Below, in pieces: positions 1-64,000 of a stretch of DNA of 64,000 nucleotides; the first letter of the stretch is position 1, and each line of letters opens with the position of its first letter. The notes below the pieces were generated by a model. The model saw only the letters and a list, made by a program, of their open reading frames with translations. It ran no database searches and had not been told where the DNA came from. The DNA lies in contig NZ_JAVDYG010000001.1 in NCBI RefSeq assembly GCF_031458325.1, positions 1,116,001 through 1,180,000 on the forward strand, read 5' to 3'. A program made the translations under genes and the position numbers. The DNA is from Nocardioides marmoribigeumensis. GTDB taxonomy: Bacteria; Actinomycetota; Actinomycetes; Propionibacteriales; Nocardioidaceae.

Positions 1-1
1 C

Positions 2-577
2 GCGGCCGTGCGTCGACGGACCGCGTGGGGACCCGCCCCCGCCGGGGACCGGGCCGGCGCGTGGCGCGAGCTCGAGGTGCACGACGACGCGGTCCGCGTG
101 CCGGCTGGGGCCGCCCTGGACCTCGGGGCGACCGGCAAGGCCTGGGCCGCCGACGTCGTGGCGAGCACCGTGGCGTCGGCCCTCGGGTGCACGGCCGTGG
201 TGTCGCTCGGCGGCGACGTCAGCGTGCAGGGGCAGGACGCGCCCTGGCCGGTGCGCGTGAGCGAGACCCCCGACGGGTCCGGACCGGTGGTCTGGGTGGA
301 GGGCGGCCTGGCCACCTCCTCCACGCTGGTGCGCCGGTGGCGGGGACGCTCGGGCTCGGTGGTGCACCACGTGGTCGACCCGCGCACGGGCCTGCCCGCC
401 GAGGAGGTGCACCGCACGGTGACCTGCGGCGGACCCGACGCCCTGAGCGCCAACGCGGCGAGCACCGCCGCGCTCGTGCTCGGCGCCGACGCGCCGGCGT
501 GGCTGGAGGAGCACGGGGTCACCGCCCGGCTGGTCGACGCGGACGGTGGCGTCACGACGGTGGGAGCGTGGCCGTGA
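2..577 (+). CDS. apbE: FAD:protein FMN transferase (ApbE family), 5'-truncated by the window edge
   Basis: This is the C-terminal part of an ApbE-type flavin transferase, which attaches FMN covalently to a Thr/Ser of partner flavoproteins, usually outside the membrane. The visible 191 codons carry a GATGKAWAAD stretch, matching the glycine/lysine/aspartate core of the family, then VVDPRTGLP and a C-terminal LSANAASTAALVLG segment corresponding to the family's metal/flavin-binding end. The start lies left of position 1, so the signal peptide cannot be judged. The stop overlaps the next gene by 4 bases (GTGA), showing translational coupling with a membrane haem protein. The flavinylated partner, probably an FMN-binding-domain protein, is not in the window and may lie just upstream. 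That last point is inference. Confidence 0.85.
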   Translation, partial: AAVRRRTAWGPAPAGDRAGAWRELEVHDDAVRVPAGAALDLGATGKAWAADVVASTVASALGCTAVVSLGGDVSVQGQDAPWPVRVSETPDGSGPVVWVEGGLATSSTLVRRWRGRSGSVVHHVVDPRTGLPAEEVHRTVTCGGPDALSANAASTAALVLGADAPAWLEEHGVTARLVDADGGVTTVGAWP

Positions 578-1146
578 CCGACGGGCCGTTCCTCTGGTAC
601 CTCAACCGCGGCTCCGGCCTGGTCCTCCTCGCGCTCCTCACGTCCTCCGCCCTGATGGGCATGTGGGCCACCCGCGGCGACGCCGGCACCCGCGTGCCCC
701 GCTTCGCGATCCAGGCCCTGCACCGCAACCTCGCCCTGCTCGGAGTGGTGATGACCGTCGTGCACGTCGCGTCGGCGGTCACCGACGAGTACGTCGACAT
801 CCGGTGGTGGCAGTCGGTCCTGCCCTGGCACCTGGCCTACCGGCCGCTCTGGCTGGCGCTCGGGGTCGTCGCGCTCGACCTCCTCCTCGCCGCGGTCCTC
901 ACCAGCCTGGTGCGCGAGCACCTCCCGCGCCGCGCATGGCTGGTCGTGCACCTCGGGGTCTACCTCGTCCTGGCGCTGGCCTTCGCGCACGGGCTCGGCA
1001 TCGGCACCGACACCGGCGAGGGCTGGGCACGCTGGACCTACGTCGTCTGCGGGGTCGCCCTGGTGGCTGCCGGGGTGGCGCGGGTCGTCGACGCGCGCCG
1101 CCGGTCCCGCCTCACCCCGCGAGAGCTCGAGGTGGTGACCCGATGA
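574..1146 (+). CDS. Ferric-reductase-like transmembrane haem protein
   Basis: A 190-residue membrane protein with about five predicted helices (roughly residues 13-31, 50-68, 92-112, 122-142 and 148-170). Four histidines, H50 and H64 in one helix and H126 and H139 in another, are spaced 13-14 residues apart, as expected for bis-histidine ligation of two b haems across a membrane. It resembles the ferric reductase-like transmembrane domain without the flavin/NAD domains. The GTG start overlaps the apbE stop and its own stop overlaps the next ATG, so it sits inside a coupled operon. The likely role is to carry electrons between a cytosolic NuoF-like protein or ferredoxin and an external flavoprotein. 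That direction and partnership are inferred from gene order. Confidence 0.8.
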   Translation: MTDGPFLWYLNRGSGLVLLALLTSSALMGMWATRGDAGTRVPRFAIQALHRNLALLGVVMTVVHVASAVTDEYVDIRWWQSVLPWHLAYRPLWLALGVVALDLLLAAVLTSLVREHLPRRAWLVVHLGVYLVLALAFAHGLGIGTDTGEGWARWTYVVCGVALVAAGVARVVDARRRSRLTPRELEVVTR

Positions 1147-2318
1147 CGTCGGTGGTCACCCTGGGCCGAGGTCCCTTGCTCCTGGCGGGATCCGGTCCCG
1201 AGCTCGGCGAGCACCGCCGCCGTTGGGGACCCCTGGCCCGGTTCTCCGCGACCGAGCTGGTCGCGCGGTGCCGCGCGCTCGACCTGCGCGGTCGCGGCGG
1301 GGCGGGGTTCCCCCTGGCCGACAAGCTGGGCGCCGTCGCTCGTGGGCGTGGCCGACCGGTCGTGGTGGTCAACCTCTCCGAGGGCGAGCCCGCCAGCCAC
1401 AAGGACGTCACGCTCGCCCGCACCTCGCCGCACCTCCTGCTCGACGGCGCGGTCGCCACGGCCCGGGCGGTCGGCGCGCGTCAGGTCCACCTCGTCACGG
1501 GTCCGCAGGGTGTCGCGGAGCTCGAGCAGGCCGTCGGGCAGCGGGAGGAGCGGCTGCGCTTCACCTTCCACCGCGCGGCCGACCTCTTCGTCGCCGGGCA
1601 GTCCGCCGCGGTGCTCGAGCTGGTCGCCGGCCGGCCCAACCTGCCGGTCACCACGTGGCAGCCGTCGGCCCACTCGGGCCTGCGAGGACGGCCGACGCTG
1701 CTGTCCAACGCCGAGACCTTCGCGGTCGCCGGGGTCCTCGCCACCGCCGGCCCCGAGGCCGTGCTGCGGCACGGCACGCCGCTGGAGCCGGGCACGACCC
1801 TGCTCAGCCTCGACGGCGACGGGCCACCCGCGACCCGGCAGGTGGTCGAGGTGGCGCACGGGACGCGCTGGGGCGCCGTACTCCCCCCGTCGCGGCTGGA
1901 CGCCCCCGTCCTCCTCGGCGGCTACCACGGCACGTGGGCGCCGGCCGGCGCCCTGCACGACCTGCCCGTCTCGCGCCGCGCGCTCGCCGGGGCCGGGCTC
2001 ACCCTGGGCGCCGGCGTGGTCCTGCCGAGCGACGGCCGCTGTGCCGTGCGGCGCACCGCGGAGCTGCTCGACTACCTCGCCTCCCAGTCCGCGCGCCGCT
2101 CCGGCCCGTGCCTCAACGGCCTTCCTGCACTGGCGTCCGCGTTCCGCGAGGTGGTCGACGGACGTCCCCGTCTGGACGAGGTACGCCGGCTCGCCGGCCG
2201 GGTGGACGGGCGCGGCGCGTGTGCCCACCCGGACGGCACGGCCCGGCTGGTGCGCAGCCTGCTCGTCGCCTGTCCCGACGCCGTGGACGGCCACGTGGAG
2301 GGGCGGTGCTGCCGATGA
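1143..2318 (+). CDS. NuoF-like (complex I 51-kDa family) flavoprotein with degenerate Fe-S site
   Basis: A 391-residue protein related to the NADH/FMN-binding 51-kDa subunit of complex I. Visible family motifs are GRGGAGFP near residue 50 (FMN/NADH glycine loop), NLSEGEPASHKD (compare the NADEGEP-type motif) and LSNAETFA. The C-terminal cluster site, normally CGxCxPC plus a distant Cys, reads ARRSGPC with a later GACAHPDG, so two of the four ligands are replaced by Ala and Ser. It probably keeps flavin and nucleotide binding but not the N3 [4Fe-4S] cluster. It overlaps both neighbours by ATGA. In context it should oxidise NAD(P)H and pass electrons to the following small ferredoxin or the membrane haem protein. 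Function is inferred; family membership is well supported. Confidence 0.8.
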   Translation: MTSVVTLGRGPLLLAGSGPELGEHRRRWGPLARFSATELVARCRALDLRGRGGAGFPLADKLGAVARGRGRPVVVVNLSEGEPASHKDVTLARTSPHLLLDGAVATARAVGARQVHLVTGPQGVAELEQAVGQREERLRFTFHRAADLFVAGQSAAVLELVAGRPNLPVTTWQPSAHSGLRGRPTLLSNAETFAVAGVLATAGPEAVLRHGTPLEPGTTLLSLDGDGPPATRQVVEVAHGTRWGAVLPPSRLDAPVLLGGYHGTWAPAGALHDLPVSRRALAGAGLTLGAGVVLPSDGRCAVRRTAELLDYLASQSARRSGPCLNGLPALASAFREVVDGRPRLDEVRRLAGRVDGRGACAHPDGTARLVRSLLVACPDAVDGHVEGRCCR

Positions 2319-2509
2319 GGACGTTGAAGGTGGACTGGCCCGCCTGCCGGGCTCGGGGGCTGTGCTTCGAGGTGCTGCCCGAGGTCGTGCGGCTCGACGA
2401 CTGGGGCTACCCCGTGGTGGAGGGCCCCGTCACCGACGACCTGCTCGGGAGCGCGCGCGAGGCGGTGCGGATGTGCCCGCAGCTCGCCCTGCGGCTGGTC
2501 AAGGGCTGA
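2315..2509 (+). CDS. Small [3Fe-4S]-type ferredoxin
   Basis: A 64-residue acidic protein with Cys at 11, 17 and 54 in the pattern CxxxGxC ... CP. This is the arrangement of actinobacterial single-cluster [3Fe-4S] ferredoxins that serve cytochromes P450 and other redox enzymes. The fourth ligand of a [4Fe-4S] ferredoxin is absent. The ATG overlaps the stop of the NuoF-like gene, so the two are probably co-translated and may form an electron pair. The 3' end overlaps the convergent SGNH lipoprotein gene by 11 bases. Confidence 0.85.
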   Translation: MRTLKVDWPACRARGLCFEVLPEVVRLDDWGYPVVEGPVTDDLLGSAREAVRMCPQLALRLVKG

Positions 2510-3260
2510 CCTGCGGGCAGCGCCGGTCGGCGGGAAGCGCGGCCAGGGCGGCGTCCGCCACCGTCCGCAGCCGGTGCTGGACCCGCGCGGGGACTCCGGT
2601 CCGCACGGCGGGGAGGTCGGCGAGCGGCTGGTGCAGCAGCGCACCCGCCAGCACCGCACTCGCCAGCAAGGCGCCGGCCGGTGAGGAGTGGTTGCCGTCC
2701 GGTGCGAGCAGCTCCAGGTGCAGGGGCGCCGCGCGGTCGAAGGCCTCCGGCACCGGCGGGAGGCACGCGGGCCCGGCGGCGGCGATGTGCCCGTAGGTGT
2801 CGAGGATCAGCCGTGTCTCGTCGACGTCGCGCCGGGCCCACTCGGCGAAGAGCACCACGTGCGCGCCCTGCCGCCGAGCCCGCCGCGCGAGCGACTCGGC
2901 TCCGTCGGTGGGATAGCGGGTCCGGCCGCTGAGGCTGTAGTCCTGGGCCTGGAGCACCACGTAGTCCCACGGCCGCGAGGCCAGGAGCGCGAGCGTCGGA
3001 CGGTGGGTCGCCCGCTCCTGCAGGTGCTGGATCGTCGGCTCGCGGACCGCCACGACCCTGACCCCGGGGCGGGCCGCCCGCAGCAGCGCGGCCACCGTCC
3101 CGGGCACGTCGTGGTGCGCGGTGTGGCTGTTGCCGAGGAACAGCAGCCGGACCACCCCGTCGGCGGCGGGGTCGGGCACCGGCGACGGCCGGTCCGGGGC
3201 CGCCGGCGGGCCGCTGCACGCCGCCAGCACCACCGCTCCGACGAGCACGGGCCACCGCAT
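2499..3260 (-). CDS. SGNH/GDSL-type lipoprotein hydrolase
   Basis: A 253-residue exported lipoprotein. The N terminus has a short charged start, a hydrophobic run and a lipobox LAAC with Cys15 as the predicted lipidation site. FLGNSHT (residues 41-47) supplies the nucleophilic Ser45 of an SGNH hydrolase, and DGNHSSPAGA near the C terminus supplies the Asp/His pair. Members act as esterases or deacylases on carbohydrates or lipids, but no substrate can be named from sequence. The ATG at 3260 is chosen because it directly precedes the lipoprotein signal; longer readings lack one. Its promoter region lies back-to-back with that of the P1 peptidase gene, and its 3' end overlaps the ferredoxin gene. 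Confidence 0.75.
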   Translation of the reverse strand: MRWPVLVGAVVLAACSGPPAAPDRPSPVPDPAADGVVRLLFLGNSHTAHHDVPGTVAALLRAARPGVRVVAVREPTIQHLQERATHRPTLALLASRPWDYVVLQAQDYSLSGRTRYPTDGAESLARRARRQGAHVVLFAEWARRDVDETRLILDTYGHIAAAGPACLPPVPEAFDRAAPLHLELLAPDGNHSSPAGALLASAVLAGALLHQPLADLPAVRTGVPARVQHRLRTVADAALAALPADRRCPQVSP

Positions 3261-3284
3261 CCCCCCAGTCTCTAGCCTGGGCGC

Positions 3285-4184
3285 ATGAGCGGCGACATCA
3301 CCGACGTCCCCGGGGTCCGGGTCGGCCACTGGAGCGACGTGACCGCCCGCACCGGCTGCACGGTGGTGCGGCTGCCCGACGAGGGCGCCGTCACCTCGGT
3401 CGACGTGCGCGGCGCGGCGCCCGGGACCCGCGAGACCGACGTGCTCGCCCCGGACAACCAGGTCCAGGTGGCCCACGCGATCCTGCTGACCGGCGGGTCG
3501 GCGTTCGGGCTGGCGGCTGCCGACGGGGTGATGACGGCACTCGAGGCGCAGGGGGTCGGCGTGCCCACCCCGGTCGGCGTGGTGCCGATCGTGCCGGCGG
3601 CGGTGCTCTACGACCTGGCCGCCGGCCGGGCCGACGTACGCCCCGGGGCCGCGGAGGGGCTGGCCGCGCTGGAGGCCGCGACGGCCGGGCAGCCCTGCGG
3701 GGCCGGGATCGTCGGCGCCGGGACCGGCGCGACCGTGGGCAAGCTGTTCGGCGACCCGGTGCCGGGCGGCCTGGGGACCGCGTCCGTGGCCCTGCCGGGT
3801 GGCGGGGTCGTGGGAGCGGTCGTCGCGGTCAACGCCGTCGGTGACGTGGTGGACCGGGACGGCGCGCTGCTCGCCGGGGCGGGCACGGTCGAGCGGCTGC
3901 TGTTGGAGGTGCCGCCCGCGCCGCCGGTCGGCAGCGCGACGACGATCGCCGTCGTGGCCACCGACCTCGCGCTCACCAAGACCCAGGCCCACCGGCTCGC
4001 GGTCGTCGCCCACGACGGGCTCGCGCAGGCGATCAGACCCGTCCACACGGCGTACGACGGCGACACGGTCTTCGCGACCAGCACCGGCCTGGTGACCCCC
4101 GCCGACCCGTCGCTGCTGACCCTCCAGACCGCGGCGGTCGTGGCCGTGGCGGCCGCGGTGCGGCGGGCCGTCCAGCCCCACTGA
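3285..4184 (+). CDS. P1 family (DmpA/BapA-like, S58) aminopeptidase
   Basis: A 299-residue member of the DmpA/P1 family, Ntn-type hydrolases that self-cleave and release N-terminal residues or hydrolyse amides and esters. The opening ITDVPGVRVGHWSD is typical, as is ILLTGGSAFGLAAADGV near residue 65. The Gly216-Ser217 bond in PVGSATTIAVVATD is the predicted autoproteolysis site, with Ser217 as nucleophile. There is no signal peptide. The start is supported by a -10-like TAGCCT at 3273-3278 exactly six bases before the ATG, with no Shine-Dalgarno, implying a leaderless mRNA. Natural substrate unknown. Confidence 0.88.
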   Translation: MSGDITDVPGVRVGHWSDVTARTGCTVVRLPDEGAVTSVDVRGAAPGTRETDVLAPDNQVQVAHAILLTGGSAFGLAAADGVMTALEAQGVGVPTPVGVVPIVPAAVLYDLAAGRADVRPGAAEGLAALEAATAGQPCGAGIVGAGTGATVGKLFGDPVPGGLGTASVALPGGGVVGAVVAVNAVGDVVDRDGALLAGAGTVERLLLEVPPAPPVGSATTIAVVATDLALTKTQAHRLAVVAHDGLAQAIRPVHTAYDGDTVFATSTGLVTPADPSLLTLQTAAVVAVAAAVRRAVQPH

Positions 4185-4193
4185 GGGGCCGGG

Positions 4194-5810
4194 TCAGGCG
4201 CCGAGCGGGGTCTCCCCGTGCCGGCGCAGGCCGAACACCATCGAGTCCAGCAGGGCCTCCCACGACGCCTCGATCACGTTGGCCCCCACCCCGACGGTGA
4301 CCCACGAGGAGACGCCGTCGGAGGTCTCGATGAGCACGCGGGTGATCGCGTCCGTGCCGTGTCCCTGGTCGAGGATGCGGACCTTGTAGTCGATCAGCTC
4401 GAACTTCTGTACCTCGGGGTAGGCCCGCCCGATCGCCTGCCGCAGCGCGTGGTCGAGGGCGTTGACCGGGCCGTTGCCCTCCCCGACGGTGACGATGCGG
4501 TCGCCTCCCGCGCGCAGCTTGACCGTCGCCTCCGACGTCGCCTCGCTCGACGGGCGGGAGTCGGTGATCACGCGCCAGGTCTCGATGTCGAAGTACGCCG
4601 GCCGGCCGCCCTCGACCTCCTCGACCAGCAGGAGCTCGAAGGAGGCGTCGGCGGCCTCGAAGGTGTAGCCCCGCGACTCCATCGCCTTGACCCGGTCGGT
4701 GACGCGGGTGACCAGCGCCTTGTCGCCGCTGAGGTCGAAGCCCAGCTCGGCGCCCTTGAGCTCGATCGACGCGCGACCCGCCATGTCGGAGACCAGCAGC
4801 CTCATGTCGTTGCCGACGTCCATCGGGTCCATGTGCTGGTAGAGGTTGGGGTCGACCTTGATCGCCGAGGCGTGCAGACCGGCCTTGTGCGCGAAGGCGC
4901 TCACGCCGACGTACGGCTGGCGCGCGGAGGGCGGCACGTTGGTCACCTCGGCGACCGCGTGCGCCACGCGCGTGGCCTCGCGCAGGCTGCCGGACGGCAG
5001 GACCGGTCGGGCGAGCTTGAGCTCGAGGTTGGCCACCACGCTGACCAGGTCGGCGTTGCCGGTGCGCTCGCCGTAGCCGTTGAGGGTGCCCTGCACGTGG
5101 CTGGCGCCGGCCTTGACCGCCGCGAGTGAGTTGGCGACCGCGCAGCCGGTGTCGTTGTGGCAGTGGATGCCGACCCGCGCACCGGTCGACTCGAGCACGT
5201 CGAGGACGACGTCGGAGACCCAGTCGGGCAGCATGCCGCCGTTGGTGTCGCAGAGTGCGACCACCTCGGCGCCGGCCTCGGCGGCGGTCCGGAGGACCTC
5301 GAGGGCGTAGTCGCGGTTGTCGCGGTAGCCGTCGAAGAAGTGCTCCGCGTCGAGGAACACCCGCTGCCCCTCGGTGGTGAGGTGCGAGACGGTGTCGCGC
5401 ACCATCGCGAGGTTCTCCTCCAGCGTGGTGCGCAGCGCCAGCTCGACGTGGCGGTCGTGGGACTTGGCGACCAGGGTGACCACCGTGGCCCCGGAGTCGC
5501 GGAGCGCGGCGACCAGTGGGTCGTCCGCCGCGCGTACGCCGGCCCGCCGCGTCGCGCCGAACGCCGCGAGCTGGGCGTTGCGCAGGTCCAGCTCCTCCCG
5601 GGCTCGGCGGAAGAACTCGGTGTCCTTCGGGTTGGCGCCCGGCCAGCCACCCTCGATGAAGCCGACGCCGAGCTCGTCGATGGCGCGCGCGATGTGCAGC
5701 TTGTCCAGCACCGAGAGGTTGAGCCCCTCCTGCTGGGCGCCGTCGCGCAGCGTGGTGTCGTAGACGTGGAAGGCCTCGCGGTCGAGGGTGTGCCCGGTCT
5801 GGGTGTCCAT
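4194..5810 (-). CDS. cimA: (R)-citramalate synthase
   Basis: A 538-residue enzyme that condenses pyruvate with acetyl-CoA to citramalate, the first step of threonine-independent isoleucine synthesis. The N-terminal YDTTLRDGAQQEG motif is the metal/substrate signature of the DRE-TIM metallolyase fold. EGGWPGANPKD and the GIHCHNDTGCAVANSL segment (metal-binding HCHND) point to the CimA rather than LeuA branch. The last ~140 residues form the LeuA-type allosteric dimer domain, where isoleucine would act as inhibitor. GAGGC upstream of the ATG serves as ribosome-binding site. A leader peptide with Ile codons and an intrinsic terminator precede the gene (5850-5933), implying attenuation by isoleucine supply. 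leuB and the ilv genes lie nearby on the same strand. Confidence 0.92.
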   Translation of the reverse strand: MDTQTGHTLDREAFHVYDTTLRDGAQQEGLNLSVLDKLHIARAIDELGVGFIEGGWPGANPKDTEFFRRAREELDLRNAQLAAFGATRRAGVRAADDPLVAALRDSGATVVTLVAKSHDRHVELALRTTLEENLAMVRDTVSHLTTEGQRVFLDAEHFFDGYRDNRDYALEVLRTAAEAGAEVVALCDTNGGMLPDWVSDVVLDVLESTGARVGIHCHNDTGCAVANSLAAVKAGASHVQGTLNGYGERTGNADLVSVVANLELKLARPVLPSGSLREATRVAHAVAEVTNVPPSARQPYVGVSAFAHKAGLHASAIKVDPNLYQHMDPMDVGNDMRLLVSDMAGRASIELKGAELGFDLSGDKALVTRVTDRVKAMESRGYTFEAADASFELLLVEEVEGGRPAYFDIETWRVITDSRPSSEATSEATVKLRAGGDRIVTVGEGNGPVNALDHALRQAIGRAYPEVQKFELIDYKVRILDQGHGTDAITRVLIETSDGVSSWVTVGVGANVIEASWEALLDSMVFGLRRHGETPLGA

Positions 5811-5849
5811 CTGTGCCTCGGTTCAGGATCGGAATTCTGGTGACTGCAA

Positions 5850-5879
5850 CAAAAAGACCTCCCGTGGGGACGAGAGGTC
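5850..5879 (-). terminator. Intrinsic terminator (attenuator) in the cimA leader
   Basis: On the minus strand a stem of GACCTC, a U-G wobble and CGT pairs across a CCCC loop with ACG, G and GAGGTC (about 10 pairs), followed at once by TTTTTGTTG. This is a classic Rho-independent terminator and is rare in such a G+C-rich sequence. It lies 40 bases before the cimA start, so transcripts ending here would not include cimA. Confidence 0.85.
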
Positions 5880-5908
5880 AGCGCGCCGGGATGTGGCTCC
5901 GGCGCGCT
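5880..5908 (-). promoter_or_regulatory. Leader hairpin abutting the cimA attenuator
   Basis: AGCGCGCCGG and CCGGCGCGCT form a perfect 10-bp stem around a 9-base loop, directly adjacent to the terminator with no gap. Its 5' arm overlaps the stop codon of the leader peptide, so a ribosome finishing or stalling on the leader would change whether this stem forms. Which state favours read-through cannot be decided by eye. Confidence 0.7.
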
Positions 5909-5933
5909 AGCTGATAATCACCTGCGCTGACAC
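5907..5933 (-). CDS. cimA leader peptide (MSAQVIIS)
   Basis: An 8-codon reading frame, GTG start to TAG, encoding Met-Ser-Ala-Gln-Val-Ile-Ile-Ser. Consecutive Val-Ile-Ile codons (GTG ATT ATC) just before the stop are what a leader sensing isoleucine charging would contain, and cimA makes isoleucine precursors. A -10-like CAGACT (5941-5946) ends seven bases before the GTG, which would give a leaderless transcript. No convincing -35 is visible. It is followed by the hairpin and terminator described above. Expression is inferred, not shown. Confidence 0.6.
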   Translation of the reverse strand: MSAQVIIS

Positions 5934-6094
5934 GTCCCCCAGTCTGCCAGATGCCTTGCCGCCGGTGGCCGGCCGTCTCAGTCCGGCCGGCGGCGGCACG
6001 GGAGATCTTCCCGGGTGGCAGGGAAGTCGCCCGATCCCCCGGGTGCGCCGGAGTCGCACGCTGAGGTCATCAACCCCGACCCAGAGGAGTCCCG

Positions 6095-6787
6095 ATGACC
6101 TCCGTCACCCAGGCCACCACGACCACCCCCGATCCCACCGTCCCCACCGGCGCCGAGGAGGCGCAGAGGCTCGGTCGCCTCGGCGGTGCGCTCGGTCTCA
6201 CCCACGTCGTCCTCGTCTTCGCAGCCATCACCCAGGAGGTCCTCGTCGAGCACGGCGCGTCCGCGGCCCAGCTCCGGCACGTCTACGGGAGCGCCGACCT
6301 GACGCGGGTCTTCGGTGCCGGCTACGTCGAGGCGGCCTCCTTCCTCCTGCTCGTGCCGGCACTCGTGCTGGTCGCGGGGGCGGTGGGCCGCGGGTCGGCG
6401 TACGCCCGCGCCGCGGCCCAGTCCTTCCTCGCCCTGGGGATCGTCCTCGCCGCCTCGACCCTGGCCGTGGGGTTCCCACCCGGAGCCGCAGCGCTCTACG
6501 GCGCCCAGCACGGTGCCGACGCGAGTGCCGTCGCGATGGTCAACGACATCCGCAACTTCGGCTACGTCCTGCAGGTCTCGGCGCAGGGCGCGATGGCCGT
6601 CGCGCTGGGCCTGGCGGTGCTGGCCGGCGGTGCGCAGCGGCGCACCCTCGGGTGGGTCAGCATCGCGATCGGGGCGTTCGTGGTCCTGGGCACGCCGTTC
6701 TTCCACAACGTGATGGGGATGGTCGGGATCCTGTGGTGGGTGGCTGTCTGCATCACCCTGCTGCGAGGGACACCCGCTCGGGACTGA
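6095..6787 (+). CDS. DUF4386-like multi-pass membrane protein
   Basis: A 230-residue membrane protein with a ~25-residue Thr/Pro-rich cytosolic N terminus and about six helices (starting near residues 31, 81, 104, 149, 174 and 200). The RLGRLGGALGLTHVV opening and overall layout resemble the DUF4386 family, whose function is unknown. A strong GAGGAG ribosome-binding site lies six bases before the ATG. The gene ends about 20 bases before a sensor kinase with several membrane helices, followed by its regulator, so it may belong to the same operon or be its target. No transported substrate or enzymatic motif is visible. Confidence 0.6.
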   Translation: MTSVTQATTTTPDPTVPTGAEEAQRLGRLGGALGLTHVVLVFAAITQEVLVEHGASAAQLRHVYGSADLTRVFGAGYVEAASFLLLVPALVLVAGAVGRGSAYARAAAQSFLALGIVLAASTLAVGFPPGAAALYGAQHGADASAVAMVNDIRNFGYVLQVSAQGAMAVALGLAVLAGGAQRRTLGWVSIAIGAFVVLGTPFFHNVMGMVGILWWVAVCITLLRGTPARD

Positions 6788-6806
6788 GATGAGCCATCCT
6801 GGAGGC

Positions 6807-8783
6807 GTGCCTGCACGACGCACCCTCGCGGCGCTGCTCGGGGGCGCCGGCATCGTCGCCGGCGTCCTCGCCCAGCCCACGCCCGACGCCGCGCTGAGCC
6901 TCACGCTGGTGGGGGCCATGTACGCGGCGTACGTCGTCATGGGGCTGCTCATCCTGCGCTCGCTGCCCGACCACCCGGTCGGCCGGCTCATGTTCGTCGG
7001 CGGCAGCGTCGCCGCGGCCGGCAGCGGGCTGCTCGAGGTGGCCCGCGCGCAGCTGCGCGGCGACCCCGGTGCCTGGGAGGTCCAGCTGGCCGCCACCGTC
7101 GGCACCGCCGCTCGCGGTGCCGGGTGGCTGCTCGTCGTGCTTCTGCTCCCGCTCGTCTTCCCCGACGGCCACCGGGAAGGCCCCGCGACCGTGCGACGCA
7201 CCGGATGGATCGCGGCCTGGGCGTGCCTGGGGGTCCAGACGCTCGCCACGGTGCTCTCGCCCACCCAGACCGACCTGCGGATGAGTGACGTCCCCAACCC
7301 GGTGGGGCTGCCCGAGCAGCTCGCGCCCCTCACCGGCGCCGCGCAGGAGGTCGGCCTGCTGCTCGCCCTCGCCGCCCTCGCCGCGGGCGTCGTGGTGCTC
7401 GGGTGGCGCTGGCGGCACAGCAGGGGCATCGACCGGCAGCGGCTGCTGTGGTTCGCCCTCGCCTTCGTCGCGCCGGTGACCGCCCTGGCCCTCAGCTTCT
7501 CCGACGCGGCGTCCCCGGCGTTGTTCGCGCTGGTCTCGCTGCCACTTCCCGTCGCGATCGCGATCGCCTGCCTGCAACGCAGGCTCTACGACCTCGAGCT
7601 GGTCCTCAGCAGGTCCGTGGGCTACGCGGCCCTGTCGCTGAGCATCGCCGCGATCTACGCGCTCGTCGTCGGTGGCGTCGGGGCGATGCTGCGCCAGCAG
7701 GGCGCCGCGTGGCTCGGGTGGGCGGCGGCCGGGGTGATCGCGGTCAGCTTCGCGCCGCTGCGCGAAGGCCTGCAGCGCGCGGCCAACCGGCTCGTCTACG
7801 GCCAGTGGGCCCAGCCGGCCGAGGTGCTGGCCGCCACGGGCCGACGTCTCGTGGAAGCCGCCGACGCGCCGGGCCTCCTCCAGACCCTCGTCGGCGAGCT
7901 CGCCGCCGGCCTCGGCCTGAGCCACGTCTCGGTCACCGACACCACCGGCGCGGTCCTGGCGGCGCACGGCACACCGGGGGCACAGGTCCAGGCGACCCCG
8001 CTCCGCGCGTACGGCGTCCCGGTGGGCGCGCTGCGCTGGGACGGCCCGCGTCTGCGCGAGCTCGACCGCGCCCTGCTCGACGACGTCGCCCACCAGCTGG
8101 GCTCGGTGGTCCACGCCGCCGGCCTGGTGAGCTCCCTGCGCCAGAGCCAGGAGCGCCTCGTCCTCGCGCGCGAGGAGGAGCGGCGCCGACTCCGCCGGGA
8201 CCTCCACGACGGGCTCGGTCCGACCCTGGCCGCGCTCACCCTCGAGGTGGACAACCTCCGCCACCGGCTGCGCTCCGCCGAGCTCGGGCCCGCGGTGGAC
8301 GCTCCCCTGCTCGACCTGCGCTCCGGCATCCAGTCGACGGTGCTCGACGTGCGCCGCATCGTCGACGGCCTGCGACCGCCGGCGCTCGACGAGCTGGGAC
8401 TCGAGGAGGCGTTGCGCCAGCTCGCGCGACGGTTGGAGAACGTTGAGGGGCCGGTCGTCGAGGTCTGCGCCGCGGCCGGACCGCGGCTCTCCGCCGCGGT
8501 CGAAGTGGCGGCCTACCGCATCGCCGCCGAGGCGCTGACCAACGCGGTGCGCCATGCCCGGGCCACGCGGGTGGAGGTGCGCCTGCAAGCAACCGCCGAG
8601 GAGCTGACCCTCCAGATCTGCGACGACGGCGTCGGCGCGGCGGCCCCGCGCGACGGTGGCGTCGGCCTGCAGAGCATGCGTGAGCGCGCCGAGGAGCTCG
8701 GCGGGTCCCTGGTGCTCGACGAGTCCGGGCGGGGCACGCTGGTGAGCGCCCGACTCCCCCTGGCGCGAGAGGAGCGACCGTGA
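6807..8783 (+). CDS. NarL-type membrane sensor histidine kinase
   Basis: A 658-residue kinase. The first ~300 residues contain eight or nine hydrophobic helices. A GAF-like segment follows (about residues 345-440), then the HisKA_3 dimerisation box [10 protein letters not shown] with the phospho-accepting His near residue 467, and a C-terminal ATPase with NAVRHA and DDGVG motifs. GTG 6807 is preferred over ATG 6789 because CATCCT ends exactly six bases before it, matching the leaderless pattern seen throughout the window; the upstream ATG adds six residues. The last four bases overlap the response regulator (GTGA), making a cognate pair certain. The stimulus is unknown; the neighbouring DUF4386-like protein may be part of the sensing or response. 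Confidence 0.88.
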
Positions 8784-9385
8784 TCCGGGTCCTCGTGGTC
8801 GACGACCACCCCTTGTTCCGCCAGGGGCTGGAGACGATGCTCTCCTTCACCGAGGACCTCGAGCTCGTCGGCTCCGCCGGCGACGCCGAGACCGCGGGGA
8901 GGCTCGCCGCCGAGCTCCGGCCGGACGTGGTCGTGATGGACCTCAACCTGCCCGGCATCAGCGGCGCCGAGGGCATCCGCCGGATCGTGGCGCAGCCCGC
9001 ACCGCCCGCCGTGCTCGTGCTCACGATGGTCGACGACGAGGACGCCGTCGGCGCCGCCCTGCAGGTGGGCGCCCTCGGCTACGTCCTCAAGGGCGCCCTC
9101 CAGGAGGAGGTGCTCGCCGCGATCCGCACGGTCGCTGCCGGTGGCGTCGTGGCCGGCGGCGAGGCCGCGCGTCGTGTGCTGCTCGGACGCCAGCGCTACC
9201 GCCGCGACCTCACCGAGCGGGAGGCCCAGGTGCTCGCCCTCGTCGCCGCGGGCCGGAGCAACTCCGAGATCGCCCGCGAGCTCGAGCTGAGCCTGAAGAC
9301 CGTGCAGAACCACGTCTCCCACCTGCTGACCAAGCTGCAGGTCCGCGACCGCACGCAGGCGGCGCTGCGGGCCCGGGGCCTGTGA
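8780..9385 (+). CDS. LuxR/NarL-family response regulator
   Basis: A 201-residue regulator. The receiver domain starts [16 protein letters not shown], with the acidic pair near residues 8-9, the phosphorylation Asp in VVMDLNLPG (residue ~54) and the Lys in YVLKGA. The C-terminal LuxR-type helix-turn-helix contains [20 protein letters not shown] and [18 protein letters not shown]. The GTG start overlaps the kinase stop by four bases. A long inverted repeat begins eight bases after the stop and probably ends the transcript. Confidence 0.93.
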
Positions 9386-9393
9386 CCCCCTCC

Positions 9394-9467
9394 GCTGTAC
9401 ATCGGAGTGATGGTCGCTCATCTGGCGTCACCACACGTGGTGAGCGACCACAACTCCGATTTACAGC
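9394..9467. repeat. 27-bp-arm inverted repeat between convergent genes
   Basis: GCTGTACATCGGAGT plus GATGGTCGCTCA (9394-9420) is mirrored at 9441-9467 with 24 of 27 positions paired, around a 20-base loop. The 3' arm includes the stop codon of the minus-strand YjbR gene. There is no U-tract on either strand, so it is either a bidirectional terminator of unusual form or a member of a dispersed palindromic repeat family. No open reading frame uses it. Confidence 0.8.
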
Positions 9468-9856
9468 TCGGCGAGCGCAGCGAGCTGGCGGCGGTTGGCC
9501 ACCTGGCGGTACGACGCGTCGACCAGCTCGGCGACCTCGTCCCAGCCCACGTCGTCGCGGTCGAGGTCGACGGCCCGCCAGCCGAAGGGGCCGACGTACG
9601 CCGGGAGGAAGAACCGCTCGTCCTGGTCGAGGGCACCCACGTCCCCCGGCTCGGGGACGAACAGCAGCGCGTGGTCGTGGCGGACGTGCCCGTCCGGGGT
9701 GCGCTCCCCGCCGCCGTACTGCGCGAACTGCTTGGCCACGCGCCAGGTGGGCCGGCCGTGGCTGATCCGCTCCTCCACCTCGGGCAGCGCCAGGCAGAGC
9801 GAGCGCAGGCGCACGAGCAGCGGGTCGGCGTCGTCGAACATGACCGGGTGGGGCAC
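9461..9856 (-). CDS. MmcQ/YjbR-family DNA-binding-like protein
   Basis: A 131-residue protein of the MmcQ/YjbR (CyaY-like fold) family. LRSLCLALPEVEERISHGRPTWRV is the characteristic start, and ERFFLPAYVGPFGWRAVDL and VGWDEVAELVDASYR complete the domain. Members are double-wing proteins thought to bind DNA, but their roles are poorly known. GTG 9856 is chosen over ATG 9841 because TATCGT (9864-9869) ends seven bases upstream, consistent with a leaderless mRNA. It is divergent from the patatin-like gene, whose -10 lies only 15 bases further on. Confidence 0.8.
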   Translation of the reverse strand: MPHPVMFDDADPLLVRLRSLCLALPEVEERISHGRPTWRVAKQFAQYGGGERTPDGHVRHDHALLFVPEPGDVGALDQDERFFLPAYVGPFGWRAVDLDRDDVGWDEVAELVDASYRQVANRRQLAALAEL

Positions 9857-9896
9857 CTCACCGACGATAGGCCCGACCGCTGGGTAGTTTCGAGGG

Positions 9897-10745
9897 GTGA
9901 CGACCCAGCCGCAGCCCGACCTCCGCACCGCCCTCGTCCTCGGAGGGGGTGGCATCACCGGGATCGCGTGGATGCTCGGCATCCTCAAGGGACTCCGCGA
10001 CGCCGGTGTCGACCTCACCGACGCCGACATCGTGGTCGGCACCTCGGCGGGCTCCGTGGTCGGGGCCCAGGTGACCAGCGGCCTCGACCTCGACGCGCTG
10101 TACGCCGGCCAGCTCGAGCCCCCGGACCACGAGATCGGGGCGGCCTTCGGGCTGCGCGAGCTGGTGTCCCTCGTCGGGCCCGCCCTGCTGCCGGGCTCGC
10201 CCCGCGCCCGGCGTCGCCGCGTCGGCTCGCTGGCGCTGCGCGCCCACCCCGGCAGCGGCCACGACCGGGTCGAGGTGATCAAGTCGCGCATCCAGGTGGG
10301 CGACTGGCCCGACCGCGACCTGAGGGTGACGGCGGTCGAGGCCGAGACGGGTCGGTTCGCGGTCTGGACGCGTGAGCTCGGGGTCGACCTGGTCGAGGCC
10401 GTCGCCTCGTCGTGCGCGGTCCCCGGCGTCTGGCCCCCGGTGGCGATCAAGGACCACCGCTACATCGACGGCGGCGTCCGCACGCCCGCCAACGCCGACC
10501 TCGCGCACGACGCCGACGCGGTCGTCGTCCTCGCCCCCATCCCCCGAGGCCTCAGCAAGGCCGGCTCCGTCGAGTCCCAGATGCGCCGGCTGCCGGCGCG
10601 CAGCACCTCCGTGGTGCCCGACAAGGAGTCGCTGCGGGCCTTCGGTCGCAACGTCCTCGACCCGGCCAAGCGCGCCGGCGCGGCCCGGGCGGGACTGCGT
10701 CAGTCCGCCGACCTGGTCGAGCGGGTCCGCGTCGTCTGGGGCTAG
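9897..10745 (+). CDS. Patatin-like phospholipase (NTE/RssA type)
   Basis: A 282-residue soluble patatin-like hydrolase. The oxyanion glycine loop GGGGITGIAW lies near residue 19, the nucleophile elbow GTSAGS supplies the catalytic Ser (about residue 51), and DGGVRTPANADLA carries the Asp of the Ser-Asp dyad. Such enzymes cleave phospholipid acyl chains or act as lysophospholipases. TAGTTT (9885-9890) ends six bases before the GTG, so the mRNA is probably leaderless. The TAG stop shares CTAG with the stop of the convergent HAD gene. Physiological substrate unknown. Confidence 0.88.
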   Translation: MTTQPQPDLRTALVLGGGGITGIAWMLGILKGLRDAGVDLTDADIVVGTSAGSVVGAQVTSGLDLDALYAGQLEPPDHEIGAAFGLRELVSLVGPALLPGSPRARRRRVGSLALRAHPGSGHDRVEVIKSRIQVGDWPDRDLRVTAVEAETGRFAVWTRELGVDLVEAVASSCAVPGVWPPVAIKDHRYIDGGVRTPANADLAHDADAVVVLAPIPRGLSKAGSVESQMRRLPARSTSVVPDKESLRAFGRNVLDPAKRAGAARAGLRQSADLVERVRVVWG

Positions 10746-11467
10746 AACCCCAGCCGCGCCGGCAGCTCGTCCAGCCCGGACACCACCGGCACGTCACGCG
10801 CCCGCGCGTCGGCCAGCAGGGCGGGGTCGGGCTCGTCGCGCGCGAGCCACACCGCCCGCACCCCGGCCCCCAGCGCGCCCAGCACGTCGACGTCGTACTC
10901 GTCGCCGACGTAGACGGTCTCCCCCGGTCTCGTGCCGAGCTCGGAGCAGGCGTGCTCGAAGACCCGCGGGTCCGGCTTGCCGAACCCCAGGGTGTCGCGG
11001 GTGACCACCACCGGCAGGAGCCGGTCGAGCCCGGCGGCCGCCAGCTTGCCGGCGGTGTAGTCACGGCCCGAGTTGGTCAGCGCCCCCAGCGCCAGCCCGG
11101 CGCCGGTGACCCGGTGCAGGAGCGGCACGGCGTCGTCGTACGCCCTGAGGAGGCGCTGGAAGACCGGCTCGTACGCCGCGTGGAAGCGGTCGCGGGCGCC
11201 GTCCGGCACGTCGTGGCCGAGGAAGCGCGCCGCCGCCTCGACCCGGCGGGTGCGCATCGTGGCGAAGTCGAGCTCCCCGCGGGTGAACGCGCGGAAGTAC
11301 CCCTCGGGGTCGGCGCGGAAGCGCTGCCCCGCCAGCAACGCCCGGTCGGGGTCGACCGACGGCCACAGCTCGGCGAACGCGGTCGCAGCGGCGCGCGACA
11401 TCGCGGCACGGGTGGTGAGCAGGGTGTCGTCGACGTCGACCAGGACGCCCCGCAGCGGGATGCTCAG
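10742..11467 (-). CDS. HAD-superfamily hydrolase, probable non-ATG start
   Basis: A HAD-type phosphatase or haloacid dehalogenase-like enzyme. Motif I, VDVDDTLL, lies upstream of the first in-frame ATG (11401), so starting there would delete the catalytic aspartates. Motif II is LTNSG, motif III KPDPRVF, and motif IV VGDEYDVDV. No in-frame ATG or GTG precedes motif I before the frame runs into ilvE. The best candidate is CTG at 11467, four bases after the ilvE stop, suggesting translational coupling; CTG 11455 is an alternative. From 11467 the protein is 241 residues. Co-transcription with ilvE is likely, but a metabolic link is not evident. Confidence 0.75.
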   Translation of the reverse strand: MSIPLRGVLVDVDDTLLTTRAAMSRAAATAFAELWPSVDPDRALLAGQRFRADPEGYFRAFTRGELDFATMRTRRVEAAARFLGHDVPDGARDRFHAAYEPVFQRLLRAYDDAVPLLHRVTGAGLALGALTNSGRDYTAGKLAAAGLDRLLPVVVTRDTLGFGKPDPRVFEHACSELGTRPGETVYVGDEYDVDVLGALGAGVRAVWLARDEPDPALLADARARDVPVVSGLDELPARLGF

Positions 11468-11471
11468 CGGC

Positions 11472-12557
11472 TCAGACCACGCGGTGCATCCAGCCGAAGG
11501 TGTCCTCGGCGCGGCCGTACTGGATGTCGACGAGGGCCTGGCGCACCCGCATCGTGAGCTCCCCGGCCTCGGCGACCTCGGGGGTCTCGCCGCCGTCCCA
11601 CTTCAGCGAGCCGACGGGCGTGACGACGGCCGCGGTGCCGCAGGCGAAGACCTCGACGATGTCACCGGAGGTCACCCCCTCCTGCCACTCGCGGATGTCG
11701 AAGCGGCGCTCCTCGACGGAGTGCCCCATCTTGCCGAGGAGCTCGATGATCGAGGCGCGGGTGATGCCCTCGAGGATCGTGCCGAGCTCGGGGGTGACGA
11801 TGCGGCCGTCCTTGAAGACGAAGTAGAGGTTCATCCCGCCGAGCTCCTCGACGTAGCGCCCCTCCTGCCCGTCGAGGAACACCACCTGGTCGCAGCCCTG
11901 GCCCATGGCCTCCTGCTGCGCGACCAGCGAGGAGGCGTAGTTGCCGCCGGTCTTGGCCGCGCCCATGCCGCCGCGGCCCGCGCGGGTGTACTCCTCGGTC
12001 AGCCACAGGGTGATCGGAGTCGGGCCCTTGGAGAAGTAGGCCCCGGCCGGCGACGCGATGACCATGTAGGTCACGTGCTTGGCCGGGCGCACGCCCAGGA
12101 ACGCCTCCGAGGCGAACATGAACGGCCGGACGTAGAGGCTCTTCTCACCGGCGGCCTCGGGCACCCAGCGCTCGTCGACCCCCACCAGGGCGTCGACGGT
12201 CGCGACGAAGTCCTCCACCGGGAGCTCGGGCAGGGCGAGGCGCTGCGAGGACCGCGCCAGGCGCTGGCCGTTGGCCTCCGGGCGGAAGGTCCACACCGAG
12301 CCGTCCTCACGGCGGTAGGCCTTCATGCCCTCGAAGATCTCCTGCGCGTAGTGCAGGACCGCCGTCGCCGGGTCGAGGGTCAGCGGGCCGTAGGCGCCGA
12401 TGCGGGCGCCGTGCCACCCCTCCTCCGGAGTCCACTCCACCGTGAGCATGTGGTCGGTGAAGTGGGTGCCGAAGCCGGGGTTCGCCAGGATCTCCGCGAG
12501 GCGCTCGTCCGGCGTGAGGTCGGGTCGCTGGTCGACCCGGATGTCGAGGCTGCTCAT
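11472..12557 (-). CDS. ilvE: Branched-chain amino acid aminotransferase
   Basis: A 361-residue class IV PLP aminotransferase that performs the last step of isoleucine, leucine and valine synthesis. Visible features are HYAQEIFEGMKAYR, the catalytic-lysine region AAKTGGNYASS, ELGGMNLYFV and TSGDIVEVFACGTAAVV. ATG 12557 begins the usual MSSLDI-type N terminus. An in-frame GTG at 12587 would add ten residues but falls inside a palindromic element (12582-12665) that looks like a control region. It lies downstream of leuB on the same strand, and the HAD gene follows within five bases. Confidence 0.93.
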   Translation of the reverse strand: MSSLDIRVDQRPDLTPDERLAEILANPGFGTHFTDHMLTVEWTPEEGWHGARIGAYGPLTLDPATAVLHYAQEIFEGMKAYRREDGSVWTFRPEANGQRLARSSQRLALPELPVEDFVATVDALVGVDERWVPEAAGEKSLYVRPFMFASEAFLGVRPAKHVTYMVIASPAGAYFSKGPTPITLWLTEEYTRAGRGGMGAAKTGGNYASSLVAQQEAMGQGCDQVVFLDGQEGRYVEELGGMNLYFVFKDGRIVTPELGTILEGITRASIIELLGKMGHSVEERRFDIREWQEGVTSGDIVEVFACGTAAVVTPVGSLKWDGGETPEVAEAGELTMRVRQALVDIQYGRAEDTFGWMHRVV

Positions 12558-12581
12558 GGGTGCACGGTACTTCCTTGTCAG

Positions 12582-12665
12582 TTTCACTAGGTCCCTAGTG
12601 ACGTTGTCGCTCCCCGAGCGAAGTTTCGCTCGGGGAGTGAGAGCTTCACTAGGTACCTAGTGAAA
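12582..12665. promoter_or_regulatory. Mirror-symmetric compound palindrome between leuB and ilvE
   Basis: Three palindromes share one centre at 12623.5. TTCACTAGGTACCTAGTGAA (12645-12664) is a perfect 20-bp palindrome. TCACTAGGTCCCTAGTGA (12584-12601) is the same site with one central change. Midway lies a 13-bp perfect stem, CTCCCCGAGCGAA with its complement (12610-12637). The two CACTAGG sites are centred 62 bp apart, about six helical turns, so a repressor could bind both on one face. The stem lacks a U-tract but could end leuB transcripts. Confidence 0.75.
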
Positions 12666-12668
12666 CCG

Positions 12669-13739
12669 TCACCCGGCGACGCGAGCGGCGATCGCGTCGC
12701 CGACCTCCGGCGTACGACGGGCCGCGCCGGACGAGCGCGCCGCGAGGTCGGCCAGGACGGCGTCCTCGATGCGCTTCGCGGCCGCGTCGTGACCGAGGTG
12801 GTCGAGCATGAGGGAGGCGGAGAGGATCGCCGCCGTGGGGTCGGCCTTCTGCTGGCCGGCGATGTCGGGGGCGGAGCCGTGGACGGGCTCGAACATCGAG
12901 GGGGCGGTGCGGTCGGGGTTGACGTTGCCGCTCGCGGCCAGACCGATGCCGCCGGTGATCGCGGCCGCGAGGTCGGTGATGATGTCGCCGAAGAGGTTGT
13001 CGGTGACGATCACGTCGAAGCGCGCCGGGTCGGTGGTCATGAAGATCGTCGCCGCGTCGATGTGGAGGTAGTCCACGGACACGTCGGGGAACTCCTCCCC
13101 CACCTCGCGCACGAGCCGCGACCAGACCGCGCCGGCGTTGACCAGCACGTTGGTCTTGTGGACGAGGGTGAGCTTGCGACGGGGACGCTTCAGGGCCCGG
13201 GCGAACGCGTCGCGCACGACCCGCTCGACACCGAAGGCGGTGTTGACCGAGACCTCGGTCGCGACCTCGGCCGGGGTGCCGACGCGCAGCGCCCCGCCGT
13301 TGCCGGTGTAGGGCCCCTCGGTGCCCTCGCGCACGACGACGAAGTCGACCTCGCCCGGGTCGCGCAGCGGGGACACGACCCCGGGGTAGATCCGCGACGG
13401 GCGCAGGTTGACGTAGTGGTCGAGCTCGAAGCGCAGCCGCAGCAGCAGGCCGCGCTCGAGGATGCCGGGCGGGAGGTTGGGGTCGCCGGGCTTGCCACCC
13501 ACCGCGCCGAGCAGGATCGCGTCGTGGCCGCGGATCTCCTCGAGCACGCTGTCGGGCAGCACCTCGCCGGTCGCGAGGTAGCGCTCGGCACCGAGGTCGT
13601 AGCGCTCGGTCTCGAACTTCACCTCGCCGTCGGTGGCGGCGGCGAGCACCTTGAGCGCCTCGTCGGTCACCTCACGGCCGATCCCGTCACCAGGGATGAC
13701 GGCGAGGCGGACGGAGGCGTCGGAGGTGGGGGTGCTCAT
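12669..13739 (-). CDS. leuB: 3-isopropylmalate dehydrogenase
   Basis: A 356-residue isocitrate/isopropylmalate dehydrogenase that oxidises 3-isopropylmalate in leucine synthesis; in CimA-containing bacteria it also handles the citramalate-derived intermediate. The N-terminal [20 protein letters not shown], the substrate-arginine segment [30 protein letters not shown] and [19 protein letters not shown] (NAD-binding loop) are all present, and the length is typical. TAGGCT lies eight bases before the ATG, so the leader is very short or absent. leuA, leuC and leuD are not in the window. The region to ilvE holds a compound palindrome. Confidence 0.94.
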
Positions 13740-13802
13740 GGCTCCGAAGCCTAGACGCCGCCCGCTCGCCGGGCTCGACGCGACCGTTGGGCGAGCACGA
13801 CC

Positions 13803-13976
13803 TCAGTTGTCGTCGGGGCGCTCGCGCTCCCCGTCGTACGCCGTGGGGGCGCCGGCGGTGACCAGCTGCTTCTCCCAGTAGCGCGGGCGACGTCGTGCGG
13901 GACGGGTCTCACGGTCGGTGGTGCGCTCGTCGGTGCGGTGCCGGGCCGGGCCCCACTCGGGGTACATCTGGTACAT
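13803..13976 (-). CDS. Small basic hypothetical protein (57 aa)
   Basis: A 57-residue reading frame starting MYQMYPEWGPARHR and ending GERERPDDN. It is rich in Arg, Thr and Pro, with a central RRRPRYWEKQLV stretch and no membrane helix. Support comes from a good AGGAG ribosome-binding site six bases before the ATG, strongly G/C-biased third codon positions and its placement upstream of leuB in the same direction, with 63 bases between. No family is recognised. It could be nucleic-acid-binding given its charge, but that is speculation. Confidence 0.6.
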   Translation of the reverse strand: MYQMYPEWGPARHRTDERTTDRETRPARRRPRYWEKQLVTAGAPTAYDGERERPDDN

Positions 13977-14416
13977 CGTCTTCTCCTGCTTGCTCAGCGG
14001 TTCACGGGGTTCACGGTGGTGTCACCAGAGGTGACGAGGTGGTGTCCGCGATGGAGAGGAGAAGCGTCCGGCGCTGGCCGATGGGTCTCATGCAGCCGGC
14101 GGAGGGACGGGCCCTGCGCTCTTCGTTCCGGGTCCCGGAGGGAGAAGTCCACCGCTGTCGGATCCGACAGGGGGAGGGTGTTCTTCTTCACTCACCGCGG
14201 AGGGGTCGTAGAGCCCGCACAACACCAGCACCGCGGCGAGGTGGCTCTACTGGTGAGCCTCGCCGCGGCGACTGATAAGTACGAAGAACGACCGCATGGT
14301 GCTGCCAGGGTGACACGCCGGACCCGCCTCGCGCACGGTACTTTCGTCCCTTTCCATTTGCTGAGACGGATTCTCATATCCTGGTCAGGCGTCCAGGAGG
14401 TGTGAGGATCTCCGTC
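13977..14416. other. 440-bp intergenic region with several palindromes
   Basis: No convincing gene on either strand. It holds GTCACC-AGA-GGTGAC (14021-14035), the perfect 16-bp palindrome CTGTCGGATCCGACAG (14155-14170), and a strong hairpin at 14231-14268 with an 11-bp stem (CCGCGGCGAGG and its complement) and a competing inner stem. It ends with the Fur-like box described separately. The density of symmetric sites suggests control signals for the flanking divergent genes or a small RNA. Confidence 0.5.
14362..14376 (+). promoter_or_regulatory. Fur/Zur-like box upstream of the methyltransferase gene
   Basis: TGAGACGGATTCTCA matches the Fur-family pattern TGAnAATnATTnTCA at 10 of its 12 defined positions, with intact TGA and TCA ends. 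It lies 41 bases before the methyltransferase ATG and overlaps the likely promoter (a CATATC -10-like hexamer at 14375-14380). Binding by a Fur, Zur or related repressor is inference. Confidence 0.45.
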
Positions 14417-14983
14417 ATGAGTGCGCCGCTCGAGATCCCCGCCGTCGTGTCACGTGCCCTCGATGCCGCGCGCCGTCGGGGGTACGCCTCCTTCTGCCGC
14501 CACGAGACCGGCCGGCTCCTCGCCGCCCTCGCGGCCTCCCGCGAGGGGGTGGTCGCCGAGTTCGGCACCGGCACCGGGGTCGGCACGGCCTGGCTGCGCA
14601 GCGGGGCGCGCAGCGGCACCCAGATCGTGAGCGCCGAGCTCGACCCGGTCCTCGCCGGCGCGGCCTCCGAGGTGTTCGCCGACGACCCCCAGGTCGAGGT
14701 CGTGGCCGCCGACTGGTCGACGCTCAACGAGCGCGGTCCGTTCGCCCTGCTCTTCCTCGACGCGCGCGAGCCCAAGGTCAGCGGGCCCGACGTGGTCAGC
14801 GACCTGGTCGAGCCCGGCGGCGTCGTCGTGCTCGACGACTTCACCCCGTGCGAGTCGTGGCCCCCGGTCTACGAGGGCCGGGTCGACACGCTGCGCGAGC
14901 GGTGGCTGACCGACGAGCGCTTCACCACCGTCGAGGTGATGGTCGCCCCCGACACCAGCGCGCTCATCGCCGCCCGCCGCTGA
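14417..14983 (+). CDS. Class I SAM-dependent methyltransferase (O-methyltransferase-like)
   Basis: A 188-residue Rossmann-fold methyltransferase. Motif I, VVAEFGTGTGVGTAWL (about residues 46-61), binds SAM; IVSAELDPV provides the acidic residue for the ribose; FALLFLDAREPK resembles motif IV; VVVLDDFTP follows, as in small-molecule O-methyltransferases. ATG 14417 is preferred, with GAGGA eight bases upstream. A GTG at 14402 sits too close to AGGAGG to be a good start. The candidate Fur-like box upstream suggests metal-dependent control. No substrate is evident. Confidence 0.75.
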   Translation: MSAPLEIPAVVSRALDAARRRGYASFCRHETGRLLAALAASREGVVAEFGTGTGVGTAWLRSGARSGTQIVSAELDPVLAGAASEVFADDPQVEVVAADWSTLNERGPFALLFLDAREPKVSGPDVVSDLVEPGGVVVLDDFTPCESWPPVYEGRVDTLRERWLTDERFTTVEVMVAPDTSALIAARR

Positions 14984-15012
14984 GCCACCGGCCCGTCAGC
15001 CCGTCGCGTCGC

Positions 15013-18000
15013 TCACTGCGCCGGGCCCACCGCCACGTCGTCGACGTGCACGCCGTCGAAGCTGTTCTTGGCACACAGCGCCGGCACCCCGACCGAGGAG
15101 CAGAACGCGTCGGAGGTGAAGTGGAAGCGCACCTGCACGTCGCCCCCGGGTGAGGGCAGCAGGAGGTTGTAGGTCGTCCACCCCGGGTTGTCCGGGTTGG
15201 TCCCGCTGAACGAGCCGATCTGCCGCCACGTGGTGCCGTCGGAGGACCACTCGACCGTGACCGGGTCGAACGCCTCGATGTCGGTCCTGGCCGCGAAGCG
15301 CACCACGGACCTGCCCTTGGGCAGGCTGATCTTCGGCGAGGTCAGCGTCGCGTCGTCGTTGTCGACGTAGCCCGTCGGCCCGCTGATCGCGAAGGCGTGG
15401 CCGCTGTCGTTCTCCGCGGTCCCGTTGCCGTGACCCGGGGTGCCGCGCTGCCAGGTCGTCGGCGTGCCGGCCGCGGTCCAGCCCTGGGCCCCCGGCTCGA
15501 AGGAGTACGACGCCACGGGCGTCCCCATCACCGGCGCGGTCGGCGTCCCGGAGGACGGCGTCGGCACCTTGGAGTCGAACAGGTAGGTCCACACCCCGCG
15601 GCCGAACTGGGCCACCACGGCCTTGTTGTGGTTGTTCGGCTTGAGCGTGATGCTCGAGACCGGGCCACGGGGCAGGCCCTGCATCCGCGCGAACTTCGGG
15701 TCACGCAGGACGCCGGCGGCGTTGGAGGCGTAGGCGCCGAGGTCCGTGCCAACCAGGAGCTGGCGGTGACGGATGGTCACCCACGTGGCCGTCGTGTCGG
15801 GCAGGTTGGCCGACCACTTCACGAAGCTCCGTCCGCCGTCGACCGAGCGGTAGAGGTTGCCGGTCCCGAGGCGGGAGTTGGTGTCACCGGTGACGCCCGG
15901 CGGCACCCAGCGCCGGGTGTAGCCGCCGAGGGTGACGAAGACCCGCTTGCGGTTGTCCGGGTCGATCGCGATCGAGGTGATGTAGCGGTTGGGCAGCCCC
16001 TTGGCCGGCACGATGTGCCAGCCCCGGGCGGTGCCCTTGCGCGAGGTCAGCTTGCCGCCCACGTTGGTCGCCAGCCCGTTCTTGAACACCGCGGTCGAGC
16101 TGAACTGCTTGTTGAGCGTGTCGCAGTGACCGCAGAAGCCGACGTAGCTGGTGCTACCGATGTTGGCCACCGCGGACATCGAGTTGTCGGGGTCGGTCGC
16201 CGAGGAGGTGGCGCTCGCGCTGCCCGGGTGCGACCGCGTGCCGAGGTCGAAGACCTTGATCCACGTCGTGGTGGACGAGTCGGCGTCGGAGGCGTTGGTC
16301 ATGCCGGAGTCCGTGGCCGGGCCGACCAGCGTCTCGACGACCTCACGGCCCGCCGTGATCAGGTGGTTGGCGTCGCGGGGGTCCATCTGGAACGGGTTGG
16401 CGAACTTCGAGGCGGTCAGGCCCGGGTCGATGCTCTTCCAGGTCGACCCGCCGTCGGAGGAGACCGAGATCGCGGCGTTGGTGTACTCCTCGTAGGTCAC
16501 GTCGCTGTCGGCCGGGTCGACGGCGGAGAAGAATCCGTCGCCGCCGTACACCTCGTAGTGGCGGCGGTTGCGCTTCGGGTCGATCTTGAGGTTGCCGTTG
16601 TCCTGCAGGCCGCCGTACACCGTGCCGTCGTTGGCCATCGCGGCGTAGTAGGGCAGCAGCGTGCTGTAGCCGGCCTGGTCACCGGGGCCCCAGTGCGAGT
16701 TGTCCAGCTCGCCGTCGTCGTCGCTCTCGAAGCGGTAGCGGTAGGTGCCGCCGTCGTTGCCGACGACCAGCTGGACACCACCGGGGACCTTGGGGTCCTT
16801 GATCCAGATCCCGTCCTGCTGGTCGGGGTGGGTCGTGGAGTTGTCGTCGGTCGGCTCACGGTCGCCCGGGCAGGCGGGGAGGCCGGCGGACAGCAGCAGG
16901 CAGGAGTTGCCACCGAAGTACTTGCCGACCACCCGGAACTTCACCGGCACCGAGCCGTCGAGCGGCTGGCCCGACTGCGGCAGGTCGTTGGACCACAGCT
17001 CCTCGAGGCCGAACACGAGGCGTGTGGGCACACCGCTGGCCGTCGACCGGGTCGGGTCGGGCTGGACCCAGAGGTTGTACCAGCCCTGCACGCCCGGCTG
17101 GTAGCCGGTCGCGGTGCCGGTGCCGACCAGTGCGGAGCCCGTCGTCGGGTCCAGGGCCAGCTGCGTGCCGGAGGCGAGGCGGGTCCAGCTCGAGCCGAAG
17201 TTCGTCGACACGTAGAGGCCGTTGAGCACCGTCGTGCCGAGCGGCGGGCTGGTGCCCTCGGGGACGTCGATGCCGCTGACGCCACCGTTGTTGAGCAGGT
17301 TGGCGTCCTGGACGATCGCGTAGAGGATGTCGTGGTCCTGGCCGGACCCGCGGGCCTGTCCGAGCTCGGTGCGGCCGATGGCGCTCTGCGCGGCGAAGCC
17401 GGTCGCGGCCAGCTTCCTGAACGTGCGGGGGTCGCCCGTGGAGGAGCGGTAGACGCCGTTGCGCGGGGACTGGATGGTGCCGTTGCGGTTCTTCTTCTGG
17501 CCGCCGCGCCACCCCACGGTGGCCACGACCGTGCCTGCCTTGGTGGTGGTGTTCCTGCCGCCCGGCTGGACGACGACCACGTCGGTGACGGAGTTGGCGA
17601 AGTTGCACGCGGGCCGCTTGCTGACGTCGGTGACGCCCGCGCAGGTGCCCGTGGGCAGCACCGCGTTGGCATAGCTGCGGCCGCCGTCGCGGGAGACGAA
17701 CAGCCCGCGCTGGGTCGCGGCGTAGACGCGACGCGGGTGACCCGGGTCGACGGCCAGGGCGAAGCCGAGCGCACCGGAGGGGACGCCCTTCGCGCGCGTC
17801 CAGTGCCGGCCGAGGTCGCCGGACCAGTAGGCGCCCAGGCCGGTGTAGGCCGAGGAGCCGAACGTCGGCTCCCCGGTCAGCGCGATCAGCGTGCCGGTGC
17901 GGGCGGGGGTCCAGGCGACGGCGCCGGTGACCCCGGTCGGCAGGTTGCCGCCGGCATTGCGCCAGCTGCGGCCGAGGGTGTCCGAGCGCCAGATGCCACC

Positions 18001-18630
18001 GGAGGCGACGGCGGCGAAGAGGCGGTGGTTGGCGGGGTCGTAGGCGTAGGAGTCGACGCGCCCGCTGTTCCGGTGCAGCCCGAGGCCGTTGACCTCGGGG
18101 TAGTCGGGGTGGTCGACGACCAGCGGCCCGGTGCCGTAGCGCTCGGCCTTACCCGCCGCGGCCGGCAGCACCACGCGGTCGACCGCGCGCGCCTGGCGCA
18201 CGCTGGCGAGGGCGGCACCCTCGCGGTAGGCGCCGAAGGGAGCCAGGCGGGCCATCGCCTGGGTGTCGAACATCGAGGTCAGCTCGCCCATCGACTCCGG
18301 ACGGCGCGCGACGACGCACAGCTCGTCGTACTCCTCCGGGTCGACGCCCTGGAGCATCGGCAGCTCGCGCGTGGCCTCGCGGGCCAGCTCCTCCTCGGCC
18401 TCGTGCTCGGCCTCCTCGCCGTGCTCGCCCTCCCCCTCGCGCCGCATCTCGGCACGGACCTCGGAGAGCGCGTCGAGGACGGGCTCGTAACCGCGGGCGC
18501 AGGGCTCGGCGGCACCGGCCGCACGTGCGGTGGTGCCCGGGCCGCGGTCGAGCGCGACGAGCACCCCGGCGACCGCCAGGGCGAGGGCGACGACGAGCGT
18601 CAGCCAGAAGGCGCGGAGTCGGATCGGCAT
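15013..18630 (-). CDS. Large secreted BNR/WD40-like beta-propeller protein
   Basis: A 1205-residue exported protein. The N terminus (WLTLVVALALAVAGVLVAL, residues ~9-27) is a signal peptide or anchor. A highly acidic, His-containing stretch (about residues 60-85) follows, then a long body of sialidase/sortilin-like repeats with recurring SxDxGxxW-type Asp boxes (SDTLGRSW, SGDLGRHW, SRDGGRSY, SSDGGSTW, SVDGGRSF). The last ~165 residues form a jelly-roll-like domain, roughly SYSFEPGAQGW to VHVDDVAVG. Such proteins include exported glycosidases and adhesins, but no catalytic set is identifiable. It stands alone, with yczE upstream on the same strand. Function unknown. Confidence 0.75.
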   Translation of the reverse strand: MPIRLRAFWLTLVVALALAVAGVLVALDRGPGTTARAAGAAEPCARGYEPVLDALSEVRAEMRREGEGEHGEEAEHEAEEELAREATRELPMLQGVDPEEYDELCVVARRPESMGELTSMFDTQAMARLAPFGAYREGAALASVRQARAVDRVVLPAAAGKAERYGTGPLVVDHPDYPEVNGLGLHRNSGRVDSYAYDPANHRLFAAVASGGIWRSDTLGRSWRNAGGNLPTGVTGAVAWTPARTGTLIALTGEPTFGSSAYTGLGAYWSGDLGRHWTRAKGVPSGALGFALAVDPGHPRRVYAATQRGLFVSRDGGRSYANAVLPTGTCAGVTDVSKRPACNFANSVTDVVVVQPGGRNTTTKAGTVVATVGWRGGQKKNRNGTIQSPRNGVYRSSTGDPRTFRKLAATGFAAQSAIGRTELGQARGSGQDHDILYAIVQDANLLNNGGVSGIDVPEGTSPPLGTTVLNGLYVSTNFGSSWTRLASGTQLALDPTTGSALVGTGTATGYQPGVQGWYNLWVQPDPTRSTASGVPTRLVFGLEELWSNDLPQSGQPLDGSVPVKFRVVGKYFGGNSCLLLSAGLPACPGDREPTDDNSTTHPDQQDGIWIKDPKVPGGVQLVVGNDGGTYRYRFESDDDGELDNSHWGPGDQAGYSTLLPYYAAMANDGTVYGGLQDNGNLKIDPKRNRRHYEVYGGDGFFSAVDPADSDVTYEEYTNAAISVSSDGGSTWKSIDPGLTASKFANPFQMDPRDANHLITAGREVVETLVGPATDSGMTNASDADSSTTTWIKVFDLGTRSHPGSASATSSATDPDNSMSAVANIGSTSYVGFCGHCDTLNKQFSSTAVFKNGLATNVGGKLTSRKGTARGWHIVPAKGLPNRYITSIAIDPDNRKRVFVTLGGYTRRWVPPGVTGDTNSRLGTGNLYRSVDGGRSFVKWSANLPDTTATWVTIRHRQLLVGTDLGAYASNAAGVLRDPKFARMQGLPRGPVSSITLKPNNHNKAVVAQFGRGVWTYLFDSKVPTPSSGTPTAPVMGTPVASYSFEPGAQGWTAAGTPTTWQRGTPGHGNGTAENDSGHAFAISGPTGYVDNDDATLTSPKISLPKGRSVVRFAARTDIEAFDPVTVEWSSDGTTWRQIGSFSGTNPDNPGWTTYNLLLPSPGGDVQVRFHFTSDAFCSSVGVPALCAKNSFDGVHVDDVAVGPAQ

Positions 18631-18692
18631 CGTGGTGCCCCCGTCAGGGAGGCCCCGGACGGGCGGGGCCGCTGGAGTCTGTCGCCGCGACC

Positions 18693-19412
18693 CTAGTCCG
18701 AGCCCACCGCGTCGCGGGCTGCTTCGGGCACGAAAGCGCCGAGCTGCTCGCGGCGGCGGCGTCCCCAGCGCCGCTCGGCCGCCGGGGTCAGCGGGACGAT
18801 CGTCCAGGGCAGGAACACCTGCAGCAGCGGGCCGATCGCGACGGCGTAGAGGACGGTGCCCAGGCCGACCGTGCCGCCGAGCAGGAAGCCGACGGTCAGG
18901 ACGGTCACCTCGAGCCCGGTGCGCACCACCCGGACCGACCAGCCGGCGCGCCGGACGAGGCCGGTCATGAGGCCGTCGCGGGGGCCGGGGCCCAGCTGGG
19001 CGCCGATGTAGAGCGCCCCGGCGAGACCGTTGAGCACGATGCCGGCGACGAGGAACCCCGCCCGCGGGCCCAGCGCGTGCGGCGCCTCGAGGAGCCCCAG
19101 CGTCACGTCGGTGGCCACCCCCACCACGATCGCGTTGGCGATCGTGCCGAGCCCGGGCAGCTGGCGCAGCGGCACCCACAGCAGGAGCACGAAGACGCCG
19201 ACGACGATCACGACCTCGCCGAAGCTGAGGTCGGTCCGCTCGGCGATGCCCTCGTGGAAGACGTCCCACGGGTCCAGGCCGAGCGTCGAGCGCACGAGCA
19301 GGCCCATGCTGAAGCCGTAGAGGCAGAGCCCGACCATCAGCTGCACGAGGCGGCGCGGGAGCCGGGGCGCCCGCAGCTGCGCCAGGGGGCCGAGGCCGCT
19401 GAGCTTGTCCAT
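18693..19412 (-). CDS. YczE/YitT-type membrane protein
   Basis: A 239-residue membrane protein of the YczE/YyaS/YitT group with about five helices. LGLDPWDVFHEGIA and GPRDGLMTGL are typical family motifs. In other actinobacteria and bacilli, YczE homologues are often paired with a MocR regulator, and here a MocR gene is divergent 72 bases away. Members have been suggested to export small molecules or support antibiotic production, but the substrate is unknown. CACACT ends seven bases before the ATG, hinting at a leaderless mRNA. The repeats between the two genes probably control both. Confidence 0.75.
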   Translation of the reverse strand: MDKLSGLGPLAQLRAPRLPRRLVQLMVGLCLYGFSMGLLVRSTLGLDPWDVFHEGIAERTDLSFGEVVIVVGVFVLLLWVPLRQLPGLGTIANAIVVGVATDVTLGLLEAPHALGPRAGFLVAGIVLNGLAGALYIGAQLGPGPRDGLMTGLVRRAGWSVRVVRTGLEVTVLTVGFLLGGTVGLGTVLYAVAIGPLLQVFLPWTIVPLTPAAERRWGRRRREQLGAFVPEAARDAVGSD

Positions 19413-19430
19413 GCACGCCAGTGTGGCGAC

Positions 19431-19472
19431 AAGTGGTCTGGTTCTCGATAGCCAATCGTGGGAAAGTGGCCT
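19431..19472. promoter_or_regulatory. GabR-like direct repeats between yczE and the MocR gene
   Basis: AAGTGGTCT (19431-19439) recurs as AAGTGGCCT (19464-19472), 33 bp start to start. MocR regulators such as GabR bind two direct repeats about three helical turns apart, so the spacing fits. The right copy abuts the TACGGT -10 hexamer (19473-19478) of the MocR gene and the left copy lies near the yczE -10, so one dimer could control both directions. Confidence 0.6.
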
Positions 19473-19484
19473 TACGGTGACGGC

Positions 19485-20933
19485 GTGGACCGTCGCATCT
19501 CCTCCGCCCGCCTGACCGCGCTCCTCGGCGACGCCGCCGGGCGGTCCCCGGCCTACCGCGCGGTCGCGGACGCGATCCGGCTGCTGGTCAACGACGGGCG
19601 CATCGCGCCGGGCACCCGCCTGCCGAGCGAGCGCGACCTCACCGACCGTCTGGGCGTGAGCCGCACCACCGTCTCCCGGGCGTACGCCGAGCTGAAGGAC
19701 CGCGGCTACCTCACCGCCCGCGTCGGGGCCGGGAGCGTGGTCGCCCTCCCCCACGACGTCCCCGCCGGCGACCAGCTCCTCGACCCGACGTCCACGGGCC
19801 CGGACACGATCAACCTCAGCGTCGCGGCACCACCGGCCGTCGCCGGCACCGCGGCGGCCTACGCCGCGGCCATGGAGGAGCTGCCCGCCCACCTGACCGG
19901 CTGCGGGCTGTTCCCCTCCGGGCTGCCCGACCTGCGCGAGGCGATCGCCGCCCGCTACGCCGAGCGCGGCCTGCCGACCGACCCCGAGCAGGTCGTCGTG
20001 GTCAGCGGCGCGCTCAACGGGCTCACCGTCCTCATCCGCGCCTTCCTCGGCCCCCGCGACGCGGTGCTGACCGAGAGCCCGTCCTACCCCAACGCGATCC
20101 GGGCCCTGCGCTCCTCCGGGGCGCGCATCGCGGGCGCCGACGTCGACGCGACGGACTGGTCCTCGAGCAGCCTCACCGAGACGATCGCCCAGCTGCGGCC
20201 GTCCGCGGCGTACCTCATGCCCGACTTCCAGAACCCGACCGGGGCCCTGCTCGACGACGAGGCCCGTGCGCGCACCGCGACGGCGCTGCGACGGGCGGGC
20301 GCGCTGACGATCGTGGACGAGGTGGTCGCCGAGCTCGGCCTGGACGACGCCCCGATGCCGCTGCCCTTCGCCCACCACGCCCCGGACGCCCTGTCGCTGG
20401 GGAGCGCCAGCAAGCTCTACTGGGCCGGGCTCCGGGTCGGCTGGATCCGCGTGCCCCACCGGCTGCTGCCCGACGTGATCAGCGCCCGCCTGGCCACCGA
20501 CATCGGCGCCCCCCTGCTGGAGCAGGTCGCCCTGCTCCACCTGGTGCGCGGCGGCGACGCCGTCCGGGCGGCACGGCGCGAGCAGCTGCGGGAGCGGCGC
20601 AGCACGATGGTCTCCGCCGTCGCGCGCCACCTGCCGGACTGGCGGTTCCGCGTGCCGCCCGGCGGCCTCTCGCTGTGGTGCGAGCTGCCGGAGGCGCGCT
20701 CCACCGTCCTGTGCGCCGCGGCCGCCCGGCACGGCGTGACGCTCGCGGCGGGCCCGCTGTTCGCCCCCGAGGGCGGTCTGGAGCGCTACGTCCGGCTGCC
20801 CTACGCCAAGTCCCCCGACGAGATCGAGCTCGCCGTCGCCCGGGTCGCCCTGGCGTGGGACGAGGTCACCGCCGGTCCCGCCTCGGGCCGCCGCCCCAGG
20901 GCCCCGCGCGAGCGCGAGGCCCTGGTCACCTGA
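19485..20933 (+). CDS. MocR-family regulator (GntR HTH fused to aminotransferase fold)
   Basis: A 482-residue MocR/PdxR/GabR-type regulator. The N-terminal GntR winged helix (about residues 15-85) contains GTRLPSERDLTDRLGVSRTT and VSRAYAELKDRGYL. A linker leads to a class I aminotransferase-like domain with PDFQNPTG, VDEVVAEL and the PLP-lysine region SLGSASKLYWAGLRVGWI. Such proteins sense PLP adducts and usually control a neighbouring gene, here divergent yczE. GTG 19485 is chosen because TACGGT ends six bases upstream; GTG 19458 would add nine residues and lies inside the operator. Confidence 0.9.
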   Translation: MDRRISSARLTALLGDAAGRSPAYRAVADAIRLLVNDGRIAPGTRLPSERDLTDRLGVSRTTVSRAYAELKDRGYLTARVGAGSVVALPHDVPAGDQLLDPTSTGPDTINLSVAAPPAVAGTAAAYAAAMEELPAHLTGCGLFPSGLPDLREAIAARYAERGLPTDPEQVVVVSGALNGLTVLIRAFLGPRDAVLTESPSYPNAIRALRSSGARIAGADVDATDWSSSSLTETIAQLRPSAAYLMPDFQNPTGALLDDEARARTATALRRAGALTIVDEVVAELGLDDAPMPLPFAHHAPDALSLGSASKLYWAGLRVGWIRVPHRLLPDVISARLATDIGAPLLEQVALLHLVRGGDAVRAARREQLRERRSTMVSAVARHLPDWRFRVPPGGLSLWCELPEARSTVLCAAAARHGVTLAAGPLFAPEGGLERYVRLPYAKSPDEIELAVARVALAWDEVTAGPASGRRPRAPREREALVT

Positions 20934-20939
20934 GCGGCG

Positions 20940-21545
20940 TCAGGCCGGCCCGTCCATCCAGGGGTCGGTCAGGTCGACGTACGACGGCTCGCCGCTCAGC
21001 GCCCGGAGCTCGGCCATGCGCTCGGAGACCTCGGGCGGCAGGTCCTTCTGCTCGCCCTCGCGGGCCGCGGCCTCCGAGGTGAACCAGATCGCCATGGTCC
21101 AGTCGCCGCCGGCGTGCAGGCACACCAGCCGACCGAGGATGTCGGGGCGGTGGGCGGCGAGGCCCTCCGAGTCGCCGGTGAGCAGGGAGAACAGCCGCTC
21201 GGGGTCCTCGGTCGTGCCCTGCATGACCTGCACGAAGGCCGCCTGGCCGGGGTCGCCGGCGAGGTCGGTCTCGCAGGTCGTGCTGTCGTGGAAGACCGGG
21301 TCGCCCTCCAAGGTCGCCGCCATGGCCTCCCACCACTCCCCCTGCTCGGGCAGCGAGCTGTTCTTGTCCGCGGCCGCCTCGGACTCGAAGCGGGCCAGGG
21401 CGACGAACGTGCCGTCGTCGGCGACGCCCGCCGTGGTGCCGAGCCAGCCGACGCTGCGCGGCGCCAGGTCGCGCACCCATCTGTCGAGCTGAGCGCGCAC
21501 CTCCGCCTTGTCGCGGACCTTGCCCTTGATCACCTGCACGAACAT
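20940..21545 (-). CDS. Two-domain ABM-like (dimeric alpha-beta barrel) hypothetical protein
   Basis: A 201-residue soluble protein in which two similar halves start MFVQVIKGKVRDKAEV and AFVQVMQGTTEDPERLF, about 105 residues apart. This suggests a duplicated ferredoxin-like alpha-beta barrel as in antibiotic-biosynthesis-monooxygenase-like proteins. No catalytic residues are recognisable. GGAGG lies five bases before the ATG. It converges on the MocR gene with six bases between stops and lies 109 bases after serA on the same strand. Function unknown; an internally duplicated stress or heme-binding barrel is possible. Confidence 0.6.
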   Translation of the reverse strand: MFVQVIKGKVRDKAEVRAQLDRWVRDLAPRSVGWLGTTAGVADDGTFVALARFESEAAADKNSSLPEQGEWWEAMAATLEGDPVFHDSTTCETDLAGDPGQAAFVQVMQGTTEDPERLFSLLTGDSEGLAAHRPDILGRLVCLHAGGDWTMAIWFTSEAAAREGEQKDLPPEVSERMAELRALSGEPSYVDLTDPWMDGPA

Positions 21546-21654
21546 CGGAACCTCCGCACCCACGGGGCCCGACGGGCGTCGAGCCCGGGATCTCGGTCGC
21601 GACGCTACGCCGCGGCGCACGGAGGCACGAGTGCCGACAGTCCCGCGAGCGCGG

Positions 21655-23244
21655 TCAGTCGGTGAGGTCGACCGAGCGCACCTCGACGGCGGCGATCGAG
21701 GTGCGGATCTCCTCGAGGGCCTCGTGCGGGATCGCGGAGTCGACCGACAGGGCGACCAGGGCATGACCGCCCTTCTCGTCGCGGCAGACCTGCATGCCGG
21801 CGATGTTGATGCCGGCGTCGCCGAGCACGCGGCCGACCGTGCCGACCATGCCGGGGCGGTCCTCGTAGCGGAAGAACCCGAGGTGGTCGGTCGGCTCGAT
21901 GTCGACGGCGAACCCGTCGACCTCGACCAGCCGCTCCCGCTGGGCGATCCCGATGAGGGTGCCGCTGACCGAGACCTGGCTGCCGTCACCGAGCGTGCCG
22001 CGGATCGTGATCAGGTTGCGGTGGTCGGGGCTCTCGGCCTCGGTCACCAGGCGCACCGCGACGCCGCGCTCGGCGGCCAGCAGCGGGGCGTTGACGTAGG
22101 AGACCTGCTCCTCGACGACGTCGCAGAACACGCCCTTGAGGGCGGCGAGCTCGAGCACCTTGACGTCGTACTGCGTGATCTCGCCGCGCACCTCGACGTC
22201 GACCTGCTGGGCGACCTCGCCGGCGAGCGCGGTGAAGACGCGGCCGAGCTTCTCGGTGAGCGGGATGCCGGGACGCACGTCCTCGGCGATCACGCCGCCC
22301 TGCACGTTGACCGCGTCGGGCACGAGCTCGCCGCTCAGCGCCAGGCGGACGGACCGCGCGACCGCGATGCCGGCCTTCTCCTGGGCCTCGTCGGTGGAGG
22401 CGCCGAGGTGCGGCGTCGCGACGACGTTCTCCAGGGCGAACAGCGGGCTGTCGGTGCAGGGCTCCTTGGCGAAGACGTCGAGCCCGGCGGCGCCGATGCG
22501 CCCCTCGGACAGCGCCTCGAACAGCGCCTCCTCGTCGACGATGCCGCCGCGGGCGGCGTTGACCAGCACGAGGTGGGGCTTGGCCTTGCGCAGCTGCTCG
22601 TCGCTGATGAGGCCGACGGTCTCGGGGGTCTTGGGCAGGTGCACCGACATGAAGTCGGACTCCGCGACGAGCTCCTCGAGCGACACCAGGCGCACGCCCA
22701 TCTGGGCGGCGCGGCCGGCCTGGACGTAGGGGTCGTAGGCGATGACCCGCATGCCGAAGGCGCTCAGCCGCTGGGCGACGAGGACGCCGATGCGGCCGAG
22801 GCCGACGATGCCGACGGTCTTCTCGTAGAGCTCGATGCCGGTGTAGCGGCTGCGCTTCCACTCCCCGTTGCGCAGCGCGGCGTGGGCCGGGCTGACGTGC
22901 CGGGCGGCGGCGAGCATCAGCGCGACGGCCAGCTCGGCGGCCGAGACGATGTTGGAGGTCGGCGCGTTGACCACCATGACGCCGTGCTGCGTCGCGGCCT
23001 TGACGTCGACGTTGTCCAGGCCGACCCCCGCGCGCGCCACGACCTTGAGCCGCTTGGCCGCCTCGAGCGCCTCGAGGTCGACCTGGGTCGCCGAGCGCAC
23101 CAGGATCGCGTCGGCGTCGGCGATCGCCTCGAGCAGCTCGGCGCGGTCGGCGCCGTCGCACTGCCGGATCTCGAAGTCGGGGCCGAGCGCGTCGATCGTG
23201 GCGGGGCTGAGCTCTTCGGCGATGAGTACGACGGGGTTGCTCAC
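21655..23244 (-). CDS. serA: D-3-phosphoglycerate dehydrogenase
   Basis: A 529-residue enzyme oxidising 3-phosphoglycerate to 3-phosphohydroxypyruvate, the first step of serine synthesis. The NAD-binding motif VGIVGLGRIGVLVAQRL (around residue 146), VHLPKTPETVGLI, VNAARGGIVDEEAL (catalytic Arg) and VATPHLGASTDEAQ (catalytic His) are all present. The C-terminal ~210 residues contain the intervening (ASB) domain and a terminal ACT domain (DRPGMVGTVGRVLGDAGINIA) for serine feedback, the long type known from mycobacteria. GTG start with GAGGA upstream. It appears monocistronic. Confidence 0.95.
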   Translation of the reverse strand: MSNPVVLIAEELSPATIDALGPDFEIRQCDGADRAELLEAIADADAILVRSATQVDLEALEAAKRLKVVARAGVGLDNVDVKAATQHGVMVVNAPTSNIVSAAELAVALMLAAARHVSPAHAALRNGEWKRSRYTGIELYEKTVGIVGLGRIGVLVAQRLSAFGMRVIAYDPYVQAGRAAQMGVRLVSLEELVAESDFMSVHLPKTPETVGLISDEQLRKAKPHLVLVNAARGGIVDEEALFEALSEGRIGAAGLDVFAKEPCTDSPLFALENVVATPHLGASTDEAQEKAGIAVARSVRLALSGELVPDAVNVQGGVIAEDVRPGIPLTEKLGRVFTALAGEVAQQVDVEVRGEITQYDVKVLELAALKGVFCDVVEEQVSYVNAPLLAAERGVAVRLVTEAESPDHRNLITIRGTLGDGSQVSVSGTLIGIAQRERLVEVDGFAVDIEPTDHLGFFRYEDRPGMVGTVGRVLGDAGINIAGMQVCRDEKGGHALVALSVDSAIPHEALEEIRTSIAAVEVRSVDLTD

Positions 23245-23512
23245 GTGGGTCCTCGGGCGGTGGTAGGTGCGGCAACTCTGTGCACGACGCTGTGCGGCGC
23301 GCCAGCCTACCTCCGGCCCGGTCCGCGACTCCGGCACGACCGGCTGGGAAGACGGGGTCGCGAGGGTGGGTCAGTCGGTGGTCACCAAGCTGGTCAGCGC
23401 CCGCGACCGCCCGTCGGGTCGGGCACGAGCTCGAGGGACTGCAGCGGCACCTCCCGAGTCTGCCGTCCCGGTGGTCGAGCGCTCCCGGTGCCACACTCCA
23501 GAGGTGGGCGTG

Positions 23513-24079
23513 ATGGACGAGGCGGAGCGGCTGGAGCCGGCCACCGTGGACGAGTGGTCGGCGTGGCTGGCCGAGCACCACGCGAGCACGCCGGGCGTGT
23601 GGCTGGTCAGCGCGCGGCGCGCGGCCGACCGGGCCTTCGGCTACGAGGAGGCCGTGGTCGAGGCGCTGCGCTGGGGGTGGGTGGACTCCACCCAGCGCGG
23701 GGTCGACGAGCGCCGGTCGATGCTGTGGTTCTCCCCGCGGCGACCCGGCAGCGTGTGGACCCGCAACAACAAGCAGCGCGTCGCCCGCCTCGAGGCCGAG
23801 GGTCGGATGGAGCCGGCCGGTCGGGCGCAGGTCGAGGCCGCGAGGGCCAGCGGCACGTGGACGCTGATGGACGACGTGGAGGACCTGGTCGTGCCGGCCG
23901 ACCTGGCCGAGGCGTTCGAGTCCCGACCCGGCAGCCGCGAGCACTTCGACGCCTTCAGCCCGTCGGTGCGCAGGCAGGTCCTCGCCTGGATCGTCCTGGC
24001 CAAGAAGGCCGAGACGCGGGCGGCCAGGGTCGCCGCGACCGCGGAGCAGGCAGCCGCGGGGAAGCCCGCGCGGTCCTGA
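23513..24079 (+). CDS. YdeI/OmpD-associated family protein
   Basis: A 188-residue protein of the YdeI/OmpD-associated (bacteriocin-protection) family. Recognisable segments are EWSAWLAEHHASTPGVWLV, the YEEAVVEALRWGWVDS motif, FSPRRPGSVWTRNNKQRV and a C-terminal SPSVRRQVLAWIVLAKKAETR followed by an Ala-rich tail. Homologues are small cytosolic proteins linked to stress or peptide resistance with no defined biochemistry. GAGGTG lies upstream of the ATG. Nothing in the neighbourhood indicates a pathway. Confidence 0.72.
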   Translation: MDEAERLEPATVDEWSAWLAEHHASTPGVWLVSARRAADRAFGYEEAVVEALRWGWVDSTQRGVDERRSMLWFSPRRPGSVWTRNNKQRVARLEAEGRMEPAGRAQVEAARASGTWTLMDDVEDLVVPADLAEAFESRPGSREHFDAFSPSVRRQVLAWIVLAKKAETRAARVAATAEQAAAGKPARS

Positions 24080-24081
24080 CC

Positions 24082-24261
24082 TCAGCCGTGGCGCCAGCGG
24101 CGCGGGAGCATCTGGCCGAACAGGCCGGAGGCCCAGCTCAGCCGGCTGTAGGTGCGCAGGTCCTGGGCGGTCGCCCTCGTCTCCTCGTCGGCCGCGAAGG
24201 TGGGTGCCAGGGTCAGCCGGTCGGCGTAGGGCGACTGCTCCTCGAAGAACGTCGTCGCCAT
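24082..24261 (-). CDS. Small hypothetical protein (59 aa)
   Basis: A 59-residue frame beginning MATTFFEEQSPYADRLTLAP and ending GQMLPRRWRHG. Evidence for reality: TACCGT lies exactly six bases before the ATG, the leaderless arrangement of many genes here; third positions are strongly G/C; and the stop sits 3 bases from the convergent YdeI gene. The C-terminal half (LRTYSRLSWASGLFGQMLPRR) could form an amphipathic helix. No family recognised. Confidence 0.6.
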   Translation of the reverse strand: MATTFFEEQSPYADRLTLAPTFAADEETRATAQDLRTYSRLSWASGLFGQMLPRRWRHG

Positions 24262-24397
24262 CTGTTCACGGTAACCCCGGCACCGCTCCCTGACATCGCG
24301 CCGGCCGACCCTGACCGGACCAGGGGGTCGGTCTCAGGGTGAGGCTCAGCGATCTCCCCGATGTGCCGGGCGGGTCCGCGGGGCGAGGGTGAGGACC

Positions 24398-25321
24398 ATG
24401 ATCACGGTCGAGAACCTCACCAAGGAGTACGCCGGCTTCACCGCCGTCGACGACGTCACCTTCACGGCCCGCCCCGGGCGGGTCACCGGCTTCCTGGGCC
24501 CCAACGGCGCGGGCAAGTCCACCACCATGCGCGTCATGGTCGGCCTCACCCCGGCCACCTCCGGCGAGGTCACCGTCGCCGGGCGCCGCTTCGCCGACCT
24601 GCCCAACCCGGGTCGCGAGGTCGGCGTCCTGCTCGACGCCTCCGCCCAGCACGCCGGCCGCACCGGACGCGAGATCCTCGCGATCACCGCCGCGATCATG
24701 GGGCTGCCCCGCACCCGCGTCCCCGAGATGCTGCACCGGGTCAGCCTCACCGAGGACGAGGCCGACCGCCGGGTCCGCCACTACTCGCTCGGCATGCGGC
24801 AGCGGCTCGGCATCGCCGCCGCGCTCCTGGGCGACCCGCAGGTGCTCGTCCTCGACGAGCCCGCCAACGGCCTCGACCCGGCCGGCATCCGCTGGATGCG
24901 CGACCTGCTCCGGGAGTACGCCGACCAGGGCGGCACGGTGCTCCTCTCCAGCCACCTGCTCCACGAGATCGAGGTGGTCGCCGACGACCTCGTCGTCATC
25001 GGCCGCGGGCGCATCGTCGCCCAGGGCAGCAAGGCCGACCTGCTCGCGGCGGCCGGCACGGTGGTCGCCGCCGACGACCGCGCCGCCCTCGAGCGGGCGC
25101 TGTCCACTGCCGGCCTGGCCAGCCACCCCGGCACCGACGGCGCGCTGCGCGTCGAGGCCACCACCCGCGAGGTCGGCCTCGCGGCCGCCTCGGCCGGGAT
25201 CCCCCTGACCCGTCTCGCCGACGCCGACGGAGCCGGGCTCGAGGAGATGTTCCTCGAGCTCACCGCCGACACCCAGCGCGACGACCTCACCCAGAGCCAC
25301 TCCGAAGGAGCAGCAGCATGA
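24398..25321 (+). CDS. ABC transporter ATP-binding protein
   Basis: A 307-residue ATPase of the exporter/antibiotic-resistance type. Walker A is GPNGAGKST (residues 34-42), the signature YSLGMRQRLGIA, Walker B VLVLDEPANGLDP, and the switch His lies in LLSSHLLHEIEVV. The C-terminal ~80 residues are the variable domain seen in DrrA/BcrA-like proteins. ATG 24398 starts the usual MITVENLTKEY; a GTG nine bases earlier is possible. The stop overlaps the permease start (ATGA), and a PspC-domain gene follows. The exported substrate is unknown. Confidence 0.92.
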   Translation: MITVENLTKEYAGFTAVDDVTFTARPGRVTGFLGPNGAGKSTTMRVMVGLTPATSGEVTVAGRRFADLPNPGREVGVLLDASAQHAGRTGREILAITAAIMGLPRTRVPEMLHRVSLTEDEADRRVRHYSLGMRQRLGIAAALLGDPQVLVLDEPANGLDPAGIRWMRDLLREYADQGGTVLLSSHLLHEIEVVADDLVVIGRGRIVAQGSKADLLAAAGTVVAADDRAALERALSTAGLASHPGTDGALRVEATTREVGLAAASAGIPLTRLADADGAGLEEMFLELTADTQRDDLTQSHSEGAAA

Positions 25322-26139
25322 CCACGCTCGTCACCACTCCCCCGGCCGCGCCGTCCGCGCGGGCCGCCCGGCCGTCGTACGCCCCGATCCCGTTCCGGCG
25401 GGTCCTCTCGGTCGAGCTGCGCAAGATGTTCGACACCCGCTCGGGCTTCTGGCTGATGGCCGGCATCGTCGGGCTGTCCGTGCTGGCGACCGCCGGGGTG
25501 GTGCTGTTCGCCCCCGACGACCAGCTCACCTACGGCAGCTTCGGCGCCGCGGTCGGCATCCCGATGACGGTGATCCTGCCGGTCATCGCGATCCTCTCGG
25601 TGACCGGCGAGTGGAGCCAGCGCAGCGGCCTGTCGACCTTCACCCTGGTCCCCCAGCGCGGACGGGTCATCGGCGCCAAGGCGCTGTTGTCCGTCGCGGT
25701 CGGCGTCGGCGGCATGGCTGTCGCGTTCGCGGTCGGCGCCCTCGGCAACCTGCTCGGCTCGGCCATCGCCGGCGTCGACACGGTGTGGGACACCGGCTGG
25801 CAGTCGTTCGTGATGCTGACCCTGGGCAACGTCCTGGGCGTGATGATGGGCTTCACCCTCGCCGTCCTGCTGCGCAGCTCCGCCGCGGCGATCGTGGGCT
25901 ACTTCGTCTACAACTTCGTGCTGGCCGGCATCGCCGAGGTGCTCGCGGCGTCGCAGGCCTGGTTCCGCGACGCCCGCGGCTGGGTGGACTTCAGCTTCGC
26001 GCAGGTCCCGCTGTTCAACGCCGACGACAGGTGGCCCACGGCCACCGAGTGGGCACACCTGGGAGTGACCGGCCTGTGCTGGCTGGCGATCCCGCTGGCG
26101 GTCGGCCTGGTCATGGTGACGCGATCGGAGGTGAAGTGA
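25318..26139 (+). CDS. ABC-2 type permease
   Basis: A 273-residue integral membrane protein with about six helices (from near residues 42, 78, 120, 163, 196 and 250). The opening VLSVELRKMFDTRSGFWL is typical of ABC-2 permeases partnered with DrrA-like ATPases, and an ITGEW-like turn (LSVTGEWSQRSG) is present in the first loop. It overlaps the ATPase gene by four bases, so the two form one exporter. A PspC gene starts one base after its stop, suggesting envelope stress or membrane-active compound response. Confidence 0.88.
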   Translation: MTTLVTTPPAAPSARAARPSYAPIPFRRVLSVELRKMFDTRSGFWLMAGIVGLSVLATAGVVLFAPDDQLTYGSFGAAVGIPMTVILPVIAILSVTGEWSQRSGLSTFTLVPQRGRVIGAKALLSVAVGVGGMAVAFAVGALGNLLGSAIAGVDTVWDTGWQSFVMLTLGNVLGVMMGFTLAVLLRSSAAAIVGYFVYNFVLAGIAEVLAASQAWFRDARGWVDFSFAQVPLFNADDRWPTATEWAHLGVTGLCWLAIPLAVGLVMVTRSEVK

Positions 26140-26140
26140 G

Positions 26141-26341
26141 ATGGGGAACCAGATCATGCGCTCCGACGACCGCTGGATCGCCGGTGTCTGCGGCGGGCTG
26201 GCCCGCCGGTTCGGGACCACGCCCAACCAGATGCGGCTGATCTTCGTGATCAGCTGCCTGCTCCCGGGACCGCAGTTCGTGGTCTACCTGGTGCTCTGGG
26301 TGCTGATGCCCGACGAGCGCAAGGCCGGCCGCGCGTCCTGA
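26141..26341 (+). CDS. PspC-domain protein
   Basis: A 66-residue single PspC domain: RSDDRWIAGVCGGLARRFG followed by a hydrophobic helix (RLIFVISCLLPGPQFVVYLV) and a short charged tail. PspC proteins insert in the membrane and take part in envelope stress sensing; in actinobacteria they often accompany ABC or two-component genes. It starts one base after the permease stop (TGAGATG), so it is translationally coupled as the third gene of this operon. Confidence 0.9.
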   Translation: MGNQIMRSDDRWIAGVCGGLARRFGTTPNQMRLIFVISCLLPGPQFVVYLVLWVLMPDERKAGRAS

Positions 26342-26371
26342 TCCCGCCCTCCGGCGGATCGTGACCAGGTT

Positions 26372-26420
26372 CGGCGGATGCCGACATCGATGCAGGTGGA
26401 TCCGGTGTCGGCATCCGCCG
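26372..26420. repeat. 15-bp inverted repeat with nested second pairing
   Basis: CGGCGGATGCCGACA (26372-26386) and its exact complement (26406-26420) flank a 19-base loop. A second, partly competing pair, GTTCGGCGGAT (26369-26379) with ATCCACCGAAC (26433-26443), shares the left arm. It follows the PspC stop by 30 bases and precedes a small gene. It may be a terminator without U-tract or a dispersed palindromic element. Confidence 0.65.
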
Positions 26421-26472
26421 CTTCGTACCCCGATCCACCGAACTCTCCTGCAACTGCACCTACCCTCGTGCC

Positions 26473-26631
26473 ATGCTCCCGGTCATCTTCATCGCGGCCT
26501 TCGCAGCAGCGGCGTACGGCGTGACCAGGCGGCTCGGTCGCTCGGGCGACATCACCGCGACGTACTCCTCCGCCGAGCGCGACGCCATCCGGCGCGCCCT
26601 GGTCCGCGAGAAGAAGAGCCCCCCTGCCTGA
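26473..26631 (+). CDS. Small single-helix membrane protein (52 aa)
   Basis: A 52-residue frame: a hydrophobic N terminus (MLPVIFIAAFAAAAYGV), a basic turn TRRLGR, then a charged helix TYSSAERDAIRRALVREKK. TACCCT (26461-26466) ends six bases before the ATG, supporting a leaderless mRNA and this start. The charged tail resembles a second coding-like segment about 120 bases downstream (YSRQDREAARMRLARRRND). No family recognised; it could be a membrane-tethered regulatory peptide. Confidence 0.55.
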   Translation: MLPVIFIAAFAAAAYGVTRRLGRSGDITATYSSAERDAIRRALVREKKSPPA

Positions 26632-26681
26632 GCACGAGCGGACACCCCTGGGCGGGGCGACCCGTTCGCTAGCCTCGGGAG

Positions 26682-26778
26682 ATGGGTCGGATCCTCGTCC
26701 AGGTCGTCGTACTCCCGGCAGGACCGGGAGGCGGCCCGGATGAGGCTGGCCCGGCGCCGCAACGACGACCACTTCTGA
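26682..26778 (+). pseudogene. Possible frameshifted copy of the preceding small gene
   Basis: TAGCCT ends six bases before an ATG at 26682, an excellent leaderless promoter, yet that frame soon becomes Gly/Pro-rich and runs through the ilvC terminator. One frame over, the sequence encodes SYSRQDREAARMRLARRRND and stops at 26778, resembling the charged tail of the gene at 26473. One surplus base after the start would explain both. It may also be coincidence. Confidence 0.25.
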
Positions 26779-26781
26779 CGA

Positions 26782-26817
26782 CGACGCCCCGTCCCGCAGG
26801 TGCGGGACGGGGCGTCG
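26782..26817. terminator. Strong bidirectional hairpin downstream of ilvC
   Basis: CGACGCCCCGTCCCGC (26782-26797) pairs perfectly with 26802-26817 across an AGGT loop: a 16-bp stem of almost only G-C pairs, 28 bases beyond the ilvC stop. No U-tract on either strand. Position and strength argue for transcription termination or 3'-end protection of ilvC mRNA. Confidence 0.8.
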
Positions 26818-26844
26818 GGGTCTCGGACGGGCTCGGCCACCGCG

Positions 26845-27909
<1,065 letters not shown>

Positions 27910-27919
27910 TCAGTCTGGT

Positions 27920-28474
27920 TCAGGCGGGCGGCGCCACGGGCACCGGGACCGGCTTGAGCGTGCGCTCGGAGATCGACCGGGGGCCGCGGCCGATGGCCAC
28001 GACGCCGGACTGGACGAGCTCGCGCACGCCGTAGGGCTCGATCACGCGGAGGAAGTCGGCCAGCTTCTCGGGGTGGCCGACGACCTGGACGGTGACGGCG
28101 TCGGGGGCCACGTCGACGACCTTGCCCTTGAAGATCTGGACGATCTCGAGGACCTGGCCGCGGGTCGCACCGTCGGCCTTCACCTTGACCAGGATCAGCT
28201 CGCGGCTGACCGAGGCCGAGGTGTCGAGCTCGACGACCTTGATCACCTCGACCAGCTTGTTGAGCTGCTTGGTGACCTGCTCGAGCGGGGACTCCTCGAC
28301 GTCGACCACGATCGTCATCCGCGAGACCTCGGGGTGCTCGGTCGGGCCGACCGCGAGGGAGTCGATGTTGAAGCCGCGGCGGCTGAAGAGGCCGGCGATG
28401 CGGGCCAGGACGCCCGGCTTGTTCTCGACCAGGACCGACAGCGTGTGCTTGCCGGTCGGCAGCTCGGGCCTCAC
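27920..28474 (-). CDS. ilvN: Acetolactate synthase regulatory (small) subunit
   Basis: A 184-residue regulatory subunit. The ACT domain [20 protein letters not shown] with [17 protein letters not shown] near residue 30 binds valine for feedback control. The second half, with [12 protein letters not shown] and [11 protein letters not shown], is the conserved IlvN C-terminal domain that activates the catalytic subunit. A Pro/Val-rich tail ends the protein. The GTG start overlaps the ilvB stop by four bases, so the subunits are translated in a coupled way. Confidence 0.95.
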
Positions 28475-30303
28475 AGGTCGTCACCTTCCCAGTCAGGCGC
28501 CATCTCGCGCGCCACCTTGATGTCGTCGTTGCTCGTGCCGGCCGCGACCATCGGCCAGACCATGGCGTCGCGGTGGACCCGGAAGTCCACGACGACGGGC
28601 ACGTCGTCGATCTGCATCGCCTTCTCGATCGTCGCGTCGACGTCGTCGGGGCTCTCGCAGGCCAGGCCCACGCAGCCGTAGGCGTCGGCCAGCTTGACGA
28701 AGTCCGGGATCCTCTTCGACTGCAGGTCGGTGTTGGAGTAGCGCGAGTCGTAGAACAGCGTCTGCCACTGCCGGACCATGCCGAGCGACTCGTTGTTGAT
28801 GATCGCGACCTTGATCGGGATGCCCTCGATCGCGCAGGTGGCCAGCTCCTGGTTGGTCATCTGGAAGCAGCCGTCGCCGTCGACCGCCCACACCGTGGTG
28901 TCGGGCAGCGCGACCTTGGCGCCCATCGCCGCGGGGACCGCGAAGCCCATCGTGCCGAGGCCGCCGGAGTTGATCCACGTGCGCGGCTTCTCGTAGCCGA
29001 TGAACTGCGAGGCCCACATCTGGTGCTGGCCCACGCCCGCGGCGTACACGGCCTCGGGGCCGGCGATCGCGCCCAGGCGCTGCATGACGTACTGCGGAGC
29101 CAGCGAGCCGTCGGCGGGGGCGTCGTAGCCCAGCGGGTAGCGGCCCTTGACGCCGTCGAGGTAGGAGACCCAGCCCTCGTAGTCGCCCTGGTGGCCGGCC
29201 TCGCGCTCGGCACGGATGGCCTCGACGAGGTCGGCGATGACCTCCTTGCAGTCGCCCACGATCGGCACGTCGGCATAGCGGTTCTTGCCGATCTCGGCCG
29301 GGTCGATGTCGGCGTGGATCACCTTGGCGCCGGGGGCGAAGGAGTCCAGGGCACCGGTGACGCGGTCGTCGAAGCGGGCGCCGAGGCTGATGATCAGGTC
29401 GCTGCGCTGCAGGCAGCCGACCGCGGCCACGCTGCCGTGCATGCCGGGCATGCCCATGTGCAGCGGGTGGGAGTCGGGGAAGGCCCCGCGGGCCATCAGG
29501 GTGGTGACGACCGGGATGCCGGTGAGCTCGACCAGGCGCGCCAGCTCGGCCGAGGCGTTGGCGCGGATGACGCCGCCGCCGACGTAGAGGACCGGCTTGC
29601 GGGACTCGGCGATCAGCCGCGCGGCCTCGCGGACCTGCTTGGCGTGCGGGCGCGTGGTCGGGCGGTAGCCCGGCAGGTTGAGCTCGGTCGGCCAGCGGAA
29701 GGTCGTCATCGCCTGGAGCGCGTCCTTGGACACGTCGACCAGGACCGGACCAGGGCGGCCGGTGCGGGCGATGTAGAACGCCTCGGCGACCGTGCGCGGG
29801 ATCTCGGCGGGGTCGGTGACCAGGAAGTTGTGCTTGGTGATCGGCATCGTGATGCCGCGGATGTCCGCCTCCTGGAAGGCGTCGGTGCCGATCGAGCCGC
29901 TGGCCACCTGGCCCGTGATCGCGACGATCGGGACCGAGTCCATGTGGGCGTCGGCGAGCGGGGTGACCAGGTTGGTCGCCCCCGGGCCGCTGGTCGCCAT
30001 GCAGACGCCGACCCCGCCGCCGGCCGCGGCGTAGCCCTGCGCCGCGTGGCCCGCGCCCTGCTCGTGGCGCACCAGGATGTGGCGCAGCTTGACGGAGTCG
30101 AAGAGCGGGTCGTACGCCGGGAGGATCGCGCCGCCCGGGATGCCGAAGACGTTCTCGGCACCGGCGCACTCGAGCGAGCGGATCAGGCTCTGTGCGCCGG
30201 TCATCGGCTCAGCCGTCGTGCTGACGGAGGCCACCGCGGACACCTGGGTCGCAGGTGAGCCCGAGGGCGGCGGGGCGGGGGTGGGAGCGCTGTGCTCGCT
30301 CAT
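28471..30303 (-). CDS. ilvB: Acetolactate synthase catalytic (large) subunit
   Basis: A 610-residue ThDP-dependent enzyme joining two pyruvates, or pyruvate and 2-oxobutyrate, at the entry to valine/leucine and isoleucine synthesis. A ~35-residue Pro/Ser-rich N terminus precedes the catalytic core: [14 protein letters not shown], the ThDP glutamate in [33 protein letters not shown]-domain segments, and the ThDP/Mg motif [17 protein letters not shown] 30303 has AAAGG upstream. A 143-bp gap contains an attenuator, and a leader peptide with Val/Leu codons begins at 30484, so expression should respond to branched-chain aminoacyl-tRNA supply. Confidence 0.95.
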
Positions 30304-30379
30304 GACCGGCCTTTCGTGTCGGTCCTCCCGGTCCGGCGGTGTCGAGCCCGGGCGGGAGGGTGGTCCACGGTGCTCGTCC

Positions 30380-30418
30380 AACAAAAAACCCTCGCCGCCC
30401 TCTGGGCGAGCAAGGGTT
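30380..30418 (-). terminator. Intrinsic terminator (attenuator) of the ilvBN leader
   Basis: On the minus strand AACC, a CAAG bulge region and CTCGCC pair with GGCGAG and GGTT, followed by TTTTTTGTTGG. It lies 77 bases before the ilvB start and 28 bases after the leader-peptide stop, the position of a transcription attenuator. Confidence 0.85.
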
Positions 30419-30445
30419 GGCGCGAGCCGACGACCTGGGGGTCGG

Positions 30446-30484
30446 TCAGCCCACGCCCGGGCGTACGAGTACCTGCAAACGCAT
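30446..30484 (-). CDS. ilvB leader peptide ([12 protein letters not shown])
   Basis: A 12-residue frame, ATG to TGA, with Leu-Gln-Val-Leu-Val-Arg and a later Val: five of twelve residues are Val or Leu. GACTGT ends six bases before the ATG and TTGACG lies 18 bases further upstream, so transcription should begin at the ATG itself (leaderless). Comparable leader peptides precede ilvB in corynebacteria and streptomycetes. Stalling at Val/Leu codons would control the terminator at 30380-30418. Confidence 0.75.
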
Positions 30485-30490
30485 GGCACC

Positions 30491-30520
30491 ACAGTCGCCG
30501 TCCTGCCCGTGCTCCGTCAA
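30491..30520 (-). promoter_or_regulatory. Promoter of the ilvBN(C) operon
   Basis: On the minus strand -35 TTGACG (30515-30520) and -10 GACTGT (30491-30496) are separated by 18 bases. The -10 ends six bases before the leader-peptide ATG. This is the best -35/-10 pair I found in the window. Confidence 0.65.
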
Positions 30521-30579
30521 GCAGAGTCTGTCACCCGTCCCAAGCAGTGGGACGGCCGTCCCGTTCGCCGGACGATTCC

Positions 30580-32148
30580 TCAGCCGTGGTGGACCGCCAC
30601 GACGCCGGTGCGCCTCGGGTCGCCGTACGCCTCGAGGCCGGTGGCGGCGGTCCAGAGAGCGGCGCTGACCCCCCCGAAGTACATCGAGCGGGCCGGCATC
30701 GCACGGGTCGGGAGCCCGAGGTCGGCCGGCAGCACGAGGTCCTCCTCGTGGTCGACCTGCACCGGGGGGTCCTCGGTGGGGCGCACGCGCACGTGCAGGC
30801 GCGGCTGCGCCACGGCCGGGGCCAGGTCGAGCCCGCCGTTGACGAACAGCGCCACGACCTGGGCGAGCGCGGTCGGGATGCGGTCGGAGCCGGGCGAGCT
30901 GATCGCCAGGGCCGCGCCGCCGTCGGCTCGCCGCAGGACCGTGGGCGCCATGTTGGAGCTGATCCGCTCGCCGGGGCGCAGGGCGTGCGGACCGGCCGCG
31001 ACCAGCTCCTGCTCGCCGAGGCAGTTGTTCATCGCCAGGCCGGTGCCGGGCACGACGAAGCCGGAGCCGTAGCCCGACGACACCGTGATCGCGCAGGTCC
31101 CGCCGGCGGCGTCGGCCGCCGAGACGGTGGCGGTCGACGGCGAGGTCAGCGCAACCGGGTCCACCTCCCGGACCCGTCGCAGCACCTCCTCGGCCAGCGC
31201 GGTCCGGCCGGCCTCGGTGTCGGGACCGGTCAGCCCCTCCCCCAGCACCAGGGCCTGCGCCCGGGCCAGCACCCGCAGGTCGGTCTCGTCCCAGGGGCCG
31301 CCCGCCGGCCTGCCCCGCAGCAGCTCGAGCACGGCCGTCAGCGCCACGCCCCCGGAGGCCGGCGGAGGGTTGGTGGCCAGCTCCCAGTCGCCCACCCGCA
31401 GGCGGAGCGCCGGACGCACCACGGCGTCGTACGACGTGAGGTCCTGCAGCGTCAGCAGGCCCTCGGCCTCCTGCACCGCGGCGGCGGCACGGGCGCCCAG
31501 GTCGCCGCCGTAGAGCGCCCCGACCCCCTCCTCCGCCAGCTGGCGCACGGTGTCCTCGAGGTGGGGCACGACCACGGTCGAGCCGACCGGCCACAGCTCG
31601 CCGTCGGGCGAGAGCACGGTCGCCCGGCTCTCGTCCTGCCAGCCGAAGACGGGCTCGTGGACGTAGCGCAGGTAGTAGTACGACGCGCTGCCGTGCGGGA
31701 AGCCGGCCGCCGCCTCCACCGCGGGCTGGAGGAGCCGCGACCACGGCAGCGTGCCGTGGCGGCGGGCGACCACGTCGAGGGCCTTGAGCGCGCCCGGCAC
31801 GGCGACGGACCCCGGCCCGACGGTCATCGTGGTGCCGCCGGCGTAGTCGGTGCGGACGTCCCACAGTCCGCGTCCGAGGCGGTCGGCGCCGAGCCCCCGG
31901 CCCGGCATCGCGACCCCGCCGTCCACGGTCACGGGGTCCTCACCGGGCAGCTGCAGCGTCACGAAGCCGCCCGCGGTCAGCGAGACCAGCCCGACCTCGC
32001 TGACCATCGTGGTGATCGCCGCGGCGACCGCGGCGTCGACGGCGTTGCCGCCCTCCCGGGCGACCCCGACCCCCGCTGCGGCCGCGAGCTCGTTGGGCGC
32101 GGACACCGCGATCCCGCGCCCGCGCCGCTCGCCTCCCGGCTCGGTCAT
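30580..32148 (-). CDS. Gamma-glutamyltransferase family protein
   Basis: A 522-residue Ntn-hydrolase of the gamma-glutamyltranspeptidase family, which hydrolyses or transfers gamma-glutamyl groups of glutathione-like compounds. VAREGGNAVDAAVAAAI opens the large subunit. TCAITVSSGYGSGFVVPGTGLAMNN carries the expected cleavage/nucleophile Thr region, although the usual xTTH sequence reads GGTCAITV; NMAPTVL and ISSPGSDRIP follow. No signal peptide is visible, unlike periplasmic GGTs, so it is probably cytosolic. GAGAGGTGGG serves as ribosome-binding site. Confidence 0.8.
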   Translation of the reverse strand: MTEPGGERRGRGIAVSAPNELAAAAGVGVAREGGNAVDAAVAAAITTMVSEVGLVSLTAGGFVTLQLPGEDPVTVDGGVAMPGRGLGADRLGRGLWDVRTDYAGGTTMTVGPGSVAVPGALKALDVVARRHGTLPWSRLLQPAVEAAAGFPHGSASYYYLRYVHEPVFGWQDESRATVLSPDGELWPVGSTVVVPHLEDTVRQLAEEGVGALYGGDLGARAAAAVQEAEGLLTLQDLTSYDAVVRPALRLRVGDWELATNPPPASGGVALTAVLELLRGRPAGGPWDETDLRVLARAQALVLGEGLTGPDTEAGRTALAEEVLRRVREVDPVALTSPSTATVSAADAAGGTCAITVSSGYGSGFVVPGTGLAMNNCLGEQELVAAGPHALRPGERISSNMAPTVLRRADGGAALAISSPGSDRIPTALAQVVALFVNGGLDLAPAVAQPRLHVRVRPTEDPPVQVDHEEDLVLPADLGLPTRAMPARSMYFGGVSAALWTAATGLEAYGDPRRTGVVAVHHG

Positions 32149-32300
32149 GTCCCACCTCTCTCCGGCCCCCATCGTCCCCCGCGGCGGGCCGCCCACGCGA
32201 CGCACGTCACCTGCAGACGTGAAACACCATCCGGCGGGGCATCGTTGACCGGACGAGAGGCGCCCTCAGGCGCCGCGCCACACGCCTCGAGGAGGCTCCG

Positions 32301-33101
32301 ATGAGTGGACCCGCAGGACGCATCAGCCGCACGATGGGCAGCCGCACGGCCCTGGGCACCGGCCTGGCCACCACCGCGGTCGCCGCGCTGTCGCGGGCTC
32401 CCGAGCGCGTCGGCCACGTCTTCCGGCGGCGCTACCCGACCATCGCCGTCACCGGCATGACCGGCGTGGGCAAGACCGCCCTCGCCGACCGGCTCTCCCG
32501 CCGCTCCGCCACCCCCGGCTCGGCCGACGTCGGCTCGGCGACGATGGAGCGCCGCACCCGCCGCCAGGCCAGGCTGCGCGGGTTCCGGTTCCGCGTCGTC
32601 CCCGGCGAGAACGCCGCCACACGGCTGGGCGCGCTCGACGAGGTGTTCCACGACGACGCGGTCGACGGCGTGCTGCACGTGGTCGCCTGGGGCCACGCGA
32701 CACCCCGTCGTACGGCGGGCACGACCGGGACCGCGGAGGCGACCCGCGAGGCCCAGCTGGCCGCCGAGCTCGAGGACTGGACGATCACCGCCCACCGCCT
32801 CGCCTCGATGGCCGTGCGCCGCGAGAAGCCGACCTGGCTGGTGATCGCGGTGACCAAGGCCGACCTGTTCCCCGACGAGCTCGACGAGGCCGTGCGCTAC
32901 TACTCCCCCGGCAGCGGCTCGCCCTTCGCCGACCGGCTCGACGAGCTGCGCCGGCTGGCCGGCGGCGCCAAGCTCTCGGTCGACGTCCTGCCCGTCTGCG
33001 CCGCGGGCGGCGACCGGCGCTCGGCCGTGCCGGACAAGCAGTGCGCCACGATGGTCGACCGCCTGGAGGCCCGGCTCGCCCAGCTCAGCGGCCACGTCTG
33101 A
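32301..33101 (+). CDS. Stand-alone P-loop GTPase-like protein
   Basis: A 266-residue protein with a basic, weakly hydrophobic N terminus (residues 1-45) that may associate with membrane. It has a P-loop TGMTGVGKTAL (51-61), a position-of-G3 segment VVPGENAATR (99-108) lacking the canonical DxxG, and TKAD (185-188) as G4. This fits the Era/TrmE-like (YeeP, dynamin-related) GTPase class but no subfamily is obvious. A GAGGAGGCT ribosome-binding site precedes the ATG. It stands alone between a gamma-glutamyltransferase and a catalase; its partner and function are unknown. Confidence 0.7.
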   Translation: MSGPAGRISRTMGSRTALGTGLATTAVAALSRAPERVGHVFRRRYPTIAVTGMTGVGKTALADRLSRRSATPGSADVGSATMERRTRRQARLRGFRFRVVPGENAATRLGALDEVFHDDAVDGVLHVVAWGHATPRRTAGTTGTAEATREAQLAAELEDWTITAHRLASMAVRREKPTWLVIAVTKADLFPDELDEAVRYYSPGSGSPFADRLDELRRLAGGAKLSVDVLPVCAAGGDRRSAVPDKQCATMVDRLEARLAQLSGHV

Positions 33102-33224
33102 GGGTGCTGCTGGTCGGCGCAGCCCTGCTGGAGACCACGCCCCGGCGGCCGTCAGCGCGACCTTCGTCCGGTCGAGCGCGGCCGCCCGTCGTGAGCGACC
33201 GCTGCCCGACCACCGTCGGCACCG

Positions 33225-34766
33225 TCAGGAGGCGTGGCTCCGGCTGGGCTCGGGGATGACGCCCTTGGGCTCGGTCTCGCCGGGGGCGACGTCCTTGCCC
33301 TGCCCCTCGCGCACGGCCTCCTCGATGCGCTTGCCCGTGTCGGCGTCGATGCTCTTCCAGTAGTCGAGGACCTTGGGCAGGAGCTTGTCGCTCACGCCGC
33401 CGAGGATGTGGCCGGCGACGTTGCCGACGAAGCGCTCCCGCTGCTCGTCGTCCCAGACCTCGCGCACGAGCGTGCCCGCCTGGCTGAAGTCGTCGTCGTC
33501 CTCGCGCAGGGTGTAGGCCTGCCGGACCATCGCGCCGTCGGCCTCCCAGGACTCCTCGACCTCGCCCTCCATGTCGGCGTAGCCGCGGCCGTAGGAGTTG
33601 GGCGCGTAGACGGGCTCGTCGCCGCGGTGGTCGTAGGCCATCGGGCCGTCCTGCTCGTAGGTGTTGAGGCCCTCGACGTTCTTGGGCCGGTTGACCGGGA
33701 GCTGGAGGTAGTTGGGGCCGATGCGGTAGCGGTGGGTGTCGGAGTAGGAGAACACCCGGCCGAGCAGCATCTTGTCGGGGCTCAGGCCGATGCCGGGCAC
33801 CAGCGCGCTCGGCTCGAAGGCGGCCTGCTCGATCTCGGCGAAGAAGTTGGCCGGGTTGCGGTCCAGCGTCATCGTGCCGACCTTGACCAGCGGGTAGTCC
33901 GCGTGCGGCCAGATCTTGGTGAGGTCGAACGGGTTGATCCGGTAGGTCTTGGCGTCCTCGTAGGGCATCAGCTGCACGCTCAGCGTCCACGAGGGGAAGT
34001 CGCCGTTGTCGATCGCCTCGTAGAGGTCGCGGCGGTGGAAGTCGGAGTCCTCGCCGGCGAGCTGGTTGGCGGCCTCCTGGGTGAGGTTCTTGACGCCCTG
34101 GTCGGTGTGGAAGTGGTACTTGACCCAGTGCTTCTCACCGGCGGCGTTGACCCACATGTAGGTGTGGGAGCCGTAGCCGTTCATGTGGCGGAACGACGCG
34201 GGGATGCCGCGGTCGCCCATGACGTAGGTGACCTGGTGGGCCGACTCGGGGTTGAGCGTCCAGAAGTCCCACTGCATGTCGTTGTCGCGCAGGCCGGGGC
34301 CGCCGCGACGCTTCTGCGAGCGGATGAAGTGGGGGAACTTCATCGTGTCGCGGATGAAGAAGACCGGGGTGTTGTTGCCGACCAGGTCGTAGTTGCCCTC
34401 GGTCGTGTAGAACTTCAGCGCGAACCCGCGGGGGTCGCGCCAGGTGTCGGGGGACCCCTGCTCCCCCGCGACGGTCGAGAAGCGCGCGAGCATCTCGGTG
34501 CGCACGCCCGGCTGGAACAGCGCCGCCTTGGTGTAGGCCGAGACGTCCTCGGTGGTCTCGAAGTGGCCGAAGGCGCCGGAGCCCTTGGCGTGCACGTTGC
34601 GCTCGGGGATGCGCTCGCGGTTGAAGTGCGCCATCTGCTCGAGGAAGTGGCGGTCGTGGAGCAGGATCGGGCCGTCCGCGCCGAGGGTGAGCGAGTTGAG
34701 GTCGCTGGGCGCGGGGGCCCCGGTCGCGGTGGTCGAGCCGCCCTGCGGGCGTGGGTCGTGGGTCAT
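33225..34766 (-). CDS. katA: Monofunctional haem catalase (clade of small-subunit catalases)
   Basis: A 513-residue haem catalase that dismutates hydrogen peroxide. Catalytic His lies in [17 protein letters not shown], Asn in [14 protein letters not shown], and the proximal Tyr ligand in [25 protein letters not shown] and [10 protein letters not shown] are further hallmarks. GGAGG lies before the ATG. The divergent gene at 34887 shares a 120-bp promoter region containing the palindrome GAACCCG-TCA-CGGGTTC. The symbol follows the family; the paralogue number in this organism is unknown. Confidence 0.93.
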
Positions 34767-34851
34767 CGGGCAGCCTCCGAGGGGTCTGGGGTGGGGATCA
34801 GTGGTGGTCTGGTCCCGTCGTACCCATCCCGGGGTCCATCACGCAGGACCC

Positions 34852-34868
34852 GAACCCGTCACGGGTTC
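34852..34868. promoter_or_regulatory. 17-bp palindrome in the katA divergent promoter region
   Basis: GAACCCG and CGGGTTC form perfect 7-bp arms around TCA. It lies six bases upstream of the TATCAT -10 hexamer (34875-34880) of the plus-strand gene, covering its -35 position, and 86 bases from the katA start. It looks like an operator; the regulator is unknown. Confidence 0.55.
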
Positions 34869-34886
34869 ATGGCTTATCATGTCGCG

Positions 34887-35402
34887 GTGGCCACCGCGGG
34901 GAGGCGACGACGTGAGGTCGCCGCGAGCAACCTGGTGTCGGGCCGCGTCCTGCTCGCGGTCGGCGGCCTGGCCGTCCTCCTCGTGCTCGCCCTGCTCGGC
35001 CGGGTGCTCGTCGGGTCGCAGGACCCCGCCGCGCCGGCGTACGCCGCCGTCCCCGACTCGCGCCTCTACGCCGAGGTGGGCGGCCTGCGCGGGGTGGTCG
35101 ACGTCGCGCTGGCGTACGACGACCAGGCCGCCCCCGCGGCCTACACCGGGACGGTGACGGTCGCGCCCGGCCGCAGGCTGTGCCGGGTCCTCGACCAGGT
35201 CTACGCGATCCTCCGCCAGGGCCACCACGGCGCGGCGATCCACGTCGAGGTCGCCCGGCAGCACGGCGGCGACCGGCCGGGGCGTCACCTGCGGATGGAG
35301 GACGTCGACGCCGCGGTCGCCGCCGACCCCGGGGCGAGGTACGGCGCCCAGCCGGGCACCGGCGAGCCGCTCGACGACCGGCTCTGCTCCCCCACCGCCT
35401 GA
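34887..35402 (+). CDS. Single-pass exported hypothetical protein
   Basis: A 171-residue protein: a basic N terminus (TAGRRRREV), one transmembrane or signal-anchor helix (VLLAVGGLAVLLVLALLGRVLVG, about 18-40), and an extracytoplasmic domain of ~125 residues with two cysteines (in RRLCRVLD and DRLCSPTA) that could form a disulfide. GTG 34887 is chosen because TATCAT ends six bases upstream; an in-frame ATG at 34869 overlaps the palindrome. No family recognised. Confidence 0.6.
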   Translation: MATAGRRRREVAASNLVSGRVLLAVGGLAVLLVLALLGRVLVGSQDPAAPAYAAVPDSRLYAEVGGLRGVVDVALAYDDQAAPAAYTGTVTVAPGRRLCRVLDQVYAILRQGHHGAAIHVEVARQHGGDRPGRHLRMEDVDAAVAADPGARYGAQPGTGEPLDDRLCSPTA

Positions 35403-35453
35403 CCCCCCTTCCGGGGCTGGTGGACCGGGCCGGTCCGGGAGCAGGATGTCCCG

Positions 35454-36488
35454 ATGCGCACCCCTTCGTTCCTCGCGAGCGTGCTCGCCGCCGCCGTCCT
35501 CCCCGCCGCCACGCTGGCCGCCACCCCCGCCAGCGGGGCTCCCTCGGCGGGGTCCACCGCCACCGGCACCGTCTTCCTCCCCAACCCCGTGCAGAGCAGC
35601 GGGGACCAGTCGCTGACCGACGCCGGCGACGCCGACCTGCCGGTGTTCGGGCCGGAGTACCGCACCCGCACCCTCACCGACCTCGACGGCTCCGGCCGGC
35701 TCGCCGGCTCCTACGTCCGGGTGAAGAGCTCCACGGGCCCGGCCGCCAAGGCGGTCGGCGGCGCGTTCCCGGCGTACCACCGCGACGACGACCGGTTCGA
35801 GCAGGTGATGGGCTACTACTGGGTGACCACCGCCCAGCACTACCTCCAGCACCTCGGCTTCGGCTCCACCCTGCGGCCGGTCAACCAGCGCCAGATCGAG
35901 CTGCGCATCGACCAGTACGGCGGCGACAACTCCTTCTTCCGTCCCGACAAGGCCAACATCACCCTCGGCAAGGGCGGCGTCGACGACGGCGAGGACGGCG
36001 AGGTCGTCGTCCACGAGTACGGCCACTCCGTGCAGGACGGCCAGGTGCCCGGCTTCGGCACGACCCTCGAGTCCGGCTCGATCGGCGAGGCGTTCGGCGA
36101 CTACCTCGCGGTCGCGGTCAGCTCGTGGGCCGCGGGCACGCCGACGACGACGCCCGAGGCCTGCGTGGCCGACTGGGACTCGACCTCGTACACCCGCAGG
36201 ACGCCGCACTGCCTGCGCCGCCTGGACGGGACGAAGCACTACCCCGAGGACGTCCAGGGCGAGGTGCACGCCGACGGCGAGATCTGGTCGCGGGCCCTGT
36301 GGGACATCCGCACCGCGCTCGGCGACACCCGCGCCAGCACCGCGATCGTGGAGGCGCAGTTCGCGTTCGCGCCCGACACCTCGTTCCGCGACGCGGCCAC
36401 CGCGACCGTGGCGGCCGCCCAGCGGCTCTACGGCAGGTCGGCTGCGGACCAGGTCCGCAAGGCGTTCACCGCGCGCGGGATCCTCTGA
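35454..36488 (+). CDS. Secreted zinc metallopeptidase (gluzincin-like, HEYGH)
   Basis: A 344-residue exported peptidase with an Ala-rich signal peptide ending near TPASGAPS. The zinc motif VVVHEYGHSVQDG lies around residue 185, and the downstream glutamate ligand in SIGEAFGDYLAVAV about 25 residues later is the GExxGD pattern of thermolysin- or fungalysin-type enzymes. The HADGEIWSRALWDI segment is typical of the fungalysin (M36)-like C-terminal domain. CAGGAT ends six bases before the ATG. It lacks a recognisable long inhibitory propeptide. It probably digests extracellular protein. Confidence 0.8.
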   Translation: MRTPSFLASVLAAAVLPAATLAATPASGAPSAGSTATGTVFLPNPVQSSGDQSLTDAGDADLPVFGPEYRTRTLTDLDGSGRLAGSYVRVKSSTGPAAKAVGGAFPAYHRDDDRFEQVMGYYWVTTAQHYLQHLGFGSTLRPVNQRQIELRIDQYGGDNSFFRPDKANITLGKGGVDDGEDGEVVVHEYGHSVQDGQVPGFGTTLESGSIGEAFGDYLAVAVSSWAAGTPTTTPEACVADWDSTSYTRRTPHCLRRLDGTKHYPEDVQGEVHADGEIWSRALWDIRTALGDTRASTAIVEAQFAFAPDTSFRDAATATVAAAQRLYGRSAADQVRKAFTARGIL

Positions 36489-36512
36489 CGCGGCGGGTCG
36501 CGTCGCGCCGGG

Positions 36513-37073
36513 TCAGGCCGGGTCGGCGTCGAAGGCCGGCAGGCCGTCGATGCTGACCCGGTTCTTCTGCCGGCGGTAGGCCACGACCCCGTCGGCCCCG
36601 CGCCGCTCCATGTTGGGCGTGAGCAGGTCACGCCGCTCCCAGCCGGTCGCCACCGGCAGGGCGAAGCCGCAGGACGTCGAGACCCGGTCGACCTCGACCA
36701 CCACGACGGCCCGCGCGGCCGGGTTGTCCTCGAAGTACGACGACCAGCGGGCGAACTCGTCGTCGTACAGGGTGACGACGCGGCCGCGACCGTGGAGCCG
36801 GACCACGTCGGGGCTGCGCTCGAAGGAGCAGAACATCACCACGATGCGGCCGTTCTGGCGGACGTGGGCGATCGTCTCCGCACCGCTGGCGGTGAGGTCG
36901 AGGTAGGCGACCGTGCGGTCGTCGACCACCGCGAACGTGCCGTCGGTCAGGCCCTTGGGCGAGACGTTGACGTGCCCTGCCTCGCCGCTGGGCGCCGTGC
37001 CGACGAAGAAGACGGGCTGGCGCTCGATGAACTCCCGCAGCCGGTCGTCGATGCGCTCGTGGACCTTGCCCAT
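36513..37073 (-). CDS. Pyridoxamine 5'-phosphate oxidase-like flavin/F420-binding protein
   Basis: A 186-residue split-barrel protein. QPVFFVGTAPSGEAGHVNVSPKG is the hallmark N terminus, followed by TVAYLDLTASGAETIAHVRQNGR and IVVMFCSFERSPDVVRLHGRGRVV. The C-terminal CGFALPVATGWERRDLLTPN resembles a PNPOx-like branch with unknown substrate. Cofactor could be FMN or F420. It starts 15 bases after the ilvD stop with no clear Shine-Dalgarno, so it is probably translated by coupling within the same transcript. Confidence 0.78.
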   Translation of the reverse strand: MGKVHERIDDRLREFIERQPVFFVGTAPSGEAGHVNVSPKGLTDGTFAVVDDRTVAYLDLTASGAETIAHVRQNGRIVVMFCSFERSPDVVRLHGRGRVVTLYDDEFARWSSYFEDNPAARAVVVVEVDRVSTSCGFALPVATGWERRDLLTPNMERRGADGVVAYRRQKNRVSIDGLPAFDADPA

Positions 37074-37088
37074 GTCGTCGGCGCAGGC

Positions 37089-38774
37089 TCAGCCGCAGAC
37101 GGCGCCGTGCGCCGCGGACTGCACGACCTTGGCGTACTTGCCGAGGACGCCGGTGCGGAACTTGGGCTCGCGCGGGGACCAGCCCTCCTTGCGGGAGGCG
37201 AGGTCCTCGTCGGTGAGGTCGGGCACGTCGAGCAGGCCGTTGGCCACGTCGAGCCGGATGCGGTCCCCGTCGCGCAGGAACGCGATCGGGCCGGCGTCGA
37301 CCGCCTCGGGCGCGATGTGGCCGACGCACAGGCCGGTCGTGCCGCCGGAGAAGCGGCCGTCGGTGATCAGCAGGACGTCCTTGCCGAGCCCGGCGCCCTT
37401 GATCGCACCGGTGATCGCGAGCATCTCGCGCATGCCCGGCCCGCCCTTGGGGCCCTCGTAGCGGATGACGACGACGTCGCCGTGCTGGATCTCGTCGGCA
37501 GCAAGGGCGTCGAGCGCCGCGCGCTCGCCGTCGAAGACCCGTGCCGGCCCCTCGAACACCTCGTCGTCGAAGCCCGCGGACTTGACCACGGCACCCTCGG
37601 GGGCCAGCGAGCCCTTGAGGATCGTGATGCCGCCGGTGCGGTGGATGGGCCGGGAGAGGTCGCGGATGATGTCGTCGTCGGCCTTCGGCGGCGCGAGGGC
37701 CTCGAGGTTCTCCGCCATGGTCCTGCCGGTGACCGTGAGGCAGTCGCCGTCCATGAGGCCGGCGTCGAGCAGCAGCTTCATCACGACCGGGATGCCGCCG
37801 ATCTTGTCGACGTCGTTCATCACGTAGCGGCCGAACGGCTTGAGGTCGCCCAGGTGCGGCACCTTGGCGCCGACGCGGGTGAAGTCGTCGAGGGTGAGGT
37901 CGACCTCGGCCTCGCGCGCGATCGCGAGCAGGTGGAGGACCGCGTTGGTCGAGCCGCCCAGCGCCATGACGACGGCGATGGCGTTCTCGAACGCGGGCTT
38001 GGTCATGATCTGGCGGGCGGTGATGCCCTGCCGGAGCAGCTCGACCACGGCCTCGCCGGAGCGGTGTGCGAAGCCGTCGCGGCGCCGGTCGACGGCCGGC
38101 GGGGCGGCGGAGCCGGGCAGGGACATGCCGATCGCCTCGGCGACCGAGGCCATCGTGTTGGCGGTGTACATGCCGCCGCACGCCCCCTCGCCCGGGCAGA
38201 TCGCGCGCTCGATGCGGTCGACCTCCTCGCGGCTGATCTTGCCGGCCAGGCAGGCGCCGACGGCCTCGAAGGCGTCGATGATCGTGACGTCGCGGCCGTC
38301 GACCTGGCCGGGCATCGTCGAGCCGGCGTAGAGGAAGACCGACGAGAGGTCGAGCCGCGCGGCCGCCATCAGCATGCCGGGCAGGGACTTGTCGCAGCCG
38401 GCGAGCAGCACCGAGCCGTCGAGGCGCTCGGCCATCATCACGGTCTCGACGGAGTCGGCGATGACCTCGCGGGAGACCAGCGAGAAGTGCATGCCGTCGT
38501 GGCCCATGGAGATGCCGTCGGAGACCGAGATCGTGCCGAACTCCAGCGGGTAGCCGCCGGCCGCGTGCACGCCGTTCTTGACCGCCTTGGCCAACCGGTC
38601 GAGGGAGAGGTTGCACGGCGTGATCTCGTTCCAGGACGAGGCGACGCCGATCTGCGGCTTGGCGAAGTCCTCGTCCCCCATGCCCACCGCGCGGAGCATG
38701 CCGCGTGCGGCAGCCCGCTCGAGTCCGTCGGTGACCTCGCGCGAGCGCGGCTTGATGTCGGGGGTCTCGGTCAT
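37089..38774 (-). CDS. ilvD: Dihydroxy-acid dehydratase
   Basis: A 561-residue Fe-S dehydratase for the third common step of isoleucine and valine synthesis. Cluster and metal ligands appear in [16 protein letters not shown] and [15 protein letters not shown], with further family motifs [40 protein letters not shown] and [23 protein letters not shown] ends seven bases before the ATG, implying a leaderless mRNA. It is divergent from the adenylate cyclase, the two -10 hexamers being about 40 bases apart. A PNPOx-like gene follows. Confidence 0.95.
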
Positions 38775-38836
38775 GGTCCGGAGTCTACGAAGGCCGTACG
38801 GCGTCGCTCGCCCGGTCTCGCCGCTACCGTTCTGTG

Positions 38837-40369
38837 GTGACGTTCCGTCGCCAGGCCTCGCACTGGTTCGCCCACCTGAGCCCCGAGTGGCAGGTGAGGC
38901 TGGCGCTGGGGTCCGGGCTCACGGTCTCCAACCTGGTCGGCGTCGGCGTCGTCGCGGTCCTGTGCCTGTTCGTCGTCCCCCTCCCCCAGTCGCCCGCGGT
39001 CAGCGACGCCCGCGTGCAGAGCGTGCAGCTCGGCCTGGCCTTCGCCGTCCTCGGCGGGGTGATCGGGTCCTACCACGCGTGGCGCACGCTGCACCCGGTC
39101 GTGGTGATGCTCCGGCCGAGCGAGAGCGCGGGCACGATCAGCGACCGGCAACGTCGCCACGTGCTCAAGGCGCCGCGCCGGATCTTCCTCTTCCAGCTGT
39201 TCCTGTGGGTGTGGGCCGCCGTCATCCTCGCGGCGGTCAACTGGCGGGCCTCGCTCACCCTGGGCGTCTCGCTCGGGCTCATCGTGGCGCTCGCGGGGTC
39301 GGCCACCTCGTGCGTGACCTACCTGCTCTCCGAGCGCTCGCTGCGACCCGTCGCCCGTCGCGTCCTGGCCACCGGCATCCCGGCCAGACGGTGGGTCCCG
39401 TCGGTGCGCAACCGGGCGATGTTCGCCTGGTGGCTCGGCACCGGGGTCAGCGTCCTCGGCATCATCCTGCTCGGCGTCGGCGCCCTCATCGAGCCCGAGG
39501 ACATCAGCCTCGACCAGCTCGCGGTCACGATCGTCGTGGTCGGGGCCCTGGCGATGGCGATCGGCCTGCTGTCGTCGTACGCCGCGGCAGAGGCCAGCAG
39601 CGAGCCCATCCGGACCCTGCGCGAGGCCGTCGAGCGGGTCGACCACGGCGACCTCGAGGTCGAGGTGCCGATCTACGACTCCACCGAGATCGGCCTGCTG
39701 CAGGCCGGGTTCAACCAGATGGTGCAGGGGCTGCGCGAGCGGGAGCACCTGCGCGACCTCTTCGGTCGCCACGTCGGCGAGGACGTCGCCCGCGCCGCAC
39801 TCGAGCGGGGCATCGAGCTCGGTGGTGAGGAGCGCGAGGTCGCCGTGCTGTTCGTCGACGTCATCGGCTCGACCTCGCTGGCGGAGAACTGTCCGCCCGC
39901 CGAGGTGGTCGAGCTGCTCAACCGGTTCTTCGCGGTCGTCATCGACGTGGTCCACGAGCACGAGGGCTTCGTCAACAAGTTCGAGGGCGACGCGGCCCTG
40001 GCGATCTGGGGAGCGCCGGTGGAGTCCCAGGACCTGCACACGTGCACCCTGAAGGCGGCGCGCACCATGCAGCGGCGACTGGCCGAGGAGGTGCCAGAGC
40101 TGCGCGCCAGCATCGGGGTCTCGACCGGCCGCGCCGTGGCCGGCAACGTCGGGACGCCCGAGCGCTACGAGTACACCGTCATCGGTGACCCCGTGAACGA
40201 GGCCGCCCGCCTGACCACCGCCGCCAAGCAGACCGACCGCCTGGTCCTGGTCAACTGCGCGCTGGTCGCCGGGGCCACCGCGGAGGAGGCCCGGCACTGG
40301 GAGGAGCGCGACCCGATCACCGTCCGGGGCCGCAGCGAGCCCACCCGGGTTGCCGCTCCGCGCTCCTGA
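38837..40369 (+). CDS. Membrane adenylate cyclase with HAMP domain (class III)
   Basis: A 510-residue protein with about six N-terminal helices (residues ~15-245), a HAMP linker ([24 protein letters not shown]) and a class III cyclase domain. [12 protein letters not shown] supplies the first metal Asp, [14 protein letters not shown] the second, and [10 protein letters not shown] the transition-state region. The layout matches mycobacterial six-helix HAMP cyclases of the Rv1318c type. GTG 38837 is chosen because TACCGT ends six bases before it; the GTG directly upstream is the alternative. It makes cAMP in response to an unknown membrane signal. Confidence 0.9.
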
Positions 40370-40381
40370 GGGCTGGTACTA

Positions 40382-40401
40382 CGACCATCGCCCGATGGTC
40401 G
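40382..40401. promoter_or_regulatory. 20-bp palindrome upstream of a secreted-protein gene
   Basis: CGACCATCG and CGATGGTCG form perfect 9-bp arms around CC, 74 bases before the ATG at 40475 and just after the cyclase stop. Size and symmetry fit a NarL/LuxR-type response-regulator operator, and such a regulator is encoded two genes downstream (42404). The link is inference. Confidence 0.5.
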
Positions 40402-40474
40402 CTGACCGTCGCCGGGCCGCAGGGTCGTCCCATCGGCCGCCACCACGGTGGCCCCCCGGACCTCGGAGGACCCC

Positions 40475-40879
40475 ATGACCCGCTCGCGCACCCTCGCCAC
40501 CCTCGCCGCCGCCACCCTCGCGACCGGCGGCCTCGCGCTGGTCGGCACCGCCCCCGCCCAGGCCGGTGGCAGCGACGACCGCGTGATCCGCACCGGCTCC
40601 TGCTCCCAGCGCGGCGTCTGGAAGCTCAAGGCCAAGGCCGACGACGGCCGCATCGAGGTCGAGCTCGAGGTCGACACCAACCGCACCGGGCAGACCTTCG
40701 AGGTGCGCCTGCGCCGCGACGGCGCCCTCTTCCTCAGCGGCCGGCGCACCACCCAGGGCCCCAGCGGCTCGTTCACCGTCGAGCGCCGGATCTCCAACAG
40801 CCCCGGCGACGACGTCATCGTCGCCCGCGCGGTCCGGGGCAGCAACGTCTGCCGCGGCCAGATCACCTTCTCCCGCTGA
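40475..40879 (+). CDS. Small secreted hypothetical protein
   Basis: A 134-residue exported protein. The signal peptide (LAAATLATGGLALVGTAPAQA) ends near AQA-GG. The mature ~104 residues contain two cysteines (GSCSQRG and SNVCRGQ), a predicted disulfide linking both ends of a beta-rich domain: WKLKAKADDGRIEVELEVD and FEVRLRRDGALFLSG. CGGAGGA is a strong ribosome-binding site. It precedes a sensor kinase and regulator in the same direction and may be their signal partner or target. No family recognised. Confidence 0.7.
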   Translation: MTRSRTLATLAAATLATGGLALVGTAPAQAGGSDDRVIRTGSCSQRGVWKLKAKADDGRIEVELEVDTNRTGQTFEVRLRRDGALFLSGRRTTQGPSGSFTVERRISNSPGDDVIVARAVRGSNVCRGQITFSR

Positions 40880-40968
40880 TCCCCTTCTCCCTGGGCGCAC
40901 CCACGGCCGGCCGGTTCGCACCCCGCACGCCACCCCTCCTCCTGACAACCCCGACCACGAGGGCGACG

Positions 40969-42411
40969 ATGACTCCCAAGAGCCTGGACATCGACCCCCT
41001 GGTGCTGGAGGACGACGTGGAACCGGTCTGGCACACGCTGGGCGACGGTGGACCCCGCGAGAGCGGGACCACCGTCGCCCCGCGTCGCCTGCTCGCCCAG
41101 CTGGTCGCCGGCACCCTCGTGGTGCTGCTCGTGATCGGCGTCGGCGCCTCCCTGGCCGCCCGCCGGCTGGCCGAGCGCGAGGCCGTCGCCGACGCGGTCA
41201 CCCAGGCCGGCGTCCTCGCCGACGCGGTCGTCTCCCCCGCACTGAGCGCCGGGCTCCTCGCGGGGCGTCCGGCCGCCGTACGCCGGTTCGACCGGGTCGT
41301 GCGCGCCCAGGTGCTCGCCGAGGACGTCGTACGCGTCAAGCTGTGGGCGCCCGGCGGCCGCGTGGTCTACGCCGACGAGCCACAGCTGGTCGGGCGCACC
41401 TTCGCCCTCGACGGGGAGCAGCAGGAGGCGCTGGACACCTCGACCACACAGGCGTCGATCTCCGACCTCAGTGCCTCGGAGAACACCTTCGACGGCACGG
41501 GGAGGCTGGTCGAGGTCTACCGGCCGATCGGCCTGCCCGACGGTCGGGTCGGCCTGTTCGAGATCTACACCTCCTACGACCCGGTGACCGACCGCACGAG
41601 CATGCTGTGGAAGGGGTTCCTGGCGATCATGGTCGCCAGCCTGGTCGGACTGCTCGCCCTGCTCGGGCCGCTGCTGTGGCACCTGTTCTCCCGCGTACGA
41701 CGGCACGAGCGGCAGCGCGCCGCGCTGCTCGAGCGGGCGGTCGACGCGGGGGCGGCCGAGCGGCGTCGGATCGCGGCGAGCCTGCACGACGGGCCCGTCC
41801 AGGAGCTGGCCGCGACCTCGTTCACCGTGGCCGGCGCCGCCGCCCAGGCCCAGCGGGCCGGAGCCGTCCCCCTCGCAGGCGCCCTCGACGAGGCCGCCTC
41901 GTCGGTGCGCAGCAGCATCCGGTCGCTGCGCACCCTCCTGACCGACATCTACCCCTCCGCCCTCGTCGACGGGGGGCTCGTGCCGGCGCTGGAGGACCTC
42001 GCGCAGACCGCGACGACCGCCGACGTACGCGTGAGCACCGACCTCGACCCCGCCGCCGAGCAGGGCCTCGACGAGGAGCAGCGGCGCCGGTTGTTCCGCC
42101 TCGCCCAGGAGTCGGTCCGCAACGCGGTCGGCCACGCCGGACCGGGCACGGTCACCGTCCGGCTGAGCCGCGAGGCGGGGGCTGCCGTGGTCGACGTGGT
42201 CGACGACGGGGCGGGGTTCGACGTGGAGGCCACGCTCGCCGACCCGCGGCCCGGCCACCTGGGGCTCCGGATCCTCGCCGACCTGGCCGACGCCCCGGGC
42301 CTCTCGTGCCAGGTCTCCTCACGGGTCGGCTGCGGCACGCACGTGCGCGTCGTCCAGCAGGTCGCGGGCAGCGGCGCCCCGACCGAGCCGGCCGGAGGGC
42401 AGGATGGCTGA
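40969..42411 (+). CDS. NarL-type sensor histidine kinase with extracytoplasmic sensor
   Basis: A 480-residue kinase. Helix 1 (about residues 42-62) and helix 2 (about 220-242) enclose a ~155-residue extracytoplasmic domain containing VKLWAPGGRVVYADEPQLVGRTF, which looks Cache/PAS-like. The HisKA_3 box RRRIAASLHDGPVQELA holds the phospho-His near residue 272, and the ATPase domain has QESVRNAVGHAG and DVVDDGAGFD. The gene overlaps its response regulator by eight bases. The ligand is unknown; the domain order suggests a small extracellular molecule. Confidence 0.88.
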   Translation: MTPKSLDIDPLVLEDDVEPVWHTLGDGGPRESGTTVAPRRLLAQLVAGTLVVLLVIGVGASLAARRLAEREAVADAVTQAGVLADAVVSPALSAGLLAGRPAAVRRFDRVVRAQVLAEDVVRVKLWAPGGRVVYADEPQLVGRTFALDGEQQEALDTSTTQASISDLSASENTFDGTGRLVEVYRPIGLPDGRVGLFEIYTSYDPVTDRTSMLWKGFLAIMVASLVGLLALLGPLLWHLFSRVRRHERQRAALLERAVDAGAAERRRIAASLHDGPVQELAATSFTVAGAAAQAQRAGAVPLAGALDEAASSVRSSIRSLRTLLTDIYPSALVDGGLVPALEDLAQTATTADVRVSTDLDPAAEQGLDEEQRRRLFRLAQESVRNAVGHAGPGTVTVRLSREAGAAVVDVVDDGAGFDVEATLADPRPGHLGLRILADLADAPGLSCQVSSRVGCGTHVRVVQQVAGSGAPTEPAGGQDG

Positions 42412-43039
42412 CGTGGAGGAGCTGCCCGCGACCGTGCGCGTCGCCCTGGTCGACGACCACCGGCTGGTGCGCGTCGGCCTGCGCTCGCTGCTGGAGTCCA
42501 CGACCGGGTTCGTGGTCGTCGGCGAGGCGGGCGACGGACGCGAGGCGGTCGACCTGGTCGCCTCGGTCGCGCCCGACGTGGTGCTGATGGACCTCTCCAT
42601 GCCCGACGTCGACGGCATCGCCGCGACCCGCGCGATCGCCGCGGCGCACCCCGAGGTGCGCGTGCTGGTGCTCACCTCGTTCACCGACCGGGCCCGGGTG
42701 CAAGAGGTGCTGGCGGCCGGGGCCACCGGCTACGTGCTCAAGGACTGCGAGCCCGAGGAGCTCCTCGCCGCGATCCGTGCCGCCGCTCGCGGCCACGTGC
42801 CCCTCGACCCGCGGGTCGCCGGGGCGCTGCTGCCCACGCCCGGCGGCGGTCCCGCCCTCAGCCCTCGCGAGGAGGAGGTCCTGCGGCTGGTCGCCCAGGG
42901 CCTGGCCAACAAGCAGGTCGCCCGCGCCCTCGGCATCACCGAGCGCACGGTCAAGGCCCACCTCGGTCGCGTCTTCCGCGAGATCGGGGTGCTCGACCGC
43001 ACCAGCGCCGCCCTCTGGGCGCGGGAGCACCTCTCCTGA
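42404..43039 (+). CDS. LuxR/NarL-family response regulator
   Basis: A 211-residue regulator. The receiver (VRVALVDDHRLVRVG; phospho-Asp in VVLMDLSMPDVDG near residue 65; Lys in GYVLKDCEP) is followed by a LuxR helix-turn-helix with LSPREEEVLRLVAQGLANKQ and TVKAHLGRVFREIG. It overlaps the sensor kinase by eight bases, making them a pair. The palindrome at 40382-40401 is a candidate target. After the stop there are 285 bases without a gene. Confidence 0.92.
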   Translation: MADVEELPATVRVALVDDHRLVRVGLRSLLESTTGFVVVGEAGDGREAVDLVASVAPDVVLMDLSMPDVDGIAATRAIAAAHPEVRVLVLTSFTDRARVQEVLAAGATGYVLKDCEPEELLAAIRAAARGHVPLDPRVAGALLPTPGGGPALSPREEEVLRLVAQGLANKQVARALGITERTVKAHLGRVFREIGVLDRTSAALWAREHLS

Positions 43040-43324
43040 TCGGCGAGGGTCGTTCACCGAGATGTCACACGAGGGCAATCGGACTGTCGTCGCCGGCTCC
43101 TAGGCTCGGACGCGTCGGACCGATCCCCCCCCAGGCCCCCGGGACCGGCCGGCCACCCCGCGGCCCCCGCGCCCCTCGCCGCCGACGGCTGACCGGCCTG
43201 TCCCGGGGACCGTCCGGCCCTGTGGGGTGCGGGTGCGGCGGGTCCACACCGGCGGAACGCGCTGACGGCGTGACTTCCCGCACCAAACGGACATGATTCG
43301 CCTCCGATTCGGGATACTCCGGGT

Positions 43325-44314
43325 ATGCCAGTGCAGGAGAACGCCTTCCGTGCCGACCCGGGCGCCCCGTCGTCCAACCGACTCGGCGACACCGACGAGG
43401 CGCCCCGCCTCCCCCACCAGTCGACTGTGCGGTTCCACCGCGTCACGAGTGCCGACGGCACTCTGATCGAGGCCTGGCACAACGAGGCCTGGCACCGCGG
43501 CGGTGACGGCCCGGTCGTCCTGCTGTGCAACGGCCTGGGCACCAACGCCTACTCCTGGCCCGACCTGCTGCGCGACGACTGCCCGGTGCGGGTCATCTCC
43601 TGGAACCACCGCGGGGTCGGTCGCAGCGCCCGCCCCTCCGACCCCGACCGCTGCGGGGTCGACGCGTTCGTCGAGGACGCGATCGCCGTCATGGACGCCG
43701 CCGGGGTCGAGTCCGCGGTCCTCGCGGGCTGGTCGATCGGCGTCAACACCGCCTTCGAGCTCGCCGTCCGCCACCCCCAGCGGGTGAAGGGCATCTTCGC
43801 CGTCGCCGGCGTCCCCGGCGGCACCTTCGAGTCGATGTTCGCCCCCATGTTCGTGCCGCGGGCGCTGCGCAAGCCGCTCAGCATCACCGCCGCCCGCACG
43901 ATGAAGGCCGGCAGCCCCGTCCTCACGCCGGTGGCCCGCCGCATCCCGATGGGGCCGATCTCCACGACGGTCCTGCGGTGGAGCGGCTTCATGATGCCGT
44001 TCGCGCGCGGGGAGCACGTCCGGCGCACCGTGCGCGAGTTCCTGACCACGCCGGTCGACTGGTACATGCACCTCGCCCTGCACTCCGCCCGCCACCTGCG
44101 GGTCTCGCTGTCCAAGGTGGACGTGCCCTGCGCGTTCGTCGGCGCCCAGTTCGACATCCTCGCCTCCACCCGCGACATGCGGACCGCGGCCGACCGGATC
44201 CCCGGGGCGTCCTACGTCAACCTCTTCGGCACCCACTTCCTCACCCTCGAGCGCCCGCGGCAGATCACCTCGATGCTGCTCGAGCTGTGCGAGCGGGTGG
44301 AGGCGGCTGCCTAG
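43325..44314 (+). CDS. Alpha/beta-hydrolase
   Basis: A 329-residue hydrolase. The oxyanion region is LLCNGLGTNAYSWPD, HRGVGRSARP follows, and the nucleophile elbow GWSIGVNTA supplies the catalytic Ser (about residue 140). Asp in FVGAQFDILAS and His in LFGTHFLTLE complete the triad. A ~30-residue N-terminal extension is polar. GATACT ends six bases before the ATG, so the mRNA is probably leaderless. Its TAG stop falls inside the TAGGCT -10 hexamer of the following lipoprotein gene. Substrate unknown; possibly an ester or lipid. Confidence 0.83.
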   Translation: MPVQENAFRADPGAPSSNRLGDTDEAPRLPHQSTVRFHRVTSADGTLIEAWHNEAWHRGGDGPVVLLCNGLGTNAYSWPDLLRDDCPVRVISWNHRGVGRSARPSDPDRCGVDAFVEDAIAVMDAAGVESAVLAGWSIGVNTAFELAVRHPQRVKGIFAVAGVPGGTFESMFAPMFVPRALRKPLSITAARTMKAGSPVLTPVARRIPMGPISTTVLRWSGFMMPFARGEHVRRTVREFLTTPVDWYMHLALHSARHLRVSLSKVDVPCAFVGAQFDILASTRDMRTAADRIPGASYVNLFGTHFLTLERPRQITSMLLELCERVEAAA

Positions 44315-44323
44315 GCTCGAGGC

Positions 44324-45481
44324 ATGAGCCGCCTCGCCGTCGCCGTCGCCGCGACCGTGGGGGCCGCGCTGCTCGCGGCCTGCGGCGGGGACCCCGGCAA
44401 GGACCGCAGCGGGGACCCCGCCGCCCTGGGCCCCCAGCCCTCGGAGCCCCAGCCCTCGACCGTCACCGCCCGGCCGGTCGCCCCGACCCCGGACGGGCAG
44501 GTCCGCCCCCGGGTCACCGGGACGGTCGCCACGGGCCTGGAGGTGCCGTGGGGGGTCACGTTCCTCCCCGACGGCTCGGCACTGGTGGGCGAGCGCGACA
44601 GCACCCGCGTGCTGTCGATCCCTGCCGGCGGAGGGGCCCCCCGCGAGGTCGGCCGGGTCGAGGTCGCCGCACCCCGCGGCGAGGCGGGGCTGCTCGGCCT
44701 GGCCGCCTCCCCGTCGTACGCCGAGGACCGCACGGTCTTCGCCTACGTCTCCACCGAGTCCGACAACCGCGTCGTCCGCTTCACCGTGCGGGACGGGCGC
44801 ATGGGCAGCGTCGAGCCGGTGCTGACCGGCATCCCCAACGGGTTCATCCACGACGGCGGCCGGCTGCTGTTCGCGACGGACGGCACGCTGTTCGTCTCCA
44901 CCGGCGAGACCGGCGTGCCCGAGCTCGCGCAGGACGTCGGCTCGCTCGGCGGCAAGATCCTGCACATCACCCCCGACGGCCGGCCCGCGCCGGACAACCC
45001 CCGCCGCGGGTCACCGGTGTGGACGATGGGCCACCGCAACGTCCAGGGCCTGGCGTACGACGACCAGGGCCGGCTCTGGGCGACCGAGTTCGGCCAGCAG
45101 ACCTGGGACGAGCTCAACCTGGTCGAGAAGGGCCGCAACTACGGCTGGCCCGTCTACGAGGGTCGCGGGGAGGGACCGGGCAGCGAGGACTACCGCGACC
45201 CGTTCGTCACCTGGCGCACCGACGACGCCTCGCCCTCGGGCCTGGCCTACCTCGACGGCTCGCTGTGGGCCGGGGCGCTCAAGGGCGAGCGGCTGTGGCA
45301 GGTGCCCGTCACCACCGACGGCGTGGGCAGGCCGCGGGGCTGGTTCGTCGGCGACCACGGCCGCCTGCGCACGGTGACCGCCGCCCCCGACGGGACGCTG
45401 TGGGTGACCACGTCCAACCGGGACGGGCGCGGGGCGCCGCGTCGCGGCGACGACCGGGTCCTCCAGGTGACCCTCAGGTGA
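44324..45481 (+). CDS. PQQ-type soluble aldose sugar dehydrogenase-like lipoprotein
   Basis: A 385-residue lipoprotein: lipobox LLAACGG near residue 20, a Pro-rich linker, then a six-bladed beta-propeller of the glucose/sorbosone dehydrogenase family. Typical pieces are TGLEVPWGVTFLPDGSALVGER, EAGLLGLAASPSY, GGKILHITPDG, WTMGHRNVQGLAYD and EFGQQTWDELNLVEKGRNYGWP. The family oxidises sugars extracellularly using PQQ, although many actinobacterial members lack proven activity. TAGGCT (44312-44317) ends six bases before the ATG. The stop overlaps the convergent ald gene by eight bases. Confidence 0.85.
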   Translation: MSRLAVAVAATVGAALLAACGGDPGKDRSGDPAALGPQPSEPQPSTVTARPVAPTPDGQVRPRVTGTVATGLEVPWGVTFLPDGSALVGERDSTRVLSIPAGGGAPREVGRVEVAAPRGEAGLLGLAASPSYAEDRTVFAYVSTESDNRVVRFTVRDGRMGSVEPVLTGIPNGFIHDGGRLLFATDGTLFVSTGETGVPELAQDVGSLGGKILHITPDGRPAPDNPRRGSPVWTMGHRNVQGLAYDDQGRLWATEFGQQTWDELNLVEKGRNYGWPVYEGRGEGPGSEDYRDPFVTWRTDDASPSGLAYLDGSLWAGALKGERLWQVPVTTDGVGRPRGWFVGDHGRLRTVTAAPDGTLWVTTSNRDGRGAPRRGDDRVLQVTLR

Positions 45482-46589
45482 GGACGGACTCGAGGCTGAC
45501 CGGCTCGATGCCGACCGCCTCGCCGACCGGGGCGTTGGTGAGCTGCCCGGCGTGGGTGTTGAGCCCCAGCGCGAGGGCCTTGTCGTCGCGGCAGGCCTGC
45601 TGCCAGCCCTTGTCCGCCAGCGCGACGGTGTAGGGCAGCGTCACGTTGGTCAGGGCGTACGTCGAGGTGTTGGGCACCGCGCCCGGCATGTTGGCCACGC
45701 AGTAGAACACCGAGCCGTGGACGGTGTACGTCGGGTCGGCGTGGGTCGTCGGACGGGTGTCCTCGAAGCAGCCGCCCTGGTCCACCGCGATGTCGACGAG
45801 CACCGAGCCGGGCTTCATGCGCGAGACCAGGTCGTTGCTGACCAGCTTGGGCGCGGCCGCGCCGGGGATGAGCACGGCGCCGATGACCAGGTCGGCCTCC
45901 ATCACCTGCTGCTCGATCGCCAGCGACGACGAGGCGAGGCCGTGGACGCGGTTGTTGTAGCGCCAGAACGACATCCGCAGCTTGTCGAGGTCGGTGTCGA
46001 GCAAGGTGACGTCGGCGCCCATGCCGAGGGCGATGTTGGCGGCGTTCTGGCCCGAGACGCCGGCGCCGATGATGACGACCTTGGCCTGGGCCACGCCGCC
46101 GACGCCGCCGAGCAGGACGCCGCGGCCGCCCTGGGCGCGCATGAGCGAGTGGGCGCCGACCTGGGGCGCGAGGCAGCCCGCGACCTCCGACATCGGGTAG
46201 AGCAGCGGCAGCCCGCCCGACGGCAGCTGCACCGTCTCGTAGGCGATGCCGGTGGTGCCGCGCCGCAGCAGCTCCTCGGCGAGGGGCTTGTCGGCGGCGA
46301 GGTGGAGGTAGGTGAACAGCGTCAGGTCGTCACGGAGGCGGTGGTACTCCTCGGCGACCGGCTCCTTGACCTTGAGCACCATCTCGGCGCCGCCCCAGAC
46401 CTCGTCGGCGGAGTCGATGATCGTGGCGCCGGCGGCGACGTACTCCTCGTCGGGGATCTGCGACCCGACGCCGGCGTCCTTCTGGACGACGACGGAGTGC
46501 CCGTGCTTGACCAGCTCGTGCACCCCGACGGGCGTGATGGCCACGCGGTACTCGTGGTTCTTGACTTCCTTCGGGATGCCGATCCTCAT
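45474..46589 (-). CDS. ald: Alanine dehydrogenase
   Basis: A 371-residue NAD-dependent enzyme interconverting alanine with pyruvate and ammonia. [20 protein letters not shown] starts the family; [25 protein letters not shown] (catalytic His), the nucleotide fold [22 protein letters not shown], and [15 protein letters not shown] complete it. Length is standard. AGGAGG is seven bases before the ATG. The upstream 104 bases are less G+C-rich than their surroundings and carry three GCA(A/T)T-type repeats (near 46642, 46657 and 46675), which could be Lrp/AldR half-sites; that is inference. Confidence 0.95.
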
Positions 46590-46693
46590 GGGTCCTCCTG
46601 TCGCGGAATCGGGCTCCATCATCGGTCTCTTCCCACTGGATCCGCAATCCAAGCCGCCGCATTCGAGGGAAAACGCAGCAATTCGGCCTGCGT

Positions 46694-47362
46694 TCAGCGC
46701 CCCGCGGCACCCGACTCGTAGGCGAGGACGACCGCCGCCACGCGGTCGCGGACCTCGAGCTTGGCGAGGAGGCGCGCCACGTGGGTCTTCACCGTGCCCG
46801 TGCTGAGGAACAGCTCGTCGGCGATCTCCTGGTTGGAGAGCCCGCGCGCGACCAGCCCGAGCACCTCCCGCTCGCGGTCGGTCAGCCGTTCGAGGCGTAC
46901 GACGAGCGCCGGGTCCGGCGCGGACCGGCCGGCCCCCGCGAACCCCTCGATCACACGCCGGGTGACCTCGCGTGACAGCAGGCCCTCCCCCGCCGCGACC
47001 GCGCGCACGGCGTCGACCATCTGCTCGGCCGGGGCGTTCTTGAGCAGGTAGCCGCTCGCCCCCGCTCGGAGCGCGTCGCCGAGGAGCGAGTCGCTGTCGA
47101 AGGTGGTCACGATCAGCACCCGGGGGGTGTCCGGACCTCCGGCCACGACGCGGCGGGTCGCCTCGACCCCGTCGAGGCGCGGCATCCGGATGTCCATCAC
47201 GACCACGTCCGGCGCCAGCCGCGCGGCCGCGCGGACCGCCGCCTCCCCGTCCCCCACCTCGCCGACCACCGTGAGGTCGGGCTCGGTCTCCAGGATCATG
47301 CGCAGGCCGGTGCGCACGAGCTCCTGGTCGTCGGCCAGCAGCACCCGCACGGTCCCGGTCAC
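46694..47362 (-). CDS. LuxR/NarL-family response regulator
   Basis: A 222-residue regulator with receiver motifs VRVLLADDQELVRTG, VVVMDIRMPRLDG (phospho-Asp near residue 56) and GYLLKNAP, and a C-terminal helix-turn-helix LTDREREVLGLVARGLSNQE plus STGTVKTHVARLLAKL. The GTG start overlaps the kinase stop by four bases. This DesR-like pair resembles regulators of ABC exporters or membrane fluidity, but no such target adjoins it. Confidence 0.93.
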   Translation of the reverse strand: MTGTVRVLLADDQELVRTGLRMILETEPDLTVVGEVGDGEAAVRAAARLAPDVVVMDIRMPRLDGVEATRRVVAGGPDTPRVLIVTTFDSDSLLGDALRAGASGYLLKNAPAEQMVDAVRAVAAGEGLLSREVTRRVIEGFAGAGRSAPDPALVVRLERLTDREREVLGLVARGLSNQEIADELFLSTGTVKTHVARLLAKLEVRDRVAAVVLAYESGAAGR

Positions 47363-48501
47363 CGCGCGACCTCCGGCAGCGCCGCGCGCAGCGCGAAGCC
47401 CGACTCCTCGCGCGGTCCCGCCTCCAGCGTGCCGCCGAACACGCTGACCCGCTCGGCCATGCCCACCAGCCCGAAGCCGTGACCGTCGGACGGGACGCGG
47501 GCGACCCGCCCGCCCCCGTCGTCCTCGACCGTGATGGTGAGCCAGCCGTCGGCGCGGTCCACCCGGACGCTGGCCCGGCTGGCCGGGGCGTGGCGCAGCG
47601 CGTTGGTCAGGCCCTCCTGGACGATGCGCACGACGGTCAGGGCCAGCGCGGGGTTGAGGTCGTCGACGTGCTCGATGCCGGCGCTCTCGACCTGCAGGCC
47701 GGCGGCGCGCACCTCGTCGACCACGGCCGCCGCCCGGGCCGAGGAGCCGAGCCCGAAGGCCTCGTCCCCGGCCTCCGACGGCGTCCGCAGCACCCCGAGG
47801 AGCCGGCGCAGCTCCTCGACCGCCTGGCGACCCGCCCCCTCGACGGCCAGGAGCGCGTCGCTCTCCACCTGCTGCTCGGGCCGCAGGCGGCGGCGTACGG
47901 CGGCGGCCTGGAGGCCCATCACGCTGATCGCGTGCCCCAGCACGTCGTGCAGCTCGCGGGCGATGCGCAGCCGTTCGTCGGCGGTGGCCGCGGCCACGTC
48001 CTGCTCGTGCTGCCGGGCAGCGCGCGCCGCCTCCTCGCGCACCTGGTCGGCCTCGAAGAGCATCTCGCGGGAGGCCCGTCCCACCCCGACCGCCAGCAGC
48101 ATCCCCAGCGACAGGACCACGGCGTCGGAGAGGTGGAGGCCGGCGGACGCCCGGACGGCGACGCCGATGCTGGCCACGCACGTCGCCAGCGCGAAGCCGG
48201 CTCCGGCCAGGGACAGCGCACGCCCCGCGGAGTAGAGCGCCAGCATGGGGACGGCCACCGCGGCCAGGGACTCGGCGCCGGAGACCTCCCACAGGCTCGC
48301 GGGCAGGACGAGGCCGCCGAGCACGGCCGCGAGCAGCGGCAGGGGGGTGCGCAGGACCACCGGCACGGCGAGAGGGAGGCTGACCAGGAGGCTCCGTGGC
48401 CACGCGACGCCGCCGGTCTGCACCTCGACCCACCCGACCAGCACGGCGAGCACGGCAAGGACCACGTCCAGCGGCGAGAGCCGCGCCCAGGGCCTTCCCA
48501 T
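47359..48501 (-). CDS. NarL-type membrane sensor histidine kinase
   Basis: A 380-residue kinase. About six N-terminal helices occupy residues ~10-150 with short loops, suggesting intramembrane sensing. A coiled linker (REEAARAARQHEQD) leads to the HisKA_3 box LRIARELHDVLGHAIS with the phospho-His near residue 190, and to the ATPase domain with QEGLTNALRHAP and VEDDGGG. ATG 48501 is supported by TACTGT ending six bases upstream; longer starts would cross this promoter. It forms a pair with the overlapping regulator. Confidence 0.9.
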   Translation of the reverse strand: MGRPWARLSPLDVVLAVLAVLVGWVEVQTGGVAWPRSLLVSLPLAVPVVLRTPLPLLAAVLGGLVLPASLWEVSGAESLAAVAVPMLALYSAGRALSLAGAGFALATCVASIGVAVRASAGLHLSDAVVLSLGMLLAVGVGRASREMLFEADQVREEAARAARQHEQDVAAATADERLRIARELHDVLGHAISVMGLQAAAVRRRLRPEQQVESDALLAVEGAGRQAVEELRRLLGVLRTPSEAGDEAFGLGSSARAAAVVDEVRAAGLQVESAGIEHVDDLNPALALTVVRIVQEGLTNALRHAPASRASVRVDRADGWLTITVEDDGGGRVARVPSDGHGFGLVGMAERVSVFGGTLEAGPREESGFALRAALPEVAR

Positions 48502-48690
48502 GCTCGGACAGTAGGAGCGCCCGGCTCGCCTCACAAGGGTGTCGGCGCACTCGGGACCCGCGCGGGACCGGCGTCCTCCTCCAGGCAGAGTCCACGATCA
48601 TCCCAGCGGCAGACGCGTGCGGCCGCAGAGTCGGTCTAGCGTGCTGAGCACCGGTCAGGACGACCGGCCCGAGAGACCCGGAGGTCCGCC

Positions 48691-48912
48691 ATGATCACCC
48701 GACGCAACTACCTCATCCTGGCCGGCGTCACGCTCGCGCTGCTCGTGCCCAACGCCATCATCGGCTCGGGGAAGGACGTGCTGTGGGTCCTCGACGACGT
48801 GCTGTGGTTCGGCTTCCTGCTGTCGGTGCTGCTGCTCATCGTGATGACCGTCGCGATCCTGGTGCGCGCCGCGACCAGCAGGTCCCGCGACCACGCCGGC
48901 GCGACCCGCTGA
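48691..48912 (+). CDS. Small two-helix membrane protein (73 aa)
   Basis: A 73-residue membrane protein: TRRNYLILAGVTLALLVPNAII forms helix 1 and FGFLLSVLLLIVMTVAILVRA helix 2, with a basic tail. GGAGG lies seven bases before the ATG. It is divergent from the sensor kinase at 48501, and the stop is 12 bases from the convergent acyl-CoA dehydrogenase gene. No family recognised; it could be regulated by the adjacent two-component pair. Confidence 0.68.
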   Translation: MITRRNYLILAGVTLALLVPNAIIGSGKDVLWVLDDVLWFGFLLSVLLLIVMTVAILVRAATSRSRDHAGATR

Positions 48913-48924
48913 GCGAAGGCCGCC

Positions 48925-50154
48925 TCAGCGCAGCGGGAGCCTCACCAGGGGCTCCCGCTGCAACTCGGCCCGCGCGAGCGTCAGCAGGTGCACGTCGTCG
49001 GGCCCGTCGAAGATGCGCATCGCACGGTGCCAGCCGTACATCTCCGACAGCGGGGTGTCCTGGGAGACGCCCGCCCCGCCGTGCACCTGGATCGCGTCGT
49101 CGATGATCTGGAGCACCGTGCGGGGCACCATCACCTTGGCCTCGGAGACCAGGTGGCGCGCGGCCTTGTTGCCCTGGCTGTCGATCGTGTACGCCGCGAG
49201 GTGGCACAGCGCCCGCGCCGCGTCGAGCGCGATGCGGGCCTCGGCGATCTTCTGGCGCACGACGCCCTGCTCGGCCAACGTCCTGCCGAACGCGGTGCGC
49301 GAGGTGGAGCGCTGGACCATCGTGGCCAGGGCCCGCTCCCCCGCCCCGAGCGCGCGCATCACGTGGTGGATGCGGCCGGGCCCGAGCCGGGCCTGGGCAG
49401 CCGCGAAGCCCCCGCCCTCCTCGCCGAGGATGTTGGTCACCGGCACGCGGACGTCGGTGAGCTGGAGCTCGCAGTGCCCCTGCCAGTGCAGGAACCCGAA
49501 GACCGGCAGGTTGCGCACGATCTCGATGCCCGGCGTGTCCATCGGCACGATCACCATCGACTGCTGGCGGTGCGAGGCGGCCTCGGGGTCGGTCTTGCCC
49601 ATCACGATCAGCACCGCGCACCGCGGGTCGGCCGAGCCGCTGATCCACCACTTGCGGCCGTTGATGACGTACTCGTCGCCGTCGCGCACGATCGAGGTCT
49701 CGATGTTGGTCGCGTCGGAGGAGGCGACCGCCTTCTCGGTCATCGCGAAGGCCGAGCGGATCCGTCCGTCGAGGAGCGGCTCGAGCCACTGCTGCTTCTG
49801 CTCCTCGGTGCCGAGCAGGTGCAGCAGCTCCATGTTGCCGGTGTCCGGCGCGGCGCAGTTGAGCGCCTCGGGGGCGAGCTCCTGGCTCCAGCCGGTCAGC
49901 TCGGCGAGGGCGGCGTACTCCAGCTGGGTGAGGTCGGACTCGGCGGGCAGGAAGAGGTTCCACAGGCCGCGCTCGCGCGCCTTGACCTTGAGCTCCTCGA
50001 CCACCGGCGGGGCGTGGGTGACCGCGTGGCCGTGGACCTCGAGGTGGCGCAGGTAGGCGGCCTCGGCGGGGAGCACCTCGATGTCGAGGAAGTCCCGCAG
50101 CTCCTGCTCGAGGGCGAGGGCGCGGTCGCTGGGAGCGGGGTAGGCCGGATACAT
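48925..50154 (-). CDS. Acyl-CoA dehydrogenase (ACAD10/11-like)
   Basis: A 409-residue flavoprotein. The family motifs FAMTEKAVASSDATNIET (FAD/substrate), INGRKWWISGSADPRC, TAFGRTLAEQGVVRQKIA and IQVHGGAGVSQDTPLSEMYGWHRAMRIFDGPDDVHL are present. The RIFDGPDDVH ending and overall spacing resemble the ACAD10/11 group acting on branched or hydroxylated acyl-CoAs. It starts one base after the F420-reductase stop, so it is the last gene of a three-gene operon (esterase, F420 reductase, dehydrogenase). Substrate unknown. Confidence 0.88.
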   Translation of the reverse strand: MYPAYPAPSDRALALEQELRDFLDIEVLPAEAAYLRHLEVHGHAVTHAPPVVEELKVKARERGLWNLFLPAESDLTQLEYAALAELTGWSQELAPEALNCAAPDTGNMELLHLLGTEEQKQQWLEPLLDGRIRSAFAMTEKAVASSDATNIETSIVRDGDEYVINGRKWWISGSADPRCAVLIVMGKTDPEAASHRQQSMVIVPMDTPGIEIVRNLPVFGFLHWQGHCELQLTDVRVPVTNILGEEGGGFAAAQARLGPGRIHHVMRALGAGERALATMVQRSTSRTAFGRTLAEQGVVRQKIAEARIALDAARALCHLAAYTIDSQGNKAARHLVSEAKVMVPRTVLQIIDDAIQVHGGAGVSQDTPLSEMYGWHRAMRIFDGPDDVHLLTLARAELQREPLVRLPLR

Positions 50155-50155
50155 C

Positions 50156-50827
50156 TCAGACGTCCGTGACCCGCAGGCCGGAGTGGGCCTTGTAGCGACG
50201 GTTGACCGAGATCAGGTTGGCGGTGAACGCCTCCACCTGGTGGGCGTTGCGCGCGCGGCCGCCGTACACCCCGCGGACGCCGGGGATCGCGTCGGCGAGC
50301 GCCTGCACGAGGTCCGTGGCCTCGCGGACGTCGCCGAGGACGAGCACGTCGGTGTCGACCCGGTCCACCTCGGGGTCGTCGAGGAGCACGGCGCTGACGT
50401 TGTGGAAGGCCCCGACGACGGTCGAGTCGGCGAGGACGGCGGTCGCCTGCTGCAGGGCCGAGCCCTCCTCCACCGGCAGCGCGTAGGCGCCCTGCTTGTC
50501 GAAGCCCAGCGGGTTGACGCAGTCGACGACGACCTTGCCGGCGAGGTCGGCCGCGAGCTGCTCGAGCAGCTCCTTGTGGCCGTCCCACGGGACCGCGACG
50601 ACGACGATGTCGCCCTGCTGGGCGGCGCCGCCGTTGTCGGACCCGCTGACCTGTCCTCCGGTGGCCTCGGCCAGCTCGGCGGCGGCGGCCTCGGCACGCT
50701 CGGCGTTGCGGCTGCCGATCACCACGGGGATGCCCGCGGTGGCCCAGCGCCGGGCCAGGCCGCGACCCTGCGGGCCGGTGCCGCCGAGCACGGCGACGGT
50801 CCTGCCCTCGAGGAGGCTGTCGGTCAT
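50156..50827 (-). CDS. npdG: NADPH:F420 oxidoreductase (Fno/NpdG-like)
   Basis: A 223-residue reductase moving hydride between NADPH and the deazaflavin F420. AVLGGTGPQGRGLARRWATAG is the dinucleotide fold, IGSRNAERAE gives NADP specificity, and DIVVVAVPWDGHKELL, VDCVNPLGFDKQGAY and VVGAFHNVSA are family hallmarks. F420 is widespread in actinobacteria. It overlaps the upstream esterase gene (ATGA) and is followed immediately by the acyl-CoA dehydrogenase, suggesting a pathway with an F420-dependent step. Confidence 0.85.
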   Translation of the reverse strand: MTDSLLEGRTVAVLGGTGPQGRGLARRWATAGIPVVIGSRNAERAEAAAAELAEATGGQVSGSDNGGAAQQGDIVVVAVPWDGHKELLEQLAADLAGKVVVDCVNPLGFDKQGAYALPVEEGSALQQATAVLADSTVVGAFHNVSAVLLDDPEVDRVDTDVLVLGDVREATDLVQALADAIPGVRGVYGGRARNAHQVEAFTANLISVNRRYKAHSGLRVTDV

Positions 50828-51774
50828 GAGAGGTCCTTCCGGTCGGAGTGCAGCAGGGCCGAGAACCTGGCCAGGGTGGTGCCGACGGCCTCGTCGGCGC
50901 CGGGGCTGAAGACCATGTCGGCGAAGCCGTGGATCAGGGAGTCGAAGCGGAGCAGCTCGACCTCGGTGCCCGCGGCCCGCAGGGCCTCGGCGTAGGCGAT
51001 GCCCTCGTCGCGCAGCGGGTCGTAGCCCGCGACCGCGACCACGGCCGGCGGCTGGCCGGCGAGCTCGCCCTGGATCGGCGAGTGGCGCGGGTCAGGCCCG
51101 TCCCCGAGGTCGGCGTCGCCGGCGTAGGCGGCGAAGAACCACTCCATCGTCGCCAGCTCGAGGAAGTAGCCCTCGGCGTTCTCGTGGCGCGAGGGGTAGT
51201 CACCCAGGGCGTCGGTCGCGGGGTAGAACAGCAGCTGCGCCGCCAGGCCTCGCACCGTCTGGGACACGACCGCGGCCAGGTTGCCGCCGGCGCTGTCGCC
51301 GCCCACGCCGAGCACGTCGGTGCCGCCGAGCTCGCCGAGGTGGTCGACGGCCCAGCGGGCAGCGGCCACGCAGTCCTCGACGGCGGCCGGGAACGGGTGC
51401 TCGGGAGCCAGCCGGTAGTCGACCGCGACGACGACCGCCGCGCAGTCCTTGGCGATCCGCCGGCAGGTCTGGTCGTGGGTGTCGAGGTCGCCGATCACGA
51501 ACCCGCCGCCGTGGAGGTAGAGGACCGTCGGGAACGGCCCCTCCCCCTCGGGGCGGTAGACGCGGGCGTCCTGCTCGCCGTCGCCCGACGGCACGCGGCG
51601 CTCCTCCACCGAGGCGACCGGCACGCGGGTCTCGTCGGTGACCAGGTCGGAGGTCATGGCGCGGAAGGCCTTGCGGGCGTCCTCCGGCGTGCCCTCGTGC
51701 ATCGGGGGGTAGCCGGAGTCGGCGATCATCTGGAGCAGTCCGGCGATGTGGGGGTCCACGGGCTGGTCGGGCAT
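50824..51774 (-). CDS. Alpha/beta-hydrolase fold-3 (HSL-type) esterase
   Basis: A 316-residue esterase of the hormone-sensitive lipase family. LYLHGGGFVIGD is the oxyanion motif, GVGGDSAGGNLAAV contains the nucleophile Ser (about residue 157), DPLRDEG the Asp and LIHGFADM the His. ATG 51774 begins the usual MPDQPVDPHIAGLLQM; upstream in-frame ATGs (51783, 51786) are alternatives. It heads the operon with the F420 reductase and dehydrogenase, so it may release an acid or alcohol that these then oxidise or reduce. Substrate unknown. Confidence 0.83.
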   Translation of the reverse strand: MPDQPVDPHIAGLLQMIADSGYPPMHEGTPEDARKAFRAMTSDLVTDETRVPVASVEERRVPSGDGEQDARVYRPEGEGPFPTVLYLHGGGFVIGDLDTHDQTCRRIAKDCAAVVVAVDYRLAPEHPFPAAVEDCVAAARWAVDHLGELGGTDVLGVGGDSAGGNLAAVVSQTVRGLAAQLLFYPATDALGDYPSRHENAEGYFLELATMEWFFAAYAGDADLGDGPDPRHSPIQGELAGQPPAVVAVAGYDPLRDEGIAYAEALRAAGTEVELLRFDSLIHGFADMVFSPGADEAVGTTLARFSALLHSDRKDLS

Positions 51775-51849
51775 GCAGGCCATCATGCCGGGTGCCCGAG
51801 GAGGCGCCGCCACCGTCCCAGCACCGACGACCGGCGGTCGGTACGGCGG

Positions 51850-54800
51850 TCAGAAACCGAGGCGCTGCCGGTAGCCCTCGAGCCAGGCGACGTAGAGGTC
51901 CCAGCCCTGCGCCGACGCGACCGCCAGGGCACGGTCGGCGAGCCCCGCGGCCCGCTCGGTCTCACCGAGGAGCGCCTCGAGCAGCGCGAGGTAGCCGTCC
52001 ACCGGGCCGTACATCAGCGAGATCCCGGCGACCACCATCCGGCCCTCGAGCGGCCGGAGGGCCTCGCGGGCGCGGCGGGCGCGGTCGAGGTCGCCGAGCG
52101 CGGCCGCGAGCTCGGCGTCGGCGGCGTCGTCGGCCGGGCTGCTCCAGGTCGCGGGCTCGGGCGCGTAGCCGTCGATCTCGGCGAGGAACCCGGGCAGCTC
52201 CGGGCGTTCGAGGCGGGCCAGGAGGTGGAGCAGCGAGCCGCGCATGATGTCCCCGCCGGGCATCGCGGCCGCGGCCAGCGCCATCTGGAGCACGCCCTCG
52301 TCGACCTCGCCGCTCCAGAACCCAGCGATCAGCCCGGTGCCGAACTCGTGCATGTCCTGGCCGGGGACCTCCACCCACGACCGCAGCCGACGCAGCTCCT
52401 CGATCGCGACGGCGGCGCTGCGGGCGTCGCCACTGATCACCGCGACGCACAGGTCGATGAACGACATCGCGATGATCACGTAGGACAGGCGTCGGCGGCG
52501 CGCCTGCGCCCACGCCAGGTCGCGGTAGGTGCCGAAGGTCTCCAGGTCGCCGAGCTCGAGCGCGGTGCCCGCGACCGCGGCCGTCGACAGCGCCTCGGCG
52601 TCGGCGTCGCCCCACTCGCGGGCGGCGGCGAGGCTGCCGTGGGCCCAGCGCAGCCGGTCCTCGACGGTGCTCGGGAACCACAGCGCGATGTAGGCCGCGC
52701 GCAGCGCCCACCAGCGCAGCGCGGGGTCGCCCAGCCGCTCGGCGAGGTCGACCGTGGCGTGGGCCAGCGCCTGCCGCTCCGCGATGGCCCCGGGCAGGTA
52801 GTAGAGCTCGATCGCCAGCGCGCCCAGGAGCCGGCAGCGGTCGGCGCTGTCGGCGTCGCCCACCTCCGCCAGAGCCCAGCGCAGGTCCTCGACCACGTCC
52901 TCGTCGACCTCGTGCCACTGGCGCACGCTCCACAGCGTGAGGTGGCTCAGCGCGGCGGCCGCGCGGGCCAGCCGCGGCAGGTCGCGGTCCAGGCGGGCCA
53001 GCGAGACCGCCTCGCTCGCCGCCTCGATGACGACCTTCCAGTCCCCCAGTCGCTGGGCGTCGCGTGCGCGGCTCATCAGCAGGTCGAAGCGCTCCACCCG
53101 GGTGCCGGCGGGGTCGCGCCGGTGCGCCTCGACGGCCTGCCCCATCAACGTCATCGCCTCCTCGTGGGAGAACGCGCGCCGGGCCAGCTCGGCGGCCGCG
53201 ACGGCCGCGCGCCAGGCCCGGGCGGCGTGGGTCGGGCCGGCAGCCAGCCAGTGGGAGGCGAGCTCGGAGACCCGCTCCTGCTCGGGCACGACGAGCGCCA
53301 GGTCGGCGTCGGTCTCCAGCGCGTGCGCCACGCGGGCGTGCAGGCGGGCCCGGCGCACCGGAGGGAGCGCGCCGACCAGTGCGTCGCGGGTCAGGGCGTG
53401 GTCGAACGCCAGCCGGCCGACCTCGCGGTCGCGCACGAGCCCGAGCGCCCGGGCGTCGTCGAGCGCGCGGTCGACGGCGTCGGGATCGGCGCCCGCGGCC
53501 GCGGCGACCACCTCGAGCGAGAACTCCCGGCCGGCCACCGCCGCCTGGCGCAGGAGGTCTGCGGTCCCGTCGGGCAGCGGGTGGAGGCGCCGCAGCAGCA
53601 GCTCGCGGAGCGTGGAGGGCACCAGCTCGCCGGCGCGGGTGCGGGCCAGCTCGACCAGGAAGAACGGGTTGCCCCCGGACCGCTCGTGCCAGTTGTCGAC
53701 CTGGGCGTCGGGGACAGGCTGGTCGGCCACGTGGGCGACCAGCGCCCGGCTCTCCTCGCGCGTGAGCCCGCCCAGGTCGAGGCGGGTCGCGTGGCGGCGG
53801 GTGAGGAGCTCCTCGACGTCACCGGAGGTGCCCTCGGGCGGCGGGAACGGCCGCCGGGTCGCGAGCACCGCGAGCGCGACGCCGTCGTCCTGGGTGGCCA
53901 CCAGGTGGGCCAGCGCGCGGAGCGTGGCGCGGTCGGCCCAGTGCAAGTCCTCGAGCACGACGAGCACCGGCTGCTCGGCGGCCCACCGGCGTACGACGGT
54001 GGCGAGCGACTCCCAGGCGTCGAAGGCCGCCCGCTCGGGGTCCTCGGCGTCGGTGTCGAGACTGACCCGCGGCGGCTCCTCGGCGCGCTGCTCGGCGATC
54101 GCCCGCAGGACCGCACGCCACGGCCACAGCGGGGGCGCGCCGTCGTCCTGGGAGCACCGTCCGACGCCGACCGCGAAGCCCATCGCGCGGGCCTCGGCCA
54201 CGACCTGCTCGACCAGGCGCGACTTGCCGATGCCGGGCTCGCCGACCAGGGTCCCGAGCGCGAGGTCACCGCCGGCGGCCTGCTCGAGGAGTCCGGTCAG
54301 CGCGCGCTCCTCCGCGGCCCGCCCGACCGTCTCCCACGGGACCCGGGCGCGCGGCACCGGCCGCGTCCGGTCGAGGCGCTCCGCCGCCCGGTCAGCCGGA
54401 CGAGGCGGGCTCGGGGACCCGCGCAGCCACCGGTGCAGCGCCGGGTCCTGCTGGAGGACCGCCTGCTCGAGGTCGCGCAGCTCCTGGCCGGGGTCGAGAC
54501 CGAGCTCGTCGGCGAGGTGGGTCCGGGCCTGGCGCAGCGCGGCCAGCGCGTCGCCCTGGCGCCCGGCCCGGGTCAGGGCCAGCGCGTGCAGGGCCCACAG
54601 TCGCTCGCGCAGCGGGTGGCGGGCCGTCGCCTGCTCGGTCGCGGCCACCACGGTCGCGTGGTCGCCGAGCGCGAGGAGCCCGAGGACCCGGTCCTCCTCG
54701 GCGGTCAGCCGCAGCTCCTCCAGCGCGGCCCGCTCGGCGAGGACGTCCGGGTGGTCCGGCAGGTCGGCGTACGGCTCGCCGCTCCAGGACGCCAGTGCCT

Positions 54801-55245
54801 GCTCGAGCGCCTCGACGTGCGCGGAGACCTCGGCCCGGCTCGGCCAGCCTGCCTGGTCCCCGCCGGTGAGCTGCCCCGCCAGCGGGCCGAGCACGCGGTG
54901 GCGGCTGCGGACCACGTCGGCGAAGACGAGCGCGTCGACCGCCTCGGGCGGCAGGGCCAGCCGGTAGCCCTGGTCGGTGGTGAGCAGCGTCGTCGGTCGC
55001 TGGCGGGGTCCGAGGCCGGGCTCGAGCGCGCGGCGCAGGCCCGAGACGTAGGAGTGCAGCGACCCGTGACCGGCGCGCTGCGAGGACTCGCCCCAGACCA
55101 GGTCGAGCAGGCCGTCGGCCGAGGCGCCCTCGCGCCGCAGCACCAGCGCGGCCAGGATCGCGCGCCGCTTGCGGGCAGGGATGTCGACGGGCTGACCGTC
55201 GTCCCCCGTCACCCCGGTCGTCCCCAGCACCCTCACCCTCACCAC
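51850..55245 (-). CDS. Large AfsR/SARP-type transcriptional regulator (BTAD + NTPase)
   Basis: An 1131-residue regulator. Residues ~1-95 are an OmpR-like DNA-binding domain (PARKRRAILAALVLRREGAS; SLHSYVSGLRRALEP; TTDQGYRLALP), ~98-245 a bacterial transcriptional activation domain, and ~310-600 a STAND/AAA NTPase with P-loop GEPGIGKSR near residue 335 and Walker B VLVVLEDLHWAD. The remaining ~500 residues are TPR-like helices. GTG 55245 is chosen because TAGCCT ends six bases upstream. Three 11-bp-phased heptamers sit between it and the divergent hemerythrin gene and are its probable binding site. The signal sensed is unknown. Confidence 0.9.
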   Translation of the reverse strand: MVRVRVLGTTGVTGDDGQPVDIPARKRRAILAALVLRREGASADGLLDLVWGESSQRAGHGSLHSYVSGLRRALEPGLGPRQRPTTLLTTDQGYRLALPPEAVDALVFADVVRSRHRVLGPLAGQLTGGDQAGWPSRAEVSAHVEALEQALASWSGEPYADLPDHPDVLAERAALEELRLTAEEDRVLGLLALGDHATVVAATEQATARHPLRERLWALHALALTRAGRQGDALAALRQARTHLADELGLDPGQELRDLEQAVLQQDPALHRWLRGSPSPPRPADRAAERLDRTRPVPRARVPWETVGRAAEERALTGLLEQAAGGDLALGTLVGEPGIGKSRLVEQVVAEARAMGFAVGVGRCSQDDGAPPLWPWRAVLRAIAEQRAEEPPRVSLDTDAEDPERAAFDAWESLATVVRRWAAEQPVLVVLEDLHWADRATLRALAHLVATQDDGVALAVLATRRPFPPPEGTSGDVEELLTRRHATRLDLGGLTREESRALVAHVADQPVPDAQVDNWHERSGGNPFFLVELARTRAGELVPSTLRELLLRRLHPLPDGTADLLRQAAVAGREFSLEVVAAAAGADPDAVDRALDDARALGLVRDREVGRLAFDHALTRDALVGALPPVRRARLHARVAHALETDADLALVVPEQERVSELASHWLAAGPTHAARAWRAAVAAAELARRAFSHEEAMTLMGQAVEAHRRDPAGTRVERFDLLMSRARDAQRLGDWKVVIEAASEAVSLARLDRDLPRLARAAAALSHLTLWSVRQWHEVDEDVVEDLRWALAEVGDADSADRCRLLGALAIELYYLPGAIAERQALAHATVDLAERLGDPALRWWALRAAYIALWFPSTVEDRLRWAHGSLAAAREWGDADAEALSTAAVAGTALELGDLETFGTYRDLAWAQARRRRLSYVIIAMSFIDLCVAVISGDARSAAVAIEELRRLRSWVEVPGQDMHEFGTGLIAGFWSGEVDEGVLQMALAAAAMPGGDIMRGSLLHLLARLERPELPGFLAEIDGYAPEPATWSSPADDAADAELAAALGDLDRARRAREALRPLEGRMVVAGISLMYGPVDGYLALLEALLGETERAAGLADRALAVASAQGWDLYVAWLEGYRQRLGF

Positions 55246-55264
55246 GCGGCGAGGCTACAACGGC

Positions 55265-55293
55265 CAAGCCGCGCTCAAGCGGCGCGCAAGGGG
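55265..55293 (+). promoter_or_regulatory. Three SARP-type heptamer repeats, 11-bp phased
   Basis: CAAGCCG (55265), CAAGCGG (55276) and CAAGGGG (55287) recur at exactly 11-bp intervals. SARP regulators bind such heptameric direct repeats with 4-bp spacers, usually placing the last repeat about 8 bp before the -10. Here GACGGT (55301-55306) starts 8 bp after the last repeat, ahead of the hemerythrin gene. The repeats also cover the -35 position of the SARP gene itself. Confidence 0.65.
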
Positions 55294-55350
55294 GTCGTCC
55301 GACGGTGGTGCCACGGCGGGGACGACCCGCCCCGACCCCAGGAGTGACCG

Positions 55351-56070
55351 ATGAGCACCACCACCACCGACCGCCCCCAGCTCGACCTGCCCGGCCAGGC
55401 CCACGTCGCGAGGGGTCCGCTGGACATGACCGGGATGTACGGCATGCACTACGCCTTCCGCCGCGACCTGACCGACTTCGTCGCCGCGGCCCGGCGTACG
55501 CCGGTCGGCGAGCACGCCGTGTGGGTCGCGCTGCAGGCCCGGTGGGCCCGCTTCTTCGAGGTGCTGCACCACCACCACGAGGCCGAGGACACCCACATCT
55601 GGCCCGCCACCCGCGCCCACGCCGCCGCGCTCGGGCGTCTCGACGACGTCGCCGTGCTCGACGCGATGGAGACCGACCACGAGCAGATCGACCCCGCCCT
55701 CCAGGCGTGCACCGACGCCTTCGCGGCGATGGTCGAGCACCCGTGCACCGACCACCGCAACGCCCTCGACCTCGAGGTCACCGAGGTCCGGGAGCTGCTG
55801 GTCACCCACCTGGCCGGCGAGGAGCGCGAGGCGATCCCGCTCATCCAGGAGCTGATGACCCCCGAGGAGTGGGCGACCTCGGAGAGGGCGATCGCCAAGG
55901 AGTACGGCCTGGGGATCATCCCCTTCGCCGTGCCGTGGGTGTTCAAGGCGCTGCCGGCCGACAAGGTCGCCGAGGTGGAGCCGTTCCTCGACCTCCCCCA
56001 GCGCTTGCTCAAGCGCGTCCTCGAGCCGCGGTTCCTGCGCCGGGAGGCGGTCGCGTTCCGCTACGTCTGA
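55351..56070 (+). CDS. Hemerythrin HHE-domain protein
   Basis: A 239-residue protein with a four-helix hemerythrin-like domain. Iron-ligand candidates are His33 (GMHYAFRRDL), the HHHHEAEDTHIWP cluster (residues 73-85), METDHEQIDPAL and LLVTHLAGEEREAIP. The C-terminal ~60 residues (FAVPWVFKALPADKV) are a conserved extension of actinobacterial members. GGAGTGACC serves as ribosome-binding site. It could sense or bind oxygen or nitric oxide. Divergent to the SARP regulator and preceded by its probable boxes, it is the likely regulated gene. Confidence 0.85.
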   Translation: MSTTTTDRPQLDLPGQAHVARGPLDMTGMYGMHYAFRRDLTDFVAAARRTPVGEHAVWVALQARWARFFEVLHHHHEAEDTHIWPATRAHAAALGRLDDVAVLDAMETDHEQIDPALQACTDAFAAMVEHPCTDHRNALDLEVTEVRELLVTHLAGEEREAIPLIQELMTPEEWATSERAIAKEYGLGIIPFAVPWVFKALPADKVAEVEPFLDLPQRLLKRVLEPRFLRREAVAFRYV

Positions 56071-56084
56071 ACCTCGCGCCCGGT

Positions 56085-56861
56085 CTAGAAGGTCTCGAGG
56101 TCCTCCCAGCGCAGGGTGTCCAGCGCGGGCTCGGGGAGGGGCTGGGGCAGGTTGCGCTTGTGCAGGCGGGCCTCGGAGTGGGCGCCGCAGCCGTGGTCGA
56201 CCGAGACCACGCGGCCGTCGTCGTTGGCGTAGGCGTTGGCGCACGCGCCGAACAGCCGGCCGAGCGGGCCGGACAGACGCACGAAGAAGGCGCACTCGTC
56301 GCACTGGCCCGGCGCGGCCTTGGCCAGGTCGGTGTCGGGACCGTGGTTGCCGTCGTACCACCGCTCGGAGGCGAGGTCGCGACCCTCGACCGACATCACG
56401 CGCGGGCGGCCGAGGCCGAGCTCCTCGCTGACCTCCTTGAGCTGGCGGCTGTCGGGGTAGTCCTCGAGGCCGGTCAGCGCCGGGACGACGCGCGGGTCGT
56501 CGTCCTCGGTGGGGAGCAGGTCGCCGGGGCTGAGGTCGCCGGGCTGGATGCGCTCCTTGTAGGGGACCCACTCCGGGGCCAGGATCGCCTCGTCGCCGGG
56601 GAGCAGCACGACCTCGTCGACGGTGACCGACTTCTGCTTGGGCGCGCGGGCGACGGTGACCGACCAGCGCCAGCCGCGGTAGCCCGCCTGGGTGCAGGCG
56701 AAGAAGTGGGTGACCACCTTGGTGGCCTCGGCCTGCGTGCCGAGGTGCTCGCCCACCTGGGCGGCGTCGACCAGCGCGAGGAGCGCCTCGCGCGCCGCCT
56801 CGACCGCCTCGGCGCCCCGGTCGTCGAGCTTGGGCACCTTGATCTTCTTCCCCTTGGCCAC
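56085..56861 (-). CDS. DUF3027 family protein
   Basis: A 258-residue actinobacteria-specific protein of the DUF3027 family. KKIKVPKLDD opens it; the core has GYRGWRWSVTVARAPKQKSVTVDEVVLLPGDEAILAPEWVP and, near residue 205, CDECAFFV with further Cys and His (FGACANAY, DHGCGAHS) that could bind zinc. Function unknown. GTG 56861 is supported by CAGAAT ending seven bases upstream. It is divergent from an MFS gene and followed by the convergent hemerythrin gene. Confidence 0.82.
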   Translation of the reverse strand: MAKGKKIKVPKLDDRGAEAVEAAREALLALVDAAQVGEHLGTQAEATKVVTHFFACTQAGYRGWRWSVTVARAPKQKSVTVDEVVLLPGDEAILAPEWVPYKERIQPGDLSPGDLLPTEDDDPRVVPALTGLEDYPDSRQLKEVSEELGLGRPRVMSVEGRDLASERWYDGNHGPDTDLAKAAPGQCDECAFFVRLSGPLGRLFGACANAYANDDGRVVSVDHGCGAHSEARLHKRNLPQPLPEPALDTLRWEDLETF

Positions 56862-56953
56862 GGGCGCGATTCTGCTACACGCACCCAACCGGTGTCTGCC
56901 GGGTCCTCGTGGCGGGCCACGGGAGCCGTCGACCGGCCGGGCAAGATGGACCC

Positions 56954-58342
56954 GTGGCCGACGAGGACCCCGCACCCGACCCCCCGCGACCGAGCCGGGC
57001 AGGACGCCTGCGCCGTGCGGCGGGTGCCACGGGCCGCGGCGTCCGGGTGACCGGGGCCGCCACCGCCCACGGCGCCCAGCGCGTCGGCGGGGCCACCGGC
57101 CGCGGAGCGCGCTACGTCGTGCGTCAGGCGCGTCGCGCCAGCCACGCGGAGGGGGCCGGCGAGTCCGGTCTCGCGCGGCTGATCGAGCTGCACGCCTTCA
57201 ACGCCGCCGGCGACGCCGCCGTCGCGATCAGCCTGGCGGGCACGTTGTTCTTCCAGGTGCCGACCGAGCAGGCGCGCGGCCAGGTGGCGCTCTTCCTCGC
57301 GCTCACGATGCTGCCGTTCGCCGTCGTCGCCCCGCTGATCGGACCGGTGCTCGACCGGTTCGGCCGCGGCCGGCGCTGGGCGGTCGGCACCACGATGGCG
57401 GTCCGGGCCTTCCTCTGCTGGGTGCTCGCCGACGCCGTCGGGGGCGAGTCGATCGCGATGTTCCCGGCGGCCCTGGGGGTCCTCGTCTCCTCCAAGGCGT
57501 ACGGCGTGACGCGCGCGGCCGCCGTACCCCGCCTCGCGCCGGAGCGGCTCGGTCTCGTCAAGGCCAACTCGCGCATCTCGCTGGCGGGCATCGTCGGGGC
57601 CGGGGTGTCCGCCCCCCTGGCGCTGCTGGCCTCGCTGGCCGGCCCGGAGTGGTCGCTGCGCTACGCGTTCGCGGTCTTCGTCGGGGGCACGATCCTCGCG
57701 ATCCTGCTGCCGGCCCGGGCCGACGAGCCGGGCGGCGAGGAGTCCTCGCGGGTCGGGCGCCGTCGCGCCCTCGTGCCCGCCCTGGTGGTGCGGGCGCTGC
57801 GCTGCAACGCGGGGCTGCGGCTGCTCAGCGGGTTCCTCACGCTCTACATGGCGTTCCTCATCCGGGTCGAGCCGCTGCCCGGGTGGGAGGACCGGCCCGC
57901 GCTCCTGCTGGGGCTGGTGATCGGTGCGGCCGGGCTGGGCAACACGATCGGCATCGCCCTCGGGTCGATGCTGCGCAACCTGCGGGCCGAGGTGGTCGTG
58001 GTCGTGGTGCTGATCGCCGACACCGTCGCCGTGGTGGGCGGGGCGCTGTTCTACGGCCTGCTCGCCCTGGTCGCGCTCGGCCTGACCGCGGGGGTGAGCC
58101 AGTCGCTGGGCAAGCTCTCGCTCGACGCCCTCATCCAGCGCGACGTGCCCGGGCACACCCGGGCGAGCGCGTTCGCGCGGTCCGAGACCCTGCTGCAGCT
58201 CTCGTGGGTGCTCGGCGGCTTCCTGGGCATCGCGCTGCCGCTCGTGCCGCGGGTCGGCCTGGGCACGGCCGCGCTGCTGCTCGTGGCCGTGGCCTGCTGG
58301 GTGGTGGCGGGCGTGCGCCGCGACGACCCGGCGCCTGCCTAG
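56954..58342 (+). CDS. MFS transporter (12-helix type)
   Basis: A 462-residue transporter. A ~75-residue basic, Gly/Arg-rich cytosolic N terminus precedes about ten to twelve helices beginning at HAFNAAGDAAVAISLAGTLF. Loop motif GPVLDRFGRGRRWAVGTT matches the MFS motif A between helices 2 and 3. The substrate cannot be assigned. CAAGAT ends six bases before the GTG. The stop shares CTAG with the stop of the convergent cold-shock gene. Confidence 0.83.
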   Translation: MADEDPAPDPPRPSRAGRLRRAAGATGRGVRVTGAATAHGAQRVGGATGRGARYVVRQARRASHAEGAGESGLARLIELHAFNAAGDAAVAISLAGTLFFQVPTEQARGQVALFLALTMLPFAVVAPLIGPVLDRFGRGRRWAVGTTMAVRAFLCWVLADAVGGESIAMFPAALGVLVSSKAYGVTRAAAVPRLAPERLGLVKANSRISLAGIVGAGVSAPLALLASLAGPEWSLRYAFAVFVGGTILAILLPARADEPGGEESSRVGRRRALVPALVVRALRCNAGLRLLSGFLTLYMAFLIRVEPLPGWEDRPALLLGLVIGAAGLGNTIGIALGSMLRNLRAEVVVVVVLIADTVAVVGGALFYGLLALVALGLTAGVSQSLGKLSLDALIQRDVPGHTRASAFARSETLLQLSWVLGGFLGIALPLVPRVGLGTAALLLVAVACWVVAGVRRDDPAPA

Positions 58343-58722
58343 GGCTCGAGCTCGTCGGCCAGCGCGCGCAGCAGCATCGCCGTCGGCTTGGCGGTCTTGG
58401 GGTCGGGGTGGCGACCGGCGCGGTAGCCCTTCTCGACGTTCTCCAGCAGGCGGTAGAGGTCCTCGATGATGTTGACCATCTCGGCGGGCTTCTTCTTCAT
58501 CGCCTTGGCGACCGAGGCCGGGGCGTCGAGGACGCGGACCTGGAGCGCCTGGTCACCCTTACGGCCCTGGGCGATGCCGAACTCCACGCGCGTCCCGGGC
58601 TTGAGGGTGGCCACACCGTCGGGCAGCGCGGCCGAGCGCACGAAGACGTCGCCGCCCTCGTCCTTCGACAGGAAGCCGAAGCCCTTCTCGACGTCGTACC
58701 ACTTCACCTTGCCCGTTGGCAC
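58339..58722 (-). CDS. Cold-shock domain protein with C-terminal extension
   Basis: A 127-residue protein. Residues 1-66 are a cold-shock OB fold with GKVKWYDVEKGFGFLSKDEGGDVFVRSAAL (RNP1-like KGFGFL and RNP2-like DVFVR). The C-terminal ~55 residues (Lys-rich, MVNIIEDLYRLLENVEKGYRAGRHP) form a predicted helical extension typical of the longer actinobacterial CspB-type proteins. AAGGAG lies eight bases before the GTG. RNA chaperone or regulator; nothing indicates a specific target. Confidence 0.9.
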   Translation of the reverse strand: MPTGKVKWYDVEKGFGFLSKDEGGDVFVRSAALPDGVATLKPGTRVEFGIAQGRKGDQALQVRVLDAPASVAKAMKKKPAEMVNIIEDLYRLLENVEKGYRAGRHPDPKTAKPTAMLLRALADELEP

Positions 58723-58760
58723 CGGTGCTCCTTCGCTCGTCCTGGTCTGCGACCCAAAGC

Positions 58761-59405
58761 CTACGGTCCGGGTGCGAAGGCGGTCGCACCGGTGGCGAGG
58801 TGCCCGCTCCACCAGCCGGGGAACTCGGTGAGGTCGCGCAGCACGTGGTGGGTGCCGGCCTCACGGAGCTCGGCCTCGGTGCACCCGCCGGTCAGCACGC
58901 TGACGCTCGTCGCCCCCGCGGCGAGGGCGCCCTCGACGTCGTGGACGTGGTCGCCGACGTAGACCGTCGCCCCGTGCTCGCGCAGCACCTCGGCCTTGCC
59001 GACCCCCCAGACCTCGCCGACCACGTGGTCGACGTCGAAGCTCAGCGCCTCGGTGTGCAGCAGGGCGTTGGGGGTGAACTTGCCGGTCACGACCACGACC
59101 GAGCCGCCACCGGCCCGGACGGCGGCGATCGCCTCGTGGGTGCCGGGCAGGGCGAGGGTGGGGGCGACGGCGATCTCGGGGTACATCGCGCGGAACCGGT
59201 CGACCAGGCCGGGGATCTCGTCGGCCTCCGCGTAGGGACGGAGCATCAGGTCCAGCGGCGGCCCCAGCGCCTCGACCATCCCGTCGACGTCGAAGGCCAG
59301 GCCGGTCTCCTCCGCCAGCACGCGCAGGCAGGCCGCGAACCCGGGACGGGTGTCGATCAGCGTCATGTCGAGGTCGAACCCCACGACCGGGCCGGTGGTG
59401 CTCAC
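58761..59405 (-). CDS. HAD-family phosphatase
   Basis: A 214-residue phosphoglycolate-phosphatase-like HAD hydrolase. Motif I is GFDLDMTLID (residues 9-18), motif II VVVTGKFTPNA, motif III uses Lys in GVGKAEVL, and motif IV is VYVGDHVHDVEGA. The helical cap domain occupies residues ~20-85. The GTG start overlaps the stop of the upstream L7/L12-like gene by four bases. A substrate such as a sugar phosphate or nucleotide is likely but unassigned. Confidence 0.86.
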   Translation of the reverse strand: MSTTGPVVGFDLDMTLIDTRPGFAACLRVLAEETGLAFDVDGMVEALGPPLDLMLRPYAEADEIPGLVDRFRAMYPEIAVAPTLALPGTHEAIAAVRAGGGSVVVVTGKFTPNALLHTEALSFDVDHVVGEVWGVGKAEVLREHGATVYVGDHVHDVEGALAAGATSVSVLTGGCTEAELREAGTHHVLRDLTEFPGWWSGHLATGATAFAPGP

Positions 59406-59737
59406 GAGTCCCGCACCCACGCCGAGGCCCCGGTGCGCTCGAGCCGCTCCCGGAGGCGGTCGGCGCTCTCCCGGCTCAGCCCACCGGCGATCGCGCAGGG
59501 GGCAGCGGCCAGCCAGTCCCGCGCCTGCCGCAGGCCGACCCCGGTGGTCTCGCGCACCGTGGCGAGGGTCTCGGCGGGCCGGGGGCCGGGGCTGCCGAGG
59601 ACGACCACGCAGCGACCCGGTTCGGCGTACTCCGGCGGGACGTGGCGCTGCGGCCCGGTCCCCCGCGACGTCCGGGCGTGGGCGAGCGTGACGAGCCCGG
59701 CCGCGAGAAGCAGCACGACGATCACCCAGACCAGCAT
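59402..59737 (-). CDS. Membrane-anchored L7/L12 C-terminal-domain-like protein
   Basis: A 111-residue protein: an N-terminal helix LVWVIVVLLLAAGLVTLA, a Pro-rich linker, then CVVVLGSPGPRPAETLATVRETTGVGLRQARDWL with a further 30 residues. This repeats the fold signature of the ribosomal L7/L12 C-terminal domain (a V-IK-VR-x-TGLGLKEAK-like pattern). Such stand-alone domains occur in actinobacteria with unknown role. TAGGCT ends six bases before the ATG. Confidence 0.75.
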   Translation of the reverse strand: MLVWVIVVLLLAAGLVTLAHARTSRGTGPQRHVPPEYAEPGRCVVVLGSPGPRPAETLATVRETTGVGLRQARDWLAAAPCAIAGGLSRESADRLRERLERTGASAWVRDS

Positions 59738-59743
59738 GTGGTC

Positions 59744-59771
59744 AGCCTACGGAGGCCTCGCGCCGTACGAT
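59744..59771. promoter_or_regulatory. Face-to-face divergent promoters
   Basis: The minus-strand -10 TAGGCT (59744-59749) and the plus-strand -10 TACGAT (59766-59771) lie 16 bases apart; each ends 6-7 bases before its start codon (59737 and 59779). Each promoter's -35 region would fall on the other's -10, so polymerase binding should be mutually exclusive. Confidence 0.55.
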
Positions 59772-59778
59772 TGAGCCA

Positions 59779-61098
59779 GTGAGCACGATCCCGACCAGCG
59801 AGCCCGCAGAGCGCCGTCTGCGCCAGGCGGTGGTCATCTGGGTGGTCGCGCTCAGCACCTACCTCCTCGCGGTGTTCCACCGCTCCTCGCTCGCCGTCGC
59901 CGGCCTCGTCGCGACCGAGCGGTTCGGCATCAACGCCGCCCAGCTGTCGTCGTTCGTGATGCTCCAGCTCCTGGTGTACGCCGGCATGCAGATCCCGGTG
60001 GGCCTGCTCGTCGACCGCTTCGGGCCGCGTCGGGTCCTCACGACCGGGGCGGTGGTGCTGACCCTCGCGCAGACCGGCTTCGCGTTCGCCGAGACCTATC
60101 CCGCCGCCCTCGTGGCGCGACTGTTCGTCGGGATGGGCGACGCGATGACGTTCATCTGCGTGCTGCGCCTGGTCAACACGTGGTTCGGTGCGCGCCGCAT
60201 CCCGCTCATCACCCAGCTCACCGGCGTCCTCGGCCAGATGGGCGCGATCCTCGCCGCGGCCCCGATGACCGTCGCCCTGCGGGAGCTGGGCTGGACCAGG
60301 GCCTACCTCGCCGCGGCCTCGATGGGGATCGTCCTGGTGGTCCTGCTCGTGCTGTTCGTCCACGACGCACCGGGGCGGCGGTCCCACCGTGGTCCGCAGC
60401 TGCGGCCGGACGAGATCCGGGCCTCGCTCGCGGCGTCGTGGGAGCACCCGGGCACGCGACTCGGGTTCTGGATGCACTTCTCCACGCAGTTCAGCGCGAC
60501 GACGCTCGGCATGCTGTGGGGCTACCCGTTCTTCGTCCGCGGCGAGGGGCAGAGCCAGGCCGCGGCCGGCGTGCTCCTCACGGTCATGGTGGTCGCGGTG
60601 ATGAGCGCCGGTCCGGTGCTGGGCTGGCGGATCACGGTCCGGCCCTGGCACCGCTCGACCCTCGTGCTCTCAATCGTCGGCGCGATCGTCACGGTGTGGA
60701 CGGTCGTGCTCGCGTGGCCCGGCCAGGCTCCGTTCTGGCTGCTGCTCCTGCTCGTCGTGGTCACCGGCGTCGGAGGCCCCGCCTCGATGATCGGGTTCGA
60801 CCTGGGGCGCACCTCCAACCCGGCCGAGCGGATGGCCTCCGCCACGGGGATCATCAACCAGGGCGGCTTCTACGCCAGCCTCGTGCTGGTCGTGGCGATC
60901 GGCGTGATCCTGGACTGGCGCACCCCGGGCAGCTCGTCGGCGTACACCCCCGAGGCGTTCCGCTGGGCGATGTCCTTCCAGTACGTCCTCTGGGGCCTCG
61001 GCCTCACCCAGGTCTGGCGCTACCGCCGGCAGACCCGGGCCTGGCTGCGGGAGCACGAGCCGGACTGGGTGGCCCAGCACGCGACCCCACGCCGCTGA
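59779..61098 (+). CDS. MFS transporter (NarK/OFA-like)
   Basis: A 439-residue transporter with 12 helices. Motif A is VGLLVDRFGPRRVLTTG between helices 2 and 3; ALSTYLLAVFHRSSLAVAGLVA forms helix 1. An HSTQFS-like segment (MHFSTQFSATTLGMLWGYPF) starts the second half. The substrate is unclear; similarity in layout to oxalate/formate or nitrate carriers is only suggestive. TACGAT ends seven bases before the GTG. Confidence 0.85.
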   Translation: MSTIPTSEPAERRLRQAVVIWVVALSTYLLAVFHRSSLAVAGLVATERFGINAAQLSSFVMLQLLVYAGMQIPVGLLVDRFGPRRVLTTGAVVLTLAQTGFAFAETYPAALVARLFVGMGDAMTFICVLRLVNTWFGARRIPLITQLTGVLGQMGAILAAAPMTVALRELGWTRAYLAAASMGIVLVVLLVLFVHDAPGRRSHRGPQLRPDEIRASLAASWEHPGTRLGFWMHFSTQFSATTLGMLWGYPFFVRGEGQSQAAAGVLLTVMVVAVMSAGPVLGWRITVRPWHRSTLVLSIVGAIVTVWTVVLAWPGQAPFWLLLLLVVVTGVGGPASMIGFDLGRTSNPAERMASATGIINQGGFYASLVLVVAIGVILDWRTPGSSSAYTPEAFRWAMSFQYVLWGLGLTQVWRYRRQTRAWLREHEPDWVAQHATPRR

Positions 61099-61120
61099 CC
61101 ACGTCGGTATCGTGGTGCGG

Positions 61121-63475
61121 ATGTCCACGTCCGCCCCGCGCTCCCTCGCCGACCAGCTCCGCGCCTGGTCCGTCGAGGCGCTGGCCGGGCTCCTGAGGTC
61201 GCGCCCCGACCTCTCCCTGCCCGCCCCGCAGGACTCCGGGCAGCTGGCCTCACGCGCCTCCACCCGGGCCTCGGTGATGCGGGTGCTGGACCAGCTCGAC
61301 CGCTTCGAGCTGACCGTGCTCGAGGCTCTGGCCGTGCTCGACGGACGGGCGCCCGCGTCCGACGTGGCGGCGCTGGTCAACGCCGCCCCCGACGCCGTCC
61401 ACGCCGCGCTCGACCGCCTGCTCGGCCTCGCGCTCGTGTGGGGATCGCTCGACGACCTGCGGCTGGTGGGCGCCGTCTCCGACACCCTCGGTACGACGGT
61501 CAGCGGGCTCGGACGCCCGCTGGCGCAGCTGGCCGACGGACTCGGCCCCGCACGGGTGGCCGAGGTGCTCGCCGACGCGGGCGGCTCGCCGAGCGGGGAC
61601 CGGTCGACCGACCTGGGGCGGCTGGGCGCCCTGCTGCAGGACCCGGCCCGCGTGACCGGGCTGCTGGAGGAGTGCGACGCGGCCGCCCGCGCGATGGTCG
61701 AGCACCTGGCGGCCACCGGTGCCGAGGGCGCCTCCGAGGTGGTCGGACACGTCCGGGCCGCCGACGCGCGCACGCCGGTCGAGCAGCTGCTCGCCCGCGG
61801 GCTGCTGGTGCCCGCGTCGCGGGGCAAGCTCGCGGTGCCGCGCGAGGCCGTGATCGGGCTCCGCGGCGGGCGCACGACCCCCGACCCGGTCGACGTGGCC
61901 CCGGCGCTGGCCACCGGCGAGCGCAGCGCGACGCTGGTCGACCGCGCGGCCGCCGGGGCGGCGTACGAGCTGGTCCACCGCACCGAGCTCCTCCTCGACC
62001 GCTGGGGCGAGGAGCCGCCGGGCGTCCTGCGCCAGGGCGGGCTGGGGGTCCGCGACGTGCGCACCCTCGCCGACCTGCTCCACGCCGACGAGCGCACCGC
62101 CTCCCTGGTCGTCGAGGTCGCGGCCGCTGCCGGGCTCCTCGGCCGCGGACCGGCCGGGCGGGTCGAGGACGCGTGGCTGCCCACCGACGCCTCCGACCGC
62201 TGGCGCCACCGCACCCTGGCGGAGCGGTGGGCCGACCTCGCCGACGCCTGGCTGCACACCCACCGGCTGCCCGGCCTCGTCGGCGGACGCGTGCAGGGCA
62301 AGGCGGTCAACGCCCTCGCGCCCGACCTCGCGCCCCCGTGGGCGGCCGACACCCGTCGGGCGACGCTGCACGTGCTCGCCTCGCTCGGGCCCGGGCAGGT
62401 GCTCTCCGGCGGCGACGGGCTGCCGTCGCTGGTCGCCCGCGTGCGCTGGCTGCGCCCCCGTCGCCCGACCGCGCGCGACGAGGCGGTCGCCTGGACCCTC
62501 GAGGAGGCGGCCGTGCTGGGCGTCGTCGGCCTGGGCGGGCTGGCCTCGCACGGCCGCGCCCTGCTGGTCGAGGGCCCGGCCGCAGCGGCCTCCACGCTCG
62601 CCCCGCTCATGCCCGCCCCGGTGGACCACGTGCTCCTCCAGGCCGACCTGACCGCCGTCGCCCCCGGGCCCCTCGAGCAGAAGCTCGCGCGCGACCTCGC
62701 GACCGTGGCCCACGTCGAGTCCCGTGGCGGGGCCACGGTCTACCGCTTCACCGAGGCCTCGGTGCGGCACGCCTTCGACGTCGGCTGGTCCGCCCACGAG
62801 GTCCACGAGGTGATCGGGCGGGCGGCGCGCACCGACGTGCCCCAGCCGCTGCGCTACCTCGTCGACGACGTCGCCCGCACGCACGGCACGATCCGGCTCG
62901 GCGTGGCCGAGTCGTTCGTGCGCAGCGACGACGAGGCCTCCCTCGCCGCCCTCGCGGCCTCACCCGGTCTGGGCCTGCGTCGCATCGCCCCGACGGTCCT
63001 GGTGAGCACGCTCCCCGCCGACGAGCTGCTGCCGCTGCTGCGCGAGGCCGGGGTGTCCCCGGTCATCGAGTCGGCCACCGGCGTCGTCCAGGTCGCTCCC
63101 CGCGAGGCCCACCGCGCCCGCACCGGCCTGGTCGACCCCCGCTCCCCCGCGCTCGCGGCCCGGGCGGTCTCGCGGGCGACCGCCACCGCCGCCGCGATCC
63201 GCGCCGGCGACCGCGCGGCCGCCGTACGCCCTCCGTCACGGGCCGACCGCCAGACCCCCGCCTCCGCGCTGGCGCTGCTCCGCGAGGCCGCCGAGCAGCA
63301 GGCGACCGTGGTCATCGGCTACGTCGACGACGACGGCACGATCCATGACCGCGTGGTCGACCCGATCGCCGCCGACGGGGGCCGCCTGCGGGCCTACGAC
63401 CACCGCAGCGACCGCACCCGCGCCTTCGCCGTCCACCGGATCAAGTCCGTCCGCGACGTCACCGAGCACGGCTGA
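61121..63475 (+). CDS. Helicase-associated (XPB N-terminal-like) protein with WYL-like tail
   Basis: A 784-residue protein related to the actinobacterial protein usually encoded next to the XPB-type helicase. Winged-helix repeats occur along it (RVLDQLDRFELTVLEALAVLDG; DVAALVNAAPDAVHAALDRLLGLALV), and EAWLPTDA-like and LLQADLTAVAPGPLEQKLARDL segments mark the XPB/Ssl2 N-terminal domain. The last ~75 residues (ATVVIGYVDDDGTIHDRVVDPIAADGGRLRAYDH) resemble a WYL ligand-sensing module. No helicase motifs. TATCGT ends seven bases before the ATG. It may function in DNA repair or transcription; the helicase itself would lie elsewhere. Confidence 0.82.
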   Translation: MSTSAPRSLADQLRAWSVEALAGLLRSRPDLSLPAPQDSGQLASRASTRASVMRVLDQLDRFELTVLEALAVLDGRAPASDVAALVNAAPDAVHAALDRLLGLALVWGSLDDLRLVGAVSDTLGTTVSGLGRPLAQLADGLGPARVAEVLADAGGSPSGDRSTDLGRLGALLQDPARVTGLLEECDAAARAMVEHLAATGAEGASEVVGHVRAADARTPVEQLLARGLLVPASRGKLAVPREAVIGLRGGRTTPDPVDVAPALATGERSATLVDRAAAGAAYELVHRTELLLDRWGEEPPGVLRQGGLGVRDVRTLADLLHADERTASLVVEVAAAAGLLGRGPAGRVEDAWLPTDASDRWRHRTLAERWADLADAWLHTHRLPGLVGGRVQGKAVNALAPDLAPPWAADTRRATLHVLASLGPGQVLSGGDGLPSLVARVRWLRPRRPTARDEAVAWTLEEAAVLGVVGLGGLASHGRALLVEGPAAAASTLAPLMPAPVDHVLLQADLTAVAPGPLEQKLARDLATVAHVESRGGATVYRFTEASVRHAFDVGWSAHEVHEVIGRAARTDVPQPLRYLVDDVARTHGTIRLGVAESFVRSDDEASLAALAASPGLGLRRIAPTVLVSTLPADELLPLLREAGVSPVIESATGVVQVAPREAHRARTGLVDPRSPALAARAVSRATATAAAIRAGDRAAAVRPPSRADRQTPASALALLREAAEQQATVVIGYVDDDGTIHDRVVDPIAADGGRLRAYDHRSDRTRAFAVHRIKSVRDVTEHG

Positions 63476-63488
63476 CCCGGCCTCTCGA

Positions 63489-63557
63489 ACCGGCACGACG
63501 CCGGGCCCCGGCCGCTCTCCGGCGTGGCCGCGCCCCGCGTCCCCACGTCGTGCCGGT
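63489..63557. repeat. 12-bp inverted repeat in the last intergenic region
   Basis: ACCGGCACGACG (63489-63500) and its exact complement (63546-63557) enclose 45 bases that contain further C/G stems. It begins 13 bases after the stop of the helicase-associated gene and ends 31 bases before the -10 of the next gene. A terminator or a control site are both possible. Confidence 0.55.
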
Positions 63558-63601
63558 CGGCACGGCCGCCCGCCGGGCAGCTCGGCCGTACCGTTGCGCC
63601 C

Positions 63602-64000
63602 ATGACCGACCCAGTGACCCCCGAGCCCGACACCAAGGACTGGACCCACGTCCTCCAGCACGGCTGCGCGGAGTGCGGCTTCGACCCGGCTCACGAGGTG
63701 GGGGCGACCGGCAGGTGGATCCGCTCGGCGCTCCCCCGCTGGGACGCCGTGCTCCAGCGGCCGGACGCCACGACCAGGCCGGCACCCGAGGTCTGGTCAC
63801 CGACGGAGTACGCCGCCCACGTCGTCGACGTGTTCCTGCTGTTCCGCGCCCGGCTCGAGCTGATGGTCGCCGACGACGCCCCGGCCGACGGGGCGCGCTT
63901 CGACGACTGGGACCAGGACGCGACCGCCCTGGCCCGGCGCTACTGGGAGAGGGACCCCGCCGAGGTCGCCCACGAGCTGACCGTCGCGGGCACGGCCCTG
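63602..64000 (+). CDS. DinB-like / mycothiol-dependent family protein, 3'-truncated
   Basis: The first 133 codons of a gene cut by the window end. The visible part begins MTDPVTPEPDTKDWTHVLQ, has HGCAECGFDP (a CxxC pair) and then DinB-type helices, with EVWSPTEYAAHVVDVFLLF supplying the first metal-ligand His. DinB-fold enzymes in actinobacteria often use mycothiol. TACCGT ends seven bases before the ATG, supporting this start and a leaderless mRNA. Confidence 0.75.
   Translation, partial: MTDPVTPEPDTKDWTHVLQHGCAECGFDPAHEVGATGRWIRSALPRWDAVLQRPDATTRPAPEVWSPTEYAAHVVDVFLLFRARLELMVADDAPADGARFDDWDQDATALARRYWERDPAEVAHELTVAGTAL

Follow-up and report, generated by a model that had tools for sequence, protein, structure and literature searches.

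A predicted SARP-type operator between a large AfsR-like regulator gene and a hemerythrin gene in Nocardioides marmoribigeumensis

The window, the whole 64,000-nucleotide stretch of Nocardioides marmoribigeumensis DNA that we analysed, contains a gene for a large SARP regulator of 1131 amino acids (51850-55245, reverse strand) and, pointing away from it, a gene for a hemerythrin-domain protein of 239 amino acids (55351-56070, forward strand). Between the two genes lies a predicted SARP-type operator of three boxes (55265-55293, forward strand), recognised from its sequence, its recurrence in the genome and its conservation in relatives. The CAAG cores start at 55265, 55276 and 55287, an exact 11-bp period, and the heptamers are CAAGCCG, CAAGCGG, and CAAGGGG; seven bases separate the last heptamer (CAAGNNN, 55287-55293) from GACGGT, the predicted −10 hexamer of the hemerythrin promoter (55301-55306, forward strand; supported by the A and T fixed in arrays of this and other genomes), which begins on the eighth base. 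An earlier sequence-only reading of this DNA described three CAAG heptamers repeating at exactly 11 bp, the last of them 8 bp before GACGGT, and called this the geometry of SARP activators; the coordinates confirm the description, and the geometry agrees with published SARP operators, whose direct repeats stand 11 or 22 bp apart, the final repeat being 8 bp away from the −10 (PMC10936776; PMC5930380). The hemerythrin mRNA is predicted to start with the A at 55313 (forward strand), which is +7 relative to the final T of the −10, the distance at which 15 arrays have a start codon; a ribosome-binding site, AGGAG, follows at 55340-55344 (forward strand). On the reverse strand, 6 nt separate a likely −10 of the regulator gene, TAGCCT (55257-55252), from the GTG start codon at 55245, which would fall exactly at +1, so the regulator mRNA is likely leaderless; its likely −35, CTTGAG (55274-55279, reverse strand), would lie within the operator, so that array and −35 appear to overlap. 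Elsewhere in the window, 61112-63475 encodes a protein with Helicase_C_3 and WYL domains.

The regulator contains a BTAD domain (residues 140-264; PF03704, 109.7 bits against a cut-off of 22.1) and an AAA_16 ATPase domain (residues 307-458), and its long C-terminal half has no Pfam match. PHMMER matched it to AfsR (8k60, 8jke, and 8hvr, E about 1e-24) and EmbR (2fez, E 7e-28); residues 6-360 align with AfsR, and the alignment places an OmpR-type DNA-binding region at the N-terminus. Trans_reg_C was found in all seven linked homologues scanned; Pfam, at E 0.001, did not report it for the window regulator. The protein thus combines the N-terminal OmpR-type DNA-binding region and the BTAD domain that define SARPs, and its description as a giant AfsR-like regulator stands. 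The further label of a STAND-type regulator is only partly borne out: Pfam gave AAA_16, and neither of the features that characterise AfsR-type large SARPs, NB-ARC/NOD and TPR, was found at E 0.001; the Pfam architecture is BTAD plus AAA_16, with no GerE. A scan of the genome contigs with the regulator retrieved only three distant relatives.

The hemerythrin-domain protein (PF01814, 49.9 bits against a cut-off of 25.3) has the conserved histidines and glutamates of an HHE domain: H33, H75, H76, E79, H110, H153, E157, and E158 are invariant among 40 aligned hemerythrins, and these eight residues are probably the iron ligands. Its structural model is all helical (pLDDT 95.9). Foldseek of the model against the PDB gave nothing at E 0.001 (the best match was 3cax, E 0.052), and the sequence alone matched no PDB chain at E 0.1; a profile search weakly matched YtfE and FBXL5 (E 4e-5 to 2e-3).

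We searched for the three-box pattern (CAAGN7CAAGN7CAAG) in the window and in the 4.44-Mb genome. It occurs once in the 64-kb window against 0.00 expected (100 shuffles), and at 11 sites in the genome against none for the backwards pattern. The version with a 10-bp period (N6) has no genome match and its reversed control has one; the version with a 12-bp period (N8) has 31, and its reversed control seven. The 12-bp matches look like in-frame lysine (AAG) codons, 12 being a multiple of 3; a triple CAAG is therefore no proof by itself, and it is the 11-bp phase together with the fixed −10 that identifies the array. Counted from the first C, the base at offset 37 is A in 10 of this genome's 11 sites and that at offset 41 is T in all 11; these correspond to the A at −11 and the T at −7 in a −10 of the sigma-70 type.

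To follow the array in relatives, we searched for the hemerythrin in 294 genomes of the family, at least 133 of which had a match, and fetched 100 loci: every strong-class match listed other than the window (74, counting L106), six intermediate ones, and a hand-picked set of 20 weak ones; the held-out counts leave out the window, L106, and L178 (own genome). A matrix was built from the 11 own sites, and an array was defined as a score of at least 14 on the hemerythrin strand within 2.6 kb upstream, a threshold picked after a first look at the loci. Such arrays were found upstream of 54 of the 73 subfamily loci from other genomes (49 at a score of 16, and 45 at 20). They accompany 51 of the 59 loci with an adjacent BTAD regulator and 3 of the 14 without one (Fisher p = 5e-6); 8 of the 19 subfamily loci lacking an array at score 14 do have the regulator. 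The comparison of related genomes that had been proposed as a check thus came out in favor of a predicted SARP operator linking the AfsR-like regulator to the hemerythrin gene: the array reads toward the hemerythrin and is kept with the gene pair. The reversed matrix gave 0 of 73 subfamily loci upstream and 2 of 73 anywhere, shuffled upstream stretches gave arrays in 0 to 2 of 73 per round (20 rounds), and the own-site matrix found arrays at none of 19 weakly related and none of six intermediate hemerythrin loci. The twentieth weak hemerythrin, that of L178, has both regulator and array, which makes the weak class 1 of 20 when it is included. A search by repeats only (CMAG three times in 11-bp phase, 2.6 kb upstream) recovered an array at 38 of the 73 subfamily loci; the opposite strand gave 4 of 73, the reversed form 2 of 73, and the control hemerythrins 0 of 19. 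Its 41 matches in other genomes have A in 37 and T in 38 at the −10 positions, and the four without A (three also without T) are, by eye, reads one unit off in four-box arrays. The boxes share a conserved flank (CAAG followed by Y, S, G), and variants of the array, distinguished by the middle box (CAAG, CCAG, or GGAG), follow the regulator clades.

Comparison of the hemerythrin and SARP-domain distances revealed a correlation (rho 0.57, 61 pairs, reached in 0 of 1000 permutations; L092, which has a partial regulator, and L143 were omitted), and 39 of the 61 hemerythrin nearest neighbors fall among the three nearest by regulator; shared species history contributes to this co-variation, which is not independent proof. 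Among 91 matrix matches (five without an ORF, and some of them shifted duplicates), a simple ORF picker placed the start codon at +7 from the −10 T in 15, at +8 in three, at 28-57 in 58, and at 5, 6, or 9-14 in none. Such a distribution is compatible with leaderless transcripts for some of the genes and, for others, the window's hemerythrin among them, with leaders of the usual kind.

Beyond the family, a class-wide search of 394 genomes led to 14 stretches that we examined together with L215 from the same order. The regulator adjoins a hemerythrin in five of these 15 (L201, L203, L205, L207, and L215); an array lies upstream in L201, L203, and L205, L215 carries no more than two boxes, on the opposite strand, and L207 has no array. 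L204 has an array and no regulator within the stretch. We also observed three-box sites that resemble one another, roughly CAAGNNANCNTCAAG...TCAAG in form, in ten genomes of one genus from the same order (G062, G067, G070, G072, G078, G083, G085, G093, G095, and G097), and a run of more than three CAAG boxes in 11-bp phase in another order-level relative (G068:C13:152847-152905).

The sequence-only reading took a single hemerythrin to be the apparent target, which proved too narrow given 11 exact sites in this genome and MMPL exporters as a recurrent second target. The genome encodes nine hemerythrins, and four of the nine adjoin a BTAD gene and an array: three of these four have an exact site, and the fourth (2150106) has a site with one mismatch. 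For the remaining five, the array score within about 1.5 kb is at most 4.4. Other targets of the genome's arrays include a FAD-binding oxidoreductase, a glyoxalase-family protein, and a large RCC1/PKD protein (by Pfam), as well as proteins that lack a clear Pfam match and a DUF7218 protein with its start at a distance of 116 nt. One region (L216, genome 1910000-1929000) has three arrays around one BTAD regulator; they precede a 186-aa protein without Pfam match, a FAD oxidoreductase, and a glyoxalase-family protein. At another position (L005:1170, genome 2994006, reverse strand), a CCAG-type array is divergent from a further BTAD gene, and its −10 T is followed by an ATG at precisely +7.

An array directly precedes an MMPL gene of one type in 24 loci, 19 of them with the MMPL upstream of the hemerythrin and five with it on the far side of the regulator (MMPLs were recognised by BLAST and by an N-terminal motif that they have in common, and Pfam was applied to two, the L100 MMPL and the own MMPL). 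In the present genome, an MMPL exporter gene at 1950109 (L217:5110-7352) has an exact three-box array, lies well away from all hemerythrins found, and shares 49-63% identity with the array-preceded MMPLs of relatives; in relatives this MMPL type is kept before the hemerythrin or beside the regulator. As judged from these sequences, MMPL exporters are a second recurrent target of the array.

What the sequences themselves show is the array, the −10, the constant spacing between the two, their association with SARP genes and their conservation. From this we propose, with a probability of roughly 85%, that the array serves as operator for an activator-dependent hemerythrin promoter, bound by the neighboring SARP and belonging to a small regulon. 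Two or three protomers of the large SARP would bind the 11-bp repeats between −48 and −16 and recruit RNA polymerase to a −10 that retains the essential A(−11) and T(−7) and lacks a conserved −35; hemerythrin transcription would begin at 55313. The same switch would serve a small regulon within the genome, comprising the 11 exact sites, among them those of three of the four regulator-linked hemerythrins and of an MMPL exporter; its role might be, as a guess, stress-related control of an exporter and a di-iron protein.

It is unlikely that the array is bound by another OmpR-family protein or by another SARP of the genome, the neighbor being incidental. Seven SARPs exceed the Pfam cut-off in this genome and the boxes at their loci are alike, so the cognate protein is not certain; furthermore, five of the 11 sites (loci L012 and L016-L019) have no SARP or BTAD gene nearby. 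Phosphate response regulators likewise use 11-bp repeats. These points are outweighed by the association, in relatives, between arrays and SARP genes, by the co-variation of regulator and hemerythrin, and by the finding of an array beside the gene or a close neighbor at six of the seven SARP loci (four exact, one with one mismatch, and one CCAG-type); the sole exception is the locus at 922756, where a scan of 1.5 kb on each side found no array. In addition, the CAAG core is common to the CGGCAAG heptamer reported for PimR, SanG, and PolR (PMC5930380). The neighboring SARP is thus our preferred candidate, its assignment to this site among the seven being a matter of probability.

A separate question is the signal, and we consider it improbable that the regulator senses oxygen or nitric oxide, as the sequence-only reading suggested. 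In its favor, some hemerythrin-like proteins are reported to react with NO and peroxide (PMC8913304), and the predicted regulon of OsdR, a dormancy regulator of Streptomyces coelicolor and a different regulator, includes a hemerythrin-domain gene (PMC5069765). However, Pfam detected no haem, PAS, GAF, or Fe-S domain in the regulator, and a gas is not what the recurring MMPL partner would suggest. Moreover, one clade links the same output to a histidine kinase and a receiver-SARP, which replace the ATPase-type SARP (L128:6094-9431, L140:2167-3414, and L142:2458-5565). The L128 and L140 regulators consist of an OmpR-type domain, BTAD, and a receiver domain, and in L128 and L142 a histidine kinase (HisKA_3 and HATPase_c, with membrane segments by eye) lies between regulator and hemerythrin; no sensor domain was found in this kinase by Pfam. 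Output and operator are thus kept in the receiver-SARP clade, and the sensor is different. A short regulator with part of AAA_16 in another locus (L139) may be a fragment.

More doubtful still is the view that the array is mainly autoregulatory, with the regulator binding its own −35 region and activating or repressing itself. The sequence-only reading had held that the array covers the regulator's −35 region and implies autoregulation: the overlap is indeed present in the window, where the boxes fall on what could be the −35 of a leaderless promoter for the regulator, so that autoregulation may occur locally, but conserved autoregulation is not supported by the layouts of 63 pairs (the own-genome loci and L156 included), in which an array faces the regulator in three only. 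All three are among the seven tandem-upstream pairs, where an array on the regulator's own strand scores 14.4 to 18.1; there are none in 14 divergent, 39 convergent, and three tandem-downstream pairs. Upstream of the hemerythrin unit, an array is present in 13 of the 14 divergent pairs, 31 of the 39 convergent ones, all seven tandem-upstream ones, and all three tandem-downstream ones. The distance from array to regulator varies (7-97 bp in 12 divergent loci and 2,249 bp in L095; L156 has no array), whereas that to the hemerythrin −10 is constant, and PimR, equally divergent from its target, is reported not to be autoregulated (PMC3367932). We therefore rejected autoregulation as a conserved role; since arrays precede the hemerythrin and rarely face the regulator, the conserved target is the hemerythrin unit.

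Chance or low-complexity repeats in GC-rich DNA, suggested by the 31 matches of the 12-bp version, are rejected with near certainty by the window shuffles, by the absence of matches to the reversed 11-bp pattern and the 10-bp version, and by the fixed −10 and conservation, which far exceed the shuffled upstream stretches.

The recurrence of this switch before hemerythrin and exporter genes in many related actinobacteria suggests that activators of this family control a conserved programme besides antibiotic production. At about even odds, we would extend this to a general picture: SARPs would run a conserved non-antibiotic regulon (hemerythrin and MMPL, sometimes a flavin oxidoreductase) in one family, probably Nocardioidaceae, and in some other actinobacterial families, with cassette and output fixed, the sensor swapped between the ATPase half and a histidine kinase with receiver-SARP, and some of the mRNAs leaderless. 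SARPs are mainly studied in antibiotic clusters; an operator resolved to the base across hemerythrin and MMPL genes would make non-antibiotic SARP regulons predictable from sequence, and sensing by large SARPs becomes open to a clean test, the output being known and the sensor half differing among relatives.

A non-exhaustive search of the open-access literature gave no link between SARPs and hemerythrins among the matches listed; one candidate paper (PMC12756255) was rejected, the “BTAD” in its record being part of the journal DOI. A review of SARPs describes mainly secondary metabolism, and also mentions AfsR homologs in development and likely effects of CpkO and CpkN on stress response and dormancy (PMC10972967), so a role outside antibiotic production has precedents among SARPs. 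A figure legend names MMPL and hemerythrin genes, the pair shared with the present system, among the neighbors of crtR in carotenoid operons of actinobacteria; the relevant passages of that paper describe crtR as a MarR-type regulator with carotenoid genes and mention no SARP (PMC5401885). The mycobacterial hemerythrin-like NO peroxidases resemble the window protein in being of the hemerythrin type, with a di-iron site of His and Glu (PMC8913304); in the window protein the ligand set is putative. They differ from it in that the window hemerythrin has no PDB chain match at E 0.1.

EmbR of Mycobacterium tuberculosis, the best match among solved structures, is like the window regulator a SARP fold outside antibiotic synthesis, with different targets. 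It is described as having an FHA domain where the window regulator has the ATPase (PMC10936776). AfsR is likewise a large SARP with a nucleotide-binding domain, and its afs box, at −40 to −19, occupies the same zone as the window operator (PMC10936776); it differs in its NB-ARC domain, as against AAA_16 by Pfam, and in target and box sequence. PimR combines a SARP domain with a LAL-like half that lacks the LuxR HTH, an HTH that the window regulator lacks as well, and its operator at pimM has, like that of the window, three heptamers (CGGCAAG) with 4-bp spacers and a CAAG core in a divergent intergenic region (PMC5930380; PMC3367932). Unlike the window operator, that of PimR is reported not to overlap the −35 of its target and to act inside an antibiotic cluster; the window boxes cover about −48 to −16, carry the flank CAAG-Y,S,G in place of CGGCAAG, and have a hemerythrin gene as their target.
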